Shown here piece by piece: positions 1-64,000 of a stretch of DNA of 64,000 bases. The notes under the pieces were generated by a model. The model had not been told where the DNA came from and did no database searches. It was given only the letters and a program-made list of their open reading frames with translations. Every line of letters begins with the position of its first letter. The first letter of the stretch is position 1. Made by a program: the position numbers and the translations under genes. The stretch is from Pseudanabaena frigida (GTDB taxonomy: Bacteria; Cyanobacteriota; Cyanobacteriia; Pseudanabaenales; Pseudanabaenaceae). The DNA lies in contig QBML01000005.1 in the NCBI GenBank assembly GCA_003242085.1, positions 1-64,000 on the forward strand. The letters are read 5' to 3'.

Positions 1-12
1 ATTAAGGAAAGC

Positions 13-57
13 CCAAATAAAGAAAGGCGGCGCAAAGCGCTGCCTTTCTTTATTTGG
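13..57. repeat. Palindromic hairpin, part of a MITE-like element
   Basis: Two arms of about 21 bases around an AAA loop, with one mismatch in the GC core. The outer arm reads CCAAATAAAGAAAGG. The right flank continues as TTGATTTGCCTTGGCAATCTCTTGCATTG, here only described because it closely resembles the right flank of the complete element near 28.3-28.4 kb. The left end of this copy lies outside the window. It probably also serves as the terminator of the neighbouring leftward gene. Confidence 0.7.
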
Positions 58-103
58 ATTTTGATTTGCCTTGGCAATCTCTTGCATTGTTACGCAATGA
101 ATT

Positions 104-508
104 TTAGAAAAGACTAGTTGAAAATAGTCCCCCGATACAGACCATGCTAATTGCCCACATCGGCGATCGCAACCAAGGTAAATTAAAAATATAGAACAAA
201 CTAAATAAAAATCTTGCTGCCAAAAAAACAAATACATAAAGCGAAGTTCGATCGGAAGCGACATCGCTAACATAGGTAGTAAGAGTCGCCGCCGCAAATA
301 GTGCAAACACTTCAAAGGAATTTTGGTGCGCCCATGTAGCACGTTTGGCATAGTCTGGCAAGCGATCAAACATCGCTCTCGGTGCATTTACGTCATAGCC
401 AACACTCACCCGTCCGTAGGCAACAACAATGTAAGGCAAGTAGATCAGCCCCCCAGCGATCGCAATTCCATAGAGCAGTATTTGTGATGGAGTTAAGGTC
501 AAGTTCAT
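104..508 (-). CDS. MAPEG family membrane protein
   Basis: About 134 residues with four hydrophobic segments, the size and topology of MAPEG proteins (membrane-associated proteins in eicosanoid and glutathione metabolism). The family pattern is seen in the central region, where an RATWAHQNSFE stretch follows the first long loop; this Asn-Ser-Phe-Glu region is characteristic of bacterial MAPEG members. An upstream in-frame ATG would add ten residues (MHNRIFIQTA), but the ATG at 508 leads straight into the hydrophobic N-terminus (MNLTLTPSQILLYGIAIAGG) and is preferred. The substrate is unknown; bacterial members include glutathione transferase-like enzymes, but this one cannot be assigned. It is divergent from the GNAT gene. 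Confidence 0.8.
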   Translation of the reverse strand: MNLTLTPSQILLYGIAIAGGLIYLPYIVVAYGRVSVGYDVNAPRAMFDRLPDYAKRATWAHQNSFEVFALFAAATLTTYVSDVASDRTSLYVFVFLAARFLFSLFYIFNLPWLRSPMWAISMVCIGGLFSTSLF

Positions 509-598
509 AGCAGTTTGTATAAATATGCGATTATGCAATCAATAAAGTTGACTTTTGTTAAGCTTATCCTACAGGAAAAATCGACTTACCCATAAAAA

Positions 599-1087
599 AT
601 GACTCAACCGCAATTTAAGATTCGTCTTGCCACGATTCAGGATGTTCCAGCCATTTTTTCACTAATTTTGGCACTCGCTGACTATGAAAAGCTCGCGGAT
701 AAAGTGACAGGCGATATCGAAACTTTGCAAACAGATCTGTTTGGCGAAAATCCTTGTATTGAAGCGATTGTTGCGGAGATAGAACCAAATCAAATTGTAG
801 GATTTGCTCTGTTTTTTACAAGTTATTCCACCTTCTTAACCCGTCGCGGCATTTATTTAGAAGATTTATTTGTGCTGTCTGAATATCGTGGTATGGGTAT
901 TGGCAAAGCGCTAATCTCCAATCTTGCTCAAATTGCAGTATCAAGAGGTTATGGTCGCTTTGAGTGGTCGGTTCTCGATTGGAATGAACCTGCGATCGCT
1001 TTTTATACTCGTATTGGCGCAGAAGTTCTTCCAGATTGGCGCATCTGTCGAGTTACAGGCGAAGCATTAACTAATCTAGCGAGTTAA
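599..1087 (+). CDS. GNAT family N-acetyltransferase
   Basis: A 162-residue protein with the full GNAT fold. The acetyl-CoA pyrophosphate-binding motif is RGMGIGKALI around residues 97-106, preceded by the strand YLEDLFVLSEY, and followed by the WSVLDWNEPAIAFYTRIGAE helix-strand unit near residues 123-142. The YLEDLFV and DWN...AIAFY pattern is that of the diamine (spermidine/thialysine) acetyltransferase branch, so a small amine is a reasonable substrate guess, not shown by sequence. The length is normal for a single-domain GNAT. It is a cytosolic enzyme with its own promoter region shared with the divergent MAPEG gene. Two hairpins follow the stop. Confidence 0.85.
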   Translation: MTQPQFKIRLATIQDVPAIFSLILALADYEKLADKVTGDIETLQTDLFGENPCIEAIVAEIEPNQIVGFALFFTSYSTFLTRRGIYLEDLFVLSEYRGMGIGKALISNLAQIAVSRGYGRFEWSVLDWNEPAIAFYTRIGAEVLPDWRICRVTGEALTNLAS

Positions 1088-1106
1088 GAACGAGCAGTAA
1101 AATAAA

Positions 1107-1156
1107 GAACCAGATTTTTTGTGGCGCGGCTTCGCCGCGCCACAAAAAATCGGTTC
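1107..1156. terminator. Hairpin after the GNAT gene
   Basis: GAACC-A-GATTTTTTGTGGCGCGG pairs with the matching right arm around a CTTCG loop, with one mismatch near the base and a TTTT run after the right arm. It sits 20 bases after the GNAT stop and is a likely terminator. Confidence 0.7.
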
Positions 1157-1223
1157 TTTTTAGAACTTATGCCAAAGAATGATTAAGCTCTATGGCAAAG
1201 AAAGAGTTAGCTAGCCCCAGAAG

Positions 1224-1254
1224 ATGAGTGGCGGCGCGAAGCGCCGCCACTCAT
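1224..1254. terminator. Hairpin between GNAT and menD (convergent)
   Basis: Perfect 14-bp stem ATGAGTGGCGGCGC / GCGCCGCCACTCAT with a GAA loop, a member of the shared-core hairpin family of this window. It lies just beyond the end of leftward menD and can act for both converging genes. Confidence 0.65.
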
Positions 1255-1282
1255 TAAGCAAGGCTTGCTTTGCTATAGTTGC

Positions 1283-3082
1283 TTAACCTTGATTAAAATG
1301 CCGATCACAACTTGCGACAACTTGATTCCAGATAGCAAAATGGAGTTCTTTATTGCGCTTGCGATCGCTTCTAATTTCTAAAACTTGAGTTCCCTTAGCA
1401 TTCAAAGAACTATTAACTGCATCACGAAAATTTTGCCAATCTTGAATGAGAATATGCTCGCAATCGTAGGCAGAGATAATTGGCGCGAAATGCAACCCAT
1501 GTGCTGTCCCAAAGAATTCTTCAAAGGTGTTTTCAAACTTGGATATTGGCAGCAGGTCAAAAATACCACCACCATCGTTATTTAAAAGAATGACCGTAAG
1601 CGAAATGTTATATTTTTTAGCAGCAAGTAATCCATTCAGATCGTGATAAAACGCTAAATCTCCGCAGATAAGCACCATTGGACGATCGCATCCCCACGCC
1701 GCGCCTAATGCGCTCGAAAGAGTTCCATCAATACCATTTGCTCCGCGATTTGCTAAAACTGTAATCGGGCGATCGCTATGGAAGAATGTATCGAGATCGC
1801 GGATAGGTGTGCTACTCGCCACATAAATATAAGTATTCGCAGGTAGAATCTGGGCAAGTTCTGCATAAACTTTACCATCAAATAATTCATCAATTGTTGC
1901 CAGAGAATTGACAATCTCTTGTTCGGCAATACTCTCCGCTAATTCAAAATCTAAGCGCCATTGTTTATCCTGCCAAATAGGTTGAGCGTAATTCTCTAAA
2001 TAATTGGCTAACTGGATGCAAAAGCTTACAGGATGAACATTTAAGGATTTAGTAATCCCATGTGTAGGATCGCTATTGGTGCTACCAACCACAATTTGTT
2101 GACAGCTAATGTGTTTTTGGAGCCAGAGCAGATAACTTTTGGAAGTTGGCATTGCCCCAAAGCGAATCACGATTTCGGGAGCATGGTTTTTACTGAAGTT
2201 AGGCGATCGCAAAAAGCTATCGTAATGTCCAATCTCATCGCCACGATTCGCCCCCGTAGCCTCAATCAGCAATGGATAGCCTGTCGCCTTTGCCAATCGT
2301 CTTACAGCAGCTAAAAAATCAGGTGGAGCGTCATATACACCCACTACGATCGCACCTTGAGGATGACTGATAATTTGATTGGCAATTGTGGCGATCGCAT
2401 CCGTATCAAGCGATCGGATTCCTGCAATTACTTGACTATACGCTCCGCCCAATGGATTGCCAAACATTGCCTCTGGACTGCTGAGTGCTAAATCCTCTGG
2501 CACGTCATTGGGAACGGATATAGGTGGCATGGGATCGGCAAAGGGGAAGTTGAGATGAACTGCTCCTGCTGGTGTATCTCCCTTCCCAACGGCGATGCTG
2601 ACACTGCGGCTAATTAGAGATCGCAGATATCTTAATCGGAACCCAATAATCTCTGGAGTTCCCACTTCAAAAAAATAACGAACATGCTTTCCGTAAATAT
2701 TAATCTGGTCAATAGTTTGTCCAGATCCGCAGTCACGCATCTCTGGTGGGCGATCGGCAGTCAGAACAATCATCGGAATCCGACTGTAATAAGCTTCAAT
2801 AATTGCAGGATAATAATTTGCGGCGGCAGTTCCTGATGTGCAAAGTAGAGCGACTGGAGCCATCTGAACTTTTGCCAAACCCAGAGCAAAGAAGCTACTT
2901 GATCGCTCGTCAATATGTACCAAAATCTGAAAATCGGAACAGCGATCGCGTAACTCGGCAAAGGCAATCACAAGTGGTGTAGATCGCGATCCTGGAGAGA
3001 TACAAACTGTTCGCACACCAGAACGATAAAGTTCTTCAGCTACGATGCTTGCCCAGAGAGTATTCCGATTTGCAGTATTCAT
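1283..3082 (-). CDS. menD: 2-succinyl-5-enolpyruvyl-6-hydroxy-3-cyclohexene-1-carboxylate synthase (MenD)
   Basis: ThDP-dependent enzyme that joins isochorismate and 2-oxoglutarate in the menaquinone/phylloquinone pathway; in cyanobacteria the product feeds phylloquinone for photosystem I. The 599-residue length is slightly above the usual 550-580. Visible marks: the N-terminal VCISPGSRSTPLVIAF motif (about residues 26-41), the pyrimidine-binding region CTSGTAAANYYPAIIEAY (about 81-98), and the Mg/ThDP-binding GDLAFYHDLNGLLA near residue 475, which replaces the usual GDGS motif as in other MenDs. It starts at ATG; no clear Shine-Dalgarno. A second gene of the same pathway, a DHNA-CoA hydrolase, lies at 15.1 kb. 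Confidence 0.95.
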   Translation of the reverse strand: MNTANRNTLWASIVAEELYRSGVRTVCISPGSRSTPLVIAFAELRDRCSDFQILVHIDERSSSFFALGLAKVQMAPVALLCTSGTAAANYYPAIIEAYYSRIPMIVLTADRPPEMRDCGSGQTIDQINIYGKHVRYFFEVGTPEIIGFRLRYLRSLISRSVSIAVGKGDTPAGAVHLNFPFADPMPPISVPNDVPEDLALSSPEAMFGNPLGGAYSQVIAGIRSLDTDAIATIANQIISHPQGAIVVGVYDAPPDFLAAVRRLAKATGYPLLIEATGANRGDEIGHYDSFLRSPNFSKNHAPEIVIRFGAMPTSKSYLLWLQKHISCQQIVVGSTNSDPTHGITKSLNVHPVSFCIQLANYLENYAQPIWQDKQWRLDFELAESIAEQEIVNSLATIDELFDGKVYAELAQILPANTYIYVASSTPIRDLDTFFHSDRPITVLANRGANGIDGTLSSALGAAWGCDRPMVLICGDLAFYHDLNGLLAAKKYNISLTVILLNNDGGGIFDLLPISKFENTFEEFFGTAHGLHFAPIISAYDCEHILIQDWQNFRDAVNSSLNAKGTQVLEIRSDRKRNKELHFAIWNQVVASCDRHFNQG

Positions 3083-3153
3083 ATATTTAGCTCTATAGCG
3101 CAGAGCGCTCTAATCAAATCTCAATCAGTTTTTAAAAGTCTTGTAAATCAGAA

Positions 3154-3210
3154 TCAAATCCTCAATCCTGTGGCTTACGCACAGCGCACGCCACAGGATT
3201 GAGGATTTGA
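3154..3210. terminator. Long hairpin between maf and menD
   Basis: A 21-bp perfect stem, TCAAATCCTCAATCCTGTGGC and its complement, around a 15-base loop. It lies between the maf stop and the menD start, both leftward, and probably terminates maf. The arms are unrelated to the GGCGGCGC core family. Confidence 0.65.
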
Positions 3211-3250
3211 AATTAATTACACCTAGCTACTTACCTACTCTATTCAAGCG

Positions 3251-3892
3251 TTAGTTAGTCAATGACGCAATGTGTGTAGTTCCATTCGCACTAAATTGAA
3301 CGCCATATCCCAGCTCTTTTAACATTTTTCGCAAGATTGGCAAACTCAATCCCAACACATTGGTATGACACCCTTCTATCTTTTCAATGAGCAATCCGCC
3401 TAGTTTCTCTAATGTAAAACAACCTGCACAACATAAAGGTTCGCCCGACTCGACATAGCTAGCAATTTCCGCATCGGTTGCATCTGAAAAATACACTTTA
3501 GTCACTCCATAACGCATGATGCTGCGTTGAGTTTTGGTATCAATTAAGCAGTGACCCGTATAAAGTTCGCAATAATTACCACGCATTTTTTGCCACGTGG
3601 CGATCGCAACTTGTTTGGAATCAGGCTTACCATAAATCATTCCATTCAAATACATAATCGAGTCACACCCCATCACTAGAGCGTTCTTTCCCGCTAGTTC
3701 CTGCGTTACATTGGGTAAGACAGCCTTGGCTTTGCATTGCGCCAATGTCAGTACTAAGGTCGTGGGATCTGTAACCTGAATTGCATCTTCATCAAAATGA
3801 CTTACGCTAATTATTGGCTGGATTCCTGCATTTTCGAGAATTTTTTTTCGAGTAGGAGAAGATGAGGCAAGTACAAAAACAGGATGGGACAT
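3251..3892 (-). CDS. maf: Maf-family nucleoside triphosphate pyrophosphatase
   Basis: A 213-residue house-cleaning NTP pyrophosphatase that hydrolyses non-canonical or modified (d)NTPs, or dTTP/UTP in some members. The signature LASSSPTRKKIL is at the N-terminus, and the conserved GCDSIMYLNGMIYGKP stretch follows near residues 70-85. An in-frame TTG at 3901 adds three residues, but the ATG at 3892 (MSHPVFVLASSSP) matches the usual family start. In the third conserved segment DTDS-type acidic residues are present as FDEDAIQ and GCDS. The subfamily (YhdE-like or YceF-like) is not resolved here. It lies upstream of menD in the same direction but is separated by a long hairpin, so it is probably an independent transcript. 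Confidence 0.92.
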   Translation of the reverse strand: MSHPVFVLASSSPTRKKILENAGIQPIISVSHFDEDAIQVTDPTTLVLTLAQCKAKAVLPNVTQELAGKNALVMGCDSIMYLNGMIYGKPDSKQVAIATWQKMRGNYCELYTGHCLIDTKTQRSIMRYGVTKVYFSDATDAEIASYVESGEPLCCAGCFTLEKLGGLLIEKIEGCHTNVLGLSLPILRKMLKELGYGVQFSANGTTHIASLTN

Positions 3893-4053
3893 ACAACACA
3901 AAAATTTAGGCTTTATCTGATTATATTCTCTAACTTTGATTTGACCAAATTAGAACTTACTCAAAAGTCCAAAGATTAGGATAGCGCTTTGCACCGTCTA
4001 TCCTAATCCTGCTATCTTTAGCATTACAGCCTGCTTAGACGTTATGAAGTACT

Positions 4054-4100
4054 AGAAATTTTTTAAAAGCGTTGCTTTGCAACACTTTTAAAAAATTTCT
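4054..4100. repeat. Hairpin in the maf-marR spacer
   Basis: AGAAATTTTTTAAAAG(C)GTTG pairs with its complement around a short loop, a nearly perfect stem of about 20 bp. It lies in a 386-base spacer between maf and marR that has no convincing gene; a 61-codon leftward frame spans both hairpins here and is rejected. Confidence 0.6.
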
Positions 4101-4160
4101 GGGGTTTTGAGAAAGCACAAAGCGTTGTATAGCTGTAGCCATAGTAATTAGAATCCGAAA

Positions 4161-4193
4161 ATCGAGTGGCGGCGCAAAGCGTCGCCACTCGAT
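4161..4193. repeat. Shared-core hairpin in the maf-marR spacer
   Basis: ATCGAGTGGCGGCGC / GCGTCGCCACTCGAT with an AAA loop and one G-T type imperfection in the core. It is a member of the GGCGGCGC family with the private arm ATCGAGT. Confidence 0.65.
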
Positions 4194-4278
4194 TCTATAT
4201 CTGGAGTATCTAGAGAACAAGATCTAGAATGATTTATGAATTTCTCTTACAGAAGGGACTAGATGCGTAAGCTATGTT

Positions 4279-4755
4279 TTATACAAATATTTGATTGAGT
4301 TCTTCGAGTCCATTGATTAAATTAGTAAGTAGATCGGAGGGCAAATCTGCTAACTTATCGGCAAGGCGATCGCGAGTAATTTGGCGCACTTCTTGTAAAT
4401 GCTCCTCTCCTGCTGTAGTAAGACAAATCACAACCTGTCGCCGTAATTTGGGATGTTCGGTACGAGAGACATATTCCTTGTGCACTAAACGCTCAATCAT
4501 GGTGGAAGCTGATGCACTTGTAACCCCTAGATATTCGGCAAGTTCGGTAAGCGATGAGTAATTATTAGTTTCCAAAAAGGCAAGGGCGCGGATTTGAGGA
4601 ATGGTTAAGTGAGTCGATTTTTGCTGACGGATTTCAGTATGAATGCAGCACATCACCGCTGGAACAACATCAATAACCTTAGCCGCACAGGCAGATCTTA
4701 ATGCTAAGCGTGAAGATGGCAATGGTGGAGACACTAAATTATGTGATGCATTCAT
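4279..4755 (-). CDS. MarR-family transcriptional regulator
   Basis: A 158-residue MarR-type winged-helix repressor. The DNA-binding core runs from about residue 50 (LTIPQIRALAFLETNNYSSL), through the recognition helix TSASASTMIERLVHKEYV near residues 79-96, to the wing KLRRQVVICLTTAGEEHL. The gene is divergent from the RND adaptor gene, with 132 bases between the starts, and no other gene intervenes. This arrangement, common for MarR proteins, makes it the probable local repressor of the efflux operon, with ligand release on binding an exported compound (inference). The first 40 residues are slightly longer than usual; start at ATG 4755. Confidence 0.88.
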   Translation of the reverse strand: MNASHNLVSPPLPSSRLALRSACAAKVIDVVPAVMCCIHTEIRQQKSTHLTIPQIRALAFLETNNYSSLTELAEYLGVTSASASTMIERLVHKEYVSRTEHPKLRRQVVICLTTAGEEHLQEVRQITRDRLADKLADLPSDLLTNLINGLEELNQIFV

Positions 4756-4887
4756 CTTGACTCTGAAGTTATATTAATGTAGTACTACTAACAGTTAGAT
4801 AAGTTAACAATTACCATACAGCAAAAATTATCAAATCCCAAAGATTTCGTCTGTATTACGTCACATTATTACGATCGCTTGAAAACT
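4756..4887. promoter_or_regulatory. Divergent promoter region, marR / RND operon
   Basis: A 132-base AT-rich spacer between oppositely oriented starts. It contains the short inverted element GTAGTACTAC near 4781-4790, a plausible MarR operator half-pair, and GTTAGATAAGTTAAC close by. No binding site can be proven from the sequence alone. Confidence 0.4.
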
Positions 4888-6294
4888 ATGCGGCATCCTC
4901 TCTTATCAGCATTAATATTAGTATCGGTTTCGATAGGAACCCCTAGTTTGCTCACCGCTTGTGGTTCATCCCAAGCCGAATCTGGCAAGGATCAGCGTCG
5001 TCCCGCCGTGCCAGTGGTGGTTGCACCTGTGGTTCAAAAAACTCTTCCCGTGCAAATCCGAAGTACTGGCGTAGTCGAAGCCTATTCCACCGTAGCGGTC
5101 AAGTCGCGCATTGGCGGGCAGTTAGTTGAGGTCAATTTTAAGGATGGACAAGATGTCAGGCAGGGCGATTTGCTATTTCGCATCGATCCTCGCCCCCTAG
5201 AAGCACAATTGCAACAGGCGATCGCAGCCCAAGCACGGAACCAAGCCCAGTTACAACAGGCGATCGCTAACCAAGTTCGAGCCGAAACGACAATCGCTCA
5301 AGCCAAGGCAAACAAAGATCGTGATGCCGCCCAGCTAAAGTTTGCTGATTTCCAGCGTAAAAGCTATGACAATCTCTATACCGAAGGCGCAATTAGTCGG
5401 ACTCAAGCTGAACAGTTCCGCACTAGTGCCAGTGTCTCTCTTGCTAATGTAAATGCTTCGGGTAGTGCGATCGATACCACCGTAGCAGCGGCGGAAGCGA
5501 CCAGAGCCGATATCGAGGCAGCTAGAGCCAATCTTGCGGCGGGTGAAGCACTAATTGATAATGCCAAAGTCCAGCTTTCCTATACAGAAATCTATTCCCC
5601 TGTAGATGGAAGAGTGAGCAGTATTAAGGTCAATCAAGGCAACCTCGTTAAAGCGGATGCCGATAGTCCCTTAGTTACCATTAGCCAAATCAAACCGATT
5701 TATGTAACTTTCTCAGTTCCAGAAAAATCCTTAGCGCAGGTCAAGCAATTCCAAAAGCGCAGAAAACTCAAGGTACAAACCTTTGTCCCTAACGATAAAA
5801 AGCCCGTTGAAGGCGAACTTACTTTCATCGATAGTTTAGTCGATGCCACTACGGGAACTGTGCAACTAAAAGCTACCTTTGCGAACTTAGACGATCGCCT
5901 TGCCCCTGGCCAGCGCGTGGATGTGGTTCTCAAATTAACGGAAGAGTCAAATGCCATCTCTATTCCTACGCAAGCAATTCAGACAGGTCAGAAAGGACAG
6001 TTTGTCTATGTCGTCAAGGCTGATAGCACCGTAGAGATTCGTCCTATTAAGGTGGTTAATACCGTTGGTAATGATGCAGCGATCGCTGGTGGTTTAGAGG
6101 TCGGCGAGAAAGTGGTAGTCGATGGTCAATTTGCGCTCTCTCCTAATGCCAAGGTTGAGGTGAAAGATCCCCAAACTCAGGGCGGCGAGAAGAAGGAGAA
6201 GTCTGAGAAGCCTGAGAAGGATGATAAAGCTAAAAAAGAAAATAGCACTCAAGGAGAAGAAACCAAAGATAAGCCTAAAAAGGAAGATCGCTAA
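4888..6294 (+). CDS. RND efflux periplasmic adaptor subunit (MFP), lipoprotein
   Basis: The N-terminus MRHPLLSALILVS... ends in a lipobox LTAC with the acylated Cys at residue 25, so it is anchored to the periplasmic face of the inner membrane. The lipoyl-like half-motifs flank a coiled coil: VEAYSTVAVKSRIGGQLVEV, then a hairpin rich in Gln/Ala (AIAAQARNQAQLQQAIANQ) across residues 100-215, then YTEIYSPVDGRVSSIKVNQG. A beta-barrel and membrane-proximal domain follow. The tail after residue 430 is a charged Lys/Glu tract. A TTG at 4879 would add three residues, but ATG at 4888 is preferred. It precedes the permease gene by 27 bases, forming an operon. No outer-membrane TolC gene is present nearby. 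Confidence 0.93.
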   Translation: MRHPLLSALILVSVSIGTPSLLTACGSSQAESGKDQRRPAVPVVVAPVVQKTLPVQIRSTGVVEAYSTVAVKSRIGGQLVEVNFKDGQDVRQGDLLFRIDPRPLEAQLQQAIAAQARNQAQLQQAIANQVRAETTIAQAKANKDRDAAQLKFADFQRKSYDNLYTEGAISRTQAEQFRTSASVSLANVNASGSAIDTTVAAAEATRADIEAARANLAAGEALIDNAKVQLSYTEIYSPVDGRVSSIKVNQGNLVKADADSPLVTISQIKPIYVTFSVPEKSLAQVKQFQKRRKLKVQTFVPNDKKPVEGELTFIDSLVDATTGTVQLKATFANLDDRLAPGQRVDVVLKLTEESNAISIPTQAIQTGQKGQFVYVVKADSTVEIRPIKVVNTVGNDAAIAGGLEVGEKVVVDGQFALSPNAKVEVKDPQTQGGEKKEKSEKPEKDDKAKKENSTQGEETKDKPKKEDR

Positions 6295-6321
6295 TGTCCA
6301 AACTCAACAGGTAAGTAAATT

Positions 6322-9300
6322 ATGAACATTACCCAACCCTTTATTCGTCGCCCCGTCATGACTACCCTAGTCATGCTCGCCATTCTCATCTTTGGATTCG
6401 TTAGCTATCGCCTATTACCAATTAGCGACTTGCCGACGGTGGACTTCCCCACGATTAGCGTGACAGCGACATTGCCGGGGGCTAGCCCTGAAACGATGGC
6501 GGCTTCCGTGGCTACGCCTTTGGAGCAGCAGTTCTCCTCGATCGCAGGTTTGGACTCGATGACCTCCAGTAGTGCCCTTGGCAATACCACGATTACTCTG
6601 CAATTTAACCTCAATCGCCAAATTGACGGAGCCGCGCAGGATGTACAGGCCGCGATCGCTAAGGCGGCTAAGCAATTACCACCAACATTGCCCAATCCAC
6701 CGCAATATCGCAAGGTCAATCCCGCCGACTTGCCCATTCTCTTTATTGTTCTTAAATCCGATGTCCTTACCCTAGCGGAAGTAGATAAGTACGCGGAGAA
6801 CTTACTAGCGCAGAGATTATCTACTGTCGATGGGGTCGCATTGGTGACGGTTCAAGGTTCCCAAAAATATGCAGTGCGAATTGAACTCGATCCCCAAGCT
6901 CTAAAGACTAAAGGAATTGGTATTGATGAGGTTGCCACGGCGATCACTCAAGGTAATTCCAATCAACCAACGGGAACTCTCTATGGTGACGATCGCACAT
7001 TAACAATCAATACCAACGCTGGCTTAGATAATGCCGCCTCCTACAGTAAGCTGATTGCCGCCTATCGTAATGGTGCACCTGTGCGCCTGAACGAGATTGG
7101 TACTGTTTCCGATAGCGTCGAAAATAACCGTCTTGCCACTTGGTACAACGGCACAAGAGGGATTGTTCTCTCGATTCAACGTCAGCCAGGGACAAACACC
7201 GTCGCGATCGTGGAGACTTTAGAGAAATTGCTGCCCACTTTCCGTGAACAGATTCCTGCGGCGATCGATATGGAGATCCTGTATGATCGCTCGATCTCCG
7301 TGCGCCATTCCGTTGAAGATGTGCAGTTCAGCTTGCTCTTAGCGATTGCCCTTGTGATCATGGTGATCTTCCTATTTCTACGGAATTTCTACGCCACCTT
7401 GATCCCTAGTGTTGCCGTGCCATTGTCGATCGTCGCCACCTTTGGGGTGATGTATAAACTGGGCTATTCCCTTGACAACCTTTCTTTGATGGCGCTGACC
7501 CTATCCGTAGGCTTTGTCGTAGATGATGCGGTGGTCGTACTGGAAAACATTGTCCGTCACTTAGAAATGGGTAAATCGCCCTATCAAGCGGCGCTTGATG
7601 GTTCCAAAGAGATTAGCTTTACAGTGCTATCGATGACAATTTCACTGGTGGCAGTATTTATTCCCATCCTCTTTATGGCGGGGATTATCGGTCGCCTGTT
7701 CCAAGAGTTTGCGGTCACAATCAGTGTCGCGATTCTAGTTTCGGGATTTGTCTCTATCAGCTTGACCCCGATGCTTTGCAGTCGATTCCTGAAACATGCT
7801 CCCCATAGCGGCAAGCCCCAGAATCTCAACCCGAATCTCAATAGTGCCAATTTAGATCTTGATGGAAGTTATAGTGAAGATCATTCTCTTGTAAGCAATG
7901 GCAATGGTCATGAAAGCTTGAATGGTCATAATGGTAACGGTCATAATGGCAATGGTCACAGCAATGGTCTTGGTCATCTAGAAAATGACGGTGGATTCTT
8001 CCAGCGCTTCTATGCGTGGAGTTTGCGTAAGGCTCTCAAATACCACCGCGTTACTTCTGCGATTTCCGCAGCCGTTTTGATCGCGACAATTGTGCTATTT
8101 GGCTTAGTGCCGAAAGGATTCATTCCCAATGATGACCTTAACCAGCTTTTGATTACGACTGAAGCAATCCAAGGTATTTCCTACGAGCAAATGTCAAATC
8201 TGCAAGCTAAACTTGCCGATATTGTGAGCAAAGATCCCGATGTGGAGGCGGTTAATTCCACCGTTGGTGCATCTGGATTTATCTCTTTGCCCAACAATGG
8301 ACGATTGTTTATGCGCTTAAAAGAACGCAGTAAGCGATCGCGTGGTGTTGATCAAATTATTCAAGAACTGCGCCCTAAATTGGCAAAGGTTCCTGGTATT
8401 CGCGCTTTCTTACAAAATCCGCCCACAATTCGTCTTGGCGCACAAATTACTAAGGCGATGTATCAGTATACTATTTCCGATACTGATATCGAACAACTCT
8501 ATCGCACCGTGCCCGAACTAGAGAAAAAACTGCGTCAATTCGATAGTCTTCAAGATGTCAGCAGTGACTTACAAATCAAAAATCCTCAAGTCACCGTTGA
8601 AATTGATCGTGATCGCGCTTCGGCTTTGGGCATCACCGCCAGTCAAATCGAATCAGCGCTTTCCTATGCCTATTCCACTCGTCAAGTCTCCACAATCTAC
8701 GGCTCCGATAACCAATATCCTGTAATCATGGGTTTAAGCCCTGAATATCAAAAGGATTTAAAATCGTTGGAATTGCTATCGGTGCGATCGAGCAGTGGTC
8801 AACTAGTTCCTCTCGGTACATTTGCCTCCTTCAAGCAAACCGTCGGCGCGTTATCTGTTAACCACCTATCGCAACTACCTGCGGTGACAATTTCCTTCAA
8901 CCTCAAACCAGGGATTTCCCTCAGTGATGTCGTCGGCAAAATTGAAGAATTCTCTAGAGAAACTTTACCATCGACTTCTTCGGGGCAATTCCAAGGTACG
9001 GCTCAAGTATTCCAAGACTCTCAACAGGGCTTAGGCTTGTTGCTCTTAGCCGCAATCCTCGTCATCTATATCGTCCTAGGGATTCTCTACGAAAGCTTTA
9101 TCCATCCGATTACGATTCTCACCAGCTTACCCTCCGCAGGGTTTGGAGCCTTACTCACCCTGCTGATCTTCCGCAGTGAGTTAAATGTCTACGCCTTTGT
9201 CGGCATTATTCTGCTCGTGGGTATCGTTAAGAAGAACGGAATTATGATGGTAGACTTTGCGATCGGTGCTCGTAAAGAAGGTAGCACCGCCTACGATGCG

Positions 9301-9609
9301 ATCTACGAAGCTTGCTTAGTGCGCTTCCGTCCAATCATGATGACCACCCTCGCCGCCCTCATGGGAACCCTCCCGATCGCTCTCGGTGTTGGTGCAGGTG
9401 CAGAATCTCGCCGTGCTTTGGGATTAGCGGTAGTTGGCGGCTTAGTATTTTCACAGTTGCTAACTCTCTATATCACTCCTGTTTTCTATGTCTATATGGA
9501 AGGATTCCAAGAGAGATGGAAACGTCGTGACATCCGTGCGAAAGAAAAGGCGAGAGACGAGCAAGCGATTCAACCGAAGCCTCCTGTTTCTTTACCTCCT
9601 GCACGATAG
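6322..9609 (+). CDS. RND efflux transporter permease (HAE1/AcrB-like)
   Basis: A 1095-residue proton-driven inner-membrane exporter of the hydrophobe/amphiphile efflux family. It starts MNITQPFIRRPVMTTLVMLA, typical of AcrB/MdtB proteins. TM4 has the proton-relay Asp pair in GFVVDDAVVVLENI (D401, D402), and TM10 the matching Lys in GIVKKNGIMMVDFAIG near residue 969. Twelve membrane segments and two large periplasmic loops are recognisable. Unusual is an insertion of about 55 residues between TM6 and TM7 (about residues 495-555), rich in Asn, Gly and His with NGNGH-type repeats, so the protein is longer than the usual 1030-1050. Co-transcribed with the adaptor; drug or metabolite specificity cannot be read. 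Confidence 0.95.
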   Translation: MNITQPFIRRPVMTTLVMLAILIFGFVSYRLLPISDLPTVDFPTISVTATLPGASPETMAASVATPLEQQFSSIAGLDSMTSSSALGNTTITLQFNLNRQIDGAAQDVQAAIAKAAKQLPPTLPNPPQYRKVNPADLPILFIVLKSDVLTLAEVDKYAENLLAQRLSTVDGVALVTVQGSQKYAVRIELDPQALKTKGIGIDEVATAITQGNSNQPTGTLYGDDRTLTINTNAGLDNAASYSKLIAAYRNGAPVRLNEIGTVSDSVENNRLATWYNGTRGIVLSIQRQPGTNTVAIVETLEKLLPTFREQIPAAIDMEILYDRSISVRHSVEDVQFSLLLAIALVIMVIFLFLRNFYATLIPSVAVPLSIVATFGVMYKLGYSLDNLSLMALTLSVGFVVDDAVVVLENIVRHLEMGKSPYQAALDGSKEISFTVLSMTISLVAVFIPILFMAGIIGRLFQEFAVTISVAILVSGFVSISLTPMLCSRFLKHAPHSGKPQNLNPNLNSANLDLDGSYSEDHSLVSNGNGHESLNGHNGNGHNGNGHSNGLGHLENDGGFFQRFYAWSLRKALKYHRVTSAISAAVLIATIVLFGLVPKGFIPNDDLNQLLITTEAIQGISYEQMSNLQAKLADIVSKDPDVEAVNSTVGASGFISLPNNGRLFMRLKERSKRSRGVDQIIQELRPKLAKVPGIRAFLQNPPTIRLGAQITKAMYQYTISDTDIEQLYRTVPELEKKLRQFDSLQDVSSDLQIKNPQVTVEIDRDRASALGITASQIESALSYAYSTRQVSTIYGSDNQYPVIMGLSPEYQKDLKSLELLSVRSSSGQLVPLGTFASFKQTVGALSVNHLSQLPAVTISFNLKPGISLSDVVGKIEEFSRETLPSTSSGQFQGTAQVFQDSQQGLGLLLLAAILVIYIVLGILYESFIHPITILTSLPSAGFGALLTLLIFRSELNVYAFVGIILLVGIVKKNGIMMVDFAIGARKEGSTAYDAIYEACLVRFRPIMMTTLAALMGTLPIALGVGAGAESRRALGLAVVGGLVFSQLLTLYITPVFYVYMEGFQERWKRRDIRAKEKARDEQAIQPKPPVSLPPAR

Positions 9610-9720
9610 GACTTTGGGACTTCGATCGCAATCCCGAAGTTTAAGAGTCTCCGACTTCGCTCAGCCATCGGTTTATGCTAGCTGAGCGAAGCAATGCACC
9701 GAGCTTGCCGAAGTATCGAA
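9610..9720. repeat. Intergenic repeat with CTTCG/CGAAG palindromes
   Basis: The spacer after the permease stop contains several inverted copies of GACTTCG/CGAAGT and TCGCTCAGCC/GGCTGAGC-like strings (CTCCGACTTCGCTCAGCC ... TAGCTGAGCGAAGC). Related strings recur at 16181-16230 and 46420-46470. No gene is supported between 9610 and 10054. Confidence 0.5.
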
Positions 9721-9794
9721 GCCCTGCCTAAATTTACAAATGATTGCGGATCGCTATCTTGTATAGCTGCCGCCAAGTGTATTAGTACATAACA

Positions 9795-9841
9795 CCCAAG
9801 AAGAGAATGGCGGCGCTAAGCGCCGCCATTCTCTTCTTGGG
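9795..9841. repeat. Shared-core hairpin between RND permease and TPR gene
   Basis: Perfect 22-bp stem: CCCAAGAAGAGAATGGCGGCGC and its complement around TAA. The core matches the family while the outer arm AAGAAGAGAAT is private. It is framed by TGTATAGCTG on the left (about 9758) and CAGCTATACA on the right (about 9857), so the palindrome may extend to roughly 110 bases. Confidence 0.75.
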
Positions 9842-10054
9842 TTAACGCGAGTGGTTACAGCTATACACATTGGGACGATAGCGCTAATGCTGTTGAGCTT
9901 GAGGGTTAAATACATTGCGTTGAAAACTCGCTCAATAACAAAAGTAATTACATTTCAGGATTATTTTCAAGAATATAAAGGGTAGTTTGCGCTGCTTATG
10001 ATAACCTTTACCATTGCAGTAAACTATGATGTATTTGGATTTAGGGTAAATATC

Positions 10055-10921
10055 GTGTCACAACGTACAGCAAGGCAATGGATTATTAACGGTGTCTTAA
10101 TCGTAGTTACGCTCTCGTTCTTGGGCGTGTCGATCGCGCCTCTGATTGGCGGCTTACTTGCCCCACCGACACAACAAGCGGCTAATAACTCCAACCAAAA
10201 CACCTCAGAGCAAGAAAAGATCAAAATTCAGATCGAGGGGTTTGAAGCTGTACTGAAAAGCGATCCTAAAAATCAAACTGCGCTGATCGGTCTCGTAAAT
10301 CTCAGAAATCAACTTGGCAAAGTTAAGGAGACGATCGAGCCATTGCAAACTCTTGCTGATACTTTTCCCGATCAGCCTGAATATCGCATGACCTTAGCGC
10401 GGACTTATATCGAACTTAAAGATCCTAAAAATGCGTCGGCGGAATATCGCAAAATTTTGACCACTAAGCCAGGTTTTATTCCTGCGTTACAAAGTATTGT
10501 CAGTATTGAATTAACCGATAAGCGTCCTGAAGCGGCGATCGGCATTCTCCAAGATACGCTTAAGACTGCCGAAACAGCTAACAAAATTCAAGCAAATACA
10601 GTAGATACAGGCTCAGTGCGTTGGATTCTTGGTGAAGTTTATCGCCAACAAAATCGCCTCGACGACTCGATCGCTACTTACGATCAAATGATCAAAGACA
10701 ATGCAAAAGATTTTCGTCCCTACGTTGGCAAGGCGCAATTAAGGCAAGTTCAAGGTAAGGAAGATGAAGCTAAGAAATTATTTGATAAAGGGTTAGAGCT
10801 CGCTCCTGCCGAATTTAAAGATGAAGTCAAGCGACTTGCTTCACTCTCTCCTCAAAAACAACCATTCACAAATCCCGCTCAAACTCCAAGCGCAGCTCCC
10901 GAAACTACTAAAAAACAATAA
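10055..10921 (+). CDS. Membrane-anchored tetratricopeptide repeat protein
   Basis: The start at GTG 10055 gives (V/M)SQRTARQWIING followed by one hydrophobic segment (VLIVVTLSFLGVSIAPLIGG); the in-frame ATG at 9998 adds 19 residues that do not look like a leader. The rest, from about residue 50, consists of TPR-like helical hairpins, for example AALIGLVNLRNQLGKVKETIEPLQ and YRMTLARTYIELKDPKNASAEYRKIL. It ends in a Pro/Thr/Lys-rich tail. A 288-residue, once-anchored TPR protein of this kind resembles cyanobacterial Ycf37-like assembly factors in layout only; the function is not assignable. A terminator hairpin immediately follows the stop. Confidence 0.8.
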   Translation: MSQRTARQWIINGVLIVVTLSFLGVSIAPLIGGLLAPPTQQAANNSNQNTSEQEKIKIQIEGFEAVLKSDPKNQTALIGLVNLRNQLGKVKETIEPLQTLADTFPDQPEYRMTLARTYIELKDPKNASAEYRKILTTKPGFIPALQSIVSIELTDKRPEAAIGILQDTLKTAETANKIQANTVDTGSVRWILGEVYRQQNRLDDSIATYDQMIKDNAKDFRPYVGKAQLRQVQGKEDEAKKLFDKGLELAPAEFKDEVKRLASLSPQKQPFTNPAQTPSAAPETTKKQ

Positions 10922-10953
10922 ACAAAAAGCGGCGCTGAGCGCCGCTTTTTGTT
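10921..10953. terminator. Bidirectional terminator between TPR gene and fmt
   Basis: Perfect stem AACAAAAAGCGGCGC / GCGCCGCTTTTTGTT with a TGA loop, an A-run on one side and a T-run on the other. It sits between two converging genes, overlapping the stop of the TPR gene by a base. Confidence 0.85.
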
Positions 10954-10955
10954 TG

Positions 10956-11888
10956 TTAGAAAGATTCTCCAATTACAATTCTTGCGCCATTAACAAAATC
11001 CCAGCCCGACTGCAATTTCTTACCCGCAGGTTGCAATTCTTTAATTAAGAGCGAACCTTTGCCTGTCTGCACTACAAATCCTTTACTTTTACGAATCTCT
11101 ATCACTTTTCCCACATTATCTAGATTTACATCTTCAGTAGTAACTTCTGTTTTGGTAATCTTCAATTTTTGCTCGCGAAAATTGGTATAGCAATTGGGAT
11201 AGAAAGCTCTAATCCGATTATGTAAAGCGATCGCCTCTAAATTCCAATTTAGTTCCCAATCCTCGCGCCCAATCATTGGTGAGTAGCAAGTTAGAGAGTC
11301 ATCTTGAGGCTCAGGCGTAATTCGATCTAGGCGACGCAAAGTATCGATAAGTAAATCTGCACCCAACTTGGCAAGCTTCACACTCAAAGTATCCGTATTG
11401 TCTTCAGTTAGGATTTCTAACTCAGCTTTAAGTAACATCGCGCCTGTATCAATACCCGCATCCATTTGCATGGTAGTAATACCTGTAGTACTTTCCCCAT
11501 TAGCGATCGCCCATTGAATTGGTGCTGCACCGCGATACTTTGGTAATAGCGAACCATGCACGTTAATACAACCATACTTGGGCATACTCAAGATTTTTTT
11601 GGAGAGAATCTGTCCATAGGCAACTACCACAAACACATCAGCTTCAAGAGCTTCAAGTTCAGCGAGAACCACTCGATCTTTTTTGAGGCGATCGGGTTGC
11701 CAGATTTTGAGATCGGGATTTTTGGCGATCGCCGCAGCTTTTACGGGTGGCGGACTAACTTGATTACCGCGACCACGCCTAGTATCTGGCTGTGATACCA
11801 CACCCACCACTTCAAAATCTGGTTCGGATAACAGCTTCTCTAATGTGGGAACTGCAAAGTCTGGAGTTCCAAAAAATACAACACGCAT
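10956..11888 (-). CDS. fmt: Methionyl-tRNA formyltransferase
   Basis: Formylates initiator Met-tRNA with 10-formyl-tetrahydrofolate. The 310-residue length is standard. Visible are the N-terminal MRVVFFGTPDFAVPTLEKLL, the catalytic Asn-His region INVHGSLLPKYRGAAPIQWA near residues 105-124, and the Asp in TTMQMDAGIDTGAML near residues 138-152. The C-terminal tRNA-binding OB-like domain follows from about residue 205 and ends in the GWDFVNGARI segment. It lies three bases downstream of lipA in the same direction, so the two are likely co-transcribed. It does not sit beside def, unlike in many other bacteria. Confidence 0.96.
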   Translation of the reverse strand: MRVVFFGTPDFAVPTLEKLLSEPDFEVVGVVSQPDTRRGRGNQVSPPPVKAAAIAKNPDLKIWQPDRLKKDRVVLAELEALEADVFVVVAYGQILSKKILSMPKYGCINVHGSLLPKYRGAAPIQWAIANGESTTGITTMQMDAGIDTGAMLLKAELEILTEDNTDTLSVKLAKLGADLLIDTLRRLDRITPEPQDDSLTCYSPMIGREDWELNWNLEAIALHNRIRAFYPNCYTNFREQKLKITKTEVTTEDVNLDNVGKVIEIRKSKGFVVQTGKGSLLIKELQPAGKKLQSGWDFVNGARIVIGESF

Positions 11889-11891
11889 AAA

Positions 11892-12809
11892 TTACACCTG
11901 AGTAGAAGAGATAGCACGAAGCGCTGTCCCTTCTTGAACGGGTTTCGGATATAGCTTCATTAATGCCTGCACCTGCTCAGCATGATAGGAACTGCGTGTA
12001 AGTGGCGAAGAAACCACCTGCAAAAACCCCATCTCTTCCCCAGCAATACGCCATGCTTCAAACTGCTCAGGCGTGACAAACTCATGCAAAGTCAAATGTT
12101 TGGCAGAAGGTTGTAAGTATTGACCAATGGTAATGATGTCGCAATCTACAGCTCTCAAATCGCGCATTACCTCCACGACCTCCTCATGGGTTTCACTCAT
12201 TCCTACCATAATTCCCGACTTGGTATAGACCCAAGGTGCAATTTCACGGGCGCGACGCAATAGTTCTAAACTACGCTGATATTCTCCCTGTGGACGTACT
12301 TTCCGATAGAGTCTTGGCACTGTCTCAGTATTGTGATTCAGCACATGGGGACGCGCTTCCAGAATTGTTTCTAATGCTTCCCAATTCGCACAGAGATCGG
12401 GAATGAGAAGTTCTATTGTTGTTTGTGGCATCAATTTACGAATTTCTTCGATGCAGCGCACAAACTGCGAAGCGCCGCCATCGGGCAAGTCATCACGGTT
12501 AACGGAAGTAACAACAACATGCTTCAGATTCATTCGTCGCACTGCTTCACCGAGATTAATCGGTTCCATCGGATCGAGAGCTTGCGGTTTCTTTTCAAAA
12601 TCAATGTCGCAGTAAGGACAAGCACGGGTGCAAGCTGGCCCCATAATCAAAAATGTAGCAGTACCTTGGTTGAAGCATTCGCCAATATTCGGGCAAGATG
12701 CTTCTTCGCAAACGGTATTTAGCCCCAAGTCGCGCAGGACTTCTTTCACGTTACCAACGCGCTCCCACTGTGGGGCTTTTACTCGCAACCAATCTGGTTT
12801 GACTGCCAT
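11892..12809 (-). CDS. lipA: Lipoyl synthase
   Basis: Radical-SAM enzyme inserting two sulfurs into protein-bound octanoyl chains. All six cluster cysteines are seen: C34, C39 and C45 in [12 protein letters not shown] (the auxiliary cluster that is sacrificed as sulfur donor) and C60, C64 and C67 in CTRACPYC (the SAM cluster). The C-terminal Ser that ligates the auxiliary cluster is present in [10 protein letters not shown] near residue 279. The length of 305 is normal. Cyanobacteria often carry two lipA paralogues; this may be one of them, and the other is not in the window. It is the promoter-proximal gene of the lipA-fmt pair. Confidence 0.96.
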
Positions 12810-12922
12810 ATTTATAATTACCTAGATCTAGCTTTAGCTATTCGTTCAATTTTTTGTAACGTTTTATATTCTAACATTACTAGATATAGCGTTTAGCAAA
12901 TCGGATCTGAGGAGTCGCGCAT

Positions 12923-13951
12923 ATGAAGCTAAGAATATTGTCACTTTTCTTTATTTCAGTGTTTGGTACATTCTTTGCGGCGATCGCCTTTGCCGAAAAT
13001 ATTAATCTCCGCTTACCTGTAAAACGGTTATATTCTCTAGATGAGTTACCCAAAATATTCGAGAACAAGTATGAACTCACCAACTTTCTTGAGGAGATAA
13101 GTGGTATCCACCAGTTCGATGAATTAGGAACTGCTCTCCCACTTGGTCTAAACAGCAAAGATATTATTTGGCTGATTGCTCCTTATGAAGATGTAGAACG
13201 TGCGATCGCTGTTAGCGCTAAAGCCTTTTCTCATCAATTGAATAGCTATATTGTAATTGCCTGCTTTGCTCGAACAAAAAGTTAATACGATCGTGTGATA
13301 GCAGCTACTCGTAGATCGTGTAGAAAAAAAGCTTATCTTCCTTACGTTCGAGATGATGTTGTATACCTAGGCTTAATAGAATACGATCCCATAAAATCCA
13401 AACCAAAGTTAATTGCTACGTCACTTGAAAATCAGATGGATTGGGATTTCATCAACCACAAACAATTCAGATCTTTCGACCGCCTAAATAGCAACCTTCT
13501 ACCGAGTGGGAAATATGAACATTTCGATTTTGCTCCATTTAAGATAAGCGACACTCAGATAGCTTTTGGATTGCGTGTAACCCACTCAGAAAGCTATTCT
13601 GGTGGCTATGGCTATTTTGAGGATCTTGCACTTTTTATAGTCGATAGCAATCGCATCATTAATATATTTTCTGAACCTATGTACTTTAATAAAAATATAG
13701 CAGGAGAATGGAATAAAGATGGAACTCGTCAGCATCATCTTTATGAAGACGAGAAAGTTCTGGTAGTTCTTCCAAGAAAGACAGATGGCTACTACGATCT
13801 GCAAATAAAAGCATTAGATAGCAACTGGGAGAGAACTTTTTCTTGGGATGCTTCCTTGAAAAGATATTTACCTAGCGATCGCACTGCTATTCTTAATCGA
13901 GTACTTGCCGCAACCTTTAATTTAAGAGTAAAGGAACTGATCTACTTTTAG
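12923..13951 (+). pseudogene. Secreted protein gene interrupted by an in-frame TAA
   Basis: Two open stretches lie in the same frame: codons 1-120 (ATG 12923) and codons 122-342, separated only by TAA at 13283-13285 followed by TAC GAT CGT GTG. The first part starts with a clear signal peptide, MKLRILSLFFISVFGTFFAA ending near AFA-EN, and the second part lacks any leader or ribosome binding site before its GTG at 13295. The simplest reading is one exported protein of about 342 residues broken by a nonsense mutation; a pair of compensating frameshifts, a readthrough codon or a sequencing error are alternatives. I do not recognise the family. No catalytic motif stands out; the second half is rich in aromatic and charged beta-strand-like segments. 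Confidence 0.6.
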
Positions 13952-14010
13952 GCTTGGTATAAAATAGGAATAGGAAAATACAGCAATACAAATTGCTAAA
14001 TCACAAATAC

Positions 14011-14026
14011 AAGGAGACTAGCCGTG
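14011..14026 (+). promoter_or_regulatory. Ribosome binding site selecting a GTG start (aroF)
   Basis: AAGGAG lies seven bases before GTG 14024, supporting GTG as the true start of the DAHP synthase. Confidence 0.7.
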
Positions 14027-15058
14027 ATCGTAGTAACCAAGATTGGTACACCCGCAGAGGAAGTTGAGCGGATCTGCGAAGAACTATCTAGTTGGGGATT
14101 ATCGCCAGAAAAAATTGTGGGAAAACATAAAGTCGTATTGGGTCTAGTCGGAGAGACAGCCAACCTCGATCTGCATCGCATTGAAGAATTAAGCCCTTGG
14201 ATAGAGACAGTCTTACGAGTAGAACGCCCCTTTAAACGCGCCAGTCGTCAATACCGCCAAAATGAATCGAGCGTAGTAATTGTGCCTACACCCAATGGTG
14301 ATATAGCGATCGGCGAAAATCATCCTTTAGTAGTAGTAGCAGGGCCCTGCTCCGTTGAAAATGAAGAGATGATTGTAGAAACTGCAATGCGGGTGAAAGC
14401 CTCTGGCGCACAGTTTCTGAGAGGTGGAGCCTATAAGCCGCGAACTTCTCCCTATGCCTTTCAGGGACATGGTGAGAGCGCTCTATCACTATTAGCAGCA
14501 GCAAGAGAAGCTAGTGGCTTAGGAATTATTACGGAAGTAATGGATACAGCTGATATTGACAAAATCGCTGAAGTTGCTGATGTACTGCAAATTGGGGCAA
14601 GAAATATGCAGAACTTCTCATTACTGAAGCAAGTAGGCAAACAGAATAAACCAATTCTACTCAAGCGCGGTTTAGCAGCTACGATTGATGATTGGTTGAT
14701 GGCAGCAGAATATATTCTTGCCGAAGGAAATCCAAATGTGATTCTCTGCGAACGCGGGATTAGGACTTTTGATCGCGAGTATACGCGCAACACTTTGGAC
14801 TTAGCGGCAATTCCTGTATTGCGGAAGTTAACCCATTTACCAATCATGATCGATCCCAGTCATGGTACGGGTTGGTCTGAGTTTGTACCATCGATGAGTT
14901 TAGCCTCGATCGCTGCTGGTGTCGATTCACTCATGATCGAAGTTCATCCCAATCCGAAGAAAGCCCTATCCGATGGGCCGCAGTCACTTACCTTTGAGGC
15001 TTTTGATAAATTAATGTTCCAAGTCAAGCGTATGGCACAAGTAATGGAAAGAGGTTAA
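14024..15058 (+). CDS. aroF: 3-deoxy-7-phosphoheptulonate synthase (DAHP synthase, type I-beta)
   Basis: First enzyme of the shikimate pathway, condensing phosphoenolpyruvate and erythrose 4-phosphate. The N-terminal 75 residues ([20 protein letters not shown]...) form the ferredoxin-like regulatory domain typical of Bacillus/Thermotoga-type enzymes, the likely site for Tyr/Phe or prephenate inhibition. The barrel follows, with [14 protein letters not shown] near residue 105, [17 protein letters not shown] near residue 129, and the metal-binding DPSHGTG near residue 281. The start is GTG with a good Shine-Dalgarno. The length of 344 residues is standard. A strong terminator overlaps the stop codon. 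With tyrA at 62.4 kb it belongs to aromatic amino-acid synthesis. Confidence 0.95.
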
Positions 15059-15092
15059 CCAAAAAAGCGAGCGAAGCTCGCTTTTTTGGTTA
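15056..15092 (+). terminator. Rho-independent-type terminator of the DAHP synthase gene
   Basis: TAACCAAAAAAGCGAGC / GCTCGCTTTTTTGGTTA, a perfect 17-bp stem with a GAA loop and a T-run within the descending arm. It starts at the stop codon and ends eight bases before the next gene. Confidence 0.85.
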
Positions 15093-15099
15093 TAAAGGT

Positions 15100-15522
15100 A
15101 TGGATAAATCTTTTATTTACGATCGCACGATTAAGTTTCGTGATACCGACGCGGCAGGAGTCGTTTACTTTGCCAATGGATTGTCGATCTGCCATGAAGC
15201 TTACGAAGCCTCACTCGCCGCATCGGGAATTAATCTCAAGGCTTTTTTTAGTGGAGAAGCGATCGCCGTTCCGATTACTCATGCGAGTATTGACTTTTTT
15301 AAACCAATGTTTTGTGGCGATCGCATCGCAATCTCGCTAATATCAACTCTGCTAAGCCCCGAATCTTTTCAAATTGACTATCAACTATATTTTGATGAAT
15401 CAAGTACAGAGAAAAAGGCGATCGCCAAAGCAATAACTAAACACACCTGTATTGACACCAGCACCAGAAAGCGGTGCAATCTCTCTGATGACCTTTTAAA
15501 GTGGATGGAATTTACTCAATGA
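15100..15522 (+). CDS. 1,4-dihydroxy-2-naphthoyl-CoA hydrolase (hotdog thioesterase)
   Basis: A 140-residue single hotdog-fold thioesterase of the 4-hydroxybenzoyl-CoA type. The motif FRDTDAAGVVYFAN (residues 13-26) carries the presumed catalytic Asp (D17), and the HxxxxxFFKPM-like strand THASIDFFKPMFCGD follows at about 65-79. This pattern matches the cyanobacterial DHNA-CoA hydrolase that releases 1,4-dihydroxy-2-naphthoate in phylloquinone synthesis. The stop codon overlaps the start of a methyltransferase gene as ATGA, so the two are translationally coupled. The gene symbol is left blank because naming differs between species. A less specific acyl-CoA thioesterase is the alternative. Confidence 0.85.
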   Translation: MDKSFIYDRTIKFRDTDAAGVVYFANGLSICHEAYEASLAASGINLKAFFSGEAIAVPITHASIDFFKPMFCGDRIAISLISTLLSPESFQIDYQLYFDESSTEKKAIAKAITKHTCIDTSTRKRCNLSDDLLKWMEFTQ

Positions 15523-16157
15523 CAACGATTCTGCGTGACTGGAGTTATCGCTATCAATGGTTTTATGACACTGTATCGGCACTTGCCGCGCTGAGCGTTG
15601 GTGGTGAAAAAAGATTTCGGCGATTATTTTTAAAAGACTTGCCAATTCATCCTGAGGCCAAAGTTCTCGATCTGTGCTGTGGCGCGGGACAAGCAACCCA
15701 AGAATTAGTCAAACATTTCACGAGTGTGACGGGTTTAGATGCTTCACCGATCGCGATTAAACGAGCGAAACAAAATGTGCCGCAAGCTGAATATGTAGAA
15801 GCTTTTGCCGAAAAAATGCCCTTTAGCGATCGCACTTTTGACCTAGTGATTACAAATACAGCGATGCATGAAATGGATTCAGAACAGTTGCAGCAAATCA
15901 TTCAAGAAGTACATCGCGTTTTGACTCCCGAAGGGCAATTTATAATTATTGATTTCCATCGCCCCACTAATCCGCTCTTCTGGCTGCCAATTGCGACTTT
16001 TTTGTGGCTATTTGAGACTGAAACTGCATGGCAATTACTCAAAACCGACTTGCATCAGCTTTTAAATAAATCTGGCTTTAAAGTTGATTCCTGCCAACTC
16101 TATGCTGGTGGAAGTTTACAGGTTTTGCGATCGCGAAAACTTAAAATTGGAGATTAG
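15519..16157 (+). CDS. Class I SAM-dependent methyltransferase
   Basis: About 212 residues from the ATG at 15519 (MTTILRDWSYRYQWFYD), which shares ATGA with the previous stop. The Rossmann methyltransferase motifs are in order: motif I VLDLCCGAGQATQEL, an acidic residue at GLDASPIAIKRAK, FDLVITNTAMHEM, and the post-motif strand LTPEGQFIIIDFHRP. A hydrophobic stretch PLFWLPIATFLWLF follows, suggesting membrane-surface association or a lipophilic substrate. Coupling to the DHNA-CoA hydrolase makes a quinone-type substrate attractive, but the sequence lacks the classic UbiE/MenG opening, so this is inference only. Confidence 0.85.
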   Translation: MTTILRDWSYRYQWFYDTVSALAALSVGGEKRFRRLFLKDLPIHPEAKVLDLCCGAGQATQELVKHFTSVTGLDASPIAIKRAKQNVPQAEYVEAFAEKMPFSDRTFDLVITNTAMHEMDSEQLQQIIQEVHRVLTPEGQFIIIDFHRPTNPLFWLPIATFLWLFETETAWQLLKTDLHQLLNKSGFKVDSCQLYAGGSLQVLRSRKLKIGD

Positions 16158-16180
16158 GTATATAGCGTTTTTAATTTATT

Positions 16181-16230
16181 GTCTTCGACTACGCTCAGCC
16201 CAATATCGCTGGCTAAGCGTAGTCGAAGAC
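16181..16230. terminator. Hairpin between convergent methyltransferase and CHAT genes
   Basis: GTCTTCGACTACGCT-C-AGCC pairs with GGCT-A-AGCGTAGTCGAAGAC around a 10-base loop, with one mismatch. Related to the repeat at 46420-46470 (CTTCGACTTTGC arms). It lies between converging stops and is a plausible bidirectional terminator. Confidence 0.65.
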
Positions 16231-16233
16231 ATT

Positions 16234-18660
16234 TTATAGACCATTGCCAATTAGAAAGAAAGTAGACCAGAAATAAGGATGAGGAAACTTTCCACCACGA
16301 ATTAATGTTAATTGGGCTTGGCGCAATGACTCCGCAGGAGTACTTCCTTTTTTAATATTAGTGTAAAATATATCCATTAAAGCCTGAGTTCCCTCATCAT
16401 TGACAATCCATAAAGAAGCAATCACAGCCTTTGCTCCTGCATTATTAAATTGATATCCTAGACCAAGGATTTCTCGACCGTCAGCTAATGTCGCTCCAAT
16501 CCCTGTTTGACAGGCACTCAAAACCACAAGATCTAAGCTTTTGAGTGTCCAAGTCTGAATTTCACTTAAGGTTAAGTTGTCTCCATCACCAAAAATAATA
16601 AATGATTCATCGGCAGTGCCAGATGAATTAAATTGTCCATGGGTAGCCAAGTGGATAATTGAGTTAGAGGCAATCCTATCTTGAGTTGCAGACTTTGTGA
16701 AAGTACTATCAATCAACTCTGTTGTGCCGATGATTTTACTTGTAATATTTTTAACTTCTATTTTTGTCGCTGGGATTGCCCCAAAAGAATAACTTCTCCC
16801 TAACACATTAATCTTATGGGCAAGTGTCGAAGCAGCAGCTAGGATGCGTGGCTGACTAGCCGTTTGACGCTTAAAGTCAGTAAGAGAAAGTGCTGTGATA
16901 TTGTTGATGCGGTATTTCTCGATCAACCATTGTTTACCATCATTGAGGGCAGCAAGCGGAACATAGCGCAACTGACCGTCAGGAGCATAGATGATCGTTT
17001 GGATATTTGCTTGCTGCAATTCTGTCTCCAACGGAGCTATTAGCCACCCATAAAACTTTTGGGAAATTGGTTTATAATCTTCAGTAAGTTGTGTGTCTTG
17101 TAGTTCGCTCCGAAATTTACTGATTTCTCTATTGAAGTCTGCTCGGTTGACTTGAACTAGCCGATGGATTGGCGGAGCAGAAGGTGTTAGTAAGATTAAT
17201 TCAATTCGATCATCTAAAACAAGTGGATACAGAATAGCCGCATTAGCTTGTTTTAGTTCACTTTGAAGTTTAGCTAAATCTTGAAGATTTATATTTTGTC
17301 CTTGTTCGCTGCGTTTTAGATCATTGGCAATCTTTTGTACTTCAGAGCTATTCAAAAATGCGTTGAACTGTCGATTGGATTCTTTTTCTTGATCGACCAA
17401 ATAGGTGAGTCGTTCCTGCTGCTTGGGATTCAACCCTCCTTGCTTAGCCAAGGTTTGTAACTCATAGAGTTCCTTGCCTAGTGCGATCATCTGAATCTCT
17501 AAAACTTGATAATCTATACCTTTCGCCGTCTGCTCGTTCCCGCGCACATTTTTGAGATAGTCATCTAGTTCTTGCACCTTGAGCAGATCGACAACTTGCT
17601 GTGCTTCGATCACGCGATCTTGTTGTAGTAGTAGATCGGCAAGGCGGCGATATACTGGCGAGATATTAGTAGCAAAGGTTTTTTGTTCTTGTCTCGATAG
17701 TGAGTTTAGATCTTTGCGAATTTCTTCATAGGCATTGACCGATTGTTTTAAATATGCGATCGCCAAAGCATTTTGTTGTCGCTCATCTAACAAGAATCCA
17801 ATGTGTTGATAGAGCTTTGCCTCTCCTGCGCGATCGCCTGTTTGGCGACTAATTGCTAGAGCTTGTTGGTAATAGCCAAGAGCCGAATCAAACTGACCAA
17901 GACTGCTATAGACCAGTCCAATATTGCCGAGCGTAATACTTTCATTCTTGCGATCACCTAACTTTTGGCTGATTGCGAGAGATTTTTGATAGCTCTCAAA
18001 AGCCTTTGGCGAAGCTCCTAATTTGTTATAAAGAAAACCAATGTTATTTAAGATAATTGCTTCTTCTGCGGGTTTTTCCAATTCTTTGATCAGCGCTAGA
18101 GATTGTTGATAGTAACGCAGAGCCTCAGCCCACTCTTTTTTGCTGCGATAGACCAATCCAATATTATTGAATGTCCTTGCGATCCCATAGCGATCGCCTG
18201 ATTTTTTTTGAATCTCTATAGCCTGCTGATATAGCTCTAGTGCTTTGCTAAATTGAGCCAAATTGCGGTAGACAATTCCTATATTATTAAGAATGCTTCC
18301 TTCTCCTATGCGATCATTTACTTCTTTGCTAACCGCTAGAGAACGCTGATAAAACTTTAAAGAACTTCCATACTGTCCCAAGTCGTTATATACAGATCCT
18401 AGGCTATTTAAGGTTTGAGCCTCTCCTTCACGATCCTGTCTGGCGACCCGTAGCTTTAGTACCTGTTGAAAAATCTCTAAGGCGGACTTCAGTTCACCTT
18501 TCTGCTGTAAAGAACTTGCCTTCTTTTGAAGAGTGTCAGCATCTAATGACCTCGAATCTTCCTGAGCTTGAGCGATCGCTGGAATTAGAAAACATGCGCT
18601 CGGACAGATAGGAACCAGACCGAGCGAACAAACCAAGCTTAATCTAAAAAGATGTATCAC
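16234..18660 (-). CDS. Exported TPR-CHAT domain protein
   Basis: An 808-residue protein starting at GTG 18660, with a signal peptide (MIHLFRLSLVCSLGLVP... to AIAQAQ) and then at least seven TPR units of about 40 residues between residues 40 and 320, in the EGSILNNIGIVYRNLAQFSKALELY style. A helical linker leads to a CHAT domain (about residues 510-808) with the caspase-like dyad His674 in IIHLATHGQF and Cys717 in VVLSACQTGIG. CHAT proteins are clan CD cysteine peptidases; TPR-CHAT proteins of this form are abundant in cyanobacteria and mostly uncharacterised. The exported location is inferred from the signal peptide. It is related to the orphan CHAT module near 24.5 kb. Confidence 0.9.
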   Translation of the reverse strand: MIHLFRLSLVCSLGLVPICPSACFLIPAIAQAQEDSRSLDADTLQKKASSLQQKGELKSALEIFQQVLKLRVARQDREGEAQTLNSLGSVYNDLGQYGSSLKFYQRSLAVSKEVNDRIGEGSILNNIGIVYRNLAQFSKALELYQQAIEIQKKSGDRYGIARTFNNIGLVYRSKKEWAEALRYYQQSLALIKELEKPAEEAIILNNIGFLYNKLGASPKAFESYQKSLAISQKLGDRKNESITLGNIGLVYSSLGQFDSALGYYQQALAISRQTGDRAGEAKLYQHIGFLLDERQQNALAIAYLKQSVNAYEEIRKDLNSLSRQEQKTFATNISPVYRRLADLLLQQDRVIEAQQVVDLLKVQELDDYLKNVRGNEQTAKGIDYQVLEIQMIALGKELYELQTLAKQGGLNPKQQERLTYLVDQEKESNRQFNAFLNSSEVQKIANDLKRSEQGQNINLQDLAKLQSELKQANAAILYPLVLDDRIELILLTPSAPPIHRLVQVNRADFNREISKFRSELQDTQLTEDYKPISQKFYGWLIAPLETELQQANIQTIIYAPDGQLRYVPLAALNDGKQWLIEKYRINNITALSLTDFKRQTASQPRILAAASTLAHKINVLGRSYSFGAIPATKIEVKNITSKIIGTTELIDSTFTKSATQDRIASNSIIHLATHGQFNSSGTADESFIIFGDGDNLTLSEIQTWTLKSLDLVVLSACQTGIGATLADGREILGLGYQFNNAGAKAVIASLWIVNDEGTQALMDIFYTNIKKGSTPAESLRQAQLTLIRGGKFPHPYFWSTFFLIGNGL

Positions 18661-18745
18661 AGATTATTTACAGCTAACTCAATAATGTAGTAAGTTTAGA
18701 TGAAATTATGAGCAATTTACAACTTATAAGTTTAAGGATTTCATT

Positions 18746-20605
18746 GTGTCACTACTTTCAATCTTGCGTCGAAGTGTTTGGAGATTGGCTCTATTTTTTT
18801 GCATTGGTTTATTTGTTTCATCAATTTTTATTGGTCAAGCGGAGACTCAAAATCAAAATAAACAAAATAAAAAAGATTGTATTGAAATACCAAAAGGCGG
18901 CGATGCGATCGAAAGAAATCGACGCATTGCAGTTTTGGTTCAGGCTGACAGTCTTATTCAGAAAGGAGATTTTGCTGAAGCCGCAAAGCTCCAGCAAACT
19001 GTCAAGAAACCATTTCCGAGTGGCATGGGGGCGCTAATCGCCCCTACTAGAGACTCTGAAAGTCTCGATGGTGGCGCAAATGTATATTGGCGCGATGGTC
19101 AAGATGGACTAAAGCAAGGATTGGAGTCTAAGTCATTAATAAATTTAGGAAAACTATCAGAAAACTACCCTGAGTTCATTCCTGGACATATCAAGTTTGC
19201 CGAGGCATCCTTACGATGGAATCAACCTGAAAAAGCGATCGCCACATTAGATCGAGCTTATGGGTTATATCCTGATCGCCTTGATATATTAGAGCCACTA
19301 TTGCCGCTACTCACATCAAAAAAACTATTTGTCGAAGCTTCTGTCGCTTCGCGCCAGTTTGGGCTTAATTACCCAGAGCATCCCGATTCTGCGAAGTATA
19401 AAAAGCTTGCCGATGAATATCTCAATCAATTTCTCAATGATTTTAGAACAGACGCATTAGTCACAGGCGTTATCTCTATTTTTAATGGGTCGAGAGAACG
19501 TAAGGTTCTTGAGCTTATTTTAAAAGGAGAGTCAGACTTTGGCAAAGAGAGTGCTGAAGAAATCAAGCAATCAGCCAGTTTAGTAACTGAACCCAAACTT
19601 GTAGACTACATCAACACCATTGGACAGAAACTCGCAAAGTCAGCTGGTCGTGATGACTTTAACTATGAGTTTAATATTGTGCAAGATAAAGCCTTGAATG
19701 CTTTTGCTTTACCTGGTGGCAAGATATTCATTAATACAGGCACAATTGCTGATGTAGAATCTGAAGCAGAACTAGCAGGTATTCTCAGTCATGAAATCGC
19801 CCATGCAGTCTTTTCCCATAGCTATCTAAAAATTACGACAGAGACAAAAACAAATCTCTTAAAGGGAATATCCTTTTTTAAGACTTTTTTAGATATTACG
19901 AAACCAGAATTAAGTTTTGGGCGATCGCTTGAGCAACAAGCAGATGTTCTCGGCACACGCATTTTAGCTGCGGCTGGTTATTCTGCTGATGGATTATATC
20001 GAGTATTTGACCGATGGAGCGGCTATGACAAAAATCGTAGTACGGGTTGGCTAGATACCCACCCAGCATCTTCAGAAAGAGTGCGATATTTGCAAGCTAT
20101 CATCGCCAATCGTAACTACAATCGTTATAGCTTAGAGAAAATTGAGGCTTTGGCGGCAGCTCGTGGCGAGCTATTGTGTGCTGTTGATAAAACCGAACTA
20201 GATCCAAAGCCTCCTAGTATCAAAAAACCAGAAGAGAATAAGCTCATCCCAGGTGATGTCCCACTGAAGGCTCTACTGACTAAAGAGGATGTAACCATCA
20301 GCATCAATGGAGCTAAAGTAATTTCAAGTGGTAATTACGTTCTCAATCTAGAAATCACAAACAATAGTAAAGATGACTTTGCGTTTGTTCCTGCATTTGC
20401 GAAGGTAGCTAATGCGGAAGGGAAAAGGGTAAGCACTGCGTTTACCAGTAAAGCCGATAAATTGTTGTTAGTGACTCCCAACGAAACAGTCAAGGCTAAT
20501 TTTGCAATTTATCAACAACCTTGGCGACCGAATGCATCGCAAGATCTGATTTTAGAAATCAAAGAAGTAACGAAAGGTACGAGAGTATTTCGTATTCCAT
20601 TCTAA
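18746..20605 (+). CDS. Exported M48-family zinc metalloprotease with TPR-like N-region
   Basis: A 619-residue protein from GTG 18746, with a signal anchor (RRSVWRLALFFCIGLFVSS). Residues 50-200 contain helical repeat segments (GHIKFAEASLRWNQPEKAIATLDRAY). The peptidase domain begins near residue 275 (LVDYINTIGQKLAKSAGR), with the zinc motif H349-E-I-A-H353 in LSHEIAHAVFSHSY, the ALPGGKIFINTG strand just before it, and the third ligand region EQQADVLGTRILAAAGY. A C-terminal beta-rich extension (residues 490-619) follows. This layout resembles periplasmic BepA/YfgC-type quality-control proteases, but is not proof of that role. An in-frame patch near 19020-19065 carries two small palindromes. 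Confidence 0.9.
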   Translation: MSLLSILRRSVWRLALFFCIGLFVSSIFIGQAETQNQNKQNKKDCIEIPKGGDAIERNRRIAVLVQADSLIQKGDFAEAAKLQQTVKKPFPSGMGALIAPTRDSESLDGGANVYWRDGQDGLKQGLESKSLINLGKLSENYPEFIPGHIKFAEASLRWNQPEKAIATLDRAYGLYPDRLDILEPLLPLLTSKKLFVEASVASRQFGLNYPEHPDSAKYKKLADEYLNQFLNDFRTDALVTGVISIFNGSRERKVLELILKGESDFGKESAEEIKQSASLVTEPKLVDYINTIGQKLAKSAGRDDFNYEFNIVQDKALNAFALPGGKIFINTGTIADVESEAELAGILSHEIAHAVFSHSYLKITTETKTNLLKGISFFKTFLDITKPELSFGRSLEQQADVLGTRILAAAGYSADGLYRVFDRWSGYDKNRSTGWLDTHPASSERVRYLQAIIANRNYNRYSLEKIEALAAARGELLCAVDKTELDPKPPSIKKPEENKLIPGDVPLKALLTKEDVTISINGAKVISSGNYVLNLEITNNSKDDFAFVPAFAKVANAEGKRVSTAFTSKADKLLLVTPNETVKANFAIYQQPWRPNASQDLILEIKEVTKGTRVFRIPF

Positions 20606-20642
20606 GTTGATTATTCTGAGATATCAAATTCTGATAAGGAGA

Positions 20643-20665
20643 GAGGCAGTGTAAAGTACTGCCTC
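20643..20665. terminator. Bidirectional terminator, M48 protease / cyclase
   Basis: GAGGCAGT / ACTGCCTC stem with a seven-base loop and a T-run on the rightward side, between converging stops. Confidence 0.7.
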
Positions 20666-20672
20666 TTTGTTA

Positions 20673-22952
20673 TTAAATATCCTCAAAAGCATCAGCAATC
20701 ATTGAGTCTTGGCGCAGATCATAAAGCCATTCTGCAATGTCTGAAGGAACCGCCGTAAAGCGAATCCAACAATGAGAACTATCTTCGAGGCTAACTTCTA
20801 CGACTTTGGCATAGACATTATCTATTATTCTTTCTTGTTTATGATCGATCAAGGTAATTTGCAGATTGGTTAAGGGTTCTAGGGTGTGATCGCTTCGTAT
20901 TTCCGCATTATTAGCCGAAAGTTTGAACAGCATACCCCTACTTCTCTTTTCTTTGACATGCTTTCCCTCGATCGCATTCCACTCTATCAGAATAGGTTGG
21001 CTTAATTTCACCAAAGTTTCTTTGTCTTCAGGTAAAGCAAGGTCATTGATACCACCAATATCAAACATGATAATCACTTCGTTAAATCCTTTTGGCTTGA
21101 CACGCATTTGGGCATCAATACGGACAATATCTTTGATTTCATGAAGCAGTGATTCGGAAACTAGAACCTGTCCACCGACACTATAGGATTCGATTCTTGA
21201 GGCTAGATTGACGGTGCTGCCCATAACCGTGTACTTGGCACGTCGTTGTGAGCCAATATTGCCAGCTAAGACTTCGCCTGTATGCATTCCAATGCCCATT
21301 TGCAAGGCTGGAATCTGCATGGTTTCCAGTTTGGCATTAACCTCAGCCATCGCTAGTTGCATGGCGATCGCACAGGTAACGGCGCGTTGTGTATCATCTT
21401 CTCTCTGAATCGGTGCGCCAAACATCACAAAGATCCCGTCACCAACAAATTCATTAATTGTGCCTTTGTACTTTGTGATTACTTCAGTCATGACATCCAG
21501 ATAAAGCGAGATCGCCTTAACACCTTGTTCTGGTTCAACACGCTCAAATAGAGCCGAAAACCCGCGTAAATCGGAAAATAGAAGTGTCACTTTCCGCTTC
21601 TCTCCTCCCAAGTTCAACCCTTCAGGCGTTTCTAAAAGATTGGCGACTACTTCATCAGTGAGATAGCGCCCGAAAATCTGCCGAAGTCCATTTGCACTTC
21701 TAGCCGTATAGCCTGTAACTGCGATCGATGAACCAAATAGAGCCAACAAAGAAGGTACTACAGGAATCCACAATCCCTGTAAAAAGGCTATAAAGCTGCC
21801 AGCAATTAATAGTCCTCCTAACAATGGAATTGTGAGAATTGCCCAAGGTAGGCGTAGTATCTGTTTTGATGTACTCTGTTTTGCGTAACGTCCAGTCCAG
21901 CATAGTAATCCACCTACGATCGCCCAAATCGAAATCCACAAGCACTCGGTGGGTTTTGACCAGACATTGAGCATCGTCCGTCCATCAATGGCGCTACTAA
22001 TCAGTTGGCTAGTAATATTCGCATGGATCGCCACACCACTAGCTAGATCGAGGGAGTCTCCTAAAATCTTGCCCGTGAATGGAGTTGTATGATAGTCATT
22101 GGCGCTTTGTGAAGTATTGCCAATCAGAACAATGCGATCGCGAAAGATGTCTTGGGATATTTTACCCTCTAGTACATCTATTAACGAAATCGTGCGAAAG
22201 CTATTCTGGAAATTGCGATAGTTGGCTAATATTTGATAGCCGCCGCTATCGGCACGAACGTAACCGCCATCATTGGACTCAAAAGGAATTATTGTTGACT
22301 TCCCTAACTTATATTTCTTGTTCTCACTGTCTGGCTTGTTATCTTCTATTACTTCCCAGTTGATGTTTTCTAATTTGAGATATTCCGTAGCTAGTTGGGC
22401 GCTCAAGCTCGTCACTACTTTCCCTTGACTATCTGTGAGGGACAATAAAGCACGACGAATCTTACCATCAGCGTCTGGGGGGAAATCGTTTGCGGTTACG
22501 CGATTGAGTTGTTCGAGAGTTGGTGTTGATGCGACATCGCTTTTATAGCCAACGACGGTACGTATGCCAAACAGATTTGGGTTTGATTCAAATACTTTGA
22601 CTAGTGCTTGATGTCCATCTCCTGCTTCTATTGGTACGGGCAAATCACGGTAGAGGTCTAGCCCGATCACTCTAGGTTTCTGTTGCTTAATTACATTGAG
22701 AAGTTTCGCCAAAGTGGCATCGGAAATGGGCGAATTGTATTTCTTAATATCGGGTTCGTTAATCTCAACTATCACGATACGTTCATCAGTTGGTTCGGGC
22801 GATCGCCATTGAAAGAATAAATCGTAGGCGGCTAATTCTAGCGGCTGCAACAGTCCTACAAAGCGCAGTCCGAGTAAAATAGCTGTTGTTGCTGGGACTA
22901 CGAAGATGACTCCGCGCCATTTCCAAAGCTGCTTTTTTAGGTTTATCTGCAT
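20673..22952 (-). CDS. CHASE2 domain class III nucleotide cyclase with C-terminal PilZ-like region
   Basis: A 759-residue membrane receptor. After an N-terminal membrane segment comes the periplasmic CHASE2 sensor (about residues 35-330, with YDLFFQWRSPEPTDERIVIVEI and FRDRIVLIGNTSQSANDYHTTP), then membrane helices to about residue 420, then a class III cyclase domain (about 455-630). Metal-binding sites are FSDLRGF and EFVGDGIFVMFG. At the two substrate-specifying positions it has Glu (NEFVGD) and Thr (KYTVMGSTVN) instead of the adenylate pair Lys/Asp, so cAMP versus cGMP is open. Residues 655-755 (LSQPILIEWNAIEGK...) look like a degenerate PilZ-type beta-barrel. Start at ATG 22952. Confidence 0.9.
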   Translation of the reverse strand: MQINLKKQLWKWRGVIFVVPATTAILLGLRFVGLLQPLELAAYDLFFQWRSPEPTDERIVIVEINEPDIKKYNSPISDATLAKLLNVIKQQKPRVIGLDLYRDLPVPIEAGDGHQALVKVFESNPNLFGIRTVVGYKSDVASTPTLEQLNRVTANDFPPDADGKIRRALLSLTDSQGKVVTSLSAQLATEYLKLENINWEVIEDNKPDSENKKYKLGKSTIIPFESNDGGYVRADSGGYQILANYRNFQNSFRTISLIDVLEGKISQDIFRDRIVLIGNTSQSANDYHTTPFTGKILGDSLDLASGVAIHANITSQLISSAIDGRTMLNVWSKPTECLWISIWAIVGGLLCWTGRYAKQSTSKQILRLPWAILTIPLLGGLLIAGSFIAFLQGLWIPVVPSLLALFGSSIAVTGYTARSANGLRQIFGRYLTDEVVANLLETPEGLNLGGEKRKVTLLFSDLRGFSALFERVEPEQGVKAISLYLDVMTEVITKYKGTINEFVGDGIFVMFGAPIQREDDTQRAVTCAIAMQLAMAEVNAKLETMQIPALQMGIGMHTGEVLAGNIGSQRRAKYTVMGSTVNLASRIESYSVGGQVLVSESLLHEIKDIVRIDAQMRVKPKGFNEVIIMFDIGGINDLALPEDKETLVKLSQPILIEWNAIEGKHVKEKRSRGMLFKLSANNAEIRSDHTLEPLTNLQITLIDHKQERIIDNVYAKVVEVSLEDSSHCWIRFTAVPSDIAEWLYDLRQDSMIADAFEDI

Positions 22953-23054
22953 AATCTCAAGTTAAGAATCCCGAAGCTAGCTCTGGAAATGCGATCTCTG
23001 GCTATTTCTTGCGAAGTATTTTCGATCGCTATATCATCTAACTAAAAATCTACA

Positions 23055-23510
23055 ATGTTTAACTTAAAATATCATCAGTACTTTCCACTGCTTGCGATCG
23101 CTACGTTTTTACAGGCGATCTCATTCTCTTGGGTTTTGACAGATGCTCCTGCTCAGCCCAGACCTAAACCAACACCGATTAAAGTAACAGTTCCAGGTGG
23201 AGTTCGCAGCCCGAATAGTAAATGTACGATAGTAAGTAAAGATAGTCAGACACCAGATCGCGTATCCCTAGGTGAGGCATCGCCATTCAATTCCTTGCCT
23301 GTTAAGTTGCAGAAAATAGTCACTTATTCGCAGAGTGTTGGTTGGGTAAATGCTGATAGTGTTCGTAAAAATGTTGCTGACTATAAGTTAGCGCGAATTA
23401 CTAACCTTAAGGTTCTAGCGGATTTCGAGCGTCTTAGTTTATTTGGCTGGGGAGATTTGCGCGGAGAGGGAGATTCTACTGAGTTTTGTGCTTTTGTTGA
23501 GACTAAGTAG
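23055..23510 (+). CDS. Small secreted protein of unknown function
   Basis: A 151-residue protein with a signal peptide (LLAIATFLQAISFSWVLTDAPAQ), then a Pro-rich segment RPKPTPIKVTVPGG and a compact domain with two Cys residues (C57 in SKCTIVSKD and one in TEFCAFVE near the C-terminus), possibly a disulfide. The PGG...TPDRVSLGEASPF style resembles short cyanobacterial exported proteins near CHAT genes (inference). No catalytic motif is seen. No clear Shine-Dalgarno precedes the ATG. It is divergent from the CHASE2 cyclase. Confidence 0.65.
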   Translation: MFNLKYHQYFPLLAIATFLQAISFSWVLTDAPAQPRPKPTPIKVTVPGGVRSPNSKCTIVSKDSQTPDRVSLGEASPFNSLPVKLQKIVTYSQSVGWVNADSVRKNVADYKLARITNLKVLADFERLSLFGWGDLRGEGDSTEFCAFVETK

Positions 23511-23861
23511 ATAGGTGTGATCGCCAAATCCACTCTCCAAAATCAAGTATCAGATAAAAAAGCGATCGCCTACATACATACCATGGTTATCGATCTTGAT
23601 GATGAGGATTTTTAGGAGTTGTGCATTTGCGACACCATTTTTCAACTCTTCACAAAAAGACTATTCCGCAAATGTTTAACCCTTTGCACTCCTGTAGATA
23701 AATTATCCCTGTGTTGTGTTTTTTACAAATATATCTTAATTATTTTATATCTTTATTATTTTGATATTGACTAACTAAATTAAGTGGAATTAATATGAAA
23801 ATGTCACTTTCCTCGTTGTTTTCATTTTCAAGTTAAGTTTAATCTTCAGGATGTAATTTCT
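23511..23861. other. Gene-free spacer
   Basis: A 351-base spacer between two small secreted-protein genes. Every reading frame is broken. It is AT-rich towards the right end (TATCTTAATTATTTTATATC), which probably holds the promoter of the next gene. No repeat or RNA gene is recognised. Confidence 0.5.
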
Positions 23862-24449
23862 ATGAGATCTATCATTGGTTTATCGAGTATTGCCCTCGTC
23901 TCGCTTTTGAATGTTAATCCGTTATTCGCATTGACCCAATCATCCAGACAGTTATCATCTAATTATTCTGAGATATTAGAGTTAACTAGTCTCAACAATC
24001 TAACGAGCGGTAAACCTGAATCATCGGGTGGTGTAATAGTTAGTGATTTATTCAGATCAATCAACCAAGCTGTACGCGATCAACAGAGAAAAGAGGAACG
24101 TGATCGACAACGACAAGATCGACTAGATCGCGAAGCGCAGCGAAGACAAGATCGACTAGATCGTGAAGAGAAGGCGGCAGTAGAACGCCGCGAACGGCAA
24201 GCCCGAATTGACTTGGCTAGAAAAGAAGCTAGTGAAAAGCAGCGAATTGAAGCCGATCGCCGTTATCAGTATTTTCAGAGTCTCTCTCCAGAAGCTAAAG
24301 AAGCTTACATTGCTGAGCAACGTGCCATACAAAAAAAGAACAATGAAATGGCGGCTAGGCTCTTTGGTTTGGTAATTGAGTCAGCACTTGCTCCTAGAGT
24401 ATGTCAAAGAGGTTCGTGGCTTACGGGCTACACCTATTACGATTGCTAA
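23862..24449 (+). CDS. Secreted coiled-coil protein of unknown function
   Basis: A 195-residue protein with a signal peptide (MRSIIGLSSIALVSLLNVNP to ALT), a Ser/Thr-rich linker, then a strongly charged helix between about residues 68 and 165 made of repeated RQDRLDREAQRR units. It ends in a compact segment with two Cys residues (RVCQRGSW...YYDC). The coiled coil is almost pure Arg/Asp/Glu/Gln. No enzyme motif is visible and I do not recognise the family. It precedes the orphan CHAT module by 97 bases, so they could be co-transcribed. Confidence 0.65.
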   Translation: MRSIIGLSSIALVSLLNVNPLFALTQSSRQLSSNYSEILELTSLNNLTSGKPESSGGVIVSDLFRSINQAVRDQQRKEERDRQRQDRLDREAQRRQDRLDREEKAAVERRERQARIDLARKEASEKQRIEADRRYQYFQSLSPEAKEAYIAEQRAIQKKNNEMAARLFGLVIESALAPRVCQRGSWLTGYTYYDC

Positions 24450-24546
24450 TATTTCAGTTCTAAAAACCGAAAGCTAGAGACAGCAAAAATCATAGTCTCT
24501 AGCTCAGTTTTTATCGCTTAACTGCTCCGTATTTTGTCAATAAAGG

Positions 24547-25167
24547 ATGTCTATCCCAAGAATAAAATCAAGCCCGAATATCCTTGGTGGAGCCTATGGC
24601 AACGGCAATGCAAAAACGGGACAAATTCCATTACCCGCCACAATTAAAGAAGTCAGCGCCATTTCTAACACCTTCCTAAATACCGTCAATCTGATCGAGT
24701 CAGCCTTTAGCTTCTCCGCTACCGAAGTCCAAACTCCAAAACATAACATTCTCCACCTTGCCACCCATGCTGAGTTCAATGGCAATCCAAATACCTCATT
24801 TATCTACTTTGGCAATGGTGATACCGTTAGCCTCAGCAACATCAAAGATTGGAAGATGAGCAACATTGACTTAATTGTATTGAGCGCTTGCCAGACAGGT
24901 TCGGGCAAGCTCGGTAATGGGATTGAGATTTTGGGCTTTGGCTATCAAGTACAACTAGCTGGAGCAAAAGCATCGATCGCCTCACTCTGGAAAGTCAACG
25001 ATGAAGGAACGCAAGCCCTAATGAAATCTTTTTATGAGAATGTAAAGATAGGCGATCGCCCAACATCTGAGGCACTACGGCAGGCGCAAATTGACACTAT
25101 CCACAGCCAACAATTTTCACATCCTTTCTACTGGTCTGCTTTTATCTTGATTGGCAGTGGACTATAG
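24547..25167 (+). pseudogene. Orphan C-terminal CHAT module, probably a truncated TPR-CHAT gene
   Basis: The 206 residues align with the last quarter of the TPR-CHAT protein at 16.2-18.7 kb from its PRILAAAS region to the same ending (FYWSAFILIGSGL versus YFWSTFFLIGNGL). The dyad is intact: His74 in HLATHAEF and Cys115 in VLSACQTGSG. No TPR, signal peptide or N-terminal half of the CHAT fold is present, and the AAAGG before the ATG is too close to be an ideal ribosome binding site. It is most likely a remnant after deletion; a functional minimal CHAT protein remains possible because the frame is open and the dyad kept. Confidence 0.65.
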
Positions 25168-25208
25168 GAAACATCTGCTTTTTGTGTGTAAATAGTTACC
25201 TTAAAACC

Positions 25209-25255
25209 AGAGCGTTAGTCAACCGCTACGCGGTTGAACAACGCTCTGTTTTTTG
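25209..25255 (+). terminator. Terminator after the CHAT module
   Basis: Stem AGAGCGTT-A-GT-C-AACCG with its near-complement around CTACG, followed by TTTTTT. Two mismatches. Confidence 0.75.
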
Positions 25256-25347
25256 GTCTTAATTATGCTGAGATACTTAGTGATGCATTTGTTACAAAAA
25301 AATGTTAATCTTAATAAAAAGTTAAGTTTTGTTACTCCTCCAATCCT

Positions 25348-27084
25348 ATGCTTCGTCTCGAACACATCCAAAAAATATATCCAACTGGCGAAGTCCTCAA
25401 AGACGTTAACTGGGAAGTCAAAACAGGTGATCGCATTGGGTTGGTCGGCGTAAATGGCGCAGGAAAATCAACTCAACTAAAGATTATTGCAGGGGAAATC
25501 GAGCCGACCGCAGGACAAATCGTGCGTCCATCTAGCCTCAAAATCGCCTATCTCAGTCAAGAATTTGATGTCGAAGAGACCCGCACCGTCAAACAGGAGA
25601 TGTGGCAAGCATTTCAGGAAGTCCGCGAGACTCAAAGAGAACTCGAAAAAGTTCATTATCATCTAGAGCATCTTAAAGATGGTGAAGACTACGAACCGAT
25701 CCTCAAGGTAATGGATCGCCTACAGCGTAAGTTTGAAGACTGCAATGGCTATGAACTCGAAAGCCGTATCGATAAGCTCTTGCCAGACCTTGGATTTAAA
25801 GCAGACGATGGCGATCGCTTTGTTAGCGAATATAGTGGCGGCTGGCAAATGCGAATGGGCTTAGGCAAGATTTTGCTGCAAACACCAGATCTATTACTGC
25901 TGGATGAACCGACAAACCATTTAGATTTAGAAACGATTGAATGGCTAGAAAAGTATTTGCGATCGCTGAGTACGCCAATGGTAATCGTCTCCCATGACCG
26001 CGAATTTTTAGATCGCCTTTGCACCTCAATTGTCGAGACTGAGCGCGGCGTTTCGATGACCTATCTCGGTAATTACTCCTCCTATCTTGCTCAAAAAGCA
26101 GAGGCAAAAGCAGCACAGGGAGCTGCCTTTGAACGCCAGCAGAAATATATTGAAAAGCAACAGGTATTCGTCGATCGCTTCAGAGCTAGCGCCACCCGCA
26201 GTACCCAAGCCAAGAGCCGCGAAAAGCAACTAGATAAAATCGATCGCATTGAAGCCCCCGAAAGCGATGTTCGTACTCTCAAATTTCATTTTCCACCAGC
26301 TTCTCGCAGTGGGCGCGTCACAGTGGAGATCAAGGATCTCACCCATGCTTATGGAGAGCAAATCTTGTTTTTGGGCGCAAAGCTAGAAATAGAAAGAGGC
26401 GATCGCGTGGCATTTTTGGGGCCAAATGGTGCTGGCAAATCTACTTTGCTCAAAATGGTCGTCGGCAAAGAGCCATACAACGAAGGCGAAATTAATCTCG
26501 GACATAATGTGATGGTGGGCTACTTCGAGCAAAACCAAGCAGAAGCCCTCGACCTCCACAAAAATGTATTTGATACGATCCACGATGATTTCCCGAAAAT
26601 GACCCATGAAGAAGTGCGTGGCGTTCTTGGTAAATTCTTGTTTAGCGGCGATACCGTATTTAAAAGCGTACGCGACCTCAGTGGTGGAGAAAAAGCCCGC
26701 CTTGCCCTCGCCAAAATGTTGCTGACTCCAGTTAACTTTCTGATTCTAGACGAGCCGACTAACCACCTTGATATACCTGCTAAAGAGATGCTAGAGGCGG
26801 CTTTACGCGAATACGAAGGCACAGTGGCAGTTATCTCCCACGATCGCTATTTCATCTCACAGGTTGCTAACAAAATCGTCGAAATTCGTGACGGAGATCT
26901 TTGTGTCTACGCAGGAGACTACGCCTACTATCAAGAGAAAAAAGAGGAAGAAAGCCGTGAAGCCAAGTACAAAGCTGAAGTGGCAGCGAAAGCTGCAAAA
27001 GATGCCATAAAGAGGGAAAAAGAAAAGGAAAAACAAGCCGAAAAACGTCAAGAAAAGCAACAACAAAAGGCGAAAGCAAAGTAA
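25348..27084 (+). CDS. ABC-F family ATPase (ribosome-associated type)
   Basis: A 578-residue soluble protein with two ABC cassettes and no membrane helices. Cassette 1: Walker A GVNGAGKST (about residues 34-42), signature SGGWQMRMGLGK, Walker B LLLLDEPTNHLD. The linker has FVDRFRASATRSTQAKSREK near residue 270. Cassette 2: GPNGAGKST, LSGGEKARLALAKMLL and FLILDEPTNHLD. The C-terminal 50 residues are an extended Lys/Glu/Gln tail. This is the Uup/YbiT/EttA-like translation factor group; the exact subtype is not clear. It is cytosolic and acts at the ribosome by family knowledge. It starts at ATG 25348. Confidence 0.93.
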   Translation: MLRLEHIQKIYPTGEVLKDVNWEVKTGDRIGLVGVNGAGKSTQLKIIAGEIEPTAGQIVRPSSLKIAYLSQEFDVEETRTVKQEMWQAFQEVRETQRELEKVHYHLEHLKDGEDYEPILKVMDRLQRKFEDCNGYELESRIDKLLPDLGFKADDGDRFVSEYSGGWQMRMGLGKILLQTPDLLLLDEPTNHLDLETIEWLEKYLRSLSTPMVIVSHDREFLDRLCTSIVETERGVSMTYLGNYSSYLAQKAEAKAAQGAAFERQQKYIEKQQVFVDRFRASATRSTQAKSREKQLDKIDRIEAPESDVRTLKFHFPPASRSGRVTVEIKDLTHAYGEQILFLGAKLEIERGDRVAFLGPNGAGKSTLLKMVVGKEPYNEGEINLGHNVMVGYFEQNQAEALDLHKNVFDTIHDDFPKMTHEEVRGVLGKFLFSGDTVFKSVRDLSGGEKARLALAKMLLTPVNFLILDEPTNHLDIPAKEMLEAALREYEGTVAVISHDRYFISQVANKIVEIRDGDLCVYAGDYAYYQEKKEEESREAKYKAEVAAKAAKDAIKREKEKEKQAEKRQEKQQQKAKAK

Positions 27085-27149
27085 TATGCAATTATCTAGT
27101 TAAAAAAGCTAAGGTTGTTATTTTGAAATGAATTAGATCTTTTAGCTAG

Positions 27150-27206
27150 TAAACCTAGATTTATGGAAAAACTTGCATAGCAAGTTTTTCCATAAATCTA
27201 GGTTTA
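27150..27206. terminator. Perfect 26-bp hairpin after the ABC-F gene
   Basis: TAAACCTAGATTTATGGAAA (27150 onward, through ACTTG) pairs without a mismatch with its complement to 27206, leaving a CATAG loop. No GGCGGCGC core. Such a long perfect arm suggests an element kept palindromic, and it can terminate transcription from the ABC-F gene. Confidence 0.75.
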
Positions 27207-27276
27207 GACAATTTGCAATGCACCATATGAACGAAAGAGACGTATTCGTTCTTTTTGATACAAGCATATTATTTCT

Positions 27277-28221
27277 ATGTTGAATCACATTGCTAAGAAA
27301 CGCAATTTGATAGAACGTTATTCCCAAGGAGAGAGAAACTTTGAGGGGCTGGATTTGAAGGGAGTAGATTTAAGTAAAGTCGACCTCAGTTATGCGATTT
27401 TACGTAACACAAATCTAATTTTTGCCAATCTGTGGGAGGCAACTCTCTGTAACACGGATCTATCAGGTGCAAATTTATCTGATGCCGACCTGTGTGGCGC
27501 ATCTTTATTAGATGCGAATCTCAGCAGTGCCAACATTACCCGCACGAACTTTAGCTATGCAGGTCTAAGTGGCGTGCAATTGACTAATGTGAGCTTAAAT
27601 AATGCAAATTTAAGAACTGCAATCCTAAATTGCACAAATTTTCATGGCATGGATTTTAAGGGGGCGAATCTTCAAAAGTCATATTTAATTGAGGCAAATC
27701 TTTCTAATGCCGACTTGAGTAATGCTAATCTGCAACATGCTTTTTTGTTTCGGGCAAATTTGAGTCGTGCTAATTTACAAAATGCCGATCTGAGTGAAGC
27801 TGACCTGAGTGAGTCGAGTATGCATGGCGCAAACCTGAAGGGGGCAAATTTAAGTGAAGTGGATTTGCGTGAGGCAGACTTAGATCGCGTTGATTTTAGC
27901 GATTTAAATCTTCGTCTGGCAAATTTGAGCGGTCTAAATTTGAGCAATGTCAACTTCATCGGCAGCAATTTAAGTAAAGCAATTTTGCAAGGCACTATTT
28001 TGCGAGGAGCTTGTTTTAATGCAGCAAATTTATGGAATGTTGACTTGACAGGTGCGGATTTGACTGGTGCGGATTTGACTAGTGCGGATTTACGAGGTGC
28101 AAACTTTGATGGCGCTAACCTAGAACACGCATTGTTAGATGTGGGCTGGATGAATGAAGTAAAAATGTGTCAGACAATCCTACCTGACGGCAACGTTTCC
28201 AATCGAAAATGTCGCCTATAG
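27277..28221 (+). CDS. Pentapeptide repeat protein
   Basis: 314 residues of nearly continuous A(D/N)LXX pentapeptides from about residue 25 to 300, such as ANLSGADLCGASLLDANLSS and LTGADLTGADLTSADLRGAN. These fold as a right-handed quadrilateral beta-helix. The short N-terminal cap MLNHIAKKRNLIERYSQGER precedes the repeats, and a capping segment with two Cys ends it. There is no signal peptide, so it is cytosolic. Pentapeptide proteins are abundant in cyanobacteria, mostly of unknown role; gyrase-protecting members exist, but nothing here specifically supports that. Single-gene unit, followed by a MITE-like palindrome. Confidence 0.92.
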   Translation: MLNHIAKKRNLIERYSQGERNFEGLDLKGVDLSKVDLSYAILRNTNLIFANLWEATLCNTDLSGANLSDADLCGASLLDANLSSANITRTNFSYAGLSGVQLTNVSLNNANLRTAILNCTNFHGMDFKGANLQKSYLIEANLSNADLSNANLQHAFLFRANLSRANLQNADLSEADLSESSMHGANLKGANLSEVDLREADLDRVDFSDLNLRLANLSGLNLSNVNFIGSNLSKAILQGTILRGACFNAANLWNVDLTGADLTGADLTSADLRGANFDGANLEHALLDVGWMNEVKMCQTILPDGNVSNRKCRL

Positions 28222-28318
28222 GAGAGCAGTAAAATTGCTTCTCTATTAAGTCACAGATTCTTAAGTTTAGATAGGATAGAAAGCAATGCTTCTAGCTTCT
28301 GGGTTTTGATTGCAGTTA

Positions 28319-28433
28319 TATAGCAATGCATGTTTTGCTTAGGACAAAAACCCAAATAAATAGAGGCGGCGCGAAGTACCGCCTCTATTTATTTGGGTTT
28401 TGATTGGTCTTAGCTATCTCTTTCATTGCTATA
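28319..28433. mobile_element. MITE-like palindromic element (complete copy)
   Basis: About 115 bases ending in the inverted pair TATAGCAATG (left) and CATTGCTATA (right). Inside, AAAACCCAAATAAATAGAGG and its complement form a 22-bp stem (28347-28401) around the core GCGGCGCGAAGTACCGC. Outer flanks GCTTAGGACAAAA and TTTTGATTGGTCTTAGC are also roughly complementary. Copies or partial copies are recognisable at 13-90, 35948-36025, 36541-36600, 44960-45030 and 45086-45130. No transposase is encoded; non-autonomous mobilisation is inferred. Confidence 0.65.
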
Positions 28434-28442
28434 TTAGTGAGA

Positions 28443-29126
28443 ATGAAAGACCTGTTTGTTTTTAACGATCAAAATTTATTGCGAATGGCTCTGACCCATC
28501 GTTCCTACGTTCACGAAAATCCAAGTGTGGGGGAAGATAATGAACGTTTAGAGTTTCTAGGTGATGCTATCTTAAACTTTTTGAGTGGCTCCTATCTCTA
28601 TCGTCAGTATGCCGATCTTGGTGAAGATGAACTTACTCGTCGTCGGGCGGCACTAGTAGATGAAAAGCAGTTGGCTAATTTTGCGATCGCCCTTGGATTA
28701 GATACGCAGATTTTATTAGGGAGAGGGGCGCTACGGGATGGTGGCAACAAGAGTGATAATCTTTTGAGCTGTGTATTTGAGGCGATGATTGGTGCATTTT
28801 ATTTAGATCGTAATTGTGATGTGGAGTCGGTGCGCCCTGCGGTGGAGGCTTTATTTGATTCAGTGCCACCAGAGTTAGTAAATACTCGCGCCGATCTTGA
28901 CGCTAAAAATCGCTTACAGGAATGGGTACAGTCCTATATCGGTCATACCTTACCGCAATATGTCACCGAAAAAGTGGGCGGAACCGATCACACGCCCGAA
29001 TTTGCGTCTAAAGTATATGTTGGCGATCGCTTATATGGTCAAAGTCTGCGAAATTTTTCTAGTAAAAAGGAAGCAGAACGGGCAGCCGCGCTCGACGCAT
29101 TACAACAAATAGAAAGAATGTTATAG
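28443..29126 (+). CDS. rnc: Ribonuclease III
   Basis: Double-strand-specific endoribonuclease for rRNA and mRNA processing. The catalytic signature NERLEFLGDAILNFLSG lies near residues 28-44, and the second acidic site (FEAMIGAFYLD) near 110-120. The dsRNA-binding domain occupies roughly residues 155-225 (DAKNRLQEWVQSYIGHTLPQY ... SKKEAERAAALDALQ). The start is placed at ATG 28443; an upstream TTG at 28404 would initiate inside the palindromic element and is rejected. The 227-residue length is normal. It is followed by rimM and, after a hairpin, era, a set of ribosome-assembly genes in the same direction. Confidence 0.95.
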   Translation: MKDLFVFNDQNLLRMALTHRSYVHENPSVGEDNERLEFLGDAILNFLSGSYLYRQYADLGEDELTRRRAALVDEKQLANFAIALGLDTQILLGRGALRDGGNKSDNLLSCVFEAMIGAFYLDRNCDVESVRPAVEALFDSVPPELVNTRADLDAKNRLQEWVQSYIGHTLPQYVTEKVGGTDHTPEFASKVYVGDRLYGQSLRNFSSKKEAERAAALDALQQIERML

Positions 29127-29162
29127 ATTTTCAAATTCCTACTTCGCGGGAATTTGAAAATC
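29126..29162. terminator. Hairpin between rnc and rimM
   Basis: GATTTTCAAATTCC / GGAATTTGAAAATC, a perfect stem around an eight-base loop, beginning at the rnc stop and ending just before the rimM ribosome binding site. It may attenuate rather than end transcription into rimM. Confidence 0.6.
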
Positions 29163-29175
29163 AAGGATGAAATAT

Positions 29176-29721
29176 ATGACTGAAGATTGGTTAATGATTG
29201 GCAAAATTGTTTCACCACAAGGGCTAAAAGGTGAGGTGAGAGTATTGTCCTATTCAGATTTTCCAGAACGTTTTGAGAATGCTGGCAAGCGCTGGATTGC
29301 GGCTTCGGAGAAAGACGAACCGCAGGAGATCGTGATGCTATCAGGACGTGAAATCGCTGGAAAAAAGAATCTATTTGTGGTGCGTCTCGAAGGGATTAAT
29401 GATTGCGATCGCGCTGAATCTCTGCGTAATTATCTAATGTTTATCCCCACTAGCGATCGACCCTATCTAGAACATAACGAGTATATGATTGCGGATTTGG
29501 TGGGTTGCAATGTCTATCATCAGTCAACAGGTAAATTATTGGGTGAAGTGATTAGCATCATCGCCGCAGGAAACGATCTTCTAGAAGTCCGCAATCTCGA
29601 AAATAATGAAATTGAACTAATTCCCTTTGTCGAGGCGATCGCGCCCTTTGTCGATATCAACCAAAAGAGAATTGAAGTTACCCCTCCCAAGGGACTGATC
29701 GACAAATGGCTAGAGGTTTAG
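29176..29721 (+). CDS. rimM: Ribosome maturation factor RimM
   Basis: Assists 30S subunit assembly through ribosomal protein S19. About 181 residues, with the N-terminal RimM barrel (MIGKIVSPQGLKGEVRVLSY) and the C-terminal PRC-barrel (YMIADLVGCNVYHQSTGKLLGEV ... NEIELIPFVEAIAPFVDI). The ATG at 29176 is spaced eight bases from AAGGA; the ATG at 29167 overlaps that Shine-Dalgarno and is less likely. All domain landmarks are in the expected order, ending in LIDKWLEV. It lies between rnc and era, consistent with a ribosome-biogenesis grouping. Confidence 0.93.
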   Translation: MTEDWLMIGKIVSPQGLKGEVRVLSYSDFPERFENAGKRWIAASEKDEPQEIVMLSGREIAGKKNLFVVRLEGINDCDRAESLRNYLMFIPTSDRPYLEHNEYMIADLVGCNVYHQSTGKLLGEVISIIAAGNDLLEVRNLENNEIELIPFVEAIAPFVDINQKRIEVTPPKGLIDKWLEV

Positions 29722-29761
29722 TATTGCCATCAAACCATTACTGTCACCCAGTAGTATAGCT

Positions 29762-29814
29762 AAAGCCCAGAATAGAGTAGCGGCGCTTCGCGCCGCTACT
29801 CTATTCTGGGCTTT
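29762..29814. terminator. Shared-core hairpin after rimM
   Basis: AAAGCCCAGAATAGAGTAGC then GGCG pairs perfectly with its complement around CTTCG. The arm AAGCCCAGAATAGAGTA is private to this copy; the core is the family core. Spacer 29722-29993 otherwise holds no gene. Confidence 0.75.
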
Positions 29815-29993
29815 ATGTCTTAACTTACTTGGCTACTGCTGTAGAAGGAAGCAAAATCCTTTTCTTTTTCCACTCTCCCAATGGGAAAGTTGTTAGGCGT
29901 GAGGGTTCTCTTCCTCTACCTTTTACGATAAAACTAGGGTAAAATATATTTTTAATTTCAGTGCTGAGTGCAGCACAGCGATCGCAGGCAATC

Positions 29994-30902
29994 ATGATTC
30001 CAGAATCGGGCGAAGGTTTTAAGTCGGGCTTTGTGGCATTAGTAGGACGACCAAATGTTGGTAAGTCTACCTTACTCAATGCTCTCATCGGTCAAAAGAT
30101 AGCGATTACTTCGCCCGTTGCCCAAACTACACGCAATCGCTTGCGCGGGATTTTGACATTACCCGAAGCGCAAATAGTTCTGGTCGATACTCCTGGGATT
30201 CATAAACCGCATCATTTGCTCGGTCAAACAATCGTCAAAAATGCGATCGGGGCGATCTCGTCGGTTGATTTAACAGTTTTGCTGGTTGATGGGAGCGATC
30301 GCATGGGAACAGGAGATCGCTTTGTGGCGGAAACAATTTTACAAAGCAAAGTTCCGACGATTTTAGGAATCAATAAAATTGATATCCTTAGCGATGATTC
30401 GGGAGATACTTTCACGGGTTATGAGAGCTTTGCCGAAGAACATGGTTGGCAAGTTGCCAAGTTTTCATCAGTGACAGGTGAAGGATTAGAAGCTTTACAA
30501 GCAATGATGTGCGATCGCTTACCCCTTGGTCCCTACTATTATCCTCCCGATCTAGTAACCGATCAGCCCGAACGCTTCATTATGGGCGAGTTGATCCGCG
30601 AACAGATTCTCTTACTTACCCGCGAAGAAATCCCACATTCGGTAGCAATTAGTATCGATCAAGTGGATGAACAACCCAAAATCACTAGAGTGATGGCGAC
30701 TATCCATGTAGAACGTGATTCTCAAAAGGGAATTCTGATCGGGAAGAAGGGGCAAATGCTCAAGGAAATTGGTACGCAAGCAAGACTACAAATGCAGAAG
30801 ATGATTATGGGTTCTGTCCATTTGGAAATGTTTGTTAAAGTCCAACCTAAATGGCGATCGTCAAGATTTCAACTATCCGATCTCGGCTATCGGGTGGAAT
30901 AG
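29994..30902 (+). CDS. era: GTPase Era
   Basis: Essential GTPase for 16S rRNA 3'-end maturation and 30S assembly. From ATG 29994 the protein is 302 residues. G motifs are in order: G1 GRPNVGKST, G2 TTRNRLRGI, G3 DTPGIHKP, G4 NKID, G5 SSVTG. A KH domain follows with IHVERDSQKGILIGKKGQML near residue 225. An in-frame GTG at 29961 would add eleven residues (MLSAAQRSQAI) with no family support. The gene follows rnc and rimM. Its end faces the EcfT-like gene across a bidirectional hairpin. Confidence 0.96.
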   Translation: MIPESGEGFKSGFVALVGRPNVGKSTLLNALIGQKIAITSPVAQTTRNRLRGILTLPEAQIVLVDTPGIHKPHHLLGQTIVKNAIGAISSVDLTVLLVDGSDRMGTGDRFVAETILQSKVPTILGINKIDILSDDSGDTFTGYESFAEEHGWQVAKFSSVTGEGLEALQAMMCDRLPLGPYYYPPDLVTDQPERFIMGELIREQILLLTREEIPHSVAISIDQVDEQPKITRVMATIHVERDSQKGILIGKKGQMLKEIGTQARLQMQKMIMGSVHLEMFVKVQPKWRSSRFQLSDLGYRVE

Positions 30903-30918
30903 CGATCGCGCTCTCATT

Positions 30919-30962
30919 AAAACCAATAGTGGTGGCGCAAAGCGCCGCCACTATTGGTTTTT
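30919..30962. terminator. Bidirectional terminator era / EcfT gene
   Basis: AAAACCAATAGTGGTGGCGC / GCGCCGCCACTATTGGTTTT around AAA with a single G-T position. The T-run overlaps the stop codon of the leftward gene. Core family member with the private arm ACCAATAGT. Confidence 0.8.
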
Positions 30963-31884
30963 AAATTTCGTTGCCTAACCAAATCCTAACTCCCCACATT
31001 CCGATTAGAATTAGAAGTAAAATAATATCGCGTGGAAGTAGTTTGAGCGGATTCCAAACCATAACGTGAGTATTGGGAGTAGTAAAACCACGTACTTGCA
31101 TCGCACTTGCAGTCTGTTCAGCACGGATGAATAGATTGTCGATTAGGCGTTCAGCGAGGATTAGCCAAATTTGAGTGGTGCGTTTAAATCCTAATCTTTT
31201 CCAATTAATCGAACGGGTACGCATCGCCCGAACGAGGTTTTGCACCTCTTCTAAAACTAAAGGTACGAAACGCAGAGCCAGCGTTAGTGTCAACACGATT
31301 TCGGTTACAGGCACTTTTAGCGATTTCAAAGGAGAACAAATCGATGCGATCGCAGCCGTAATTTCTTCAGGAGCAGTGACTAGTAGAAATAGCGTTGGCG
31401 CGTAAAGATAGGTAAAAATCAGCGTGCATACACGCACGCCTAAATCAAGAGATTTGCGTGTAACCGTAATACTGCCAGCTTTCCAAAGGACATAGCTGTA
31501 AGGTGTGGGTTGCGGAAGCTTGATGGTTAATGGTGAAGTGACGATCGTCTTATCGGGCGCAACATTTACTTCGGGGATGGCGCGGCGTGGCTGGACGGTA
31601 GCATTAAATCCATCAGGTGAAATTGTGGCGATCGCCAAAGTCATAAATGCTAACAACAACAAAATCCCCATTTGCTGTTTCCAAACTCGCATGGGAATTT
31701 GTGAGGCAAGGGTGAGGATAACCAATAAAACTGCGATCGCAATGCGCCAAATTTCGCCTGCTTGAATCGGTGACAGTAAAAAAGTAAGTAACCCGAACAA
31801 CTTAATGCGCGGATCGAGGCGATGAAGCCATGTGATGGGTTGTTCGAGATAAAGTCCGATGGGAAGCGATCGCAGTATATCCAC
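30961..31884 (-). CDS. EcfT/CbiQ-type energy-coupling factor transporter membrane subunit
   Basis: About 307 residues from GTG 31884 ((V)DILRSLPIGLYLEQPITWLHRLDPRIKL). That opening with the LDPRIKL segment is the hallmark of EcfT/CbiQ proteins. Several membrane helices follow, then the coupling-helix region with the Ala-Arg-Gly style motif here MRTRSINWKRLGFK near residue 235 and a later RAEQTASAMQVRGF near residue 265, which contact the EcfA ATPases. An extra periplasmic or cytosolic insertion around residues 105-170 (PDGFNATVQPRRAIPEVNV...) is longer than usual. The frame is open further upstream, but that part overlaps the divergent PmbA-like gene and looks random. No EcfA or S component is nearby. 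Confidence 0.87.
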   Translation of the reverse strand: MDILRSLPIGLYLEQPITWLHRLDPRIKLFGLLTFLLSPIQAGEIWRIAIAVLLVILTLASQIPMRVWKQQMGILLLLAFMTLAIATISPDGFNATVQPRRAIPEVNVAPDKTIVTSPLTIKLPQPTPYSYVLWKAGSITVTRKSLDLGVRVCTLIFTYLYAPTLFLLVTAPEEITAAIASICSPLKSLKVPVTEIVLTLTLALRFVPLVLEEVQNLVRAMRTRSINWKRLGFKRTTQIWLILAERLIDNLFIRAEQTASAMQVRGFTTPNTHVMVWNPLKLLPRDIILLLILIGMWGVRIWLGNEI

Positions 31885-31993
31885 TATGTTCTGATATTTT
31901 TCGGGGATTTCGTTCTTGCAATTTACAATATACCAATAAGCGAGGCGGTACTTTGTGCTGCTTATCTTTTGAAAAACCACTTTAGCGATCGCA

Positions 31994-33298
31994 ATGACCA
32001 TTAATCCCGAACAACTATTAGAAATTGCCCTAAAATCTGGAGCCGAAGCTGCTGAAGTGTACGCCTCACGCTCAGTTTCCCGACCTATTTTTTTTGAGGC
32101 AAATCGGCTGAAACAGCTTGAGAGCATTGATTCTGAGGGAGTAGGCTTGAGGGTTTGGAAAGATGGCAGAGTGGGGTTAGCGATCGCCTATGGCGATGTT
32201 GAGTCAAAGGATTTGGTAGAACAAGCGATCGCTCTTAGTGCTTTGAATGAACCTGAAGAGAATTTATTGCGTGACGCAACCGTGAGTGACTATCCCCAAC
32301 TCTATGGCGAGGAAGTTAGCGTTGAGCAAATGGTCGATTGGGGAAAATCAGCGATCGCTCAGACCCTAGATCGCTATCCCGAAGCAATTTGTGGCACTGA
32401 GTGGGATTGTAGCCGCGAGACGGTGCGGATTCTCAATAGCAAGGGGTTGGACTGTGGCTATACTGATATCACGGTCGATGGCTCTCTAAGTGCCGAATTG
32501 ACGAGAGGGGATGACTTTCTCAATGTTTGGTATGGTCAATCAGAGCGTGGTGATTTGCCACCCGATGCGATCGCTCAAAAGGTGCTGCAATATCTTGATT
32601 GGGCTAAGAAAAATGCCAAAGCGCCATCGGGTAAAAAAGTGCCTGTAATCTTTACCGCAAAAGCCGCAGACTTGTTATGGGGTGTCGTGGCGATCGCGAT
32701 GAGTGGCAGACAGGTACAGCAAAAAGCTACGCCTTGGTTAGAAAAAATCGGACAGCCAGTAATTTCGGATATTTTTACCGTCAGTCAACAGCCAGATTTT
32801 GGCGTTTATAGCTTACCTTTTGATGATGAAGGTTCATCGACGCAGGAGATCGCTTGGATCGATTGCGGCATCTTACAAGGATTTTATGGCGATATTCGCA
32901 CCTGTAAGGATTTAGAGGTTAAAGCAACGGGTAACGGATTTCGCGGAGATTTGGGTAATTATCCTAGTCCTGGGCTATTTAATTTAGCGATCGCGGCTAA
33001 TCAAACTATCCAAGGCGATATTCTCGAACTCGCCGCAACTTTAAAAAATGGATTGATTGTCGATCAAGTTCTAGGTGAAGATTCGGACTTGTCGGGCGAT
33101 TTTTCGATCAATATTGACTTAGGTTATCGAGTCAAAAACGGCGAAATTGTAGGACGGGTCAAAGACACAATGCTCTCAGGCAATGTCTACACTGCGCTCA
33201 ATCATGTGACTGCTGTTGCCAGCGATCGTCAATGGCATGGCTCGCTATTCGTCCCTGCCATGATTGTCGAAGGATTATCAATTACCAGTCGTGATTAA
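31994..33298 (+). CDS. TldE/PmbA-family metallopeptidase-like protein
   Basis: 434 residues of the TldD/TldE (PmbA) superfamily, beginning INPEQLLEIALKSGAEAAEVYASRS with the typical FEANRLKQLESIDSEGVGLRVWKDGRVGLA. The C-terminal beta-rich half has DLSGDFSINIDLGYRVKNGEIVGRVKDTMLSGN, the usual end region. I do not see the HExxxH zinc motif of TldD in the middle part, so it is better placed with the TldE/PmbA-type partner; these subunits pair to degrade or process peptides, including CcdA and microcin precursors in E. coli. No TldD lies in the window. Start at ATG 31994, divergent from the EcfT gene. Confidence 0.9.
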   Translation: MTINPEQLLEIALKSGAEAAEVYASRSVSRPIFFEANRLKQLESIDSEGVGLRVWKDGRVGLAIAYGDVESKDLVEQAIALSALNEPEENLLRDATVSDYPQLYGEEVSVEQMVDWGKSAIAQTLDRYPEAICGTEWDCSRETVRILNSKGLDCGYTDITVDGSLSAELTRGDDFLNVWYGQSERGDLPPDAIAQKVLQYLDWAKKNAKAPSGKKVPVIFTAKAADLLWGVVAIAMSGRQVQQKATPWLEKIGQPVISDIFTVSQQPDFGVYSLPFDDEGSSTQEIAWIDCGILQGFYGDIRTCKDLEVKATGNGFRGDLGNYPSPGLFNLAIAANQTIQGDILELAATLKNGLIVDQVLGEDSDLSGDFSINIDLGYRVKNGEIVGRVKDTMLSGNVYTALNHVTAVASDRQWHGSLFVPAMIVEGLSITSRD

Positions 33299-33302
33299 AA
33301 TG

Positions 33303-33348
33303 CCCAGAAACGTTAGGAAGCGTGAAAGCACTTCCTAACGTTTCTGGC
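33303..33348. terminator. Hairpin after the TldE/PmbA-like gene
   Basis: CCAGAAACGTTAGGAAG / CTTCCTAACGTTTCTGG with a loop of about ten bases. Private arms, no GGCGGCGC core. A second, weaker hairpin (AAAACCCAAAAAGCT ... GCTTTTTGAGTTTT) follows at 33351-33400. Confidence 0.7.
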
Positions 33349-33513
33349 TTAAAACCCAAAAAGCTTTGACTATGCGTGCGTCACAGCTTTTTGAGTTTTA
33401 TATTTAATTGCGTCCAGCTACTTGGCAGAAGATAACTGTTCACGCATTCTACTTTTTGCTGACGATTGCTATAATGTCTGAGTTACCTTGCTTAAATGCA
33501 AAATGTAACTTTG

Positions 33514-33587
33514 GGGATCGTGGCTCAGTTGGATAGAGCGAGCGCCTCCTAAGCGCTAGGTCATCGGTTCGATCCCGATCGGTCCCG
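33514..33587 (+). tRNA. tRNA-Arg (anticodon CCU)
   Basis: A complete cloverleaf of 74 bases without encoded CCA. Acceptor GGGATCG/CGGTCCC (one G-T pair), D-stem GCTC/GAGC, anticodon stem AGCGC/GCGCT with loop CTCCTAA giving anticodon CCT at 33548-33550, T-stem ATCGG/CCGAT with TTCGATC loop, discriminator G. It reads AGG codons. Confidence 0.95.
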
Positions 33588-33653
33588 TCCATTACAACCT
33601 ATATCTCATAAGTATTAGCTACAGGGAACTGTAGCTTTTTAGGGTTGCCTAAT

Positions 33654-34592
33654 ATGAAAAAAATACTACTTCTAATATTCATTTCACTGATAGCTAGCTG
33701 TAGTAACAGCGATCCATCGCCAAGTTCTTCACAAAGTCCATCTTCTTCACAAACTATTACTACTCCTACTCCAACAGCATCAATAACTCCATCTACAACT
33801 CAAACTAACGTTGATATTCAATCAGCTAAAGTCATAGAAATTCTAGATGGAGAGCAGGTATTTATCCGCGATCGCAAGGCGGCTGTTAATGATATTGCCA
33901 AAGCACAGGAGCAAGTCAGGACGGGTGAAGCAAGGGCTGAGATTGAATTTAACAATAATGCGATCGCGAGGCTTAGTAATAACTCGCTTTTAACAGTAGG
34001 GAAGTGTGGCGCTCAACTACAGAAAGGAAGTGTGTTAATCAATGGTGCAGTTTCGGCATGTACCTCTTCAATCAATACAGCAGTGCGTGGCACGACTTAT
34101 TTACTGGAAATTGATGCAGAAGGCAACGATCGGATTCAAGTTTTAGAGGGTGAAGTAGCGGTTACTCGCAATGATGAAGCTAAACCACAGATCCAAATTG
34201 TGAAAAGTGGTGAAAGATTGCGTAATTTTCGGAAAGACAAAAAAGTAGTACTTCAAAAAATTTCACAGTCTGAGTACGAGACACTTTTGGATAGCCCACT
34301 TGTACAAGGATACCGAAGAGATTTACCAAGTCTTGGCAAAGTCAAAGCCAAGTTTCAAGTACTATTTCCAAATGCCAAACCAGTTCTCGAAAGAAGAAAT
34401 GATTTAAAAAACGATCTCAAAAAATTGGAGCGTCCTGAGATCAAAGAAAAACTCGAGCAGAAGGGAAAAGGTGAGCGTAAAGATGACGATAAAAAACCTG
34501 AACCTAGAGAGCAGGATAAAAAAGACATGGATAGAGTCGAGCTACGCGAACCGATTAAAGATGTTTTCCAAAAGAATCTACCTCGTAAATAA
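33654..34592 (+). CDS. FecR-domain lipoprotein
   Basis: 312 residues from ATG 33654 (MKKILLLIFISLIASCSN), a lipoprotein with lipobox IASC. A Ser/Thr/Pro-rich linker (residues 20-55) leads to a FecR domain around residues 75-190: GEARAEIEFNNNAIARLSNN, LTVGKCGAQLQKGSVLINGA, NTAVRGTTYLLEI and EGEVAVTR. The C-terminal 90 residues are a basic, Lys/Glu-rich helix. FecR domains in cyanobacteria usually occur in exported proteins with no sigma-factor partner, as here. The role is unknown. An upstream TTG adds only three residues. The gene follows tRNA-Arg. Confidence 0.8.
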   Translation: MKKILLLIFISLIASCSNSDPSPSSSQSPSSSQTITTPTPTASITPSTTQTNVDIQSAKVIEILDGEQVFIRDRKAAVNDIAKAQEQVRTGEARAEIEFNNNAIARLSNNSLLTVGKCGAQLQKGSVLINGAVSACTSSINTAVRGTTYLLEIDAEGNDRIQVLEGEVAVTRNDEAKPQIQIVKSGERLRNFRKDKKVVLQKISQSEYETLLDSPLVQGYRRDLPSLGKVKAKFQVLFPNAKPVLERRNDLKNDLKKLERPEIKEKLEQKGKGERKDDDKKPEPREQDKKDMDRVELREPIKDVFQKNLPRK

Positions 34593-34706
34593 TATATTTT
34601 CGGGTTTTGCTAAAGATGGCAGGATTTTCGTGCAGTCCTGAAGAAGTAAGTAATGAAGCTAAAATTTTGATTATAACGATCTTTAAATTTATGTTAGCTA
34701 AATTTT

Positions 34707-34895
34707 ATGCAGACAATTCGTTGGATTCGGATAATCTTTTCCGCCATTTTTATAATCCTTGGCTTGGTATTTGGCATATATTTCCATGTCAAAGAGAATC
34801 CACCTGCGATCGCGATTGATAGCTGTATTGTAAAATTTGCCAACAAGGGCATTAGCGAAAATATTCCTTTTGGCGATCCTAGATGTCCATATTAG
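34707..34895 (+). CDS. Small membrane-anchored protein of unknown function
   Basis: 62 residues with an N-terminal anchor (RIIFSAIFIILGLVFGIYFHV) and a short outside tail with two Cys (DSCIVKFANKG and DPRCPY), perhaps disulfide-bonded. It ends 20 bases before the preferred start of the exported nucleosidase-like gene, so the two may form an operon. The ATG is in a plausible place, but the ribosome binding site is weak. It is accepted because of its position and membrane-protein composition. Confidence 0.5.
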   Translation: MQTIRWIRIIFSAIFIILGLVFGIYFHVKENPPAIAIDSCIVKFANKGISENIPFGDPRCPY

Positions 34896-34915
34896 ATAAG
34901 ATCCGAAATTATCAT

Positions 34916-35944
34916 ATGCCTTCTTTTAATCTAAAATGCATTGGTGCTGCCGCCTTGGTTAGCATTTCATTGACGGTATCTCAGGTTAATGCTCAAGCAA
35001 AAAAAGTAAAACATTGTCTTACGGAATGCAAACCACGTTTGGGGATTGTCTCCGCCTTTGGTCAAGAAGCAGATATTTTACTGGCGGAGACAACTAACAA
35101 GCAGCAATACAAAATCAATGGAAATATCTTCACCACTGGCAATTTAAGAGGAAATCAAGTCGTCATTATTTTGACTGGAGTGAGTGTTGAGAATGCTGCG
35201 ATGCTGACTCAATTATTAATCGATCACTTCAACATACATCATCTGTTATTGAGCGGAATTGCGGGTGGGATAAATCCAAACTACAACATTGGCGATGTAG
35301 TCGTGCCCAGCAAATGGGCATCTCCACTGGAAGTTTATTGGAGTAATAATAGTCAAATCCCTGCTCCTTGCGGAAAATCAGGAGACTTATTATGTCTGGG
35401 CTTACAACTATCGCAATTCACAAATACTGTCAATTCTGATTACCAATTTTCCAGCAGAGGCACAGGGTTGTTTATGCGTGATACTTTTGTTCGGAATAAT
35501 TCTAACTTTCCTGATGGTGAGTTTAAGTTTGACTATAAAGTTGACCAAGAAATGTTTGAAGTTGCCAAGAGTATAAATCTAACCTTAGATAAATGCGGTC
35601 CCAAGATTCCCAACTTATGTGTCTCTATTCAACCAAAGATACGGATTGGAGATAGAGGAGCATCGGGCTCCGCATTCCTTGCCAATGCTAACTACAGAAG
35701 CTATTTGTTCAAGACCATTGGTGCTGTTTCATTTGATATGGAAACAACTGCTTTTGCCCATGTAGCCTATGCCAATGAAATTCCCTTCATTGCCTTCCGT
35801 AGCTTATCAGATTTAGCAGGAGGCGATGATTCCAAAGATGTTGGCGCATTTTTTGGTAGTGGTTTAGCCGAAAGTAACGAATCCAAATTCACCCTAAGCT
35901 TTTTGGAGGCTTGGGCAAAACGATATCCTAACGGAAGTAATTAG
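34916..35944 (+). CDS. Exported phosphorylase-superfamily (MTA/SAH nucleosidase-like) protein
   Basis: 342 residues from ATG 34916 (MPSFNLKCIGAAALVSISLTVSQVNAQA), with a signal peptide ending near VNAQA. An upstream ATG adds eleven residues before the signal. The PNP/MTAN fold follows: RLGIVSAFGQEADILL, the nucleoside-binding LLSGIAGGINPNYNIGDVVVP, and the C-terminal SFDMETTAFAHVAYANEIPFIAFRSLSDLAGG with the Met-Glu ribose-binding pair and the catalytic-type Asp. Most homologues are cytosolic enzymes cleaving methylthioadenosine or S-adenosylhomocysteine; an exported form suggests periplasmic nucleoside scavenging (inference). A long insertion is present around residues 150-240. Confidence 0.8.
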   Translation: MPSFNLKCIGAAALVSISLTVSQVNAQAKKVKHCLTECKPRLGIVSAFGQEADILLAETTNKQQYKINGNIFTTGNLRGNQVVIILTGVSVENAAMLTQLLIDHFNIHHLLLSGIAGGINPNYNIGDVVVPSKWASPLEVYWSNNSQIPAPCGKSGDLLCLGLQLSQFTNTVNSDYQFSSRGTGLFMRDTFVRNNSNFPDGEFKFDYKVDQEMFEVAKSINLTLDKCGPKIPNLCVSIQPKIRIGDRGASGSAFLANANYRSYLFKTIGAVSFDMETTAFAHVAYANEIPFIAFRSLSDLAGGDDSKDVGAFFGSGLAESNESKFTLSFLEAWAKRYPNGSN

Positions 35945-35947
35945 AGC

Positions 35948-35986
35948 AATAAATAAAGGCGGCGCTTTGCGCCGCCTTTATTTATT
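35948..35986. repeat. Shared-core hairpin, MITE-like
   Basis: AATAAATAAAGGCGGCGC / GCGCCGCCTTTATTTATT around TTT, perfect stem, starting a few bases after the nucleosidase-like stop. The right flank TTTTATGTCCTAAGCGAAACTTATATTGCTATAGC (described) resembles the end of the complete element at 28.4 kb. Confidence 0.75.
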
Positions 35987-36098
35987 TGGATTTTATGTCC
36001 TAAGCGAAACTTATATTGCTATAGCTAAAAATAATGACTAAAAATGATGCAGGGGGATAAATATACTTAGAGAAAGAAATGCATATTACATAAACATA

Positions 36099-36344
36099 TT
36101 AGGCAGCTTGCAAAATTAATTCGTTAGGAATTGATACCCAAACACGAAACTGGTTAGCATCGGGCGCGATTAATACAGCCATGCCCAAATCTAAATCTTT
36201 TCTACATCCAGCGATCGCTTCATTAAGAGAGTTGTAAATTTTATCAACCACAAAGATTTGACCTAGAAAGATAATGGCTTGCTCAGTGCCCACAACGGTA
36301 CTAATCACAATCGAGCGAACTTGGTTTAGTGAATTAAGAATCAT
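36099..36344 (-). CDS. 81-residue conserved small protein, paralogue A
   Basis: Closely related along its whole length to the 81-residue protein at 45.2-45.4 kb (LNQVRSIVI..., YNSLNEAIA, VLIAP-ANQFRVW-SIP). About three-quarters of positions are identical by eye, with no gaps. No membrane segment; the sequence has a mixed alpha/beta pattern. I do not recognise the family. Its upstream region also matches that of the paralogue and contains CRP-like half-sites, so the duplication covered the promoter. It is a single-gene unit between two MITE-like hairpins. Confidence 0.75.
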   Translation of the reverse strand: MILNSLNQVRSIVISTVVGTEQAIIFLGQIFVVDKIYNSLNEAIAGCRKDLDLGMAVLIAPDANQFRVWVSIPNELILQAA

Positions 36345-36422
36345 AGCTTCTGCATTGTAAACTGGTTGAGATGAGTATCTCGTACTATCAAAGTTTGGTC
36401 TGCGATCGCCGATCTATGCTTT

Positions 36423-36460
36423 TGTGATATTGAGTCTGGGTAAACGCGATCGAGATCACA
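36423..36460 (-). promoter_or_regulatory. Candidate CRP-like operator upstream of paralogue A
   Basis: Read on the minus strand, TGTGATCTCGATCGCG (36445-36460) matches the left half TGTGA of the CRP consensus and 3 of 5 positions of the right half. A second TGTGA (plus strand, 36423-36427) lies nearby. The site is about 100 bases before the start codon. The same arrangement precedes paralogue B. Binding is inferred. Confidence 0.45.
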
Positions 36461-36540
36461 AGTAAAGGCGTTCGTATACTTAATGCACCAAATTTCTATA
36501 GCCCCTCCAACTGTGACCATGCAAGAGATAGTTAACAAAC

Positions 36541-36579
36541 AATAAAGAAAAGCGGTGCTTAGTGCCACTTTTCTTTATT
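36541..36579. repeat. MITE-like hairpin
   Basis: AATAAAGAAAAGCGGTGC / GTGCCACTTTTCTTTATT with mismatches in the core, followed by TTGGGTTTTATATCCTAAGC like other copies. The rest of the spacer to 36864 is AT-rich and gene-free and probably includes the cyclase promoter. Confidence 0.6.
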
Positions 36580-36864
36580 TGGGTTTTATATCCTAAGCTA
36601 ACCTTACTTTATAACCCTTAGAAGGGCTCGAAAGCCGGGATGGAGAAGGTAAAAATTTGCTTGGTGTGTCAAATATATTAATGCCATTTTTATTTTGTTA
36701 AAGGCAAACTAAAAGCTGCAAAACGTTGTCTTAGAATAAATTTTTGTTTCGATAACTAATTTTTGGATTTGCTCCACCCTTGATTGTGCAAATCTCAAAA
36801 ACTAATACTGATAAAAAAGAGATTCAGTTACTTAATATTGCCAATAAGTTACTAGAAAATATTC

Positions 36865-38985
36865 ATGCAATTATTTAAGCAGATAAGTATAAAAACAAAA
36901 CTTATCATGATGTTGTTGGTAGTTAGTATCGGCGCTTTGCTCGCAAGTACTTATATCTGCTCTAGCAGTGGGGAAGCAATTCTAACTGAAAAAATATTCA
37001 ACCAATTAACCAGTCTTAGATCGACAAAAACATATCAAATTCAAGATTATTTTGAGACCCTTAAGAACCACAGTCAGACGCTCAGCGAAGATTTGACAGT
37101 CATTTCGGCAATGCAAGAGTTTAGGACGGCTTACTACCAACTTGAACAGTCTCCAATACCTTTAGATTTCGATCGCAGAATTGAAAACTATTACAGCACA
37201 GAATTTCTCCCAAAACTAGCCCGAACGCACGAGGGGTCACCACTTCTAGCCTCTTACATTCCAAAAACAGCAGCATCCCGTTATCTTCAGTACTACTACA
37301 CTACTGCGAATCCTCATCCAATCGGGAAGAAGCTTTTACTTGACGATCCAGAGGATGGCAGTGACTATAGCCAAGTTCACGCTCGCTACCACTCTTTTTT
37401 TCGCAGCATAATTGAAAAATACGGCTACTACGATCTGTTTTTGATTGATCGCGAAGGAACTCTTGTTTACTCAGTTTTTAAAGAAACCGATTTTTCTACA
37501 AACTTCACTAATGGTCCCTATAGCGATAGTAACCTAGCAGAGGCGATCGCCGCCGCGCGAGGAGCTAAGGGAACGGGATATGTAAAAATCGTAGATTTTA
37601 AGCCCTACAGCCCATCTTATGGTGCACCTGCCGCATTTATCGCAACTCCAATTTTTAACAAATCGGAATTTGTGGGCGTTCTAGCATTCCAATTTCCCGT
37701 TGACAAAATTAACAGGGTGATGACTGGCGACAAAAATTGGAAACAAGATGGACTGGGGGATTCAGGAGAAACTTATTTAGTCGGTTCGGATTATCTAATG
37801 CGTTCTATGTCACGGTTTCTGATTGAAGATCCAGAAGGACATTCCAAAACTCTTACTTCTATTGGTACTGACGAAAAAACTGTCAAGAAAATCGCAGATT
37901 TCAATACTACAATTCTGCTTCAGGAAGTACAGACTCAAGCAGTAAAGGAAGCCTTGGTTGGGAGACAGGGAACTGCGATTATCGATGATTATCGCAATAT
38001 TCCAGTTTTAAGTTCCTATGCTCCATTAAAGATTGATGGATTGAAGTGGGCAATCTTGGCTGAAATAGATGTTTCTGAAGCTTATGCCTCAGTTTATGCA
38101 TTTCAAAAGACGGTTTTGATTGGTGCGACTTTGATAATTGGGCTAATCACCCTTGTCTCGATGATGCTCACGTCCATCTTTATCAAACCCATCCAGATGT
38201 TAATTGCAAGTGCTAATAAGGTGGGAGCAGGAGAGGTTGATGCGATCGTCCAATCTGGTTCAGATGATGAATTTGGAGACTTAGCCAGTTCGTTTAATCA
38301 AACAATCGATAGTCTCAGGAATGAAGCGAAAGAGATCGAACAGAAAAATCGCGAAAACGAAGCATTAGTTTTAAATATATTTAGCCCCGCGATCGCCAAA
38401 CGCATCAAACAGGGCGATCGCAAAATCGCCGATCGCATTTCTAATGTTTCGGTCTTTTTTTCCGATCTCGATCGATTTACCAATCTCGCAAAAACTATGC
38501 CTCCCGAAGAAGGAGTTAGCTTACTGAACGAATTAGTGACTGTCTTCGATGAAATGGCAGATAAATATGGTTTGGAGAAAATCAAAACTATTGGTGACGG
38601 CTATATGGCTGTTTGTGGACTGAGCGTGCCTCGCCTCGATCATGACAAACGCATGGTGGATTTTTCTTTGGAAATGCTTACTTTTATCCGCCGATTTAAT
38701 TATGAAAGAGGCTTGTACCTCGATTTACGGATCGGGATTAATTCAGGTGAAGTGGTTGCAGGCGTGATTGGCAAAAATAAGTTGCTTTACGATGTTTGGG
38801 GCGATACGGTAAATATCGCCAATAAGCTGAAGTATGCCTGTCCTCCAGGTTCGATCTTCGTCTCCCAAAACGTTTGCGATCGCTTGCACGATCTCTACGA
38901 TTTTGAGTGTGTTGGCGACATTCAGGAACTTGGACAAGAAAAGCTAGTGGCTTGGCATCTCAAAAATGCCAAGCCGACAATATAG
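36865..38985 (+). CDS. Class III adenylate cyclase with dCache sensor and HAMP
   Basis: 706 residues: cytosolic start, TM1 (LIMMLLVVSIGALLASTYI, about 13-32), a large periplasmic sensor of dCache type (about 35-410; LIDREGTLVYSVFKETDF and LAFQFPVDKINRVM are typical), TM2 (about 415-437), a HAMP domain (IKPIQMLIASANKVGAGEVD...), then the cyclase (about 525-700). Metal residues are in FFSDLDRFTNLA and IGDGYMAVCG. The adenine-specifying Lys (EKIKTIGD) and Asp (LYDVWGDTVN) are both present, so ATP is the likely substrate and cAMP the product. It precedes an MscS channel with a cyclic-nucleotide-binding fold by 121 bases in the same direction. Confidence 0.93.
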   Translation: MQLFKQISIKTKLIMMLLVVSIGALLASTYICSSSGEAILTEKIFNQLTSLRSTKTYQIQDYFETLKNHSQTLSEDLTVISAMQEFRTAYYQLEQSPIPLDFDRRIENYYSTEFLPKLARTHEGSPLLASYIPKTAASRYLQYYYTTANPHPIGKKLLLDDPEDGSDYSQVHARYHSFFRSIIEKYGYYDLFLIDREGTLVYSVFKETDFSTNFTNGPYSDSNLAEAIAAARGAKGTGYVKIVDFKPYSPSYGAPAAFIATPIFNKSEFVGVLAFQFPVDKINRVMTGDKNWKQDGLGDSGETYLVGSDYLMRSMSRFLIEDPEGHSKTLTSIGTDEKTVKKIADFNTTILLQEVQTQAVKEALVGRQGTAIIDDYRNIPVLSSYAPLKIDGLKWAILAEIDVSEAYASVYAFQKTVLIGATLIIGLITLVSMMLTSIFIKPIQMLIASANKVGAGEVDAIVQSGSDDEFGDLASSFNQTIDSLRNEAKEIEQKNRENEALVLNIFSPAIAKRIKQGDRKIADRISNVSVFFSDLDRFTNLAKTMPPEEGVSLLNELVTVFDEMADKYGLEKIKTIGDGYMAVCGLSVPRLDHDKRMVDFSLEMLTFIRRFNYERGLYLDLRIGINSGEVVAGVIGKNKLLYDVWGDTVNIANKLKYACPPGSIFVSQNVCDRLHDLYDFECVGDIQELGQEKLVAWHLKNAKPTI

Positions 38986-39045
38986 CGTTTAGCAAATGAG
39001 TGCATACCCCTTTGCAAAACAAAAAACAATCGGAGTAAGGGTTTT

Positions 39046-39078
39046 GGTTTTCATTTTGCCTACGGCAAAATGAAAACC
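39046..39078. terminator. Hairpin between cyclase and MscS-like channel
   Basis: GGTTTTCATTTTGCC / GGCAAAATGAAAACC with a TAC loop, a perfect 15-bp stem. It may separate or attenuate transcription between the cyclase and the channel. The bases just after the cyclase stop, ATATAGCGTTTAGCAAAT (38980-38997), are identical to a stretch at 12884-12901. Confidence 0.65.
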
Positions 39079-39106
39079 ACTATAAGCATTCAAGAGGAGA
39101 GAAATC

Positions 39107-40603
39107 GTGAACGATCTAAGCGCTTCAAACAACTGGAATACATGGGTAGTCATCATCGGATTGGGATTCCCAGTCTTGGTAGTGTTACTTGGAGAGGTTA
39201 TTTATTATCTCAAAAGACGGGGTAAGCCTCTGGCAGCTACCATCGGGGTTGTAAAAAACCTCGTCCTGCCAGTCTTTATGCTGATGGCTTTTAGTAGGAA
39301 TGTCTTGAATCTCGAAGTTGATGGGAATTTCCCAAAGATCGTCGAGACCTTGTTCTGGATATCTGTAATCTATGCTTCTCTCTCTCTATTAAATGTGTTT
39401 TTGTTTGAGGAAGCGGAAGCAAATACTTGGCGCGCTCGGATGCCCAAGTTGCTAATCGACCTTTCTCGATTGTTTTTGGTGCTTGTGGGAAGTGCAGTCG
39501 TGCTGGCGGTTGTATGGGGTGCTGATTTGGCAGGGCTCGCGACTGGATTAGGCGTTAGCTCCATTGTGATCGGTTTGGCGCTTCAGGATACATTAGGTAG
39601 CATTATGTCTGGCATTGCCTTGCTGCTCGAACGTCCGTTTAGCGTGGGTGATTGGCTGCGCGTTGGTAATAGCGAAGATCGGGCGATTGTCGGTCAGGTA
39701 ATTGATATCAATTGGCGATCGGTGCGTTTGGTAACTCTTCAACGTCAAACTATAGTCATTCCGCATCAGTTCATCAGCAAAGAAATAATCAATAATTACA
39801 GTCAACCAGAACGGATATATAACCAGAAAATCAATATTGGCTTTTCCTATGATAGTCCGCCTAACCTCGTCAAACAGGTTCTCACAAGTACGGCTTTGGC
39901 TACGCAAGGGGTATTAGCAAAACCAGAACCAGAGAGTAAAACCGTATCCTATGATGAGACGGCAATTATCTATGAAGTGGAGTTTTTTATTGAAAACTTT
40001 GAGAATGTCGAACGGATACTCGATCTTTTTATGACCCGAATCTGGTATGCGGCGCAGCGAAACAACCTCACTCTATATCGCTACCGATACGAGTATGCTT
40101 TGGAAGCTTCTAAAAAATTAGATAGTACTTCTAGTAAATTAGCCCAAAGCCTAAACTCTATTCCCGGATTTATGCCTCTCATAAAAGAGTCGAAGAATTT
40201 AGATGAGCTATCGATGGGAACGGCTTTGCAGCATTTTGGAGCAGGAGAGAAAGTCATCCGACAAGGTGAACCCTGTAAGGCTTTGTACGTTATTATTGCA
40301 GGTCTGGCTAATGTCACCGTATCCAATAAGTTTGGTACGGAGTTGGAAGTAATGACAATTTTGCGCGGTGAGTTCTTTGGTGAGATGGCATTATTTAGTG
40401 GGAAGCCAAGTCCAGTATCGGTTGTCGCCGTTGACGATTTGCAAGTTATTGCAATCTATTCAGATGCTTTAAATACGACGCTTGAATCTCATCCAAGCTT
40501 AGGTCGCGAGATCGGTCAAATCATCGAAGCGCGAAGCAAGGCTTTAAGTATGGTGTTACAAGCAGATGCTTCAACTAATGCTATGGGTGAATTTACAATA
40601 TAA
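39107..40603 (+). CDS. MscS-family channel with C-terminal cyclic-nucleotide-binding-like domain
   Basis: 498 residues from GTG 39107, with an AGAGGAG Shine-Dalgarno nearby. Four membrane segments precede the MscS pore helix LATGLGVSSIVIGLALQDTLGSIMSGIALLLERPF (described, about residues 146-180), then the beta domain (FSVGDWLRVGNSEDRAIVGQVIDINWRSV) and the alpha/beta domain. Residues 365-480 form a CNB fold: FGAGEKVIRQGEPCKALYVI ... GEFFGEMALFSGKPSP. The layout is that of bacterial cyclic-nucleotide-gated (bCNG) channels. In the phosphate-binding cassette the Arg that normally follows the Gly-Glu-x-x-Leu helix is replaced (KPSPVSV), so ligand binding may be lost or altered. It sits next to an adenylate cyclase. 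Confidence 0.9.
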   Translation: MNDLSASNNWNTWVVIIGLGFPVLVVLLGEVIYYLKRRGKPLAATIGVVKNLVLPVFMLMAFSRNVLNLEVDGNFPKIVETLFWISVIYASLSLLNVFLFEEAEANTWRARMPKLLIDLSRLFLVLVGSAVVLAVVWGADLAGLATGLGVSSIVIGLALQDTLGSIMSGIALLLERPFSVGDWLRVGNSEDRAIVGQVIDINWRSVRLVTLQRQTIVIPHQFISKEIINNYSQPERIYNQKINIGFSYDSPPNLVKQVLTSTALATQGVLAKPEPESKTVSYDETAIIYEVEFFIENFENVERILDLFMTRIWYAAQRNNLTLYRYRYEYALEASKKLDSTSSKLAQSLNSIPGFMPLIKESKNLDELSMGTALQHFGAGEKVIRQGEPCKALYVIIAGLANVTVSNKFGTELEVMTILRGEFFGEMALFSGKPSPVSVVAVDDLQVIAIYSDALNTTLESHPSLGREIGQIIEARSKALSMVLQADASTNAMGEFTI

Positions 40604-40993
40604 GTTTCTAAGTGAAGCGAGTTCCCCCACAAATCTCAATTTGGTTTAATGCTGCTGCACCATTTATCCGCAAGAGGCACTTGCATCTGACACAACAGTA
40701 TCCTTAAGCCTTTGTTACCGAAAAAATATTAACTCCCTGATACCGAAAAGAGTTGTAATAGTAAATGGATTTAAACAGTCTTTATAAAATCCAACCCGTT
40801 TTACAGGAAATCAAGCATGTCCAAGACACCACTCTTCCCCCAAACCCAAAGCGATTGCAATAGTCAGGAAAAAATAACCATGCCCACCTTTCCTATCACC
40901 TTAATTCTTGATCGCTTCTACAGTGCTAATGCTAAACCATAACTACGAACACGCCTTGTAAACCTATTACACCCTGCAATCCAAAGAAAAATT
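40604..40993. other. Spacer with possible gene remnants
   Basis: A 390-base spacer. It holds a 32-codon frame at 40765-40863 (MDLNSLYKIQPVLQEIKHVQ...) and a 20-codon frame beginning MPTFPITLILDRFYS at about 40879. Both have protein-like composition but no good ribosome binding site, so they look like decayed fragments. Short direct echoes TTACCGAAAAAATATTAAC and ATACCGAAAAGAG occur near 40720-40752. Confidence 0.35.
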
Positions 40994-41611
40994 ATGAATG
41001 TTCAATATCTAAAGCAATTGATTGAGAAAACCATAAATCAACCTTGGCTCCCTATAGAGGTAAATTCAATTGCACAAAACTTATCGATCATCATCAATCG
41101 TCCTGATGATGGTGTAGAAGTTGACTATAAAAGTCTGATGAAGCAGATTATCGATGTAATTGTGAATAAGGAGTTGGATGATATTCTAGGCATTGATGTC
41201 ATCAAATTTTATGGACGTATTCAAGGTCAACCAAAGGTTGAATGGGGAGAAACCTATAGCTTACTACAAAGCAAATTGTTGATAAATTCAACGCAGAGTC
41301 AAGATACTCCTTCAGTGAAAAGTCAAGAATTGCTCTTGGAGGCAGTCTACCAAGTTCCATTATCTGTATGGCTTACTATATTCGCTGAATCGGCAAGGCA
41401 TAGCCTTAGTTTAGATGACCTTAATCCAGATATGACTTTGGGTGATCGCTTGGAGCGGGGATTGATTGAGTTAGAGTCAGTAGTGGAGGCGTTAGAAGAT
41501 GGTTATGATTACAGCGACGAAACTACTATCTCAGATAGCGATTACATGGACATGATAGGAATCGGAGACACTAATCTTGGAGGATGGGTACCTGGTGACG
41601 ATGACGATTAA
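40994..41611 (+). CDS. Cytosolic acidic protein of unknown function
   Basis: 205 residues with no signal peptide or membrane helix. The composition is acidic and helical, with an ending rich in Asp (GGWVPGDDDD) and an unusually acidic stretch GYDYSDETTISDSDYMDM. No motif is recognised. The frame is clean and the codon pattern, including HIP1-like GATCG sites, fits the neighbours. It stands alone between two regions of decayed genes, so transfer is possible but not shown. Confidence 0.65.
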   Translation: MNVQYLKQLIEKTINQPWLPIEVNSIAQNLSIIINRPDDGVEVDYKSLMKQIIDVIVNKELDDILGIDVIKFYGRIQGQPKVEWGETYSLLQSKLLINSTQSQDTPSVKSQELLLEAVYQVPLSVWLTIFAESARHSLSLDDLNPDMTLGDRLERGLIELESVVEALEDGYDYSDETTISDSDYMDMIGIGDTNLGGWVPGDDDD

Positions 41612-41678
41612 ATAACTTCCGAAGCAATAGCTATTAACATGCCCTCTCATCCCATCTCTAAATAGTTTCGTCGCTCGA

Positions 41679-41867
41679 ATGACATCAGGCGAAAAGCGCA
41701 TTGCGGTGAGACTAGTGCAGAAACTAGATACCGATTATCTAATCTGGTATGACGTACCCATTGGCAAAAAGCAACGTTTAATGCAATTAATGCGATCGCT
41801 GAGTATTTGGATGAAAGATAAGGCGATCGCACTTTCTGCAATCCGTTCTAGTGAGAAATCATCATGA
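41679..41867 (+). pseudogene. N-terminal fragment of a NERD-domain protein
   Basis: The first 32 residues MTSGEKRIAVRLVQKL... DYLIWYDVPIGKKQ match the start of NERD (nuclease-related) domains found at the front of helicase-like proteins. After KKQ the similarity stops, and the rest (LMQLMRSLSIWMKDK) is unrelated. In another frame the bases there read NAINAIAEYLDER, perhaps the end of another gene. The fragment therefore looks like a deletion junction. Confidence 0.55.
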
Positions 41868-41896
41868 AACAAAGATTGCATTTTAGATAATGATTT

Positions 41897-43906
41897 TTAG
41901 CCATCCTGAAGCCAATCTTGAAGTCTTCCATCATCGCGCAAGTTATCAAACCTAGACTCATTCTTTGCGATAGTTCGATAGACTTCTGGTGCAATTTGGA
42001 TAACTTGTAATAAATCTTTTAATGCAAGGTCAAGCTTATTCTCTCCAGAATAAGCGCAGGCTCTACTATAGATAGCTTGATGATAATTAGGATTGATTTG
42101 TAATACATGATCGTAAGACATTATCTCTTCTTCAAATTTTCCCAAATTACTAAAAGCAATACCGCGATGATAAGCTGCAAGATACTTGTTAGGTTCAAAT
42201 GAAATAGCTTGATCGAACGAAAAAATAGCTTCTTCGTATAATTCAAAATGTTGTTGAAGCAAGCCGAGGAAAAACCATACTTGTGCTTTACTGGAATCTA
42301 TTTCTAAGGCTCGGTTACAAGAAATGAGAGCTTCTTCATGCTTACCTAAGTTGTTGAGTGCTAAGCTTCTATATAGCCAAGCATCATAATATCGAGGAGA
42401 AATCTCTAGAGCTTTATCAAAAACAGCAACTGCTTCTAAATTTTTGTCATACTCCTTTTGACCGAATTTCATTAATGTTAAACCTTGTCGATACCATAAT
42501 GATGGATCATCAGGATTAATTTCTATGGCTTTATGGTAACAAGTGATCGCCTCTTCCAACTTATTTAAACTATCTAGAGCAATTGCTTTGGCATACCATG
42601 CATTAAAGTAATTGGGTTTGATTTCTATTGCATTGTAATAGGAAGCGATCCCCTCTTCTATCCTGTTCAAGTTTTTGAGACATACTCCCCGCGCATACCA
42701 AGCTAATAGATATTGAGGATTGATTTTCAAAGCTCTATCATAAGAAGCAATTGCTTCATCATATTTATTGATTTTTTGTAAAGACCATCCTCGATGGTAC
42801 CAAGCTAAATCATAAGTCTTACAACATTGCAAAAAATTATCGTAAGACAAAATAGCATCTTCATAACTGCCTATTGCTCCCAGAGCATTGCCACGGTTAT
42901 ACCAAGCAGAGTAGAAGTTTGGATCATTTTTTAAAGTAATGTCAAAAGAATAAACTGCTTCTTGATATCTCCCTAAATAATTGAGCGAACAACCTCTTTC
43001 GTACGATACATAAGTATTATTTATTCCGCCCGACAATGCCTTATCACATAAACATAGAACTTCTTCATACCTATTTAAATCCTTTAAAATTGATAATAGT
43101 GATCGCAATGTTTTTTGACAGTGCGGCTCGATTGTTAGAGACTGTTCGAGTGCAGAAATCGCTTCTTTATAATTACCTATACTACTTAACGTATACCCAT
43201 ACTCAAACCATACTTCATGATTGAATGAATTAATTTCTAACAATTGTTTGAATACTATTATAGATTCCTCTTCTTTATTTACTAGCATCAAAGATTTTGC
43301 CAGACCAAACAAAGCTTGAAAGTGATTTAGCTCAATCCACAAAACTTCCTTAAAGGACTTAATTGCCTCTAAATGCCTGTCAATTTCCGCCAACTTCAGA
43401 CCTCTATTCAAGTGAGATTCAAAGTCATTTGGATTTTTTACAATTGCCTCTTCATAGGTAATGAAGGGTTCTTGTAACTTTAGCTCTACCGTTAAACGAT
43501 TATATAGAGTTGTATGAGTATCTAACTTGATCGCCAAAGCTTTATCTTAGGCGGCTATTGCTTCTTGATTTCTACCTAAATTGTCCAGTGTAAAGCCTAA
43601 ATCTGCCCAAGCATTATGATGAGTTGGATCAACTTCTATAGCTTTATAAAAAGAGTCAAGTGCTTCTTCGTATCTTGCTAAAATTTGTAAAACTATACCG
43701 CGAAAGCATAAAGCGTCATAATCATTAGGAGAGCAATCCAAAGCTTGATCGATGTTTGATAAAGCTTCTACAAATTTCCCAGAATTAAAATTCTCTAGTC
43801 CATTGTTGAACAGGGTCTTATAGATATCAACTTTGTTATTCAAGACTTGTTCGTTAGAAATTAATTCTTTGTCTTCACCGTATGATGCTTTAGCTTTATC
43901 AGTCAT
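41897..43906 (-). pseudogene. TPR protein gene split by a single in-frame TAA
   Basis: One frame of 670 codons, ATG 43906 to stop 41897, is interrupted only by TAA at 43549-43547 (codon 120). The flanking residues are EAIAA-stop-DKALAIK, where the usual TPR residue is Tyr (AIAAYDKAL), so TAT or TAC to TAA is the simplest event. The second part begins at a TTG (43537) with no ribosome binding site, so I treat both parts as one gene. It has about sixteen tandem 34-residue TPRs (YYDAWLYRSLALNNLGKHEEAL style). No signal peptide. TPR arrays mediate protein binding; the partner is unknown. Readthrough or sequencing error remain possible. Confidence 0.75.
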
Positions 43907-44126
43907 AAACTTTTACTCACAAATTACATTTCTTGGTAGATTTATATTTCTAAAACGTTAGCAGTTATGCATCGCCTCACTGCAAAGTTGTAAATCTCGC
44001 ACGACAAGCTCTTTGCGACAGGTTTTAGATAATCGCCAAGCAATTTCGTTACTAAATTTGTAACCGCGAAAGCTCTCAAGATTACTTAGGGTAAATTGAA
44101 AGTAATTGAAATCTGGGGCTTCTGAT

Positions 44127-44960
44127 ATGTTTACCTCATCAACTCTGCGAATCTTGACAATTTGTTCTGTATTGGTTGGCGGCGTTTTTATTGCCAGTTA
44201 TGCCCGTGGCAGTGACTCATCAGCGAGTTCCAATCGTTTAAATAATGAGAATATCGGGAATAACACAAATATAGACACGACGAAGAACCTAGTGTCAGTG
44301 CTTCCAGGAACTCGTACTTCTCAAGATGTAGCTGTATCGATCGCTATTAACCAAAATGGAAATATTCGCCGAGCCGATCCTAGAGGCTATATCAATGTTG
44401 GTATTCGAGAAACCTACAAGATTGAAATTAACTCACCTATGTACGCCAGTGCCGTTAGCGTAAAAATCGACGGGGTCTCGATTATTGATGGATTGATCTG
44501 CGATCGCTCTGTCATCTTAGAAAGACCTCAAGCGATTGCCAAACAATTTATTGTTTTAGAAGAAGGCAATCCAGGCTTAGATCGTGATGGCGGTGTCAAT
44601 AACCCCAATCTCGGTTTAATTGAAGTAACATTTGTTCCAATCAAACGCCGAGCCGCGATCGCCCTAGATAAATTACCTAGACCTCAAGAGCCTCCATCAG
44701 CAGCAGCCCCATCTAAAGATGAAGCAGCTAAATCAAGCATCGAGGCAAATCGCGGTAGTGCTGTTGGGACTGGTTTAAGTGGAACTTCCTCTCAAGACTT
44801 TGTTGCCACAAATGAATGGGTAGAAGCCCCAGAGATTGCACCAACTTTTACAAAAAAATATCGCTTAGTAGGATTTCGTTCGACAGATCCTGTAACACTT
44901 CAAAACATGAAGCAGCCCAGACCACCAGAGATTACCGATCCAGTACCTCCCAGACTATAA
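44127..44960 (+). CDS. Secreted protein of unknown function
   Basis: 277 residues from ATG 44127 (MFTSSTLRILTICSVLVGGVFIASYARG), a signal peptide or anchor. An upstream TTG adds seven residues. The mature part starts with an Asn/Ser-rich linker (SSASSNRLNNENIGNNTNID), then a beta-rich domain (residues 60-185) and a Pro-rich tail (EPPSAAAPSKDEAAKSS... RPPEITDPVPPRL). No enzyme motif or known domain is recognised. Two shared-core hairpins follow the stop. Confidence 0.65.
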   Translation: MFTSSTLRILTICSVLVGGVFIASYARGSDSSASSNRLNNENIGNNTNIDTTKNLVSVLPGTRTSQDVAVSIAINQNGNIRRADPRGYINVGIRETYKIEINSPMYASAVSVKIDGVSIIDGLICDRSVILERPQAIAKQFIVLEEGNPGLDRDGGVNNPNLGLIEVTFVPIKRRAAIALDKLPRPQEPPSAAAPSKDEAAKSSIEANRGSAVGTGLSGTSSQDFVATNEWVEAPEIAPTFTKKYRLVGFRSTDPVTLQNMKQPRPPEITDPVPPRL

Positions 44961-44968
44961 AGCTATAG

Positions 44969-45025
44969 CAAAACCCAAATAAATAGAGGCGGCGCTTCGC
45001 GCCGCCTCTATTTATTTGGGTTTTG
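44969..45025. repeat. Shared-core hairpin, MITE-like copy
   Basis: CAAAACCCAAATAAATAGAG then GCGGCGC pairs perfectly with its complement around TTC, a 27-bp stem. The outer arms are the same as in the complete element at 28.3 kb, so these two are close copies. GCTATAG lies just to the left. Confidence 0.8.
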
Positions 45026-45085
45026 AATAGTTATACAGACACTTTCAGGCTTTTATAGTGCAACAAATATCAATTAAGTAGCTCT

Positions 45086-45128
45086 AACCCAAATAAAGGC
45101 GGCGCTTCGCGCCGCCTTTATTTGGGTT
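45086..45128. repeat. Shared-core hairpin, second copy
   Basis: AACCCAAATAAAGGCGGCGC / GCGCCGCCTTTATTTGGGTT around TTC, perfect stem, 60 bases after the previous one. The arms match the element family but lack TAGA next to the core. Confidence 0.8.
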
Positions 45129-45195
45129 TTATGTGTGGAAAATCAGACGCGATCGCAAATCGCCTAGACATACAATTAGTATCAGTTAAAGTAAA

Positions 45196-45441
45196 TTAAG
45201 AAGCTTGCAAAATCATCTCATCGGGAATTGATAACCAGACGCGAAACTGATTAGCTTCAGGTGCGATTAATACTGCTATGCCTAATTCTAAATCTTTAGC
45301 ACATTCAGCGATCGCTTCATTAAGAGAGTTATAAACTTGGTGATCTACAAACGTATTGCCTAGAAAGATAATTGCTTTCTCATTACCAAAAATGGTGTTG
45401 ATAACAATCGAGCGAACTTGATTTAGTGAATGGAGAATCAT
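45196..45441 (-). CDS. 81-residue conserved small protein, paralogue B
   Basis: Aligns without gaps to paralogue A at 36.1 kb, with mostly conservative differences (for example ELGIAVLIAPEANQFRVWLS versus DLGMAVLIAPDANQFRVWVS). Preservation of frame and residues after duplication points to a maintained function. No known motif or membrane helix. The upstream region contains two CRP-like palindromes. It is downstream of a 27-residue membrane protein gene on the same strand but separated from it by a terminator. Confidence 0.78.
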   Translation of the reverse strand: MILHSLNQVRSIVINTIFGNEKAIIFLGNTFVDHQVYNSLNEAIAECAKDLELGIAVLIAPEANQFRVWLSIPDEMILQAS

Positions 45442-45527
45442 TGCCGTTGCCCTTTGAAAGAATTTCTCTACAAGTATTAGTATCGCGTCTTATCCAAAGT
45501 AAGACTGCGATCGCTAATCTTGGTTCC

Positions 45528-45565
45528 TGTGATATTGAACACAAATAAATGAGATCGAGGTCACA
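45528..45565 (-). promoter_or_regulatory. Two candidate CRP-like operators upstream of paralogue B
   Basis: TGTGATATTGAACACA (45528-45543, plus strand) and TGTGACCTCGATCTCA (minus strand, 45565-45550) each match TGTGA-N6-TCACA at 9 of 10 defined positions. They lie about 87-125 bases before the start codon, at the same relative position as the site before paralogue A. cAMP-CRP control is inferred. Confidence 0.5.
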
Positions 45566-45572
45566 AACAAAA

Positions 45573-45604
45573 AAGCACCCTACCCAGACTTGAATAAGAT
45601 GCTT
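45573..45604 (-). terminator. Terminator of the 27-residue membrane protein gene
   Basis: On the minus strand, AAGCATC and GGTGCTT form a seven-pair stem (one G-T pair), followed by TTTTTTG. It lies about 45 bases after the small gene and just before the CRP-like sites of the next gene. Confidence 0.6.
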
Positions 45605-45649
45605 GATAATTTTTCAAGGAGATATTGAAAACTTTTTGAGTTAAAAAAC

Positions 45650-45733
45650 TTAGAGAATTACAATTAATATCAAAAAGGCGATCGCGGTAGCGTAGGACTG
45701 GAAAATGAAACCACCAATATTAATTTCTGTCAT
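45650..45733 (-). CDS. 27-residue single-helix membrane protein
   Basis: A start at ATG 45733 is preceded by AGGAG at a seven-base spacing, and a terminator follows the stop. The product is MTEINIGG followed by one membrane helix ending ILIVIL. The size and layout resemble small photosynthetic or respiratory complex subunits, but it does not match any of the PetG/L/M/N, PsaI/M or PsbI/M/T sequences I can recall, so no name is given. The longer frame upstream of the ATG is basic, Leu-rich and unlikely to be coding. Confidence 0.6.
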   Translation of the reverse strand: MTEINIGGFIFQSYATAIAFLILIVIL

Positions 45734-45946
45734 TGCCTTGCTCCTAAGTTCTTTAATTCTTAATGTACTCAGTATCAGAGATTTTTTGAATAGAAGCAGC
45801 GATCTAAGTCTTCGAATAATGCGATCGTTTTCACAAAGAAACAGCGATCGCGATCGCAATAGTTAGAAAAAACAAGCAGACCCCCACTAAATGAATATGA
45901 TAAAAATAGATGTGGTTTAGGTTTTTTCTTATAATGCGGTGAAAGT

Positions 45947-46372
45947 ATGCAGAAACTTATAAGCATTGTGCTCAGTGCCTTTTTACTTACAAATTGTGCG
46001 CCTGAACCTCAACCACCAACTATAGCTGATACGCCACAAAATCAAAGCTCGCCCATTGCCAGCCTCACTCAATCTCAAGCAAAACCTAAGGTTGCATCCA
46101 ATAGTTCACGCCCCCCATTATCAAAATTTGTTGGTAAATGGTTAGTTACAGACAAAAACGGCAACAAATATAATATGGAGTTTACTGCTAATGGACTACT
46201 AACATCTTCAGCAGATGGTTATCCTGTTTCTGGCAACATATCATGGGCGTTTGCTGACGATACTCATTTGATTTTTGGCAATCAAAATACTGCTGCATTT
46301 CGGTTTGAGGGAAATGACACTTTGATTATTGGCGAACCACCTGAAGTGCTGAAGTACCAAAGAGTGAAGTGA
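45947..46372 (+). CDS. Small lipoprotein of unknown function
   Basis: 141 residues with a lipoprotein signal MQKLISIVLSAFLLTNCAPE (lipobox LTNC), a Pro/Ser/Gln-rich linker, then a compact beta domain of about 75 residues from KFVGKWLVTDKNGNKYNMEF to LIIGEPPEVLKYQRVK. The GKW...LEF...ISW...DDTHLIF pattern looks like short lipocalin-like or META-type barrels found in other bacterial lipoproteins (resemblance only). It is anchored at a membrane. Confidence 0.7.
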   Translation: MQKLISIVLSAFLLTNCAPEPQPPTIADTPQNQSSPIASLTQSQAKPKVASNSSRPPLSKFVGKWLVTDKNGNKYNMEFTANGLLTSSADGYPVSGNISWAFADDTHLIFGNQNTAAFRFEGNDTLIIGEPPEVLKYQRVK

Positions 46373-46419
46373 TATAGCCGATTGCTGCATGGCGTAATTT
46401 ATTTATGCAAATAGTACAG

Positions 46420-46470
46420 GCTTCGACTTTGCTAAGCCAACGTAGGCTTTTGGCTGAGCAAAGTCGAAGC
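46420..46470. repeat. Inverted repeat with CTTCGACTTTGC arms
   Basis: GCTTCGACTTTGCT-A-AGCC pairs with GGCT-G-AGCAAAGTCGAAGC, with one mismatch. It resembles the hairpin at 16181-16230. It lies after the lipoprotein gene and may terminate it. Confidence 0.6.
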
Positions 46471-46621
46471 TTCTTTTATTTCATTTAGGATTGCCATAGC
46501 GATCGCGAGATTTTTCTTTTGTATTGTCAAATCCTAATTTGTCGGCTATATTAGCTTTCAGGTTGAATAAACCTTCGATGTCTGACATCGAACCACTTTT
46601 GATATTAAACATTTAGATAAC

Positions 46622-46630
46622 AGGAGGTGA
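46622..46630 (+). promoter_or_regulatory. Unusually strong Shine-Dalgarno
   Basis: AGGAGGTGA complements the 3' end of 16S rRNA over nine bases. It is placed eight bases before ATG 46636. Such full matches are rare in this window, so it marks a deliberate translation start. Confidence 0.7.
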
Positions 46631-46635
46631 TGCCC

Positions 46636-46710
46636 ATGCAATCAGATAGTAGTAACGGTAAACGTATGGGTCTTCAGGTTTCCGAGCTGTGCGCTGGGGC
46701 TGTTCTGTAA
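46636..46710 (+). CDS. 24-residue peptide or leader ORF
   Basis: ATG 46636 to TAA 46710 follows the perfect Shine-Dalgarno at 46622-46630. The peptide begins MQSDSSNGKRMGLQ and ends ELCAGAVL. It has one Cys and no membrane helix. The end of the coding region (TCAGGTTT at 46674-46681) can pair with AAACCTGA about 75 bases downstream, and a strong terminator follows at 46811. So this is a short transcript with a peptide and structured RNA; a regulatory leader or small RNA is an alternative to a functional peptide. I do not recognise it. Confidence 0.5.
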   Translation: MQSDSSNGKRMGLQVSELCAGAVL

Positions 46711-46810
46711 GGTATTTAGTTAATTATCTCTAGTTCGCTAGTTTAATTTCCTAGTAAACCTGAGATCCTTCCAGCAGTTGACTGTGACCTAAAGATCCTA
46801 AAGTATTCCG

Positions 46811-46849
46811 AAACAAAAAGACCTTGCCAATGGCAAGGTCTTTTTGTTT
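46811..46849 (+). terminator. Terminator of the 24-residue ORF transcript
   Basis: AAACAAAAAGACCTTGCCA / TGGCAAGGTCTTTTTGTTT, a perfect 19-bp stem with a one-base gap, containing its own A- and T-runs. No larger gene precedes it closely on the plus strand, so it probably ends the short transcript that starts near 46.6 kb. Confidence 0.75.
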
Positions 46850-46854
46850 GAAGG

Positions 46855-46879
46855 GTAGGTGGCGCAAAGCGCCACCTAC
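46855..46879. terminator. Hairpin at the end of ychF
   Basis: GTAGGTGGCGC / GCGCCACCTAC with an AAA loop, 20 bases beyond the ychF stop (leftward). Confidence 0.7.
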
Positions 46880-46898
46880 TCTACCTCAAGAGCTTGGT

Positions 46899-47990
46899 TT
46901 ATGCGCTGGTGAGGAATAAAATTACATCGCCTTCCTGAACGACATATTCTTTACCTTCACTGCGTAACAATCCTTTCGAACGAGCAGCACTCATTGACCC
47001 AGATTCTATAAGGTCTTTGAAGGCAACAGTCTCCGCTCGAATGAAAGCTTTCTCAAAATCAGAGTGAATCACTCCTGCAGCTTGTGGAGCTTTCATTCCA
47101 GCATGAATTGTCCATGCCCGTGCTTCTTTGGGGCCAACTGTAAAATATGTGCGTAACCCCAAGAGATGATAAGTCGCTCGGATTAAGGATTTTAAACCAC
47201 CTTCTTTGACTCCAAGAGACTCAAGAAAATCTTGACGTTCATCATCTGGCAATTCTAGTAATTCAGCCTCAACTTGAGCAGAAACAATCGTCACTTCCGC
47301 ATTTTCGGCTGTAGCGATCGCCTTCACCTTATCGACAAAAGCATTACCTGTAGCTAGATCGTCTTCAGAGACATTCGCCGCATAAATTGTGGGCTTGAGA
47401 GTAAGTAACTGCAATACCGAAATTGCTTCTTTTTCCTCATCCGTGAGATTGGCTAACCGAGCAGGTTTACCAGCATCGAGAGTTTCGCGTACTTTTTCAA
47501 GAGCTGCTAATTCGATTTTGGCATCAGCATCGGCACGAGCAGCTTTGCGAGTACGATCGATACGGCGATCGACTTGGGCTAAATCTGATAAGGCGAGTTC
47601 GAGGGTAATGATCTCGATATCACGAGCAGGATCGATTGATGCTTCAACATGGATGATGTCGTCATTCTCAAAACAGCGGACGACATGCACGATCGCATCG
47701 CATACTCGAATATTTCCTAAAAATTGATTTCCCAGACCTTCGCCTTTGCTTGCGCCTCTAACAAGTCCTGCAATATCGACAAATTCGACTCTAGTTGGTA
47801 CGATTTGCGCGGACTTACCAACTTCAGCGAGGGTAGTTAGGCGATCGTCAGGGACGGACACCGAGCCAACATTGGGTTCGATTGTACAAAAGGGAAAGTT
47901 GGCTGCTTCCGCTTTTGCGTTGGCAACTAGGGCATTAAATAACGTAGACTTGCCCACATTGGGTAGTCCGACAATCCCAGCTTTGAGCAT
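46899..47990 (-). CDS. ychF: Redox-regulated ATPase YchF (OLA1 family)
   Basis: 363 residues of the Obg-related YchF/OLA1 family, which binds ATP more readily than GTP. G1 [14 protein letters not shown] is at residues 7-20, G2/G3 [13 protein letters not shown], and the G4 equivalent is NVSED instead of NKxD, the basis of ATP preference. A helical hairpin (about residues 128-190) and a C-terminal TGS domain (from [20 protein letters not shown]) complete the protein. Ribosome association and oxidative-stress roles are family knowledge. ATG start, single gene. Confidence 0.96.
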
Positions 47991-48112
47991 GGCTATCTAG
48001 ACGAAAACTTTTTTTGACATTGTGCTTATAAATTCTGTCACAAAAGTCCCACGACATGAGACTTTTGCTAAAAGCAATTTATGATGAAACAAATTATAGA
48101 ACTCAGGTAGCT

Positions 48113-50635
48113 TTATAGTTTTTGGGTGAGATCCTCTGAAACCCAACGCTCTAGTGTTTCTATGAGTTGTTTTTTGCGAATAGGCTTACTAAGATAATCA
48201 TCCATTCCGATCGCAAGACAGCGATCGCGATCTTCTTTAAATGCATTGGCAGTCATGGCAACTATAACGATGTGTTTAGATGTCCGATTAGTAGCAACTG
48301 CATTTGCTTCAATTTGGCGAATTGCTTGAGTAGTGGCATAACCATCTAGTAAAGGCATCTGGCAATCCATCAAAATAACGTCATAATCTTTAGTTTGTAA
48401 TAGTTGCAACACCTGTTCTCCATTTTCAGCTAAGTCAGCTTGACAACCGAGTTGCGTTAAATATGCCAGCATAATCTTCTGATTAACAACGTTATCTTCT
48501 GCCAACAAAATTTTTAAATTATGTAATTCTTCTATTCTGAGATTCTTGGTGGTGTTCTCTTTATTATTGGAAATCTTTAGACCAGAAGGTTCTAAATCAT
48601 TACTAGGAGAAAGTGTTTCGATTCCAAGAGCAGTAGATATTGCTTTTAATAAGCGTTTTCCTTTAAAAGGTTTGGTAACATGGCCGCAAAAACCTTGTTC
48701 GACAATTGTTTGGATTTCACCTTGACGATTAGCCGTTAACATTGCTATGAGAGGTAAATTCGTAAACTCTTGTTTAGAATGAATTTGTTGAGTGAACTCA
48801 GCCCCATCAAATCCTGTTAACTGCCATTCAATCAATGCTGCATCAATATTTTGACTAGCATCTAGATGGGCGATCGCTTCTACGAGATTAGCTGCCTCAT
48901 AAATTTCTGCACCAACCTTAGTGAGATAGTAACGGATTAACTGACGGGAATGTTGGTTATCTTCAATTACTAAAATGTGGCGATTAGTCAGCACTTGACT
49001 TCCGTAGCTCTCAGACTGCGACTCTGACTGGCTCTGAATATCAAAAGGAATCCTAAACCAAAAGCAAGTGCCTTTTCCATTTGCGACTGGACTCAGAACT
49101 CCAATTTCTCCTTGCATTAGCTCCACTAGCTGACGACAAATAGCTAATCCCAAGCCAGTGCCCCCAAAACGACGTGTGGTTGAAGCATCTACTTGAGAAA
49201 AAGGTTTAAAAAGCTTATCCTGATTTTGCGAATCAATACCTATGCCAGTGTCGGTAATTGAAAATCGCAAATGGATTTGAGATTGATTTCGATCGTTGTT
49301 CGCTATAGCTCGCTCGAAGCTGCGATCGCGCTCAACGCGAACTAAAACCTCACCTTCTTCCGTAAACTTAATCGCATTACCGATCAAATTCATTATAATT
49401 TGTCGCAATCTTACCGTATCGCCCTTTAGTAAGAGCGGCAAATTTTCCTCAAAAGAGGCGACAAGCTCTAATCCATTATTGTGAGACTGTAAAGCAAAGA
49501 GTTCTAAAGTCTCTTCGATACATTGTTCTAAATTAAAAGGTAAATTTTCTAATTCCAATTCCCCTTCTTCTAATTTCGACAAGTCAAGAATACGATTAAT
49601 CAAACTAAGTAATAGATTGCCACTCAGACGGATATTTTCAACAAAGTCCTGCTGGCGATCGTCTAATGATGTACCGAGTAATAGTTCTGTCATTCCCAAT
49701 ACCCCATTCATGGGAGTACGAATCTCATGACTCATGTTTGCTAAGAATACAGTCTTCGCTTGTGCTGAATGTTCAGCAACTTGTCTAGCAACCATCAATT
49801 CCTGTTCTTTACGCTTAAGCTCGGTAATATTCCGCCCAACATACACGAAATTGTGATTTGTCTTTACATCATATTCGACTTGATGATTAGATATTGTTGA
49901 GCAGGAAAAAGAGATCAAGATTTCTTCTTTGTTTTTAGATAGGCAGAGAATTTCGATGTTTTGAAAACTGCGATCGCTATCTAAATTCTGCAAATCAACA
50001 TCTAGATCGCCTAAATACTGTTGATTAATTAGATCGAGCTGCTGTGGATCGTTAAATAGTAATGTTATAGAATTACCGATCAACTCAAAATCATAATATC
50101 CAAAAAGATTTGTAACAGCAGGATTTATAGTTTTAATTATGCCTTGAGGATCGGTCACAATCAACGCATCTGCCATCGCAGAAATAATTTTATCAATATA
50201 TTTTTTTGACTTTATTAATGCATTAGCTAGCAGCTCGGATTCATTCGCTCTTTGCAGTAAAACCTGAGACATCATAATCATTTCTGTCGCATCTTCAATA
50301 CAGATAATGATATTTTTATCTTCATCTTCTAACTCGTTTGTGCCAATAATGTAAAAATCAAAGTATAGAGGATTTTTCGGATTAGAAGAACGACAAATCC
50401 CTTTAAACTCAAAACTTGTAGCTTGGTTTGCCCAAATATTATTAAAGGTTTCTTCTAGCCCTACTGTTTCTGGAAATGCATGGCGAATGTCTTTGTTTAA
50501 TAATGATTCATAGGGATATTCAGAAAATCTTTCTGCCCCATAAGATGTATCAGTAATCGTAAATTTTCGATCTATCATGATGAACGATCGCTCAGAAGCA
50601 GTGAGAAGTTTTTTGAGAAGTTTTGACTGTTTCAT
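48113..50635 (-). CDS. Hybrid sensor histidine kinase with two receiver domains
   Basis: 840 residues without clear membrane helices. Two PAS-like regions (about residues 15-120 and 140-280, the second with IVTDPQGIIKTINPAVTNLFGY) lead into HisKA with H303 in FLANMSHEIRTPMNG. HATPase follows with IIMNLIGNAIKF, SITDTGIGID and FGGTGLGLAICRQL. Receiver 1 has Glu603 (LIEWQLTG) where the phosphoacceptor Asp is expected, so it is a pseudo-receiver. Receiver 2 has a normal D757 (VILMDCQMPLLDG) and the usual Lys in DDYLSKPIRKKQL. The output partner is unknown. It is the last gene of the GTPase/OmpA cluster, 94 bases after the GTPase. Confidence 0.92.
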   Translation of the reverse strand: MKQSKLLKKLLTASERSFIMIDRKFTITDTSYGAERFSEYPYESLLNKDIRHAFPETVGLEETFNNIWANQATSFEFKGICRSSNPKNPLYFDFYIIGTNELEDEDKNIIICIEDATEMIMMSQVLLQRANESELLANALIKSKKYIDKIISAMADALIVTDPQGIIKTINPAVTNLFGYYDFELIGNSITLLFNDPQQLDLINQQYLGDLDVDLQNLDSDRSFQNIEILCLSKNKEEILISFSCSTISNHQVEYDVKTNHNFVYVGRNITELKRKEQELMVARQVAEHSAQAKTVFLANMSHEIRTPMNGVLGMTELLLGTSLDDRQQDFVENIRLSGNLLLSLINRILDLSKLEEGELELENLPFNLEQCIEETLELFALQSHNNGLELVASFEENLPLLLKGDTVRLRQIIMNLIGNAIKFTEEGEVLVRVERDRSFERAIANNDRNQSQIHLRFSITDTGIGIDSQNQDKLFKPFSQVDASTTRRFGGTGLGLAICRQLVELMQGEIGVLSPVANGKGTCFWFRIPFDIQSQSESQSESYGSQVLTNRHILVIEDNQHSRQLIRYYLTKVGAEIYEAANLVEAIAHLDASQNIDAALIEWQLTGFDGAEFTQQIHSKQEFTNLPLIAMLTANRQGEIQTIVEQGFCGHVTKPFKGKRLLKAISTALGIETLSPSNDLEPSGLKISNNKENTTKNLRIEELHNLKILLAEDNVVNQKIMLAYLTQLGCQADLAENGEQVLQLLQTKDYDVILMDCQMPLLDGYATTQAIRQIEANAVATNRTSKHIVIVAMTANAFKEDRDRCLAIGMDDYLSKPIRKKQLIETLERWVSEDLTQKL

Positions 50636-50729
50636 GGCGGCTAATAATGTGAAAGAATACTGATTTTATTATTCACTTATGGGGATTTTCTAATGCTTTT
50701 GCTGTTAGCTTGTGTAAACAGTAATATTT

Positions 50730-51296
50730 TTATTCTAGCATTAGCATCTGGCGAGCCAAGGTTTGAAAAACTTCATCTACGCCTTCTCCTGTTTTAGCAG
50801 ATGTTCCTTTTACTGACACTTTTAGACTATCTAACTCAAGACAAATATATTGAAAAAGTTTATCTCTTTCATGGCTTTCTATTAAATCGACTTTGTTCAA
50901 AGCAATAATTGAGCTTGATTTGGGATTAATTGATTGAAAAAGTTGGATATGATTTTTGAGGTTTTGCATACTTGATTGTCTCGTGACATCACCAACTATT
51001 AACGCTCCCTTCGCTCCTTGCAAGTAACTAGGAGCAATTCCTTTAAAGCGCGTACTTCCCTCAATATCCCAAATTATTAGTTGTAATTGTTTGGATTCTG
51101 TTGTAGAAATATTTGCTGTATTTTCACCTAAATCGGGAATATCTACTAGTTTTCGTGAGATTTTTACACCAACTGTTGACAAATATTTGTCACTGAATTG
51201 ACGATCGACAAACTGACGAATTAGGCTAGTTTTACCAACACCAAAATCGCCAACAAGACATATTTTTTGAGAGATTACTTTGGGCAGAGAATGCAT
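50730..51296 (-). CDS. Ras-like small GTPase
   Basis: 188 residues with Rab/Ran-like sequence: G1 GDFGVGKTSLIRQF (about residues 17-30), switch I YLSTVGVKIS with the conserved Thr, G3 WDIEGSTRF (Glu-Gly in place of the usual Ala-Gly, no Gln), G4 NKVD near residue 133, G5 TSAKTGEG. No C-terminal prenylation motif, as expected in bacteria. The altered G3 suggests low intrinsic GTP hydrolysis (inference). It follows the roadblock-like/OmpA gene by 22 bases and is likely co-transcribed. GTPases of this group often pair with roadblock proteins as regulators. Confidence 0.9.
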   Translation of the reverse strand: MHSLPKVISQKICLVGDFGVGKTSLIRQFVDRQFSDKYLSTVGVKISRKLVDIPDLGENTANISTTESKQLQLIIWDIEGSTRFKGIAPSYLQGAKGALIVGDVTRQSSMQNLKNHIQLFQSINPKSSSIIALNKVDLIESHERDKLFQYICLELDSLKVSVKGTSAKTGEGVDEVFQTLARQMLMLE

Positions 51297-51318
51297 TTAA
51301 TTAGATTGTTTCGGACAT

Positions 51319-54030
51319 TTATTTCAGCGTAGGTTCAAACTCTACCCACCTCGACAGTTGATCGGAAGGTTGGTTAACTGGTGATTCTATTATTCCAGAA
51401 ATATGTAACCGATTGGCATTTACGCCCCTTTGAATTAAAGCATCCCGCACGGCTTGGCAGCGCTGCATACCTAGCTGATAGTTGATATTGCGATCGCCCA
51501 CATTATCACTTTTTGTAAAAATCTTGATATTAAAATCTGGATAAGTGTCTAAAAAAGTTTGGACTTCAACAATTTTTTCCAAATCTGTTGGTTGCAACGT
51601 AGTTGCCTTAAATGGGAAGTAAATGCGAGTTAGTAGTTTCGGTACTAGCGTCGTCGTAGCGTTAGTGACTGCTGTAACTCCAGCAATTTTGGTATAAGTC
51701 TGCGTGATTTTAGGAATCATGCTTGGCTGTTCGACTTGTCCTGTAATCGTAACTTGACCATCTTTAAACTGGCTGCTAATTTTGACCCCTGATGTATAGT
51801 TGAGTACTTTGGTGAGTCGTTGGACTTCATTCGCAACGAGAACGGGATCTGGTGGAACATTGACAGTGTAGATGTTGTTGTTGATTTTGCCGATCGCTAT
51901 TTCCGATCTTGTAGCTTCGACCACCACTTGGAGCGCGCGATTGCATAGGTATTGATTGGGCAACTTTCCTGTTAATTTGAGGCGATCGCCTTCAGCTGCA
52001 ACATTAAGTCGATAAACTGCAAGTTCAGGGGTACTGGCAAATGCTTCTAATACTTTGGCTTCGAGTTGACGATCGCGATTAGCTTGATACTGATAAATTC
52101 CGATCGGCACGCAAATTAGAGCAGCTAAAGCTAAACCAAGGAAAATCAAGGTTTTTACTGATTTTTTAGGAGATTGAGCTTTCTCAACTTCCATCAAAAC
52201 TTGCAGCTCACTTTCTACTTCGATCGGAATGACACTATGATCGCCATCAAATAGCTTGAGGCGATCGCTATAGGCTTGCACGATTCGACCAAAAATATCG
52301 CGAATTTTGTTTACCAAAGCCGCATCTGGTTCTCCTTGAATGATTACAGCAAGATAGCAATATCCTGCTACTTCTAGCAAAATTTTAGAGCCACTATAAT
52401 TAATCGCATCAAGCTCTGTTGTACTTTCCGATCGCGACATACATTCACTGGCAAAGCTACGAATAGCGGTTAACATCCCTGCGAGCATATCGGAATCAAT
52501 CGGCTCAGCTAAGGAATTGAGATCGCTTTGTTGAATATCAACCATCACTAATCCCGAAAGATTATGAATCAAAAATACGGCTTGTACTTCAAAGGGAACT
52601 GATTCTTTAAGAATTAATTCTGCTTCAGAAACACCTTGCATTTTGGCTCGGATTTTTCGTTGAAATCCTTCAACACTAAAGGTTTGTTCGACTTTTTCAT
52701 TAATCGAGCGAATTGCTTCAGCAAAATACTTAGCGATCGTATTCCCAATCACAGGATAGAGCGCATCAACCATCGAGTCTCGTTCGAGGTCAATCTGACG
52801 CTTAATTGCCGCCCCCATCTCTGGAGCAAGTGCATCAATAATTTCATCACGATCGAGGCGAATTTGTTCGCGAATTGCCGCTCCCACCTCTGGAGCGATC
52901 GCCTTAGCAATTTCTTGGGGACTATTGCGAATTTGCTCGCTAATGGCATTGGGTAAGATATCAGCGATCGCGTGGCTCATAGCAACACGATCCATCTGCG
53001 ATCGCTCAAAAATCACCTCAGCAATAATCGGCATGATTGCTTGACACATCTCTTCTCGAGACTGATTAGCCTTGAGGTTAAGTATTTCAGCAATAATTGG
53101 CAGTATAAGTTGAACTAATTGATCGGGTTCATAAATACGATGCTCAAGCTCGGCAACCCGATCTCGGACTCTCGCGATTTCAGTAGGTATATTATTTTGC
53201 TCATCCCCCATTTCTGAGAGTTTTGAGCCTAAATTGCTGAGATTGAGAGATGACATTTGCATGAGGTTCTCTAGCTCTTCAATTTTGTTCATCATCTCAG
53301 GGCTATTAACTTGCTTTTCGACGATTCCCAGCTTTTGTTCAACAGAAATTTTGAAGTTTCGGAGATCTTCTATCTCTGGGACAACCAAAATATCTTGCAA
53401 AAGATGTAATGCTTTGGCATCTTCTGATGATTCTTCGGGCAAATCTGCTGAAGATACCTTTGATATTTCCTGCAACGGTGATAGAGATATATTCTCAGTC
53501 GAAACTTGAGATTCTTTACTACCTAAAAGAAGATTCTGAATAAGATCGATCGTTTCTTCTCTTTTTTTCGTAGTTAAATATTCAGAATTATCGGAGAGAT
53601 TTAAATTCTCATCTCTAGAAGATTCACTATTGACAACCTCAATTTTACTAGCTTCAAAAGGTTGGATATCGCGTAAAAAAGGCAGTTCGTCTAACAGATT
53701 AGGAAAGGGATAATTATAGGTCGATCGCTTGTTCTCAATATCTTCTACAGTTGCTTTGTCTGATAATTCTTTCTCAATTTCCACTAATTTTGGTTTAGCT
53801 TTGAATTCTTTATTCTTAGGGGCAATATCTCTAGAAAAAGATTGAGGATTTGGTGGTGTGACGTTTCGTGCTACTTCATTAGCTTCAGCAGAGGAAGTGA
53901 CTATCGGTTCCCCATTTTCGGTATTTTTAGAATTATCTGATTCAATAATTTTTAGATCGGAAAGCAAGATGATCAATTTCTCAACATCGCTGAGAGCTTG
54001 GTTATTAGAATTGCTTTTTCTCTCCGACAT
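51319..54030 (-). CDS. Roadblock-like / BON / OmpA-domain membrane protein
   Basis: 903 residues. Residues 1-250 are low-complexity and acidic, a cytosolic tail. Residues 290-440 have 30-36-residue repeats (APEVGAAIREQIRLDRDEII) ending in DALYPVIGNTIAKYFAEAIR. About 455-610 is a roadblock/longin-like domain (AVFLIHNLSGLVMVDIQQ ... KILLEVAGYCYLAVIIQGEP). A membrane helix at about 628-648 follows, then BON-like repeats (AEGDRLKLTGKLPNQYLCNR and KDGQVTITGQVEQPSMIPKI) and a C-terminal OmpA peptidoglycan-binding domain (IYFPFKATTLQPTDLEKI ... RCQAVRDALIQRGVNANRL). It therefore could link a cytosolic GTPase to the cell wall. The neighbouring GTPase is the obvious partner. Confidence 0.85.
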   Translation of the reverse strand: MSERKSNSNNQALSDVEKLIILLSDLKIIESDNSKNTENGEPIVTSSAEANEVARNVTPPNPQSFSRDIAPKNKEFKAKPKLVEIEKELSDKATVEDIENKRSTYNYPFPNLLDELPFLRDIQPFEASKIEVVNSESSRDENLNLSDNSEYLTTKKREETIDLIQNLLLGSKESQVSTENISLSPLQEISKVSSADLPEESSEDAKALHLLQDILVVPEIEDLRNFKISVEQKLGIVEKQVNSPEMMNKIEELENLMQMSSLNLSNLGSKLSEMGDEQNNIPTEIARVRDRVAELEHRIYEPDQLVQLILPIIAEILNLKANQSREEMCQAIMPIIAEVIFERSQMDRVAMSHAIADILPNAISEQIRNSPQEIAKAIAPEVGAAIREQIRLDRDEIIDALAPEMGAAIKRQIDLERDSMVDALYPVIGNTIAKYFAEAIRSINEKVEQTFSVEGFQRKIRAKMQGVSEAELILKESVPFEVQAVFLIHNLSGLVMVDIQQSDLNSLAEPIDSDMLAGMLTAIRSFASECMSRSESTTELDAINYSGSKILLEVAGYCYLAVIIQGEPDAALVNKIRDIFGRIVQAYSDRLKLFDGDHSVIPIEVESELQVLMEVEKAQSPKKSVKTLIFLGLALAALICVPIGIYQYQANRDRQLEAKVLEAFASTPELAVYRLNVAAEGDRLKLTGKLPNQYLCNRALQVVVEATRSEIAIGKINNNIYTVNVPPDPVLVANEVQRLTKVLNYTSGVKISSQFKDGQVTITGQVEQPSMIPKITQTYTKIAGVTAVTNATTTLVPKLLTRIYFPFKATTLQPTDLEKIVEVQTFLDTYPDFNIKIFTKSDNVGDRNINYQLGMQRCQAVRDALIQRGVNANRLHISGIIESPVNQPSDQLSRWVEFEPTLK

Positions 54031-54077
54031 ACTATTTCGCGTAATGATAGCTGCATATACTATAACGTTTTGCCATC

Positions 54078-54108
54078 AGAAAGGGCAGCGCAAAGCGCTA
54101 CCTTTTCT
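54078..54108. terminator. Hairpin within the GTPase cluster
   Basis: AGAAAGG..AGCGC / GCGCT..CCTTTTCT around AAA with an internal two-base mismatch, between the coiled-coil gene and the OmpA gene. It may lower downstream expression. Confidence 0.6.
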
Positions 54109-54116
54109 AGCAGAAT

Positions 54117-54815
54117 TTACAGCTTAGACTTGGAGCGCGTTGTCGTTTTAGTTGTGGTACTGGTTGGTTGTGTATCCGTAGCAAACGAAGTGGAACGCTC
54201 AGTCTTTGGTTCAGAGCCCAGTATATTAACTTGCTCGTACTTCTCTTCCGCCCGTTCTTCAGCCGCTTCACGCAGTTCTGGCACAAACTCAGAACCCTTG
54301 AGCCTCATGCCTAACTCAAATAGCAACTCTGCCATATCGTCCTTAGAAATTTTGTCTTCACGAAGAATCGAGAAATGACGGTCTAACTCTTCTAAAACTA
54401 GCGATCGCAGTTCGCGGTTATCATTTTGGAGGCTGTCTCTAGTTTGAGCAAGTTCTTCACGCAGAGAGAGTCTTTGGGCTTCAACGGCCTCATCGAGAGT
54501 CTCGATGCTATTGGTAAACTTACGATTAATACGATCGAACTGTTGGCGCAGATCGGCTGCTTCTTCCTGAGTTGACGCACTAATAGTTTTTAGGCGCTTA
54601 TCAATTGACTCAACCGCTGTGCGTAATTCGATCGCTAAAACCGATTTTAATTCGTTAAGGCGATCGCGGACATCCTGCTGAATCGCGGAAATATCGGATT
54701 CTGCCTTATCTAGCCGACTGGTGTACTCGCGCAAATGTGCGCCGAAAATGATATCGCGAATTTGATCGATATTGCCTAAGCGTTCGCGGATTTCATCTCT
54801 GGTGATTTCACCCAT
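54117..54815 (-). CDS. Coiled-coil protein of the GTPase/OmpA cluster
   Basis: 232 residues, mostly one long helix (residues 25-165; KAESDISAIQQDVRDRLNELK ... FDRINRKFTNSIETLDEA), then a basic Ser/Thr-rich tail (TSTTTKTTTRSKSKL). No signal peptide or membrane helix. The start at ATG 54815 has AAGAGG about eight bases before it. It is the first gene of the leftward cluster. The family is not recognised by name, though similar proteins with ERLGNIDQIRDIIFG openings occur beside OmpA genes in cyanobacteria as far as I recall. A scaffolding function is inferred only from shape. Confidence 0.7.
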   Translation of the reverse strand: MGEITRDEIRERLGNIDQIRDIIFGAHLREYTSRLDKAESDISAIQQDVRDRLNELKSVLAIELRTAVESIDKRLKTISASTQEEAADLRQQFDRINRKFTNSIETLDEAVEAQRLSLREELAQTRDSLQNDNRELRSLVLEELDRHFSILREDKISKDDMAELLFELGMRLKGSEFVPELREAAEERAEEKYEQVNILGSEPKTERSTSFATDTQPTSTTTKTTTRSKSKL

Positions 54816-55124
54816 TGGATTACCTCTTGGAATGATTAAGTATTAGCCTTAGAGCTGTGTATATTCTGGCGATCGCCAATAAAAATAACCATAGCAAAGT
54901 CTTGCCATTTTTGCTGTATATAGAAATTTACGTTATGGCAATAAAATAATTCAGTCAAAGCTTTACCGAGCAAGGATTTTAATAAATTATTTTGACAATA
55001 ATCACCTAAAAAAAGTAAAGGCTGTCAAACGAGAAAATAGACTTCGTTTTTATTTCTACTTTTAGCGGTAATTGGGTAATATAAACACAGCAATGCTAAT
55101 TTGCGCTGCAACCATTGACAACAT
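54816..55124. promoter_or_regulatory. Divergent promoter region
   Basis: A 309-base AT-rich spacer between the coiled-coil gene and the UbiB-family gene, oppositely oriented. No ORF, repeat or RNA gene is visible. It presumably holds both promoters. Confidence 0.45.
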
Positions 55125-56819
55125 ATGTCTGCGATCGCCCAATTACCGACCCAAAAGCTACGCTGGCAGAAGAACAAAAGCTCTTCACTTGCCCGTCAAC
55201 GTGAAGTATTTTTAGCCACCTTTACATTTCTGTTTTTTATATGGTGGGATAAGTTCTGGCAAAACGACACATCCTATACTCGTAACAAAAGAGCAGAATG
55301 GCTAGTACGCAACATGCTCGAACTGGGGCCAACATTTATCAAAATTGGTCAATCACTCTCCACCCGTGTCGATCTTTTACCTCCTGAATACATCAGTAAT
55401 CTGGCACAACTTCAAGACAAAGTGCCAGCTTTTAGCGCCAAAGAAGCGAGAGAAATCATTGAACTCGAACTTGGGAAGTCTCTCTATAATATCTATCGCG
55501 ATTTTGATGAAACTCCGCTCGCGGCGGCTAGCCTCGGACAAGTTCATCGTGCCACTTTGTATTCAGGTGAAGATGTAGTTGTAAAAGTCCAACGCCCAGG
55601 ATTAAAAAGACTGTTCGATTTGGATTTACTCGCTGTTGGGAAACTTCTTAGAGTCTTTCGCCGCTATTTTAGTTGGACGCGTAAGTATAATCTCGAAGGA
55701 ATTTATAGCGAGTTTTTCACAATTCTCTATCAGGAAATTGATTATGCGATCGAAGGCAGTAATGCCGATCGCTTCCGCAAAAATTTTGAAGGCTATCCAC
55801 GGATAGTTGTCCCAAAGGTGTATTGGGAATATTCCACTTCTATGGTTTTGACCTTAGAATACGTGCCTGGCATCAAAATTGACGATCGCCAAGCTCTCGA
55901 AGCCTGTGGATTGAATCCTAAAGAAATTAATCAATTAGGAATTTGTTGCTATCTCAAACAACTACTACAGGATGGATTTTTCCACGCCGATCCGCACCCT
56001 GGCAATTTAGCTGTGAATCCTAGTGGAAGTTTAATCTTCTATGACTATGGAATGATGGCTGAAGTCAAGACTATGGCAAAGGATCAGATGGTAAAAACCT
56101 TCTTTGCCGTACTGCGAAAAGATACCAATGAAGTGGTTGACACTTTGATGAGCATGGGTTTCATCGAGCCGATTGCGGATATGAGCCCTGTGAAGCGGAT
56201 GTTAAAATTTGTCTTAGATCGCTTTACCGAAAGACCTGTAAACATCTATGAGTTTGAACAAATCAAAGGAGAAGTAGTCGCAATTTTTGAGAAACAACCC
56301 TTCCGTTTACCTCCACAAATGACCTACCTTCTCAAATCTCTAACTACTCTCGATGGTATCGCCAGAATTCTCGATCCAGAATACAACTTCACTACTGCGG
56401 CTCAGCCCTTTGTGAAGAGTATTGTGCTAACTAGAGGTCGCGGTAATACGTTAGGAGCTTTGGCTCAGCAAGCAAAGGATTTCCTCGTCTATCAACTCAA
56501 TAAGCCCAGTCGGATGGAAATTTTGCTAGAACGTTTGGAAGAGCGGATCGAACGTGGCGAGTTGATGATTCAGGTCAAGTCTTCAGAAAGCGATCGCACG
56601 CTCAAGCGGATTAATATTGCGGTTAAAGCTCTAATTTATGCCTGTTTAACTGGCTTCCTAGTCCTATCAGGAGCAGTTTTATTAATCGGTACAAATGGAG
56701 TCCATACAGGTTGGGCGATCGCGATCTTTGTTGCCGCAAGTTTCTCTGGTCTTTGGCTAATTCGCGCTCTAGTCCAGCTCTCAATCCGCGAGAAAATTGA
56801 TAACATTGCCGAGCAATAA
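55125..56819 (+). CDS. UbiB/AarF/ABC1-family atypical kinase
   Basis: 564 residues. The UbiB fold starts with LGPTFIKIGQSLSTRVDLLP (the KxGQ motif, about residues 67-86), an Ala-rich loop AAASLGQVHRA in place of the Gly-rich loop, the Lys in VVVKVQRPG, the ExD region EIDYAIEGSNADRF, the catalytic HADPHPGNLAV near residue 287, and the DFG equivalent YDYGM. Two membrane helices end the protein (about 510-555). Plant and cyanobacterial members act in prenyl-quinone homeostasis at thylakoids or plastoglobules, which is family knowledge. It is divergent from the coiled-coil gene. Confidence 0.93.
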   Translation: MSAIAQLPTQKLRWQKNKSSSLARQREVFLATFTFLFFIWWDKFWQNDTSYTRNKRAEWLVRNMLELGPTFIKIGQSLSTRVDLLPPEYISNLAQLQDKVPAFSAKEAREIIELELGKSLYNIYRDFDETPLAAASLGQVHRATLYSGEDVVVKVQRPGLKRLFDLDLLAVGKLLRVFRRYFSWTRKYNLEGIYSEFFTILYQEIDYAIEGSNADRFRKNFEGYPRIVVPKVYWEYSTSMVLTLEYVPGIKIDDRQALEACGLNPKEINQLGICCYLKQLLQDGFFHADPHPGNLAVNPSGSLIFYDYGMMAEVKTMAKDQMVKTFFAVLRKDTNEVVDTLMSMGFIEPIADMSPVKRMLKFVLDRFTERPVNIYEFEQIKGEVVAIFEKQPFRLPPQMTYLLKSLTTLDGIARILDPEYNFTTAAQPFVKSIVLTRGRGNTLGALAQQAKDFLVYQLNKPSRMEILLERLEERIERGELMIQVKSSESDRTLKRINIAVKALIYACLTGFLVLSGAVLLIGTNGVHTGWAIAIFVAASFSGLWLIRALVQLSIREKIDNIAEQ

Positions 56820-56825
56820 AGCATT

Positions 56826-56951
56826 ATGAACGATGCAGAATTATTGGCAATAATGATACAAGCTGAGCGAGATCGCTGGACAGAACTCGATTTTTCGGGC
56901 AACGATCTGGAAGCATTGCCAATCGCAATTGGACGATCGCAAAATACATAG
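56826..56951 (+). pseudogene. N-terminal remnant of an LRR-Roc gene
   Basis: The 41 codons MNDAELLAIMIQAERDRW... closely match the first 41 of the LRR-Roc-COR-CHAT protein at 58815 (MTDAELLAIIAQAEREGW...), including ELDxSGNDLExLPxxIGR. After GRSQNT the frame stops. It is a truncated second copy of the same gene head, seven bases after the UbiB-family gene. Confidence 0.75.
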
Positions 56952-56973
56952 CACTAAGTGCTATAGTAAAGTG

Positions 56974-57374
56974 ATGAGGATCTATAAAACTCGTTGGTTC
57001 GACCGTTGGGCGCGGAAGCAGGGGCTAAATAATCTTAGTCTATGTTTAGCTGTGCAAGAAATGATGGAAGGGCTATATGAGGCAGATCTGGGTGGTGGAT
57101 TAATCAAGAAACGAGTTGCACGAACTGGACAGGGTAAAAGTGGAGGTTTTCGAACATTAGTTGCTACAAATAGAGGCGATCGCTGGATTTTTGTATTTGG
57201 TTTTGCTTTGGTTTTGCTAAGAGCGATCGCGCCAATATCAATAAACAGGAAGAGGAAGCTTTGAAGAAATTGTCTAATCATCTTCTGACATTATCAGTAG
57301 AGGATTTGGCTATTGCTCAGCGTAATGATGAATTAATAGAGGTAATTTGTGATGAAGAAATCAGTAATTCTTGA
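56974..57374 (+). pseudogene. RelE/ParE-type toxin gene with frameshift
   Basis: From ATG 56974 the frame encodes MRIYKTRWFDRWARKQGLN ... KKRVARTGQGKSGGFRTLV ... IFVFGFA, the pattern of the RelE/HigB-like toxin family with a GxGxSGGxR-type core. At 57197-57218 the 11-base string TTGGTTTTGCT is tandemly duplicated; removing one copy restores AKSDRANINKQEEEALKKL..., which continues to TGA at 57372-57374 and overlaps the antitoxin start as in intact family operons. The present frame instead ends at 57264 with a scrambled tail. The toxin is therefore probably inactive. Restored length about 129 residues. Confidence 0.8.
57197..57218 (+). repeat. 11-bp tandem duplication
   Basis: TTGGTTTTGCT is present twice, with no base between the copies, inside the toxin gene. 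It shifts the frame by two. Confidence 0.9.
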
Positions 57375-57663
57375 AGCGGTGCATGAAACTGCTAAGGGGC
57401 TACATCAGGCTGGCGTGATGGATCAAGTTACTTTACGCGAGTTCGATCGCTTGTGTTTGCCGCCAGTGGAACCGTTACAGCCTGAGCAAATCAGGCAAAT
57501 TCGAGAAGCTTGTCGTGTGAGTCAGGCAGTGTTTGCATCTTTGCTAAATACGAGTGTGTCAACGGTACAGAAGTGGGAAATCGGACAGAAACGCCCAAGT
57601 GGAACTGCGCTAAAGTTGTTACATCTAGTCAAAAATCGCGGTTTAGAAATCATCACTTTTTAG
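57352..57663 (+). CDS. XRE-family antitoxin
   Basis: 103 residues from ATG 57352 (a GTG three bases earlier is also possible). A HigA-like layout: an N-terminal region KKSVILEAVHETAKGLHQAG, then a helix-turn-helix from about residue 45 (LQPEQIRQIREACRVSQAVFASLLNTS, with VSTVQKWEIGQKRPSG as recognition helix and turn). It overlaps the end of the restored toxin frame, the usual toxin-first order of this family. It represses its own operon by family knowledge. The frame is intact although the partner toxin is not. Confidence 0.88.
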   Translation: MKKSVILEAVHETAKGLHQAGVMDQVTLREFDRLCLPPVEPLQPEQIRQIREACRVSQAVFASLLNTSVSTVQKWEIGQKRPSGTALKLLHLVKNRGLEIITF

Positions 57664-57735
57664 TTTTCCCTTTACAAAGCGATCGCCTATCTAAAAACCT
57701 TGTAAAATATAGTTAGTTCGTGATTACCTGAAACT

Positions 57736-58032
57736 ATGAGTATTACCGCAACAATTTATCCTTATATTGCTACTAGTGCTGAGATTGCGGGTGGTGCGCC
57801 AATTATTGAAGGTACGAGGGTAACGGTGCGGCGGATTGCTGGATATTATCAGATGGGGATGAATGTGGATGAAATTTTAAGTGTGCTTTCTCACTTGCGA
57901 CCTTCTCAGGTACATTCGGCACTTGCCTATTATTTCGACCATCAAGAGGAAATTGAAAAGGATTTGGAAGAGTCTTCTAATATCGAGTATTGGAAGAGTC
58001 AAGCGTTAGTTCATCCTAAAGCGGGTCGTTAA
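57736..58032 (+). CDS. DUF433 protein (first copy)
   Basis: 98 residues with the DUF433 pattern: GGAPIIEGTRVTVRRIAGYYQMGMNVDEILSVL, then LRPSQVHSALAYYFDHQEEIE. DUF433 is a short winged-helix-like domain that is usually the antitoxin-type partner of DUF5615 PIN-like proteins. Here it is followed by a second DUF433 gene and one DUF5615 gene, so the single toxin may have two possible partners. ATG 57736; weak ribosome binding site. Confidence 0.88.
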   Translation: MSITATIYPYIATSAEIAGGAPIIEGTRVTVRRIAGYYQMGMNVDEILSVLSHLRPSQVHSALAYYFDHQEEIEKDLEESSNIEYWKSQALVHPKAGR

Positions 58033-58077
58033 AGATGGCTATTGTTAAATACTACAAAATTAGGATCAGATAAAATA

Positions 58078-58410
58078 ATGAAAGTTACACTCGATCGCTA
58101 TATTGAGATTACGCCTGATATTCGTGGAGGTAAGCCGCGCATTGCTGGTAGACGCATTACGGTTGCAGATGTGGCGATCGCTTATTTACGATTAGGACAG
58201 TCACTCGAAGAAGTTGCGGCGGAGTATGACCTCACTTTGTCGGAAGTGTATGCAGCGATGTCATTTTATTATGATAACAAAGTGGCGATCGATGAGAGCA
58301 TTCAAGCTTCAGAGACTTTTGCGGATTCCCTACGTTCGCTTTATCCTTCTCTTTTGCAAGAAAAAATCAAGATGTTAAAGGATGTCAGAACGAATTCGCT
58401 ACCATCTTGA
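58078..58410 (+). CDS. DUF433 protein (second copy), antitoxin-type partner
   Basis: 110 residues from ATG 58078 (MKVTLDRYIEITPDIRGGKPRIAGRRITVADV). DUF433 core as in the first copy, but with a longer C-terminal tail (QASETFADSLRSLYPSLLQEKIKMLKDVR). Its end overlaps the start of the DUF5615 gene by 29 bases, which supports translational coupling and identifies it as the cognate partner. The first copy is only loosely similar, so this is not a recent tandem duplicate. Confidence 0.88.
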   Translation: MKVTLDRYIEITPDIRGGKPRIAGRRITVADVAIAYLRLGQSLEEVAAEYDLTLSEVYAAMSFYYDNKVAIDESIQASETFADSLRSLYPSLLQEKIKMLKDVRTNSLPS

Positions 58411-58717
58411 TGAAAACGTCAGCTTTGCGATCGCTCAAGGATTAAGACGTGCTGGGATTGATGTAACTATTCCACGCGAAGTAGGTTTGATTGGCAAAAG
58501 TGATATGGAGCATTTGGTATTTGCGAATGCTGAGAAGAGGGTTCTGCTTACCCATGATGATGATTTGTTAGTTTTGGCGCATCGTGGCTGTGAGCATTAT
58601 GGAATTACCTATTGTCGTAAAGAGGCAAGATCTACAGGTCAAATTATCCGATTGTTGATTTTGCTGTATGAGGTTGCATTAGCTGATGAAATGCAAGGAA
58701 AAATTGAGTATTTATAG
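58382..58717 (+). CDS. DUF5615 PIN-like protein, probable toxin
   Basis: 111 residues with the compact PIN-like fold: YHLDENVSFAIAQGLRRAGID (first Asp of the acidic site), GLIGKSDMEHLVFANAEKRVLLTHDDDLL (second acidic cluster) and a C-terminal helix. DUF5615 proteins are predicted nucleases paired with DUF433 proteins in toxin-antitoxin-like modules. The ATG at 58382 lies inside the preceding gene. The acidic residues appear intact, so the protein may be active. Confidence 0.88.
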   Translation: MSERIRYHLDENVSFAIAQGLRRAGIDVTIPREVGLIGKSDMEHLVFANAEKRVLLTHDDDLLVLAHRGCEHYGITYCRKEARSTGQIIRLLILLYEVALADEMQGKIEYL

Positions 58718-58814
58718 CCCTTTCGTATTTTTGAACAACAATCACTATAAATTTAGTCAATAACATCAAAACCAAATTTTTTTCCTTTTTACTTTCTACT
58801 TTTTCCTTGAATTT

Positions 58815-61800
58815 ATGACAGATGCAGAGTTATTGGCAATAATCGCACAAGCAGAACGTGAGGGCTGGACGGAACTCGATCTGTCGGGGAATGATCTAGA
58901 AGGATTGCCTAGTGAAATTGGACGGTTGCAAAGTCTGGAAAAGTTGATTTTAGGTAAGTGGATTGATGGGATAGGAAGTAAAGTAAATCGTTTAACTGCT
59001 ATTCCTCAAGAGATTTTTCAATTAATCAATCTCAAAGAACTTCAAATTCCATACAACCAAATTACGCAGATACCAGACGCGATCGCAAACTTATCAAATC
59101 TGACTTCGCTTGACCTCTCTAGCAACCAAATCACGGTGATACCTGACTCGATCTCCAACTTAGCCAATCTGACTTCGCTTGACCTCTCTAGCACCCAAAT
59201 TACGGCGATACCTGACTCGATCTCCAACTTAGCCAATCTGACTTCGCTTGACCTCTCTAGCACCCAAATCACGGCGATACCTGACTCGATCTCCCAATTA
59301 GCAAATCTGACGGAGCTTTACCTCTTTAACAACGAAATTACGGTGATACCCGACGCGATCGCCCAATTAGCAAATCTGACTAGGCTTAACCTCCATAGCA
59401 ACCAAATTACGGTGATACCCAACGCGATCGCCCAATCAGCAAATTTGACGGAGCTTTACCTCTTTAACAACGAAATTACGGTGATACCCGACGCAATCGC
59501 CCAATTAGCAAATCTGACAGAGCTTCGTCTCGATAACAACCAAATTACGGTGATACCCGACGCGATCTCGAACTTAGCAAATCTGACTATGCTTAACCTC
59601 TCTAGCAACCAAATCACGGCGATACCCTACTCGTTATCCAACTTAGCCAATCTGAGGGAGCTTTCCCTCTATAGCAACCAAATCACGGCGATACCTGATG
59701 CGATCACCAACCTTACCAATCTTTCTCAGTTTTTCCTCGGTGGTAACCAAATTACTCAGATTCCAGAGGCGATCACCAACCTTACCAATCTCTCTTGGCT
59801 TTCCCTCTCTAGCAACCAAATCACGGCGATACCAGACTCGATCCAAAACTTAGCAAATCTGACAGCGCTTTACCTCTCTAGCAACCAAATCACGGCAATA
59901 CCAGACTCGATCCAAAGCTTAACTAAATTGGAATATTTAGATTTGCGTGGCAACCCGATTAGTATTCCCCGTGATCTTCTAGCTCCATCGGATATCTTTT
60001 CTCGACCTTCTGCACGTCCAATTCTTGGCTATTATTTCAGTATCCAAGATCCCAAGGAAACTACCCAAATCTATGAAGCAAAAATCTTGATAGTTGGTGA
60101 AGGTGGTTCAGGCAAAACTAGCCTTGCCAACAAACTGATTGATGCTGATTATCAACTTAAACCTGAAGCTGAGGATATTTCCACACAGGGCATCGATATT
60201 TTGCAATGGGAATTTACAGGACGCAATCAGCAAACCTATAAAGTGAATATTTGGGACTTTGGCGGACAGGAAATCTATCATCAAACCCATCAATTTTTCC
60301 TAACCGAGCGCTCCCTCTATCTATTAGTTGCCGACAGCCGCAAAGAAGACACCGATCATTACTTTTGGCTGCAAATCATCCGTTTACTCGGCAAAGATAG
60401 CCCCGTGCTATTGATTCAAAACGAAAAACAAAACCGTACCTGTAACCTCAATCTCCGCGAACTACGCGCCGAATTTGAGCATCTCGACCTACCTCAAAGC
60501 ATCAACCTCGCCGACAATCGCGGACTAGCAGAAATCAAAGAAACCATTCAGCGCAACCTCGAAGATCTCCTACCTAAAGGAGTTGCTTTCCCTAATTCAT
60601 GGCTGAATGTTCGCTATGCCCTCGAAAATGACGGGCGCAACTATATCGCTTTTAGTGAATACGAATCAATTTGTCGATTACATAAAATTAGCAATACTCA
60701 AGAGATGCTAGATATCAGCGACTTTTTACATCGACTCGGCATCTGTCTCCATTTCCAAAAAGACCCCATCCTCCGCCATCGCCTTATCCTCAAACCCAAC
60801 TGGGGAACTGCCGCCATTTACAAAATTCTGGATAATGAGAAAGTCAATAAAGAACTGGGACAGTTTTGTGATGCTGATTTAGACAACATTTGGCAAGAAA
60901 GTCAATATAACAATATGCGCCATGAACTTCTGCAATTAATGAAGGAGTTTAAAGTCTGTTACGAAATCCCCCACCATAAGGGGAACTACATTGCTCCTCA
61001 CCTCCTCCAAAAAGATCCTCCCAACTACGATTGGGATACTAGCCAAAATCTGATCCTGCGCTACCGTTACAAAATCTTTATGCCCAAGGGGATTTTAAGC
61101 CGCTTTATTGTGGAAATGCACCAAAATATTGAAAACGTTTCCGATCCCAATCTCGCTTTGGTGTGGAAATATGGCGTTGTCCTCAATCAGGGTAACACCC
61201 GTGCCGAAGTCACCGAACGCACCCACGATCGCGAGATTCGGATTCGCCTCAGTGGTTCAGGACAAAAAGAATTCCTCAACATCATCAACCATGAATTTAA
61301 AAAAATCCACGATCGCTTTGAAAACCGCCTAGAATACGACACCCTCATCCCATGCAACTGCACTAAATGTAAAACGCTCATCGAGCCAAATATGTACAAA
61401 CTAGACGAGCTAAAACGATTTATTGAGCAACGCGAACCAAATATTCAATGCTATATAAGCTTTAAACCCGTCAATGTTCTTCGCCTACTTGACGACTCCA
61501 TCGACCCCGATCGAGATCGAAAACTTCATGACATAGGTGATGACATTAGTAATATTGAAGATAGGCGATCGCGCCATAAGAAGGAAGATCATCGAGGTGA
61601 TACTTATATTTTTGAAGGACAAACAGGACAAGTAGTTATTGGGGAGCTGAAAACCAGAGGTAAAAATACGGGCATACAAAACAACGACCTCAGCCAAAAA
61701 GCAGTTCCTGAAACATCACCCCAAAATCACGCAAAAGACGCAACTAAACCCATGAAAACGATCCTCATGCTTGCGGCAAATCCTAAAAATTCAGTCTCTT

Positions 61801-62291
61801 TGAGACTTCAAGAAGAAGAACGCTTGCGCCTCGCTGGTTATGGTACAGAACCCATCAAAACTGCTGTAGCTGTTCGTCCTAGAGATATCCAACAAGCCAT
61901 GCTAGACTTCAAACCTCAAATCATTCATTTCTCAGGACATGGAGCCGATGAAGATGGATTAGTATTTGAAGATATCGATGGACAATTTAAATTAATTGGT
62001 GGAGAAGACCTAGCCGATCTCTTCGATCTATTTAGCGATCGCATTGAATGCGTTGTCCTCAATGCTTGCTATAGCAAAACCCAAGCCGAAGCTATCCGCC
62101 AAAACATCAAATATGTAATTGGCATGAATCAAGCTATTGGTGATCGAGCAGCGATTGAGTTTGCTGTGGGTTTTTATGCAGCGATCGGTGCAGGAGAATC
62201 CTACGAGTTTGCTTTTAAACTAGGTTGCAATGCTATTCGCTTAGCAGGAATCAAAGAATATGCTACTCCGAAACTTTTAAAGAAAAGTTAA
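58815..62291 (+). CDS. LRR-Roc-COR protein with C-terminal CHAT peptidase domain
   Basis: 1158 residues. About fifteen 23-residue leucine-rich repeats (residues 20-385; QITAIPDSISNLANLTSLDL type) precede a Roc GTPase: P-loop GEGGSGKTS (residues 428-436, K434), then switch II DFGGQE at D481. COR follows to about 830 (WLNVRYALENDGRNYIAFSEY, then LGICLHFQKDPILRHRLILKP). A linker with GDTYIFEGQTGQVVIG leads to a CHAT-type domain (about 979-1158): MKTILMLAANPKNSVSLRLQ, His1042 in IIHFSGHG, Cys1085 in VVLNACYS. This equals sensor, switch and protease in one chain, as in plant and bacterial NLR-like systems. No signal peptide: cytosolic. A remnant of the same gene lies at 56826. Confidence 0.92.
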   Translation: MTDAELLAIIAQAEREGWTELDLSGNDLEGLPSEIGRLQSLEKLILGKWIDGIGSKVNRLTAIPQEIFQLINLKELQIPYNQITQIPDAIANLSNLTSLDLSSNQITVIPDSISNLANLTSLDLSSTQITAIPDSISNLANLTSLDLSSTQITAIPDSISQLANLTELYLFNNEITVIPDAIAQLANLTRLNLHSNQITVIPNAIAQSANLTELYLFNNEITVIPDAIAQLANLTELRLDNNQITVIPDAISNLANLTMLNLSSNQITAIPYSLSNLANLRELSLYSNQITAIPDAITNLTNLSQFFLGGNQITQIPEAITNLTNLSWLSLSSNQITAIPDSIQNLANLTALYLSSNQITAIPDSIQSLTKLEYLDLRGNPISIPRDLLAPSDIFSRPSARPILGYYFSIQDPKETTQIYEAKILIVGEGGSGKTSLANKLIDADYQLKPEAEDISTQGIDILQWEFTGRNQQTYKVNIWDFGGQEIYHQTHQFFLTERSLYLLVADSRKEDTDHYFWLQIIRLLGKDSPVLLIQNEKQNRTCNLNLRELRAEFEHLDLPQSINLADNRGLAEIKETIQRNLEDLLPKGVAFPNSWLNVRYALENDGRNYIAFSEYESICRLHKISNTQEMLDISDFLHRLGICLHFQKDPILRHRLILKPNWGTAAIYKILDNEKVNKELGQFCDADLDNIWQESQYNNMRHELLQLMKEFKVCYEIPHHKGNYIAPHLLQKDPPNYDWDTSQNLILRYRYKIFMPKGILSRFIVEMHQNIENVSDPNLALVWKYGVVLNQGNTRAEVTERTHDREIRIRLSGSGQKEFLNIINHEFKKIHDRFENRLEYDTLIPCNCTKCKTLIEPNMYKLDELKRFIEQREPNIQCYISFKPVNVLRLLDDSIDPDRDRKLHDIGDDISNIEDRRSRHKKEDHRGDTYIFEGQTGQVVIGELKTRGKNTGIQNNDLSQKAVPETSPQNHAKDATKPMKTILMLAANPKNSVSLRLQEEERLRLAGYGTEPIKTAVAVRPRDIQQAMLDFKPQIIHFSGHGADEDGLVFEDIDGQFKLIGGEDLADLFDLFSDRIECVVLNACYSKTQAEAIRQNIKYVIGMNQAIGDRAAIEFAVGFYAAIGAGESYEFAFKLGCNAIRLAGIKEYATPKLLKKS
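59053..59940 (+). repeat. Tandem 69-bp LRR coding repeats
   Basis: The LRR part consists of 69-bp units (one 23-residue LRR each). Neighbouring units differ by only a few bases, for example the two that both read CTGACTTCGCTTGACCTCTC near 59160 and 59230. Such near identity at DNA level points to recent amplification or gene conversion, and the count may vary between strains. Confidence 0.8.
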
Positions 62292-62416
62292 GACTAGACT
62301 TTAATAAACTAGGCATAGAACTAATCAAGCACTAGCAACTAGAAAACAATCAAGATCTGGTCGTAAGATTCTGCTCTATTTATCTGCTTGTAAACTCACA
62401 ATGTAGATAGAACAGG

Positions 62417-63283
62417 TTAATCTACATAAAATAAGCGATCGCGGTGGGTATTAGCCAAAAAAGCTTCTATTTCTTCCCATTTCTCGTTCTCAATTAAATC
62501 AATTACCGATTGCAAAGACTTCTGATAGGTGTGGAGCGATCGCAATAGTGCAGATTGATTATATTCCGCCATCAACCGACCGAGTTCGGGATTACCACCA
62601 CCAACACGACTAGTATCTCGAAATCCCGAACTAGCTAAATTTTGGGCTAATTTGAGAATACTCGCATCTTCTTCCCGTTGACAAGCCGCAATCAAACTAG
62701 AGCTAATCATCACAGGCAAGTGACTGATAGAAGCCACAGCGCGATCGTGTTCTTCAGGACTACATTCATAGACATTCATTCCCACCAACTGCCAAAGCGA
62801 TCGCACCTTCTCAAATGCTGCAATATCGTCGCTAGGCGTAACTACACAGGGACGGTTTTGAAATAGATTCCGTTGGGCAGCCAAGATACCTTGAAGGGTA
62901 TTCCCAGCCATTGGATGACTGCCGACAAATCTCTGACCAAATTGCTGACAAATTTTTGATGCAGGTTCGACGATCGCTGCTTTGACTGAACCAACATCCG
63001 TAAAAATAATATTCGATGGCAGCTTGGGAGCGAGATTAGTAATCGTTGGCAAGATCGCAGCGATCGGCGTGCAAATGATGACTATATCTGTCTGCCTAAG
63101 AATGCGATCGGGAATAGCTTCAATATCTGTACTCGCTACATTTGCTACAGCGATCGCCTCTGCCTGTTTACAGGTCTCAGGGTTACGGCTGATACCCCAT
63201 ACATAATTTTCTTCATTTTGCGCTAGAAGATCTAAACCCAGCGAACCACCGATCAATCCCAGTCCAACTATGCCAACATTCAT
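62417..63283 (-). CDS. tyrA: Prephenate/arogenate dehydrogenase
   Basis: 288 residues of the TyrA family in tyrosine synthesis; cyanobacterial members mostly use arogenate with NADP. The nucleotide-binding fold starts at residue 1 with MNVGIVGLGLIGGSLGLDL, and the catalytic region has VGSHPMAGNTLQGILAAQ with the conserved His, followed by the helical domain (HDRAVASISHLPVMISSSLI ... FRDTSRVGGGNPELGRLM). The NADP preference is suggested by the SRNPETCKQA segment after the first beta-alpha-beta unit (inference). Single gene, ATG start. It uses the product of the pathway that the DAHP synthase initiates. Confidence 0.94.
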   Translation of the reverse strand: MNVGIVGLGLIGGSLGLDLLAQNEENYVWGISRNPETCKQAEAIAVANVASTDIEAIPDRILRQTDIVIICTPIAAILPTITNLAPKLPSNIIFTDVGSVKAAIVEPASKICQQFGQRFVGSHPMAGNTLQGILAAQRNLFQNRPCVVTPSDDIAAFEKVRSLWQLVGMNVYECSPEEHDRAVASISHLPVMISSSLIAACQREEDASILKLAQNLASSGFRDTSRVGGGNPELGRLMAEYNQSALLRSLHTYQKSLQSVIDLIENEKWEEIEAFLANTHRDRLFYVD

Positions 63284-63333
63284 AGAAATTTATCAAAGAT
63301 AGCGACTCTAATAAAACCTAAAAAGCTCTAAGG

Positions 63334-63372
63334 TTTTATTAGAGGTAACGCATTGCGCTGCCTCTAATAAAA
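63334..63372. repeat. Hairpin upstream of tyrA
   Basis: TTTTATTAGAGG pairs with CCTCTAATAAAA across an imperfect core (..AACGC/GCG..). A third copy of TCTAATAAAAC lies just to the left, giving competing pairings. It sits between rpmB and tyrA, both leftward, and probably terminates rpmB. Confidence 0.55.
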
Positions 63373-63422
63373 TCTCCATCAATGAAATTTTAGTGGGAAT
63401 TGCACCCTCTTAAAAATTTGAT

Positions 63423-63659
63423 TTAAAACTTGCGGAGGTCAATACCTGCTTCCTTAGCAAATGCAGATAGACCTTTCTTTTGTAAAGTCTTAATTGCTTT
63501 GGTGGAAATTTGTAATTTTACAAAGCGCTTTCCTTCTTCCCACCAAATTCTCTTATCTTGTAAGTTTACGTGTTGTAAGTGCTTATGACGCTTGTGTGAG
63601 AAAGAAATCGATACAGAGTTATTGGCTTTTTTGCCTGTTAGTTGGCATACACGACTCAT
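63423..63659 (-). CDS. rpmB: 50S ribosomal protein L28
   Basis: 78 residues with the full L28 pattern: [26 protein letters not shown]... and the basic middle [16 protein letters not shown], ending in [16 protein letters not shown]. The ATG at 63659 is preceded by AGGAGA at a typical distance. No zinc-binding CxxC pair; only one Cys is seen. Monocistronic unit. Confidence 0.97.
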
Positions 63660-63847
63660 AGTACTAGTCTCCTATTTTTTCAGTCCAGCTAACCATAATA
63701 CAACCTCAAACTATTCTTAAGCAACTAATTTTTTCTTAAAAGTAGCAATTCACATTATGAAACCGATTTTTATAATGTGAATTAGTGCGAACATACGAAT
63801 GTGATGCAAGAAAAAAGAATCAGGTTATTTTCTGCGTGAGGTAAAAG

Positions 63848-64000
63848 ATGCCTGCAAAAGATATGTTTCATGACAGTGCAAAAACAGCCTTAGTGAAGGA
63901 TGGCTGGACAATTACACATGATCCTCTAAGTTTACGTATGGGAAAAAAGGATTTTTTCGTAGATTTAGGCGCGGAAAAACTCTTGGCAGCAGAGAAAGAC
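63848..64000 (+). CDS. xisH: XisH family protein, 5' part (runs off the window)
   Basis: The first 51 codons from ATG 63848 read MPAKDMFHDSAKTALVKDGW... and match XisH: TITHDPLSLRMGKKDFFVDLGAEKLLAAEKD is described here by its landmarks DGWTITHDPL and DLGAEK. XisH was first noted with XisI as a control factor for excision of the fdxN element in heterocystous cyanobacteria, but XisH/XisI pairs are widespread and endonuclease-like. Whether xisI follows cannot be seen. Ribosome binding site TGAGGT before the ATG. Confidence 0.85.
   Translation, partial: MPAKDMFHDSAKTALVKDGWTITHDPLSLRMGKKDFFVDLGAEKLLAAEKD

Follow-up and report, generated by a model that had tools for sequence, protein, structure and literature searches.

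Between a small lipoprotein-like open reading frame (ORF) and ychF, the Pseudanabaena frigida contig carries a transcription unit of about 290 nt with an ORF of 24 codons. Is this unit a messenger for a short peptide, an RNA that acts through its fold, or both at once? The window analyzed here is the whole 64,000-nt stretch, and the element was compared with its counterparts throughout the cyanobacterial class.

A self-contained transcription unit

The unit contains a promoter, the AGGAGGTGA ribosome-binding region, the ORF, and a terminator, placed among its neighbors as follows.

45947-46372: small lipoprotein-like ORF upstream, with no significant Pfam family
46524-46552, + strand: promoter TTGTCA-17 nt-TATATT, 10 of 12 consensus matches
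46622-46627, + strand: Shine-Dalgarno (SD) sequence AGGAGG inside AGGAGGTGAT, 8 nt ahead of the start codon
46636-46710, + strand: 24-codon ORF MQSDSSNGKRMGLQVSELCAGAVL; homologous ORFs mostly of 23 to 24 codons across the class
46811-46849, + strand: terminator hairpin found by folding, 18 bp with a 3-nt loop and a T-rich end; a perfect 19-nt inverted repeat
46899-47990, - strand: ychF, convergent, with Pfam YchF-GTPase_C

Within the genus, the aligned promoter boxes (TATTGTCAAAT and TATATT) were kept but the bases farther upstream varied, and transcription is inferred to start near 46559. This genus-wide promoter and the terminator support the stand-alone transcript that a sequence-only reading of this DNA had proposed. 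The SD and the 24-residue ORF that it had pointed out are indeed present (AGGAGGTGA at 46622-46630, ATG at 46636, TAA at 46708-46710), and no larger gene follows on the same strand, the next gene being the convergent ychF. Its description of the terminator as a perfect 19-bp stem holds for the inverted repeat at 46811-46849 but not for the fold, which has 18 bp closed by a 3-nt loop. A terminator scan of the window listed this hairpin on neither strand, probably because the T run sits within the stem. The hairpin is nearly palindromic and therefore probably serves the convergent ychF as well. It is specific to the genus and takes the place that other genera give to a terminator of the form CUAGACCGC...GCGGAUAG, in which the middle pair of CUA/UAG was, by manual count over 90 sequences, U-A in 82, U-G in 1, and C-G in 7. 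Compared with dinucleotide-shuffled sequences, the whole transcript folded more stably by 15 kcal/mol than their average (z = -3.19). A long inverted repeat (GGCTTCGACTTTGCT...AGCAAAGTCGAAGC, 46418-46473) was also seen between the lipoprotein-like ORF and the promoter of the element.

Taken by itself the SD is ordinary, since a search of the 5.4-Mb genome gave 4 occurrences of the pattern AGGAGGTGAN{2,8}ATG and 2 of a reversed control. It is conservation, rather than the SD itself, that exceeds chance. GGAGGTG was invariant across a 56-sequence alignment (A2; 56 of 59 sequences, leaving out L031, L035, and L045), the rows of which had been collected by a pattern that contains GGAGGTG.

Distribution of the element across cyanobacteria

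DNA comparison found the element in 46 of 58 relatives, and outside the genus the matching part was the SD and ORF. A sequence-only model of this 5' module (R1, built from 56 regions, 6 of them from the genus of the window) matched 292 of 388 sampled class genomes, 249 of the 334 of good quality, and 137 of 160 genera, in a single copy per genome with one listed exception. The sequence-only reading had proposed a covariance search across cyanobacteria and had named a lack of conservation outside the strain among the outcomes that would refute it; such a lack is decisively ruled out. R1 also located the element in all 30 genomes picked from the lower-scoring matches; two of these (4.7 to 5.1 Mb), with the peptide MSIPGTSLNLRTANGRLCAGAVAL, look like Gloeobacter by their size. 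The named contigs carrying an exact pattern were cyanobacterial by title in 77 of 77 cases. No copy was seen outside the class: the 94 matches among 292 phylum genomes were all in the same class or nearer, the share of other classes in that set not being given. The viral contig set held no exact match that would suggest phage carriage. R1 and R2 (a fold model built without the genus of the window) did not find the element in genus g24 or in the small genomes listed for family f2, which we take from genome size to be the marine Synechococcus/Prochlorococcus lineage.

Neither in the window nor in another 18 loci did any Rfam family reach its gathering threshold on the element, and across nine divergent loci the sole Rfam match at E < 0.5, to a viral frameshift model of 24 nt, lay upstream of the element in L180. 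Weaker Rfam matches (E up to 10), mostly to microRNA models on the terminator or an upstream hairpin, were far below gathering scores and were taken as chance.

The element is very probably ncl0160, an sRNA predicted in both Synechocystis 6803 and Nostoc 7120 (PMC4734099); the identification is drawn from the published description, because the text of that paper carries no sequence with which ours could be compared. As described there, ncl0160 was surveyed in 89 genomes with 83 homologs found, is likely translated into 23 to 25 aa, and has an RBS, an ATG or in a few cases a GTG start, and a stop codon that is TAA in 47, TAG in 34, and TGA in 2 of the 83; the survey omitted the marine Prochlorococcus/Synechococcus lineage (PMC4734099). 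The element resembles it in its wide cyanobacterial spread, its ORF of about 23 to 25 codons, its RBS, its ATG or occasional GTG start, and its use of all three stop codons with TAA the commonest. Covariation analysis, lineages with early stops, and Gloeobacter-like copies are added here to the account given in the available parts of PMC4734099. The conserved fold may likewise be an addition of this analysis, although the predicted ncl0160 structure published as a supplementary figure (PMC4734099) could contain the same helix. The literature search returned no study on the function of ncl0160, which goes without mention in the accessible portions of PMC5126843 and PMC6166021. Yfr1 and Yfr2 are likewise sRNAs spread through the phylum (PMC4734099, PMC6778093), and Yfr1, as described in the former, measures 54 to 57 nt and carries an invariable motif that is presumably single-stranded; the element differs in being about 290 nt long, in carrying an ORF, and in staying below every Rfam threshold in the scanned loci.

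A conserved long-range fold between the ORF and the 3' part of the RNA

From GGGUC on, the codons of the ORF pair with a second conserved block in the 3' part of the RNA. In most lineages this block (TTCCTYCCGGCAGTC...GACCC) follows the ORF and is itself followed by the CUAGACCGC...GCGGAUAG terminator. The corresponding features of the window are listed here.

46668-46680, + strand: 5' strand of the long-range helix, GGGUCUUCAGGUU, inside the ORF; from MFE folding, covariation in 101 relatives, and R2
46786-46798, + strand: 3' strand of the long-range helix, GACCUAAAGAUCC, forming 12 pairs with 46668-46680; from MFE folding, genus comparison, and R2
46685-46688, + strand: helix 3, AGCU with AGUU at 46776-46779; assigned in the window from the R2 alignment
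46693-46699, + strand: helix 4, GCUGGGG with UUCCAGC at 46769-46775
46756-46768, + strand: alternative, genus-variable 3' partner AAACCUGAGAUCC, pairing in most members of the genus

The alignment used to assess the fold (A3) started from 187 located elements, with 53 loci missed by the pattern, including L001 to L024 of the genus of the window. Removal of 5 elements without a found 3' block, of 2 that were too long, and of near-duplicates left 102 sequences, and leaving out L178 gave 101 distinct sequences, all from outside the genus of the window. Over five helices and 29 pairs, 94.8% of cells were paired, whereas sliding the partner by one column reduced this to 54.2 and 52.9%. Two-sided changes were present at 18 pairs and in 141 cells, compared with 9.6 and 31.1 in shuffles, and none of 500 shuffles reached any of these measures; the shuffles lack relatedness and so make the structure look better than it is, but the slid controls retain relatedness and still fall far below. 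Helix 2 had two-sided changes at all seven of its pairs (for example, CAGGUUG/CAACCUG and CUGAUUG/CAAUCAG), and the patterns used to find the element, though they constrain portions of helices 1, 3, and 4, leave every base of helix 2 free. The homologs of helices 3 and 4 were 97.9 and 98.7% paired in the 101 sequences; two-sided changes occurred at three of the six pairs of the former, and the window has a compensatory U-A version of one pair of the latter. R2 matched the window only at 46666-46811 (55 bits, E = 1.2e-11), and a search of the whole genome returned the same element as its sole match (E = 1.0e-9).

The sequence-only reading had paired TCAGGTTT (46674-46681) with AAACCTGA (46756-46763). 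These segments can pair, but the second of them is variable among members of the genus, and we rejected it as the conserved partner: L020 and L022 have clearly lost it, while the homologous strand is retained throughout. Within the genus (23 of 24 loci, L024 being unmatched by the expression), GACCTAAAGATCC at 46786-46798 was kept in 12 of 12 distinct combinations, and it is also matched by the model from other genera. Two members of the genus with TCAGATTT have AATCTCAAGATCC in the homologous strand, a compensating change.

Two local hairpins were considered and set aside. One at the start codon (GCCCAU/AUGGGU) was 94.6% paired on A2, with zero two-sided changes and a result no better than that of shuffles; the other (CCGGC/GCCGG) was weak, its 4 two-sided cells placing it below the long-range alternative. 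Because both are poorly supported, a clean two-state switch was dropped from the main claim.

Probable translation of the frame and constraint on the peptide

The ORF at 46636-46710 belongs to no Pfam family, and evidence for its translation was sought in the alignments. The stop codon lies at one position in 56 of 56 sequences of A2 (TAA in 34, TAG in 21, and TGA in 1), and the start is GTG in L035 and L045. Between fixed anchors the ORF strand is 41 nt long in every one of 101 sequences while its partner strand takes six lengths, from 23 to 28 nt, and this constancy beside a variable paired strand supports translation. The distance from ATG to GGGU, where the hairpin begins, is 23 nt in 86 of 90 sequences and 26 nt in the remaining 4, with a single frame throughout, and in the window it is 32 nt in the same frame; some of the three-base insertions are AGT repeats, for which slippage alone would preserve the frame. 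Rearranged start regions in L164, L169, L170, and L172 retain an SD and an in-frame ATG, and L186 has a strongly altered ORF (MGDSSSSSSPSIHLMELMELME...) after the same SD and start region.

These observations bear on the possibility that the element is a purely noncoding structured sRNA whose ORF arises incidentally from a conserved motif resembling a ribosome site. The strong covariation, the weak amino acid constraint, the early stops, and the one frameshift would all suit such an RNA, but it would account poorly for an ORF strand free of indels in every one of the 101 sequences opposite a paired strand with many, for length changes between ATG and hairpin that preserve the frame, and for the use of all three stop codons at a single position. 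We regard this explanation as improbable.

The peptide itself appears to be under looser control. An early stop after codon 17 was found in 5 of 30 divergent genomes (L158, L165, L171, L176, and L187, of which three belong to a single family), and the draft genome L168 has a frameshift through a one-base deletion. In L176 the TGA at codon 18 is followed by an in-frame AGTVL and a second TGA, which may be a recent stop or a possible read-through. The third bases of the DSSK codons are nearly fixed (AGT in 80, AGT in 81, and AAA in 74 of 87), and such invariance at the third positions of AGT AGT AAA points to selection on RNA rather than on peptide. The ratio pN/pS was 0.57, and the residues at paired codons (QV, QA, QT, and LI) track base pairing. 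As judged from these alignments, the peptide sequence is loosely held apart from its D/E-S-S-K start and an R-L, and the early stops, the frameshift, and the codons that follow RNA pairing argue against strong peptide selection. Our conclusion is that translation of the frame is probable but that much of the conservation lies at the RNA level. The bioactive peptide offered by the sequence-only reading is only a possibility: several codons vary with the RNA pairing rather than so as to preserve amino acids, and the ORF of some lineages ends after 17 codons. The peptide may still have its own function.

A related explanation is that the element is a plain small mRNA whose product is the 17- to 24-aa peptide, with a hairpin that merely tunes the speed of translation or shields the RNA from decay. 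The frame, start, stop, and SD are all retained, as that explanation expects, and some family f1 loci retain DSSK. The sister genera G027, G031, and G033, of the same family, gave no R2 match and yet keep the SD, the start codon, and a short ORF, with DSSK in some; the two parts are therefore separable, and the start region may have a role independent of the hairpin. A gene for a peptide alone would nevertheless have no need of 18 covarying pairs, and its residues would not be expected to follow base pairing at the paired codons, its serine and lysine codons to hold their third bases, or its C terminus to be removed by early stops. A plain mRNA is in our estimation a possible but rather unlikely account.

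A possible dual-function RNA and a proposed role for translation

The comparisons support a promoter, a terminator, an SD, a start codon, a maintained frame, and a covarying hairpin in a single element, and the frame conservation and fold together support an arrangement in which the 5' strand of the hairpin is the ORF and the 3' strand lies after the stop codon. We put at an even chance the interpretation that the window holds one copy of an RNA that is ancient in cyanobacteria and dual in function, a minimal mRNA and a folded RNA in one, in which translation would open the hairpin; the gating step is inferred. The covarying fold and the maintained reading frame both favor the dual-function small RNA that the sequence-only reading had named as its other option.

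On the proposed mechanism, an initiating ribosome would occupy the start site while the hairpin stayed intact. The leading edge of a ribosome lies about 15 nt beyond the start codon, and an initiating ribosome need not melt the hairpin because in most lineages the hairpin starts 23 nt (32 nt here) past the A of the start codon. Elongation would then unzip it and free the 3' strand UUCCUYCCGGCAGUC...CAACCUGAAGACCC, and this pyrimidine-rich strand could pair with putative targets or be processed; without ribosomes the hairpin would stay closed. A bolder form of the proposal, which we hold only tentatively and think less likely to be right than wrong by a wide measure, places a translation-gated switch at the root of the living cyanobacteria, Gloeobacter-like genomes included, with an ORF strand of 17 to 24 codons in which the passage of the ribosome, and not the peptide, would expose the active 3' half.

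The AGGAGGTGAT context and the near-constant spacing from ATG to hairpin could also be read as the marks of a ribosome-binding RNA, in which a long anti-SD match captures the 30S subunit and the hairpin stalls it just after initiation, so that the RNA acts on ribosomes and not on a target mRNA. The SD is, however, shortened or moved in L164, L170, and L172, and its pattern is not unique in the genome; we consider this very unlikely.

The proposed dual-function RNA has partial parallels. SgrS/SgrT, RNAIII, and SR1 likewise combine a short ORF with an RNA-level role in one short transcript. In those systems the ORF and the pairing region are mainly separate, whereas in this element one strand of the conserved fold is formed by the ORF, so that the same stretch of RNA bears coding and structural constraint together. 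The significance of the element lies in its being a near-universal, single-copy cyanobacterial RNA with no Rfam entry and no known function found in literature searches, for which the fold now supplies exact base pairs to break and restore. If translation gates the hairpin, cyanobacteria would own an old and simple sensor of ribosome activity.

Genomic neighborhood

An SD, a short ORF, long-range pairing, and a terminator within one transcript are also the components of leader-peptide attenuators. The element shares that order but has no fixed downstream gene, and its neighbors are convergent in several lineages. That it is such an attenuator governing a downstream gene draws some encouragement from the pterin dehydratase or porin gene found downstream in some lineages; against it, 5 of 20 loci, that of the window among them, are followed by a convergent large ORF, and the neighbors change while the RNA stays, with no conserved downstream gene on the same strand. 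We give this explanation scarcely any weight. The downstream genes in question, for a pterin-4a-carbinolamine dehydratase and an OprB/SLH porin, recur in several lineages (4520-7025 in L097 and similar loci).

Upstream, 7 of 20 loci (L097, L094, L066, L055, L033, L039, and L041) have an ORF, presumably psbD (photosystem II D2) from its MTIAV start, that ends 184 to 350 nt before the element; in L097 it was assigned to Photo_RC by Pfam. Many draft contigs end just upstream of the element, which may be because psbD is duplicated. The contig ends had also suggested a location next to rRNA operons, which was rejected, as the scanned loci contain no rRNA. The usual 16S rRNA 3' end (GGATCACCTCCTTT) was not found in the 67 contigs of the source assembly, and hence the rRNA operon may be missing from it or may end differently. 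Elsewhere in the window, two adjacent TPR-like ORFs of 119 and 546 aa on the - strand (41897-43906) resemble one gene broken by a frameshift or stop.

Follow-up and report, generated by a model that had tools for sequence, protein, structure and literature searches.

The window, i.e. the whole stretch of 64,000 nucleotides of DNA from the filamentous cyanobacterium Pseudanabaena frigida analysed here, encodes a protein in which leucine-rich repeats (LRRs), a Roc-COR unit and a CHAT domain are joined in one chain, and comparison with its relatives identifies this CHAT effector, at the level of sequence, as a recombinable cassette that is traded between receptor backbones within the genus. The reading that we favour, and hold with moderate confidence, is that of a single-chain intracellular receptor, with the LRRs as sensor, Roc-COR as GTPase switch and CHAT as a caspase-like effector on an exchangeable cassette. 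It builds on the domains, their intact motifs, the fold of CHAT, the pattern of selection, the exchange of cassettes and a linkage to toxin-antitoxin (TA) genes, each of which is described below, and its division of the chain into sensor, switch and effector is well supported as far as sequences can tell.

Architecture of the window protein

The gene is a single, uninterrupted open reading frame (Table 1) whose Roc, COR-A, COR-B and CHAT domains all score above the curated Pfam cut-offs, which bears out the LRR-Roc-COR-CHAT architecture that an initial annotation had proposed. Eight Pseudanabaena genomes, that of the window included, have the same architecture, which is therefore not an assembly artefact. 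Fifteen LRRs had been announced, in agreement with our count of 13 regular units and two to three degenerate N-terminal ones (11 units pass a strict pattern), and the P-loop with K434, the DFGGQE motif at residues 481-486, His1042 in HFSGHG and Cys1085 in NACYS all lie exactly where they had been placed. By its domains, with COR coming after a Roc that has both P-loop and switch II, the protein is a Roco. Across 32 Roc-COR sequences, G25, K26 and T27 of the P-loop are invariant and switch II is invariant or nearly so. The switch of this protein is a Ras-like GTPase, and since a Pfam scan of the window protein found no NACHT, NB-ARC or other STAND ATPase domain, the term 'NLR-like' used in the initial annotation is an analogy only.

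Table 1. Features of the Roco gene and of its upstream neighbourhood (positions in the window; residues of the Roco protein)
Feature	Position	Strand	Basis or remark
RelE/HigB-like toxin gene (PF06296)	56929..57264	+	Pfam
HTH antitoxin gene (HTH_3, MqsA/HigA-like)	57349..57663	+	Pfam
DUF433 antitoxin-type gene	57736..58032	+	Pfam; copy of 95% identity next to another Roco-CHAT gene, L141
DUF433 antitoxin-type gene	58042..58410	+	Pfam
Upstream block (DUF433, DUF5615, first 52 Roco codons)	58042..58971	+	91.7% identical (DNA) to L164, which has another LRR-Roc-COR core
DUF5615 PIN-like toxin-type gene	58382..58717	+	Pfam; 98 bp upstream of Roco gene
LRR-Roc-COR-CHAT open reading frame	58815..62291	+	1158 aa; ATG start; TAA-type stop included
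Leucine-rich repeats, residues 19-395	58869..59999	+	~15-16 units; Pfam LRR_8 E 5e-86 and others
69-nt tandem repeat array within LRR region	59054..59912	+	12.4 copies; Tandem Repeats Finder
Roc GTPase domain, residues 423-537	60081..60425	+	Pfam PF08477 E 2.8e-25; PDB relatives 6hlu, 8r4b
P-loop GEGGSGKT with Lys434	60096..60119	+	Sequence
Switch II motif DFGGQE	60255..60272	+	Sequence
COR-A, residues 593-731	60591..61007	+	PF16095 E 2.2e-43
COR-B, residues 744-894	61044..61496	+	PF25497 E 2.5e-38
Linker, residues 895-977 (83 residues)	61497..61745	+	Predicted disordered except short strand near end
Exchangeable linker+CHAT cassette, ~residue 906 to stop	61532..62291	+	DNA alignment of divergent Roco genes resumes at residue 906-908
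CHAT (caspase/separase-like) domain, residues 979-1158	61749..62288	+	Profile, sequence and fold matches
Site of 15-bp in-frame deletion (DIKER)	61817..61818	+	CHAT comparison with other Pseudanabaena copies
Catalytic-type His1042	61938..61940	+	Sequence, CHAT alignment
Catalytic-type Cys1085	62067..62069	+	Sequence, CHAT alignment

At the C-terminus, residues 978-1127 match the CHAT profile PF12770 (Pfam E 4e-8, 33.4 bits, cut-off 24), and a sequence comparison with the PDB finds the SAVED-CHAT chain 8tl0 (E 9e-12). The latter is also the top Foldseek match (E 2e-11) of an AlphaFold model of residues 974-1158 (pLDDT 82, pTM 0.84), and VIA-align superposes the two with a Z of 18.8 over 182 residues, followed by DdvA (13.7), separase (about 12), C11 proteases (11) and caspases (about 10). 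The model thus supports a caspase/separase-like fold, and with it the assignment of residues 979-1158 to CHAT on which the initial annotation had staked its case. The positions of His1042 and Cys1085 are invariant in 36 aligned CHAT sequences.

The window copy alone lacks 15 bp (encoding DIKER in helix 1) that are present in the other Pseudanabaena fusion copies, and the first 40 residues of the CHAT model have weak confidence, which together suggest that this copy may be impaired. They would also fit a CHAT that has lost catalysis and acts as adaptor or decoy, or a window copy in decay, which we deem very improbable in view of the invariant His and Cys, the intact reading frame and a CHAT dN/dS of 0.07. 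The initial annotation makes no mention of the deletion.

In a model of Roc-COR-CHAT, of which the inter-domain arrangement is kept out of the evidence, Roc and COR are well folded and pLDDT is under 50 across most of model residues 487-569, which correspond to the linker, so that CHAT probably sits on a flexible tether. Taken alone, such a disordered tether suggests no route by which Roc-COR could gate CHAT. The idea that CHAT is also made on its own, from an internal start at Met979, was rejected, as no Shine-Dalgarno-like motif precedes Met979 in any Pseudanabaena copy examined. Module-start Met positions chosen by hand with the sequences in view were kept out of the evidence, for which an unselected count alone was used.

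Exchange of the effector cassette and selection on the receptor

COR is present in 50 of 386 cyanobacterial genomes (86 matches listed). Within Pseudanabaena, 21 of 26 genomes have a Roco and eight have the window-type CHAT fusion (10 genes), the nearest named relatives with the full architecture being Pseudanabaena lw0831, SR411 and CAN_BIN31. Beyond the genus, the recovered Rocos end in a TIR, membrane, helical or other tail, and a single CHAT, of another subtype, was seen (L072). The genome of the window (5.39 Mb, 67 contigs) has four Rocos, with a CHAT, a helical, a membrane-anchor and another tail, respectively.

The ten CHAT-Roco genes of Pseudanabaena are spread over at least three divergent backbones, with Roc and COR 33-42% identical and CHAT up to 98%, and on a Roc-COR tree, used with rough tail classes assigned by pattern, the CHAT state changes at least six times, an approximate number since the tree is a quick one with some long branches. 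Two paralogues in lw0831 share only 42% identity over Roc and 33% over COR, where synonymous sites are saturated, as compared with 97.8% over CHAT (dS 0.20). The opposite is seen between SR411 and lw0831, with Roc and COR 94-95% identical and CHAT only 79% (dS 1.44). Furthermore, closely related backbones bear different tails, i.e. (i) CHAT in L158 and helical in L160 (88% DNA identity up to residue 765), (ii) CHAT in L141 and membrane (TM) in L116 (89%) and (iii) CHAT in L164 and membrane (TM) in L165 (92%). Between the window and L164, two common blocks, namely the TA genes with the first 52 Roco codons (91.7% DNA identity) and the linker with CHAT from residue 908 (83.6%), enclose a dissimilar Roc-COR core. 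The border of exchange lies directly after COR, at the DDIS-IEDRRSR segment, the start of the cassette being taken from DNA alignments of the window with L051 and L164. A near-identical stand-alone CHAT that could have served as donor was sought and not found (the best is 71% identical). Phage records gave zero CHAT matches at 1e-5 and none of the plasmid records spans 80% of the window protein in one place, so that a phage- or plasmid-borne copy is not directly indicated.

Selection differs between the parts of the chain. In comparison with the orthologue in lw0831, the LRRs have a dN/dS of 0.63 (an approximate value, since it is a pairwise estimate with the repeats aligned), Roc 0.08, COR 0.21, the linker 0.50 and CHAT 0.07, and CHAT values range over 0.05-0.14. 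The LRRs are the fastest-diverging part, and Roc and CHAT are under strong purifying selection. Within the LRR array, it is positions 3, 5 and 7 of the LxxLxLxx unit that vary, and these form the concave face, as is likewise reported for ROCO candidate immune receptors of brown algae (PMC11378527).

Among the CHATs scanned, the closest relatives serve AAA_35 and nSTAND1 NTPases as effectors at the N-terminus, so this CHAT subfamily is combined with two kinds of NTP switch. Fast LRRs, constrained Roc and CHAT, an exchangeable effector and the use of this subfamily on STAND-type NTPases elsewhere all speak for the sensor, GTPase switch and caspase-like effector in one chain that the initial annotation had read from this gene.

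The toxin-antitoxin neighbourhood

The TA genes upstream of the window gene are part of a pattern in the genus. A DUF433 or DUF5615 gene lies within 1.5 kb upstream of 18 of the 35 Pseudanabaena Roco genes, as against 1 of 90 control ORFs (Fisher p 3e-11, to be read with the caveat that related genomes are not independent), always on the Roco strand, while such genes are found downstream in two of the 35. Most of 49 small genes upstream of Rocos match TA families, compared with about 2 of 35 among controls. DUF5615 copies 96-100% identical to that of the window sit upstream of other Rocos in L159, L164 and L165. G405, the closest relative examined, lacks a Roco at its tyrA locus, while a further genome, G389, has there a Roco-CHAT on another backbone, along with a DUF433 gene of 95% identity. 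The association of TA genes with Rocos is weaker in other cyanobacteria.

Could this linkage mean that the Roco genes are mere passengers of recombining TA arrays, whose mosaicism comes from repeats and shared TA copies, and that their diversity stems from recombination and not from selection for a receptor function? TA blocks about 92% identical in DNA upstream of different Roco cores, and the nearly constant placement of TA genes upstream and on the same strand, would agree with this, but strong purifying selection (Roc dN/dS about 0.08, CHAT 0.05-0.14) and invariant catalytic-type residues make it improbable in our eyes. In another scenario, the TA genes directly upstream would be a working part of a polymorphic Roco receptor system, for which they provide a locus anchor and a shared recombination sequence. 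LRR cores and the effector cassettes at the C-terminus (CHAT, membrane or helical) would be shuffled in this system, leaving the specificity of the receptor and its mode of killing free to evolve apart from each other. Of this scenario, the exchange of cassettes and the linkage to TA genes have been observed, its conjectural part being the functional coupling, and as a whole we put it forward tentatively, as possible rather than probable.

Rocos show no enrichment of known anti-phage families among their neighbours (PADLOC, E <= 1e-15), with matches in about 5 of 79 Roco neighbours and a similar or higher number among 79 control proteins. What surrounds the gene is hence a TA neighbourhood and not a demonstrated defence island. 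The initial annotation had read an island with TA genes as support for a defence role, a claim of which the TA part stands, as a strongly non-random feature of the genus, and the defence part is not supported. Anti-phage neighbours were accordingly dropped as support for a defence role.

The same result agrees with a different role for the protein, which would act not in immunity but as a regulatory protease in stress, cell division or development. A precedent is the CHAT protein HetF, which reportedly acts in division and heterocyst differentiation in filamentous cyanobacteria, and the 34 CHAT matches in the genome of the window indicate that CHAT is a general-purpose module here. Such a role is nevertheless rather unlikely, since distribution is patchy (CHAT-Roco in 8 of 26 genomes of the genus, and no Roco at the tyrA locus of G405) and fast-evolving LRRs with swapped effectors are unlike a housekeeping regulator.

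Putative mechanism and relation to known systems

In the receptor reading, (i) the LRR arc would bind some ligand, (ii) Roc-COR would be the switch, reporting ligand binding through its nucleotide cycle and a monomer-dimer change, (iii) CHAT, on its long flexible linker, would be turned on, most likely by meeting partner chains or by being freed from the receptor body, and (iv) activated CHAT, as a caspase-like protease, would cut proteins and bring about cell arrest or death. The effector is a recombinable cassette, the same receptor backbones bearing membrane-anchor or helical tails in other strains. The proposed chain of events appears the most likely in view of the CHAT relatives with NTP switches, of the GTP cycle of CtRoco, in which GTP drives opening and monomerisation (PMC11052575), and of the proven role of SAVED-CHAT as an immune protease (PMC11229360). 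For the window protein, we infer that a ligand is bound, that GTP gates CHAT, that proteolysis acts on some target in the cell and that the protein has a role in conflicts with phages or other invaders. Release of the protease through a Roc-COR dimer change, as the initial annotation would have it, is conjectural.

Were this true, a GTPase switch of the LRRK2/DAP-kinase family would control a caspase-like protease in one bacterial chain, and this protease would be swapped between receptors by recombination. Bacterial Roco proteins would then be connected with immunity, a connection already proposed for those of algae, and a simple bacterial system would be at hand for studying how Roc-COR gates an effector, which is a long-open question for LRRK2. 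Pairs of closely related receptors that differ only in their effector are ready-made experimental controls.

The architecture class has been known since 2021, when LRR-AP-GTPase-COR proteins, whose C-terminus may be any of at least 24 domains, caspase among these, were predicted to be counter-invader systems (Kaur et al., 2021, eLife; PMC8195603), and the window protein belongs to it. In the parts of that paper drawn on here, these systems combine a fast-evolving N-terminal LRR region, an AP-GTPase/Roc, COR and a variable C-terminal domain (caspase, TIR, GT4, trypsin, others), with several paralogues per genome bearing different effectors, an organisation also found here, down to the differing tails of the paralogues in the window's own genome. 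Protection against invaders is, there too, a prediction. By comparison with those parts, strain-level cassette exchange between divergent backbones and the upstream TA arrays appear to be additions from Pseudanabaena. In the literature library searched, there was no paper joining Roc-COR with CHAT, or Roco with anti-phage defence.

Among individual systems, the Chlorobium tepidum CtRoco (PDB 6hlu, 8r4b), a model for the GTP-driven dimer-to-monomer cycle (PMC11052575), shares the LRR-Roc-COR core (E ~1e-86 over residues 91-848), but the match ends before CHAT. SAVED-CHAT of type III CRISPR and CBASS (filament 8tl0; PMC11229360) shares the CHAT fold and catalytic His/Cys motifs, whereas its switch is a SAVED domain that binds cA3 instead of Roc-COR with LRRs. 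The cyanobacterial CHAT-AAA_35 and CHAT-nSTAND1 proteins have a CHAT of the same subfamily (54-61% identical to that of the window in those scanned), which is placed before an ATPase switch and not after a GTPase switch. Finally, the brown-algal LRR-ROCO candidate immune receptors have LRR-Roc-COR with 23-residue LRR units, but are eukaryotic, diversified by exon shuffling and splicing, and in their main groups without a C-terminal protease (PMC11378527).

CHAT domains and their reading frames

The same domain order, LRR-Roc-COR-CHAT, has arisen as an independent fusion in another cyanobacterial family (locus L072; see table), where the CHAT domain is longer and of a different kind than that of the window. 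In L042/L155, the MAG copy from Pseudanabaena CAN_BIN31, the CHAT reading frame ends prematurely, after NACYSEVQAEAIRQKFNM; a tblastn match that extends beyond this early end suggests a frameshift or an assembly error. The in-frame deletion in CHAT helix 1 is found in the window copy only.

Coordinates of the features discussed
Feature	Location	Strand	Remark
Independent LRR-Roc-COR-CHAT fusion	L072:4153-8691	(-)	CHAT match E 8.5e-35
15-bp in-frame deletion, CHAT helix 1	window 61817-61818		flanked by GAACG-type repeats
Small Ras-like GTPase gene, 903-aa gene and 232-aa gene	window 50730-54815	(-)	distant match to Roc profile
Tandem pair of Roco genes	L148 (G389:C1:1219500-1231000)	one strand	

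Neighbouring genes

The three-gene order adjoining aarF is kept in the genus members whose aarF region was read. At L148, the membrane tails differ between the two Roco genes. At L153 and L158, XisI/XisH-like genes (the XisH label was assigned by eye) lie upstream of and adjoin CHAT-Roco genes, which are without DUF433/DUF5615.

Possible internal starts at Roco tails

In many cyanobacterial Rocos (e.g. L047, L048, L049, L058, L071 and L054), the C-terminal module often starts with a Met that has a Shine-Dalgarno-like motif upstream, e.g. CAACAGGAGCAA-n-ATG.

When Mets were taken unselected from a non-redundant Roco set, such motifs preceded 25 of 137 tail Mets versus 28 of 527 body Mets (p 8e-6; p 2e-4 for the tail Mets against non-Met linker codons). 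No such motif precedes Met979 at the CHAT start of the window gene. Judging from these motifs, the effector alone may be made by internal translation in cyanobacterial Roco tails, as in RpnS (PMC10327210).
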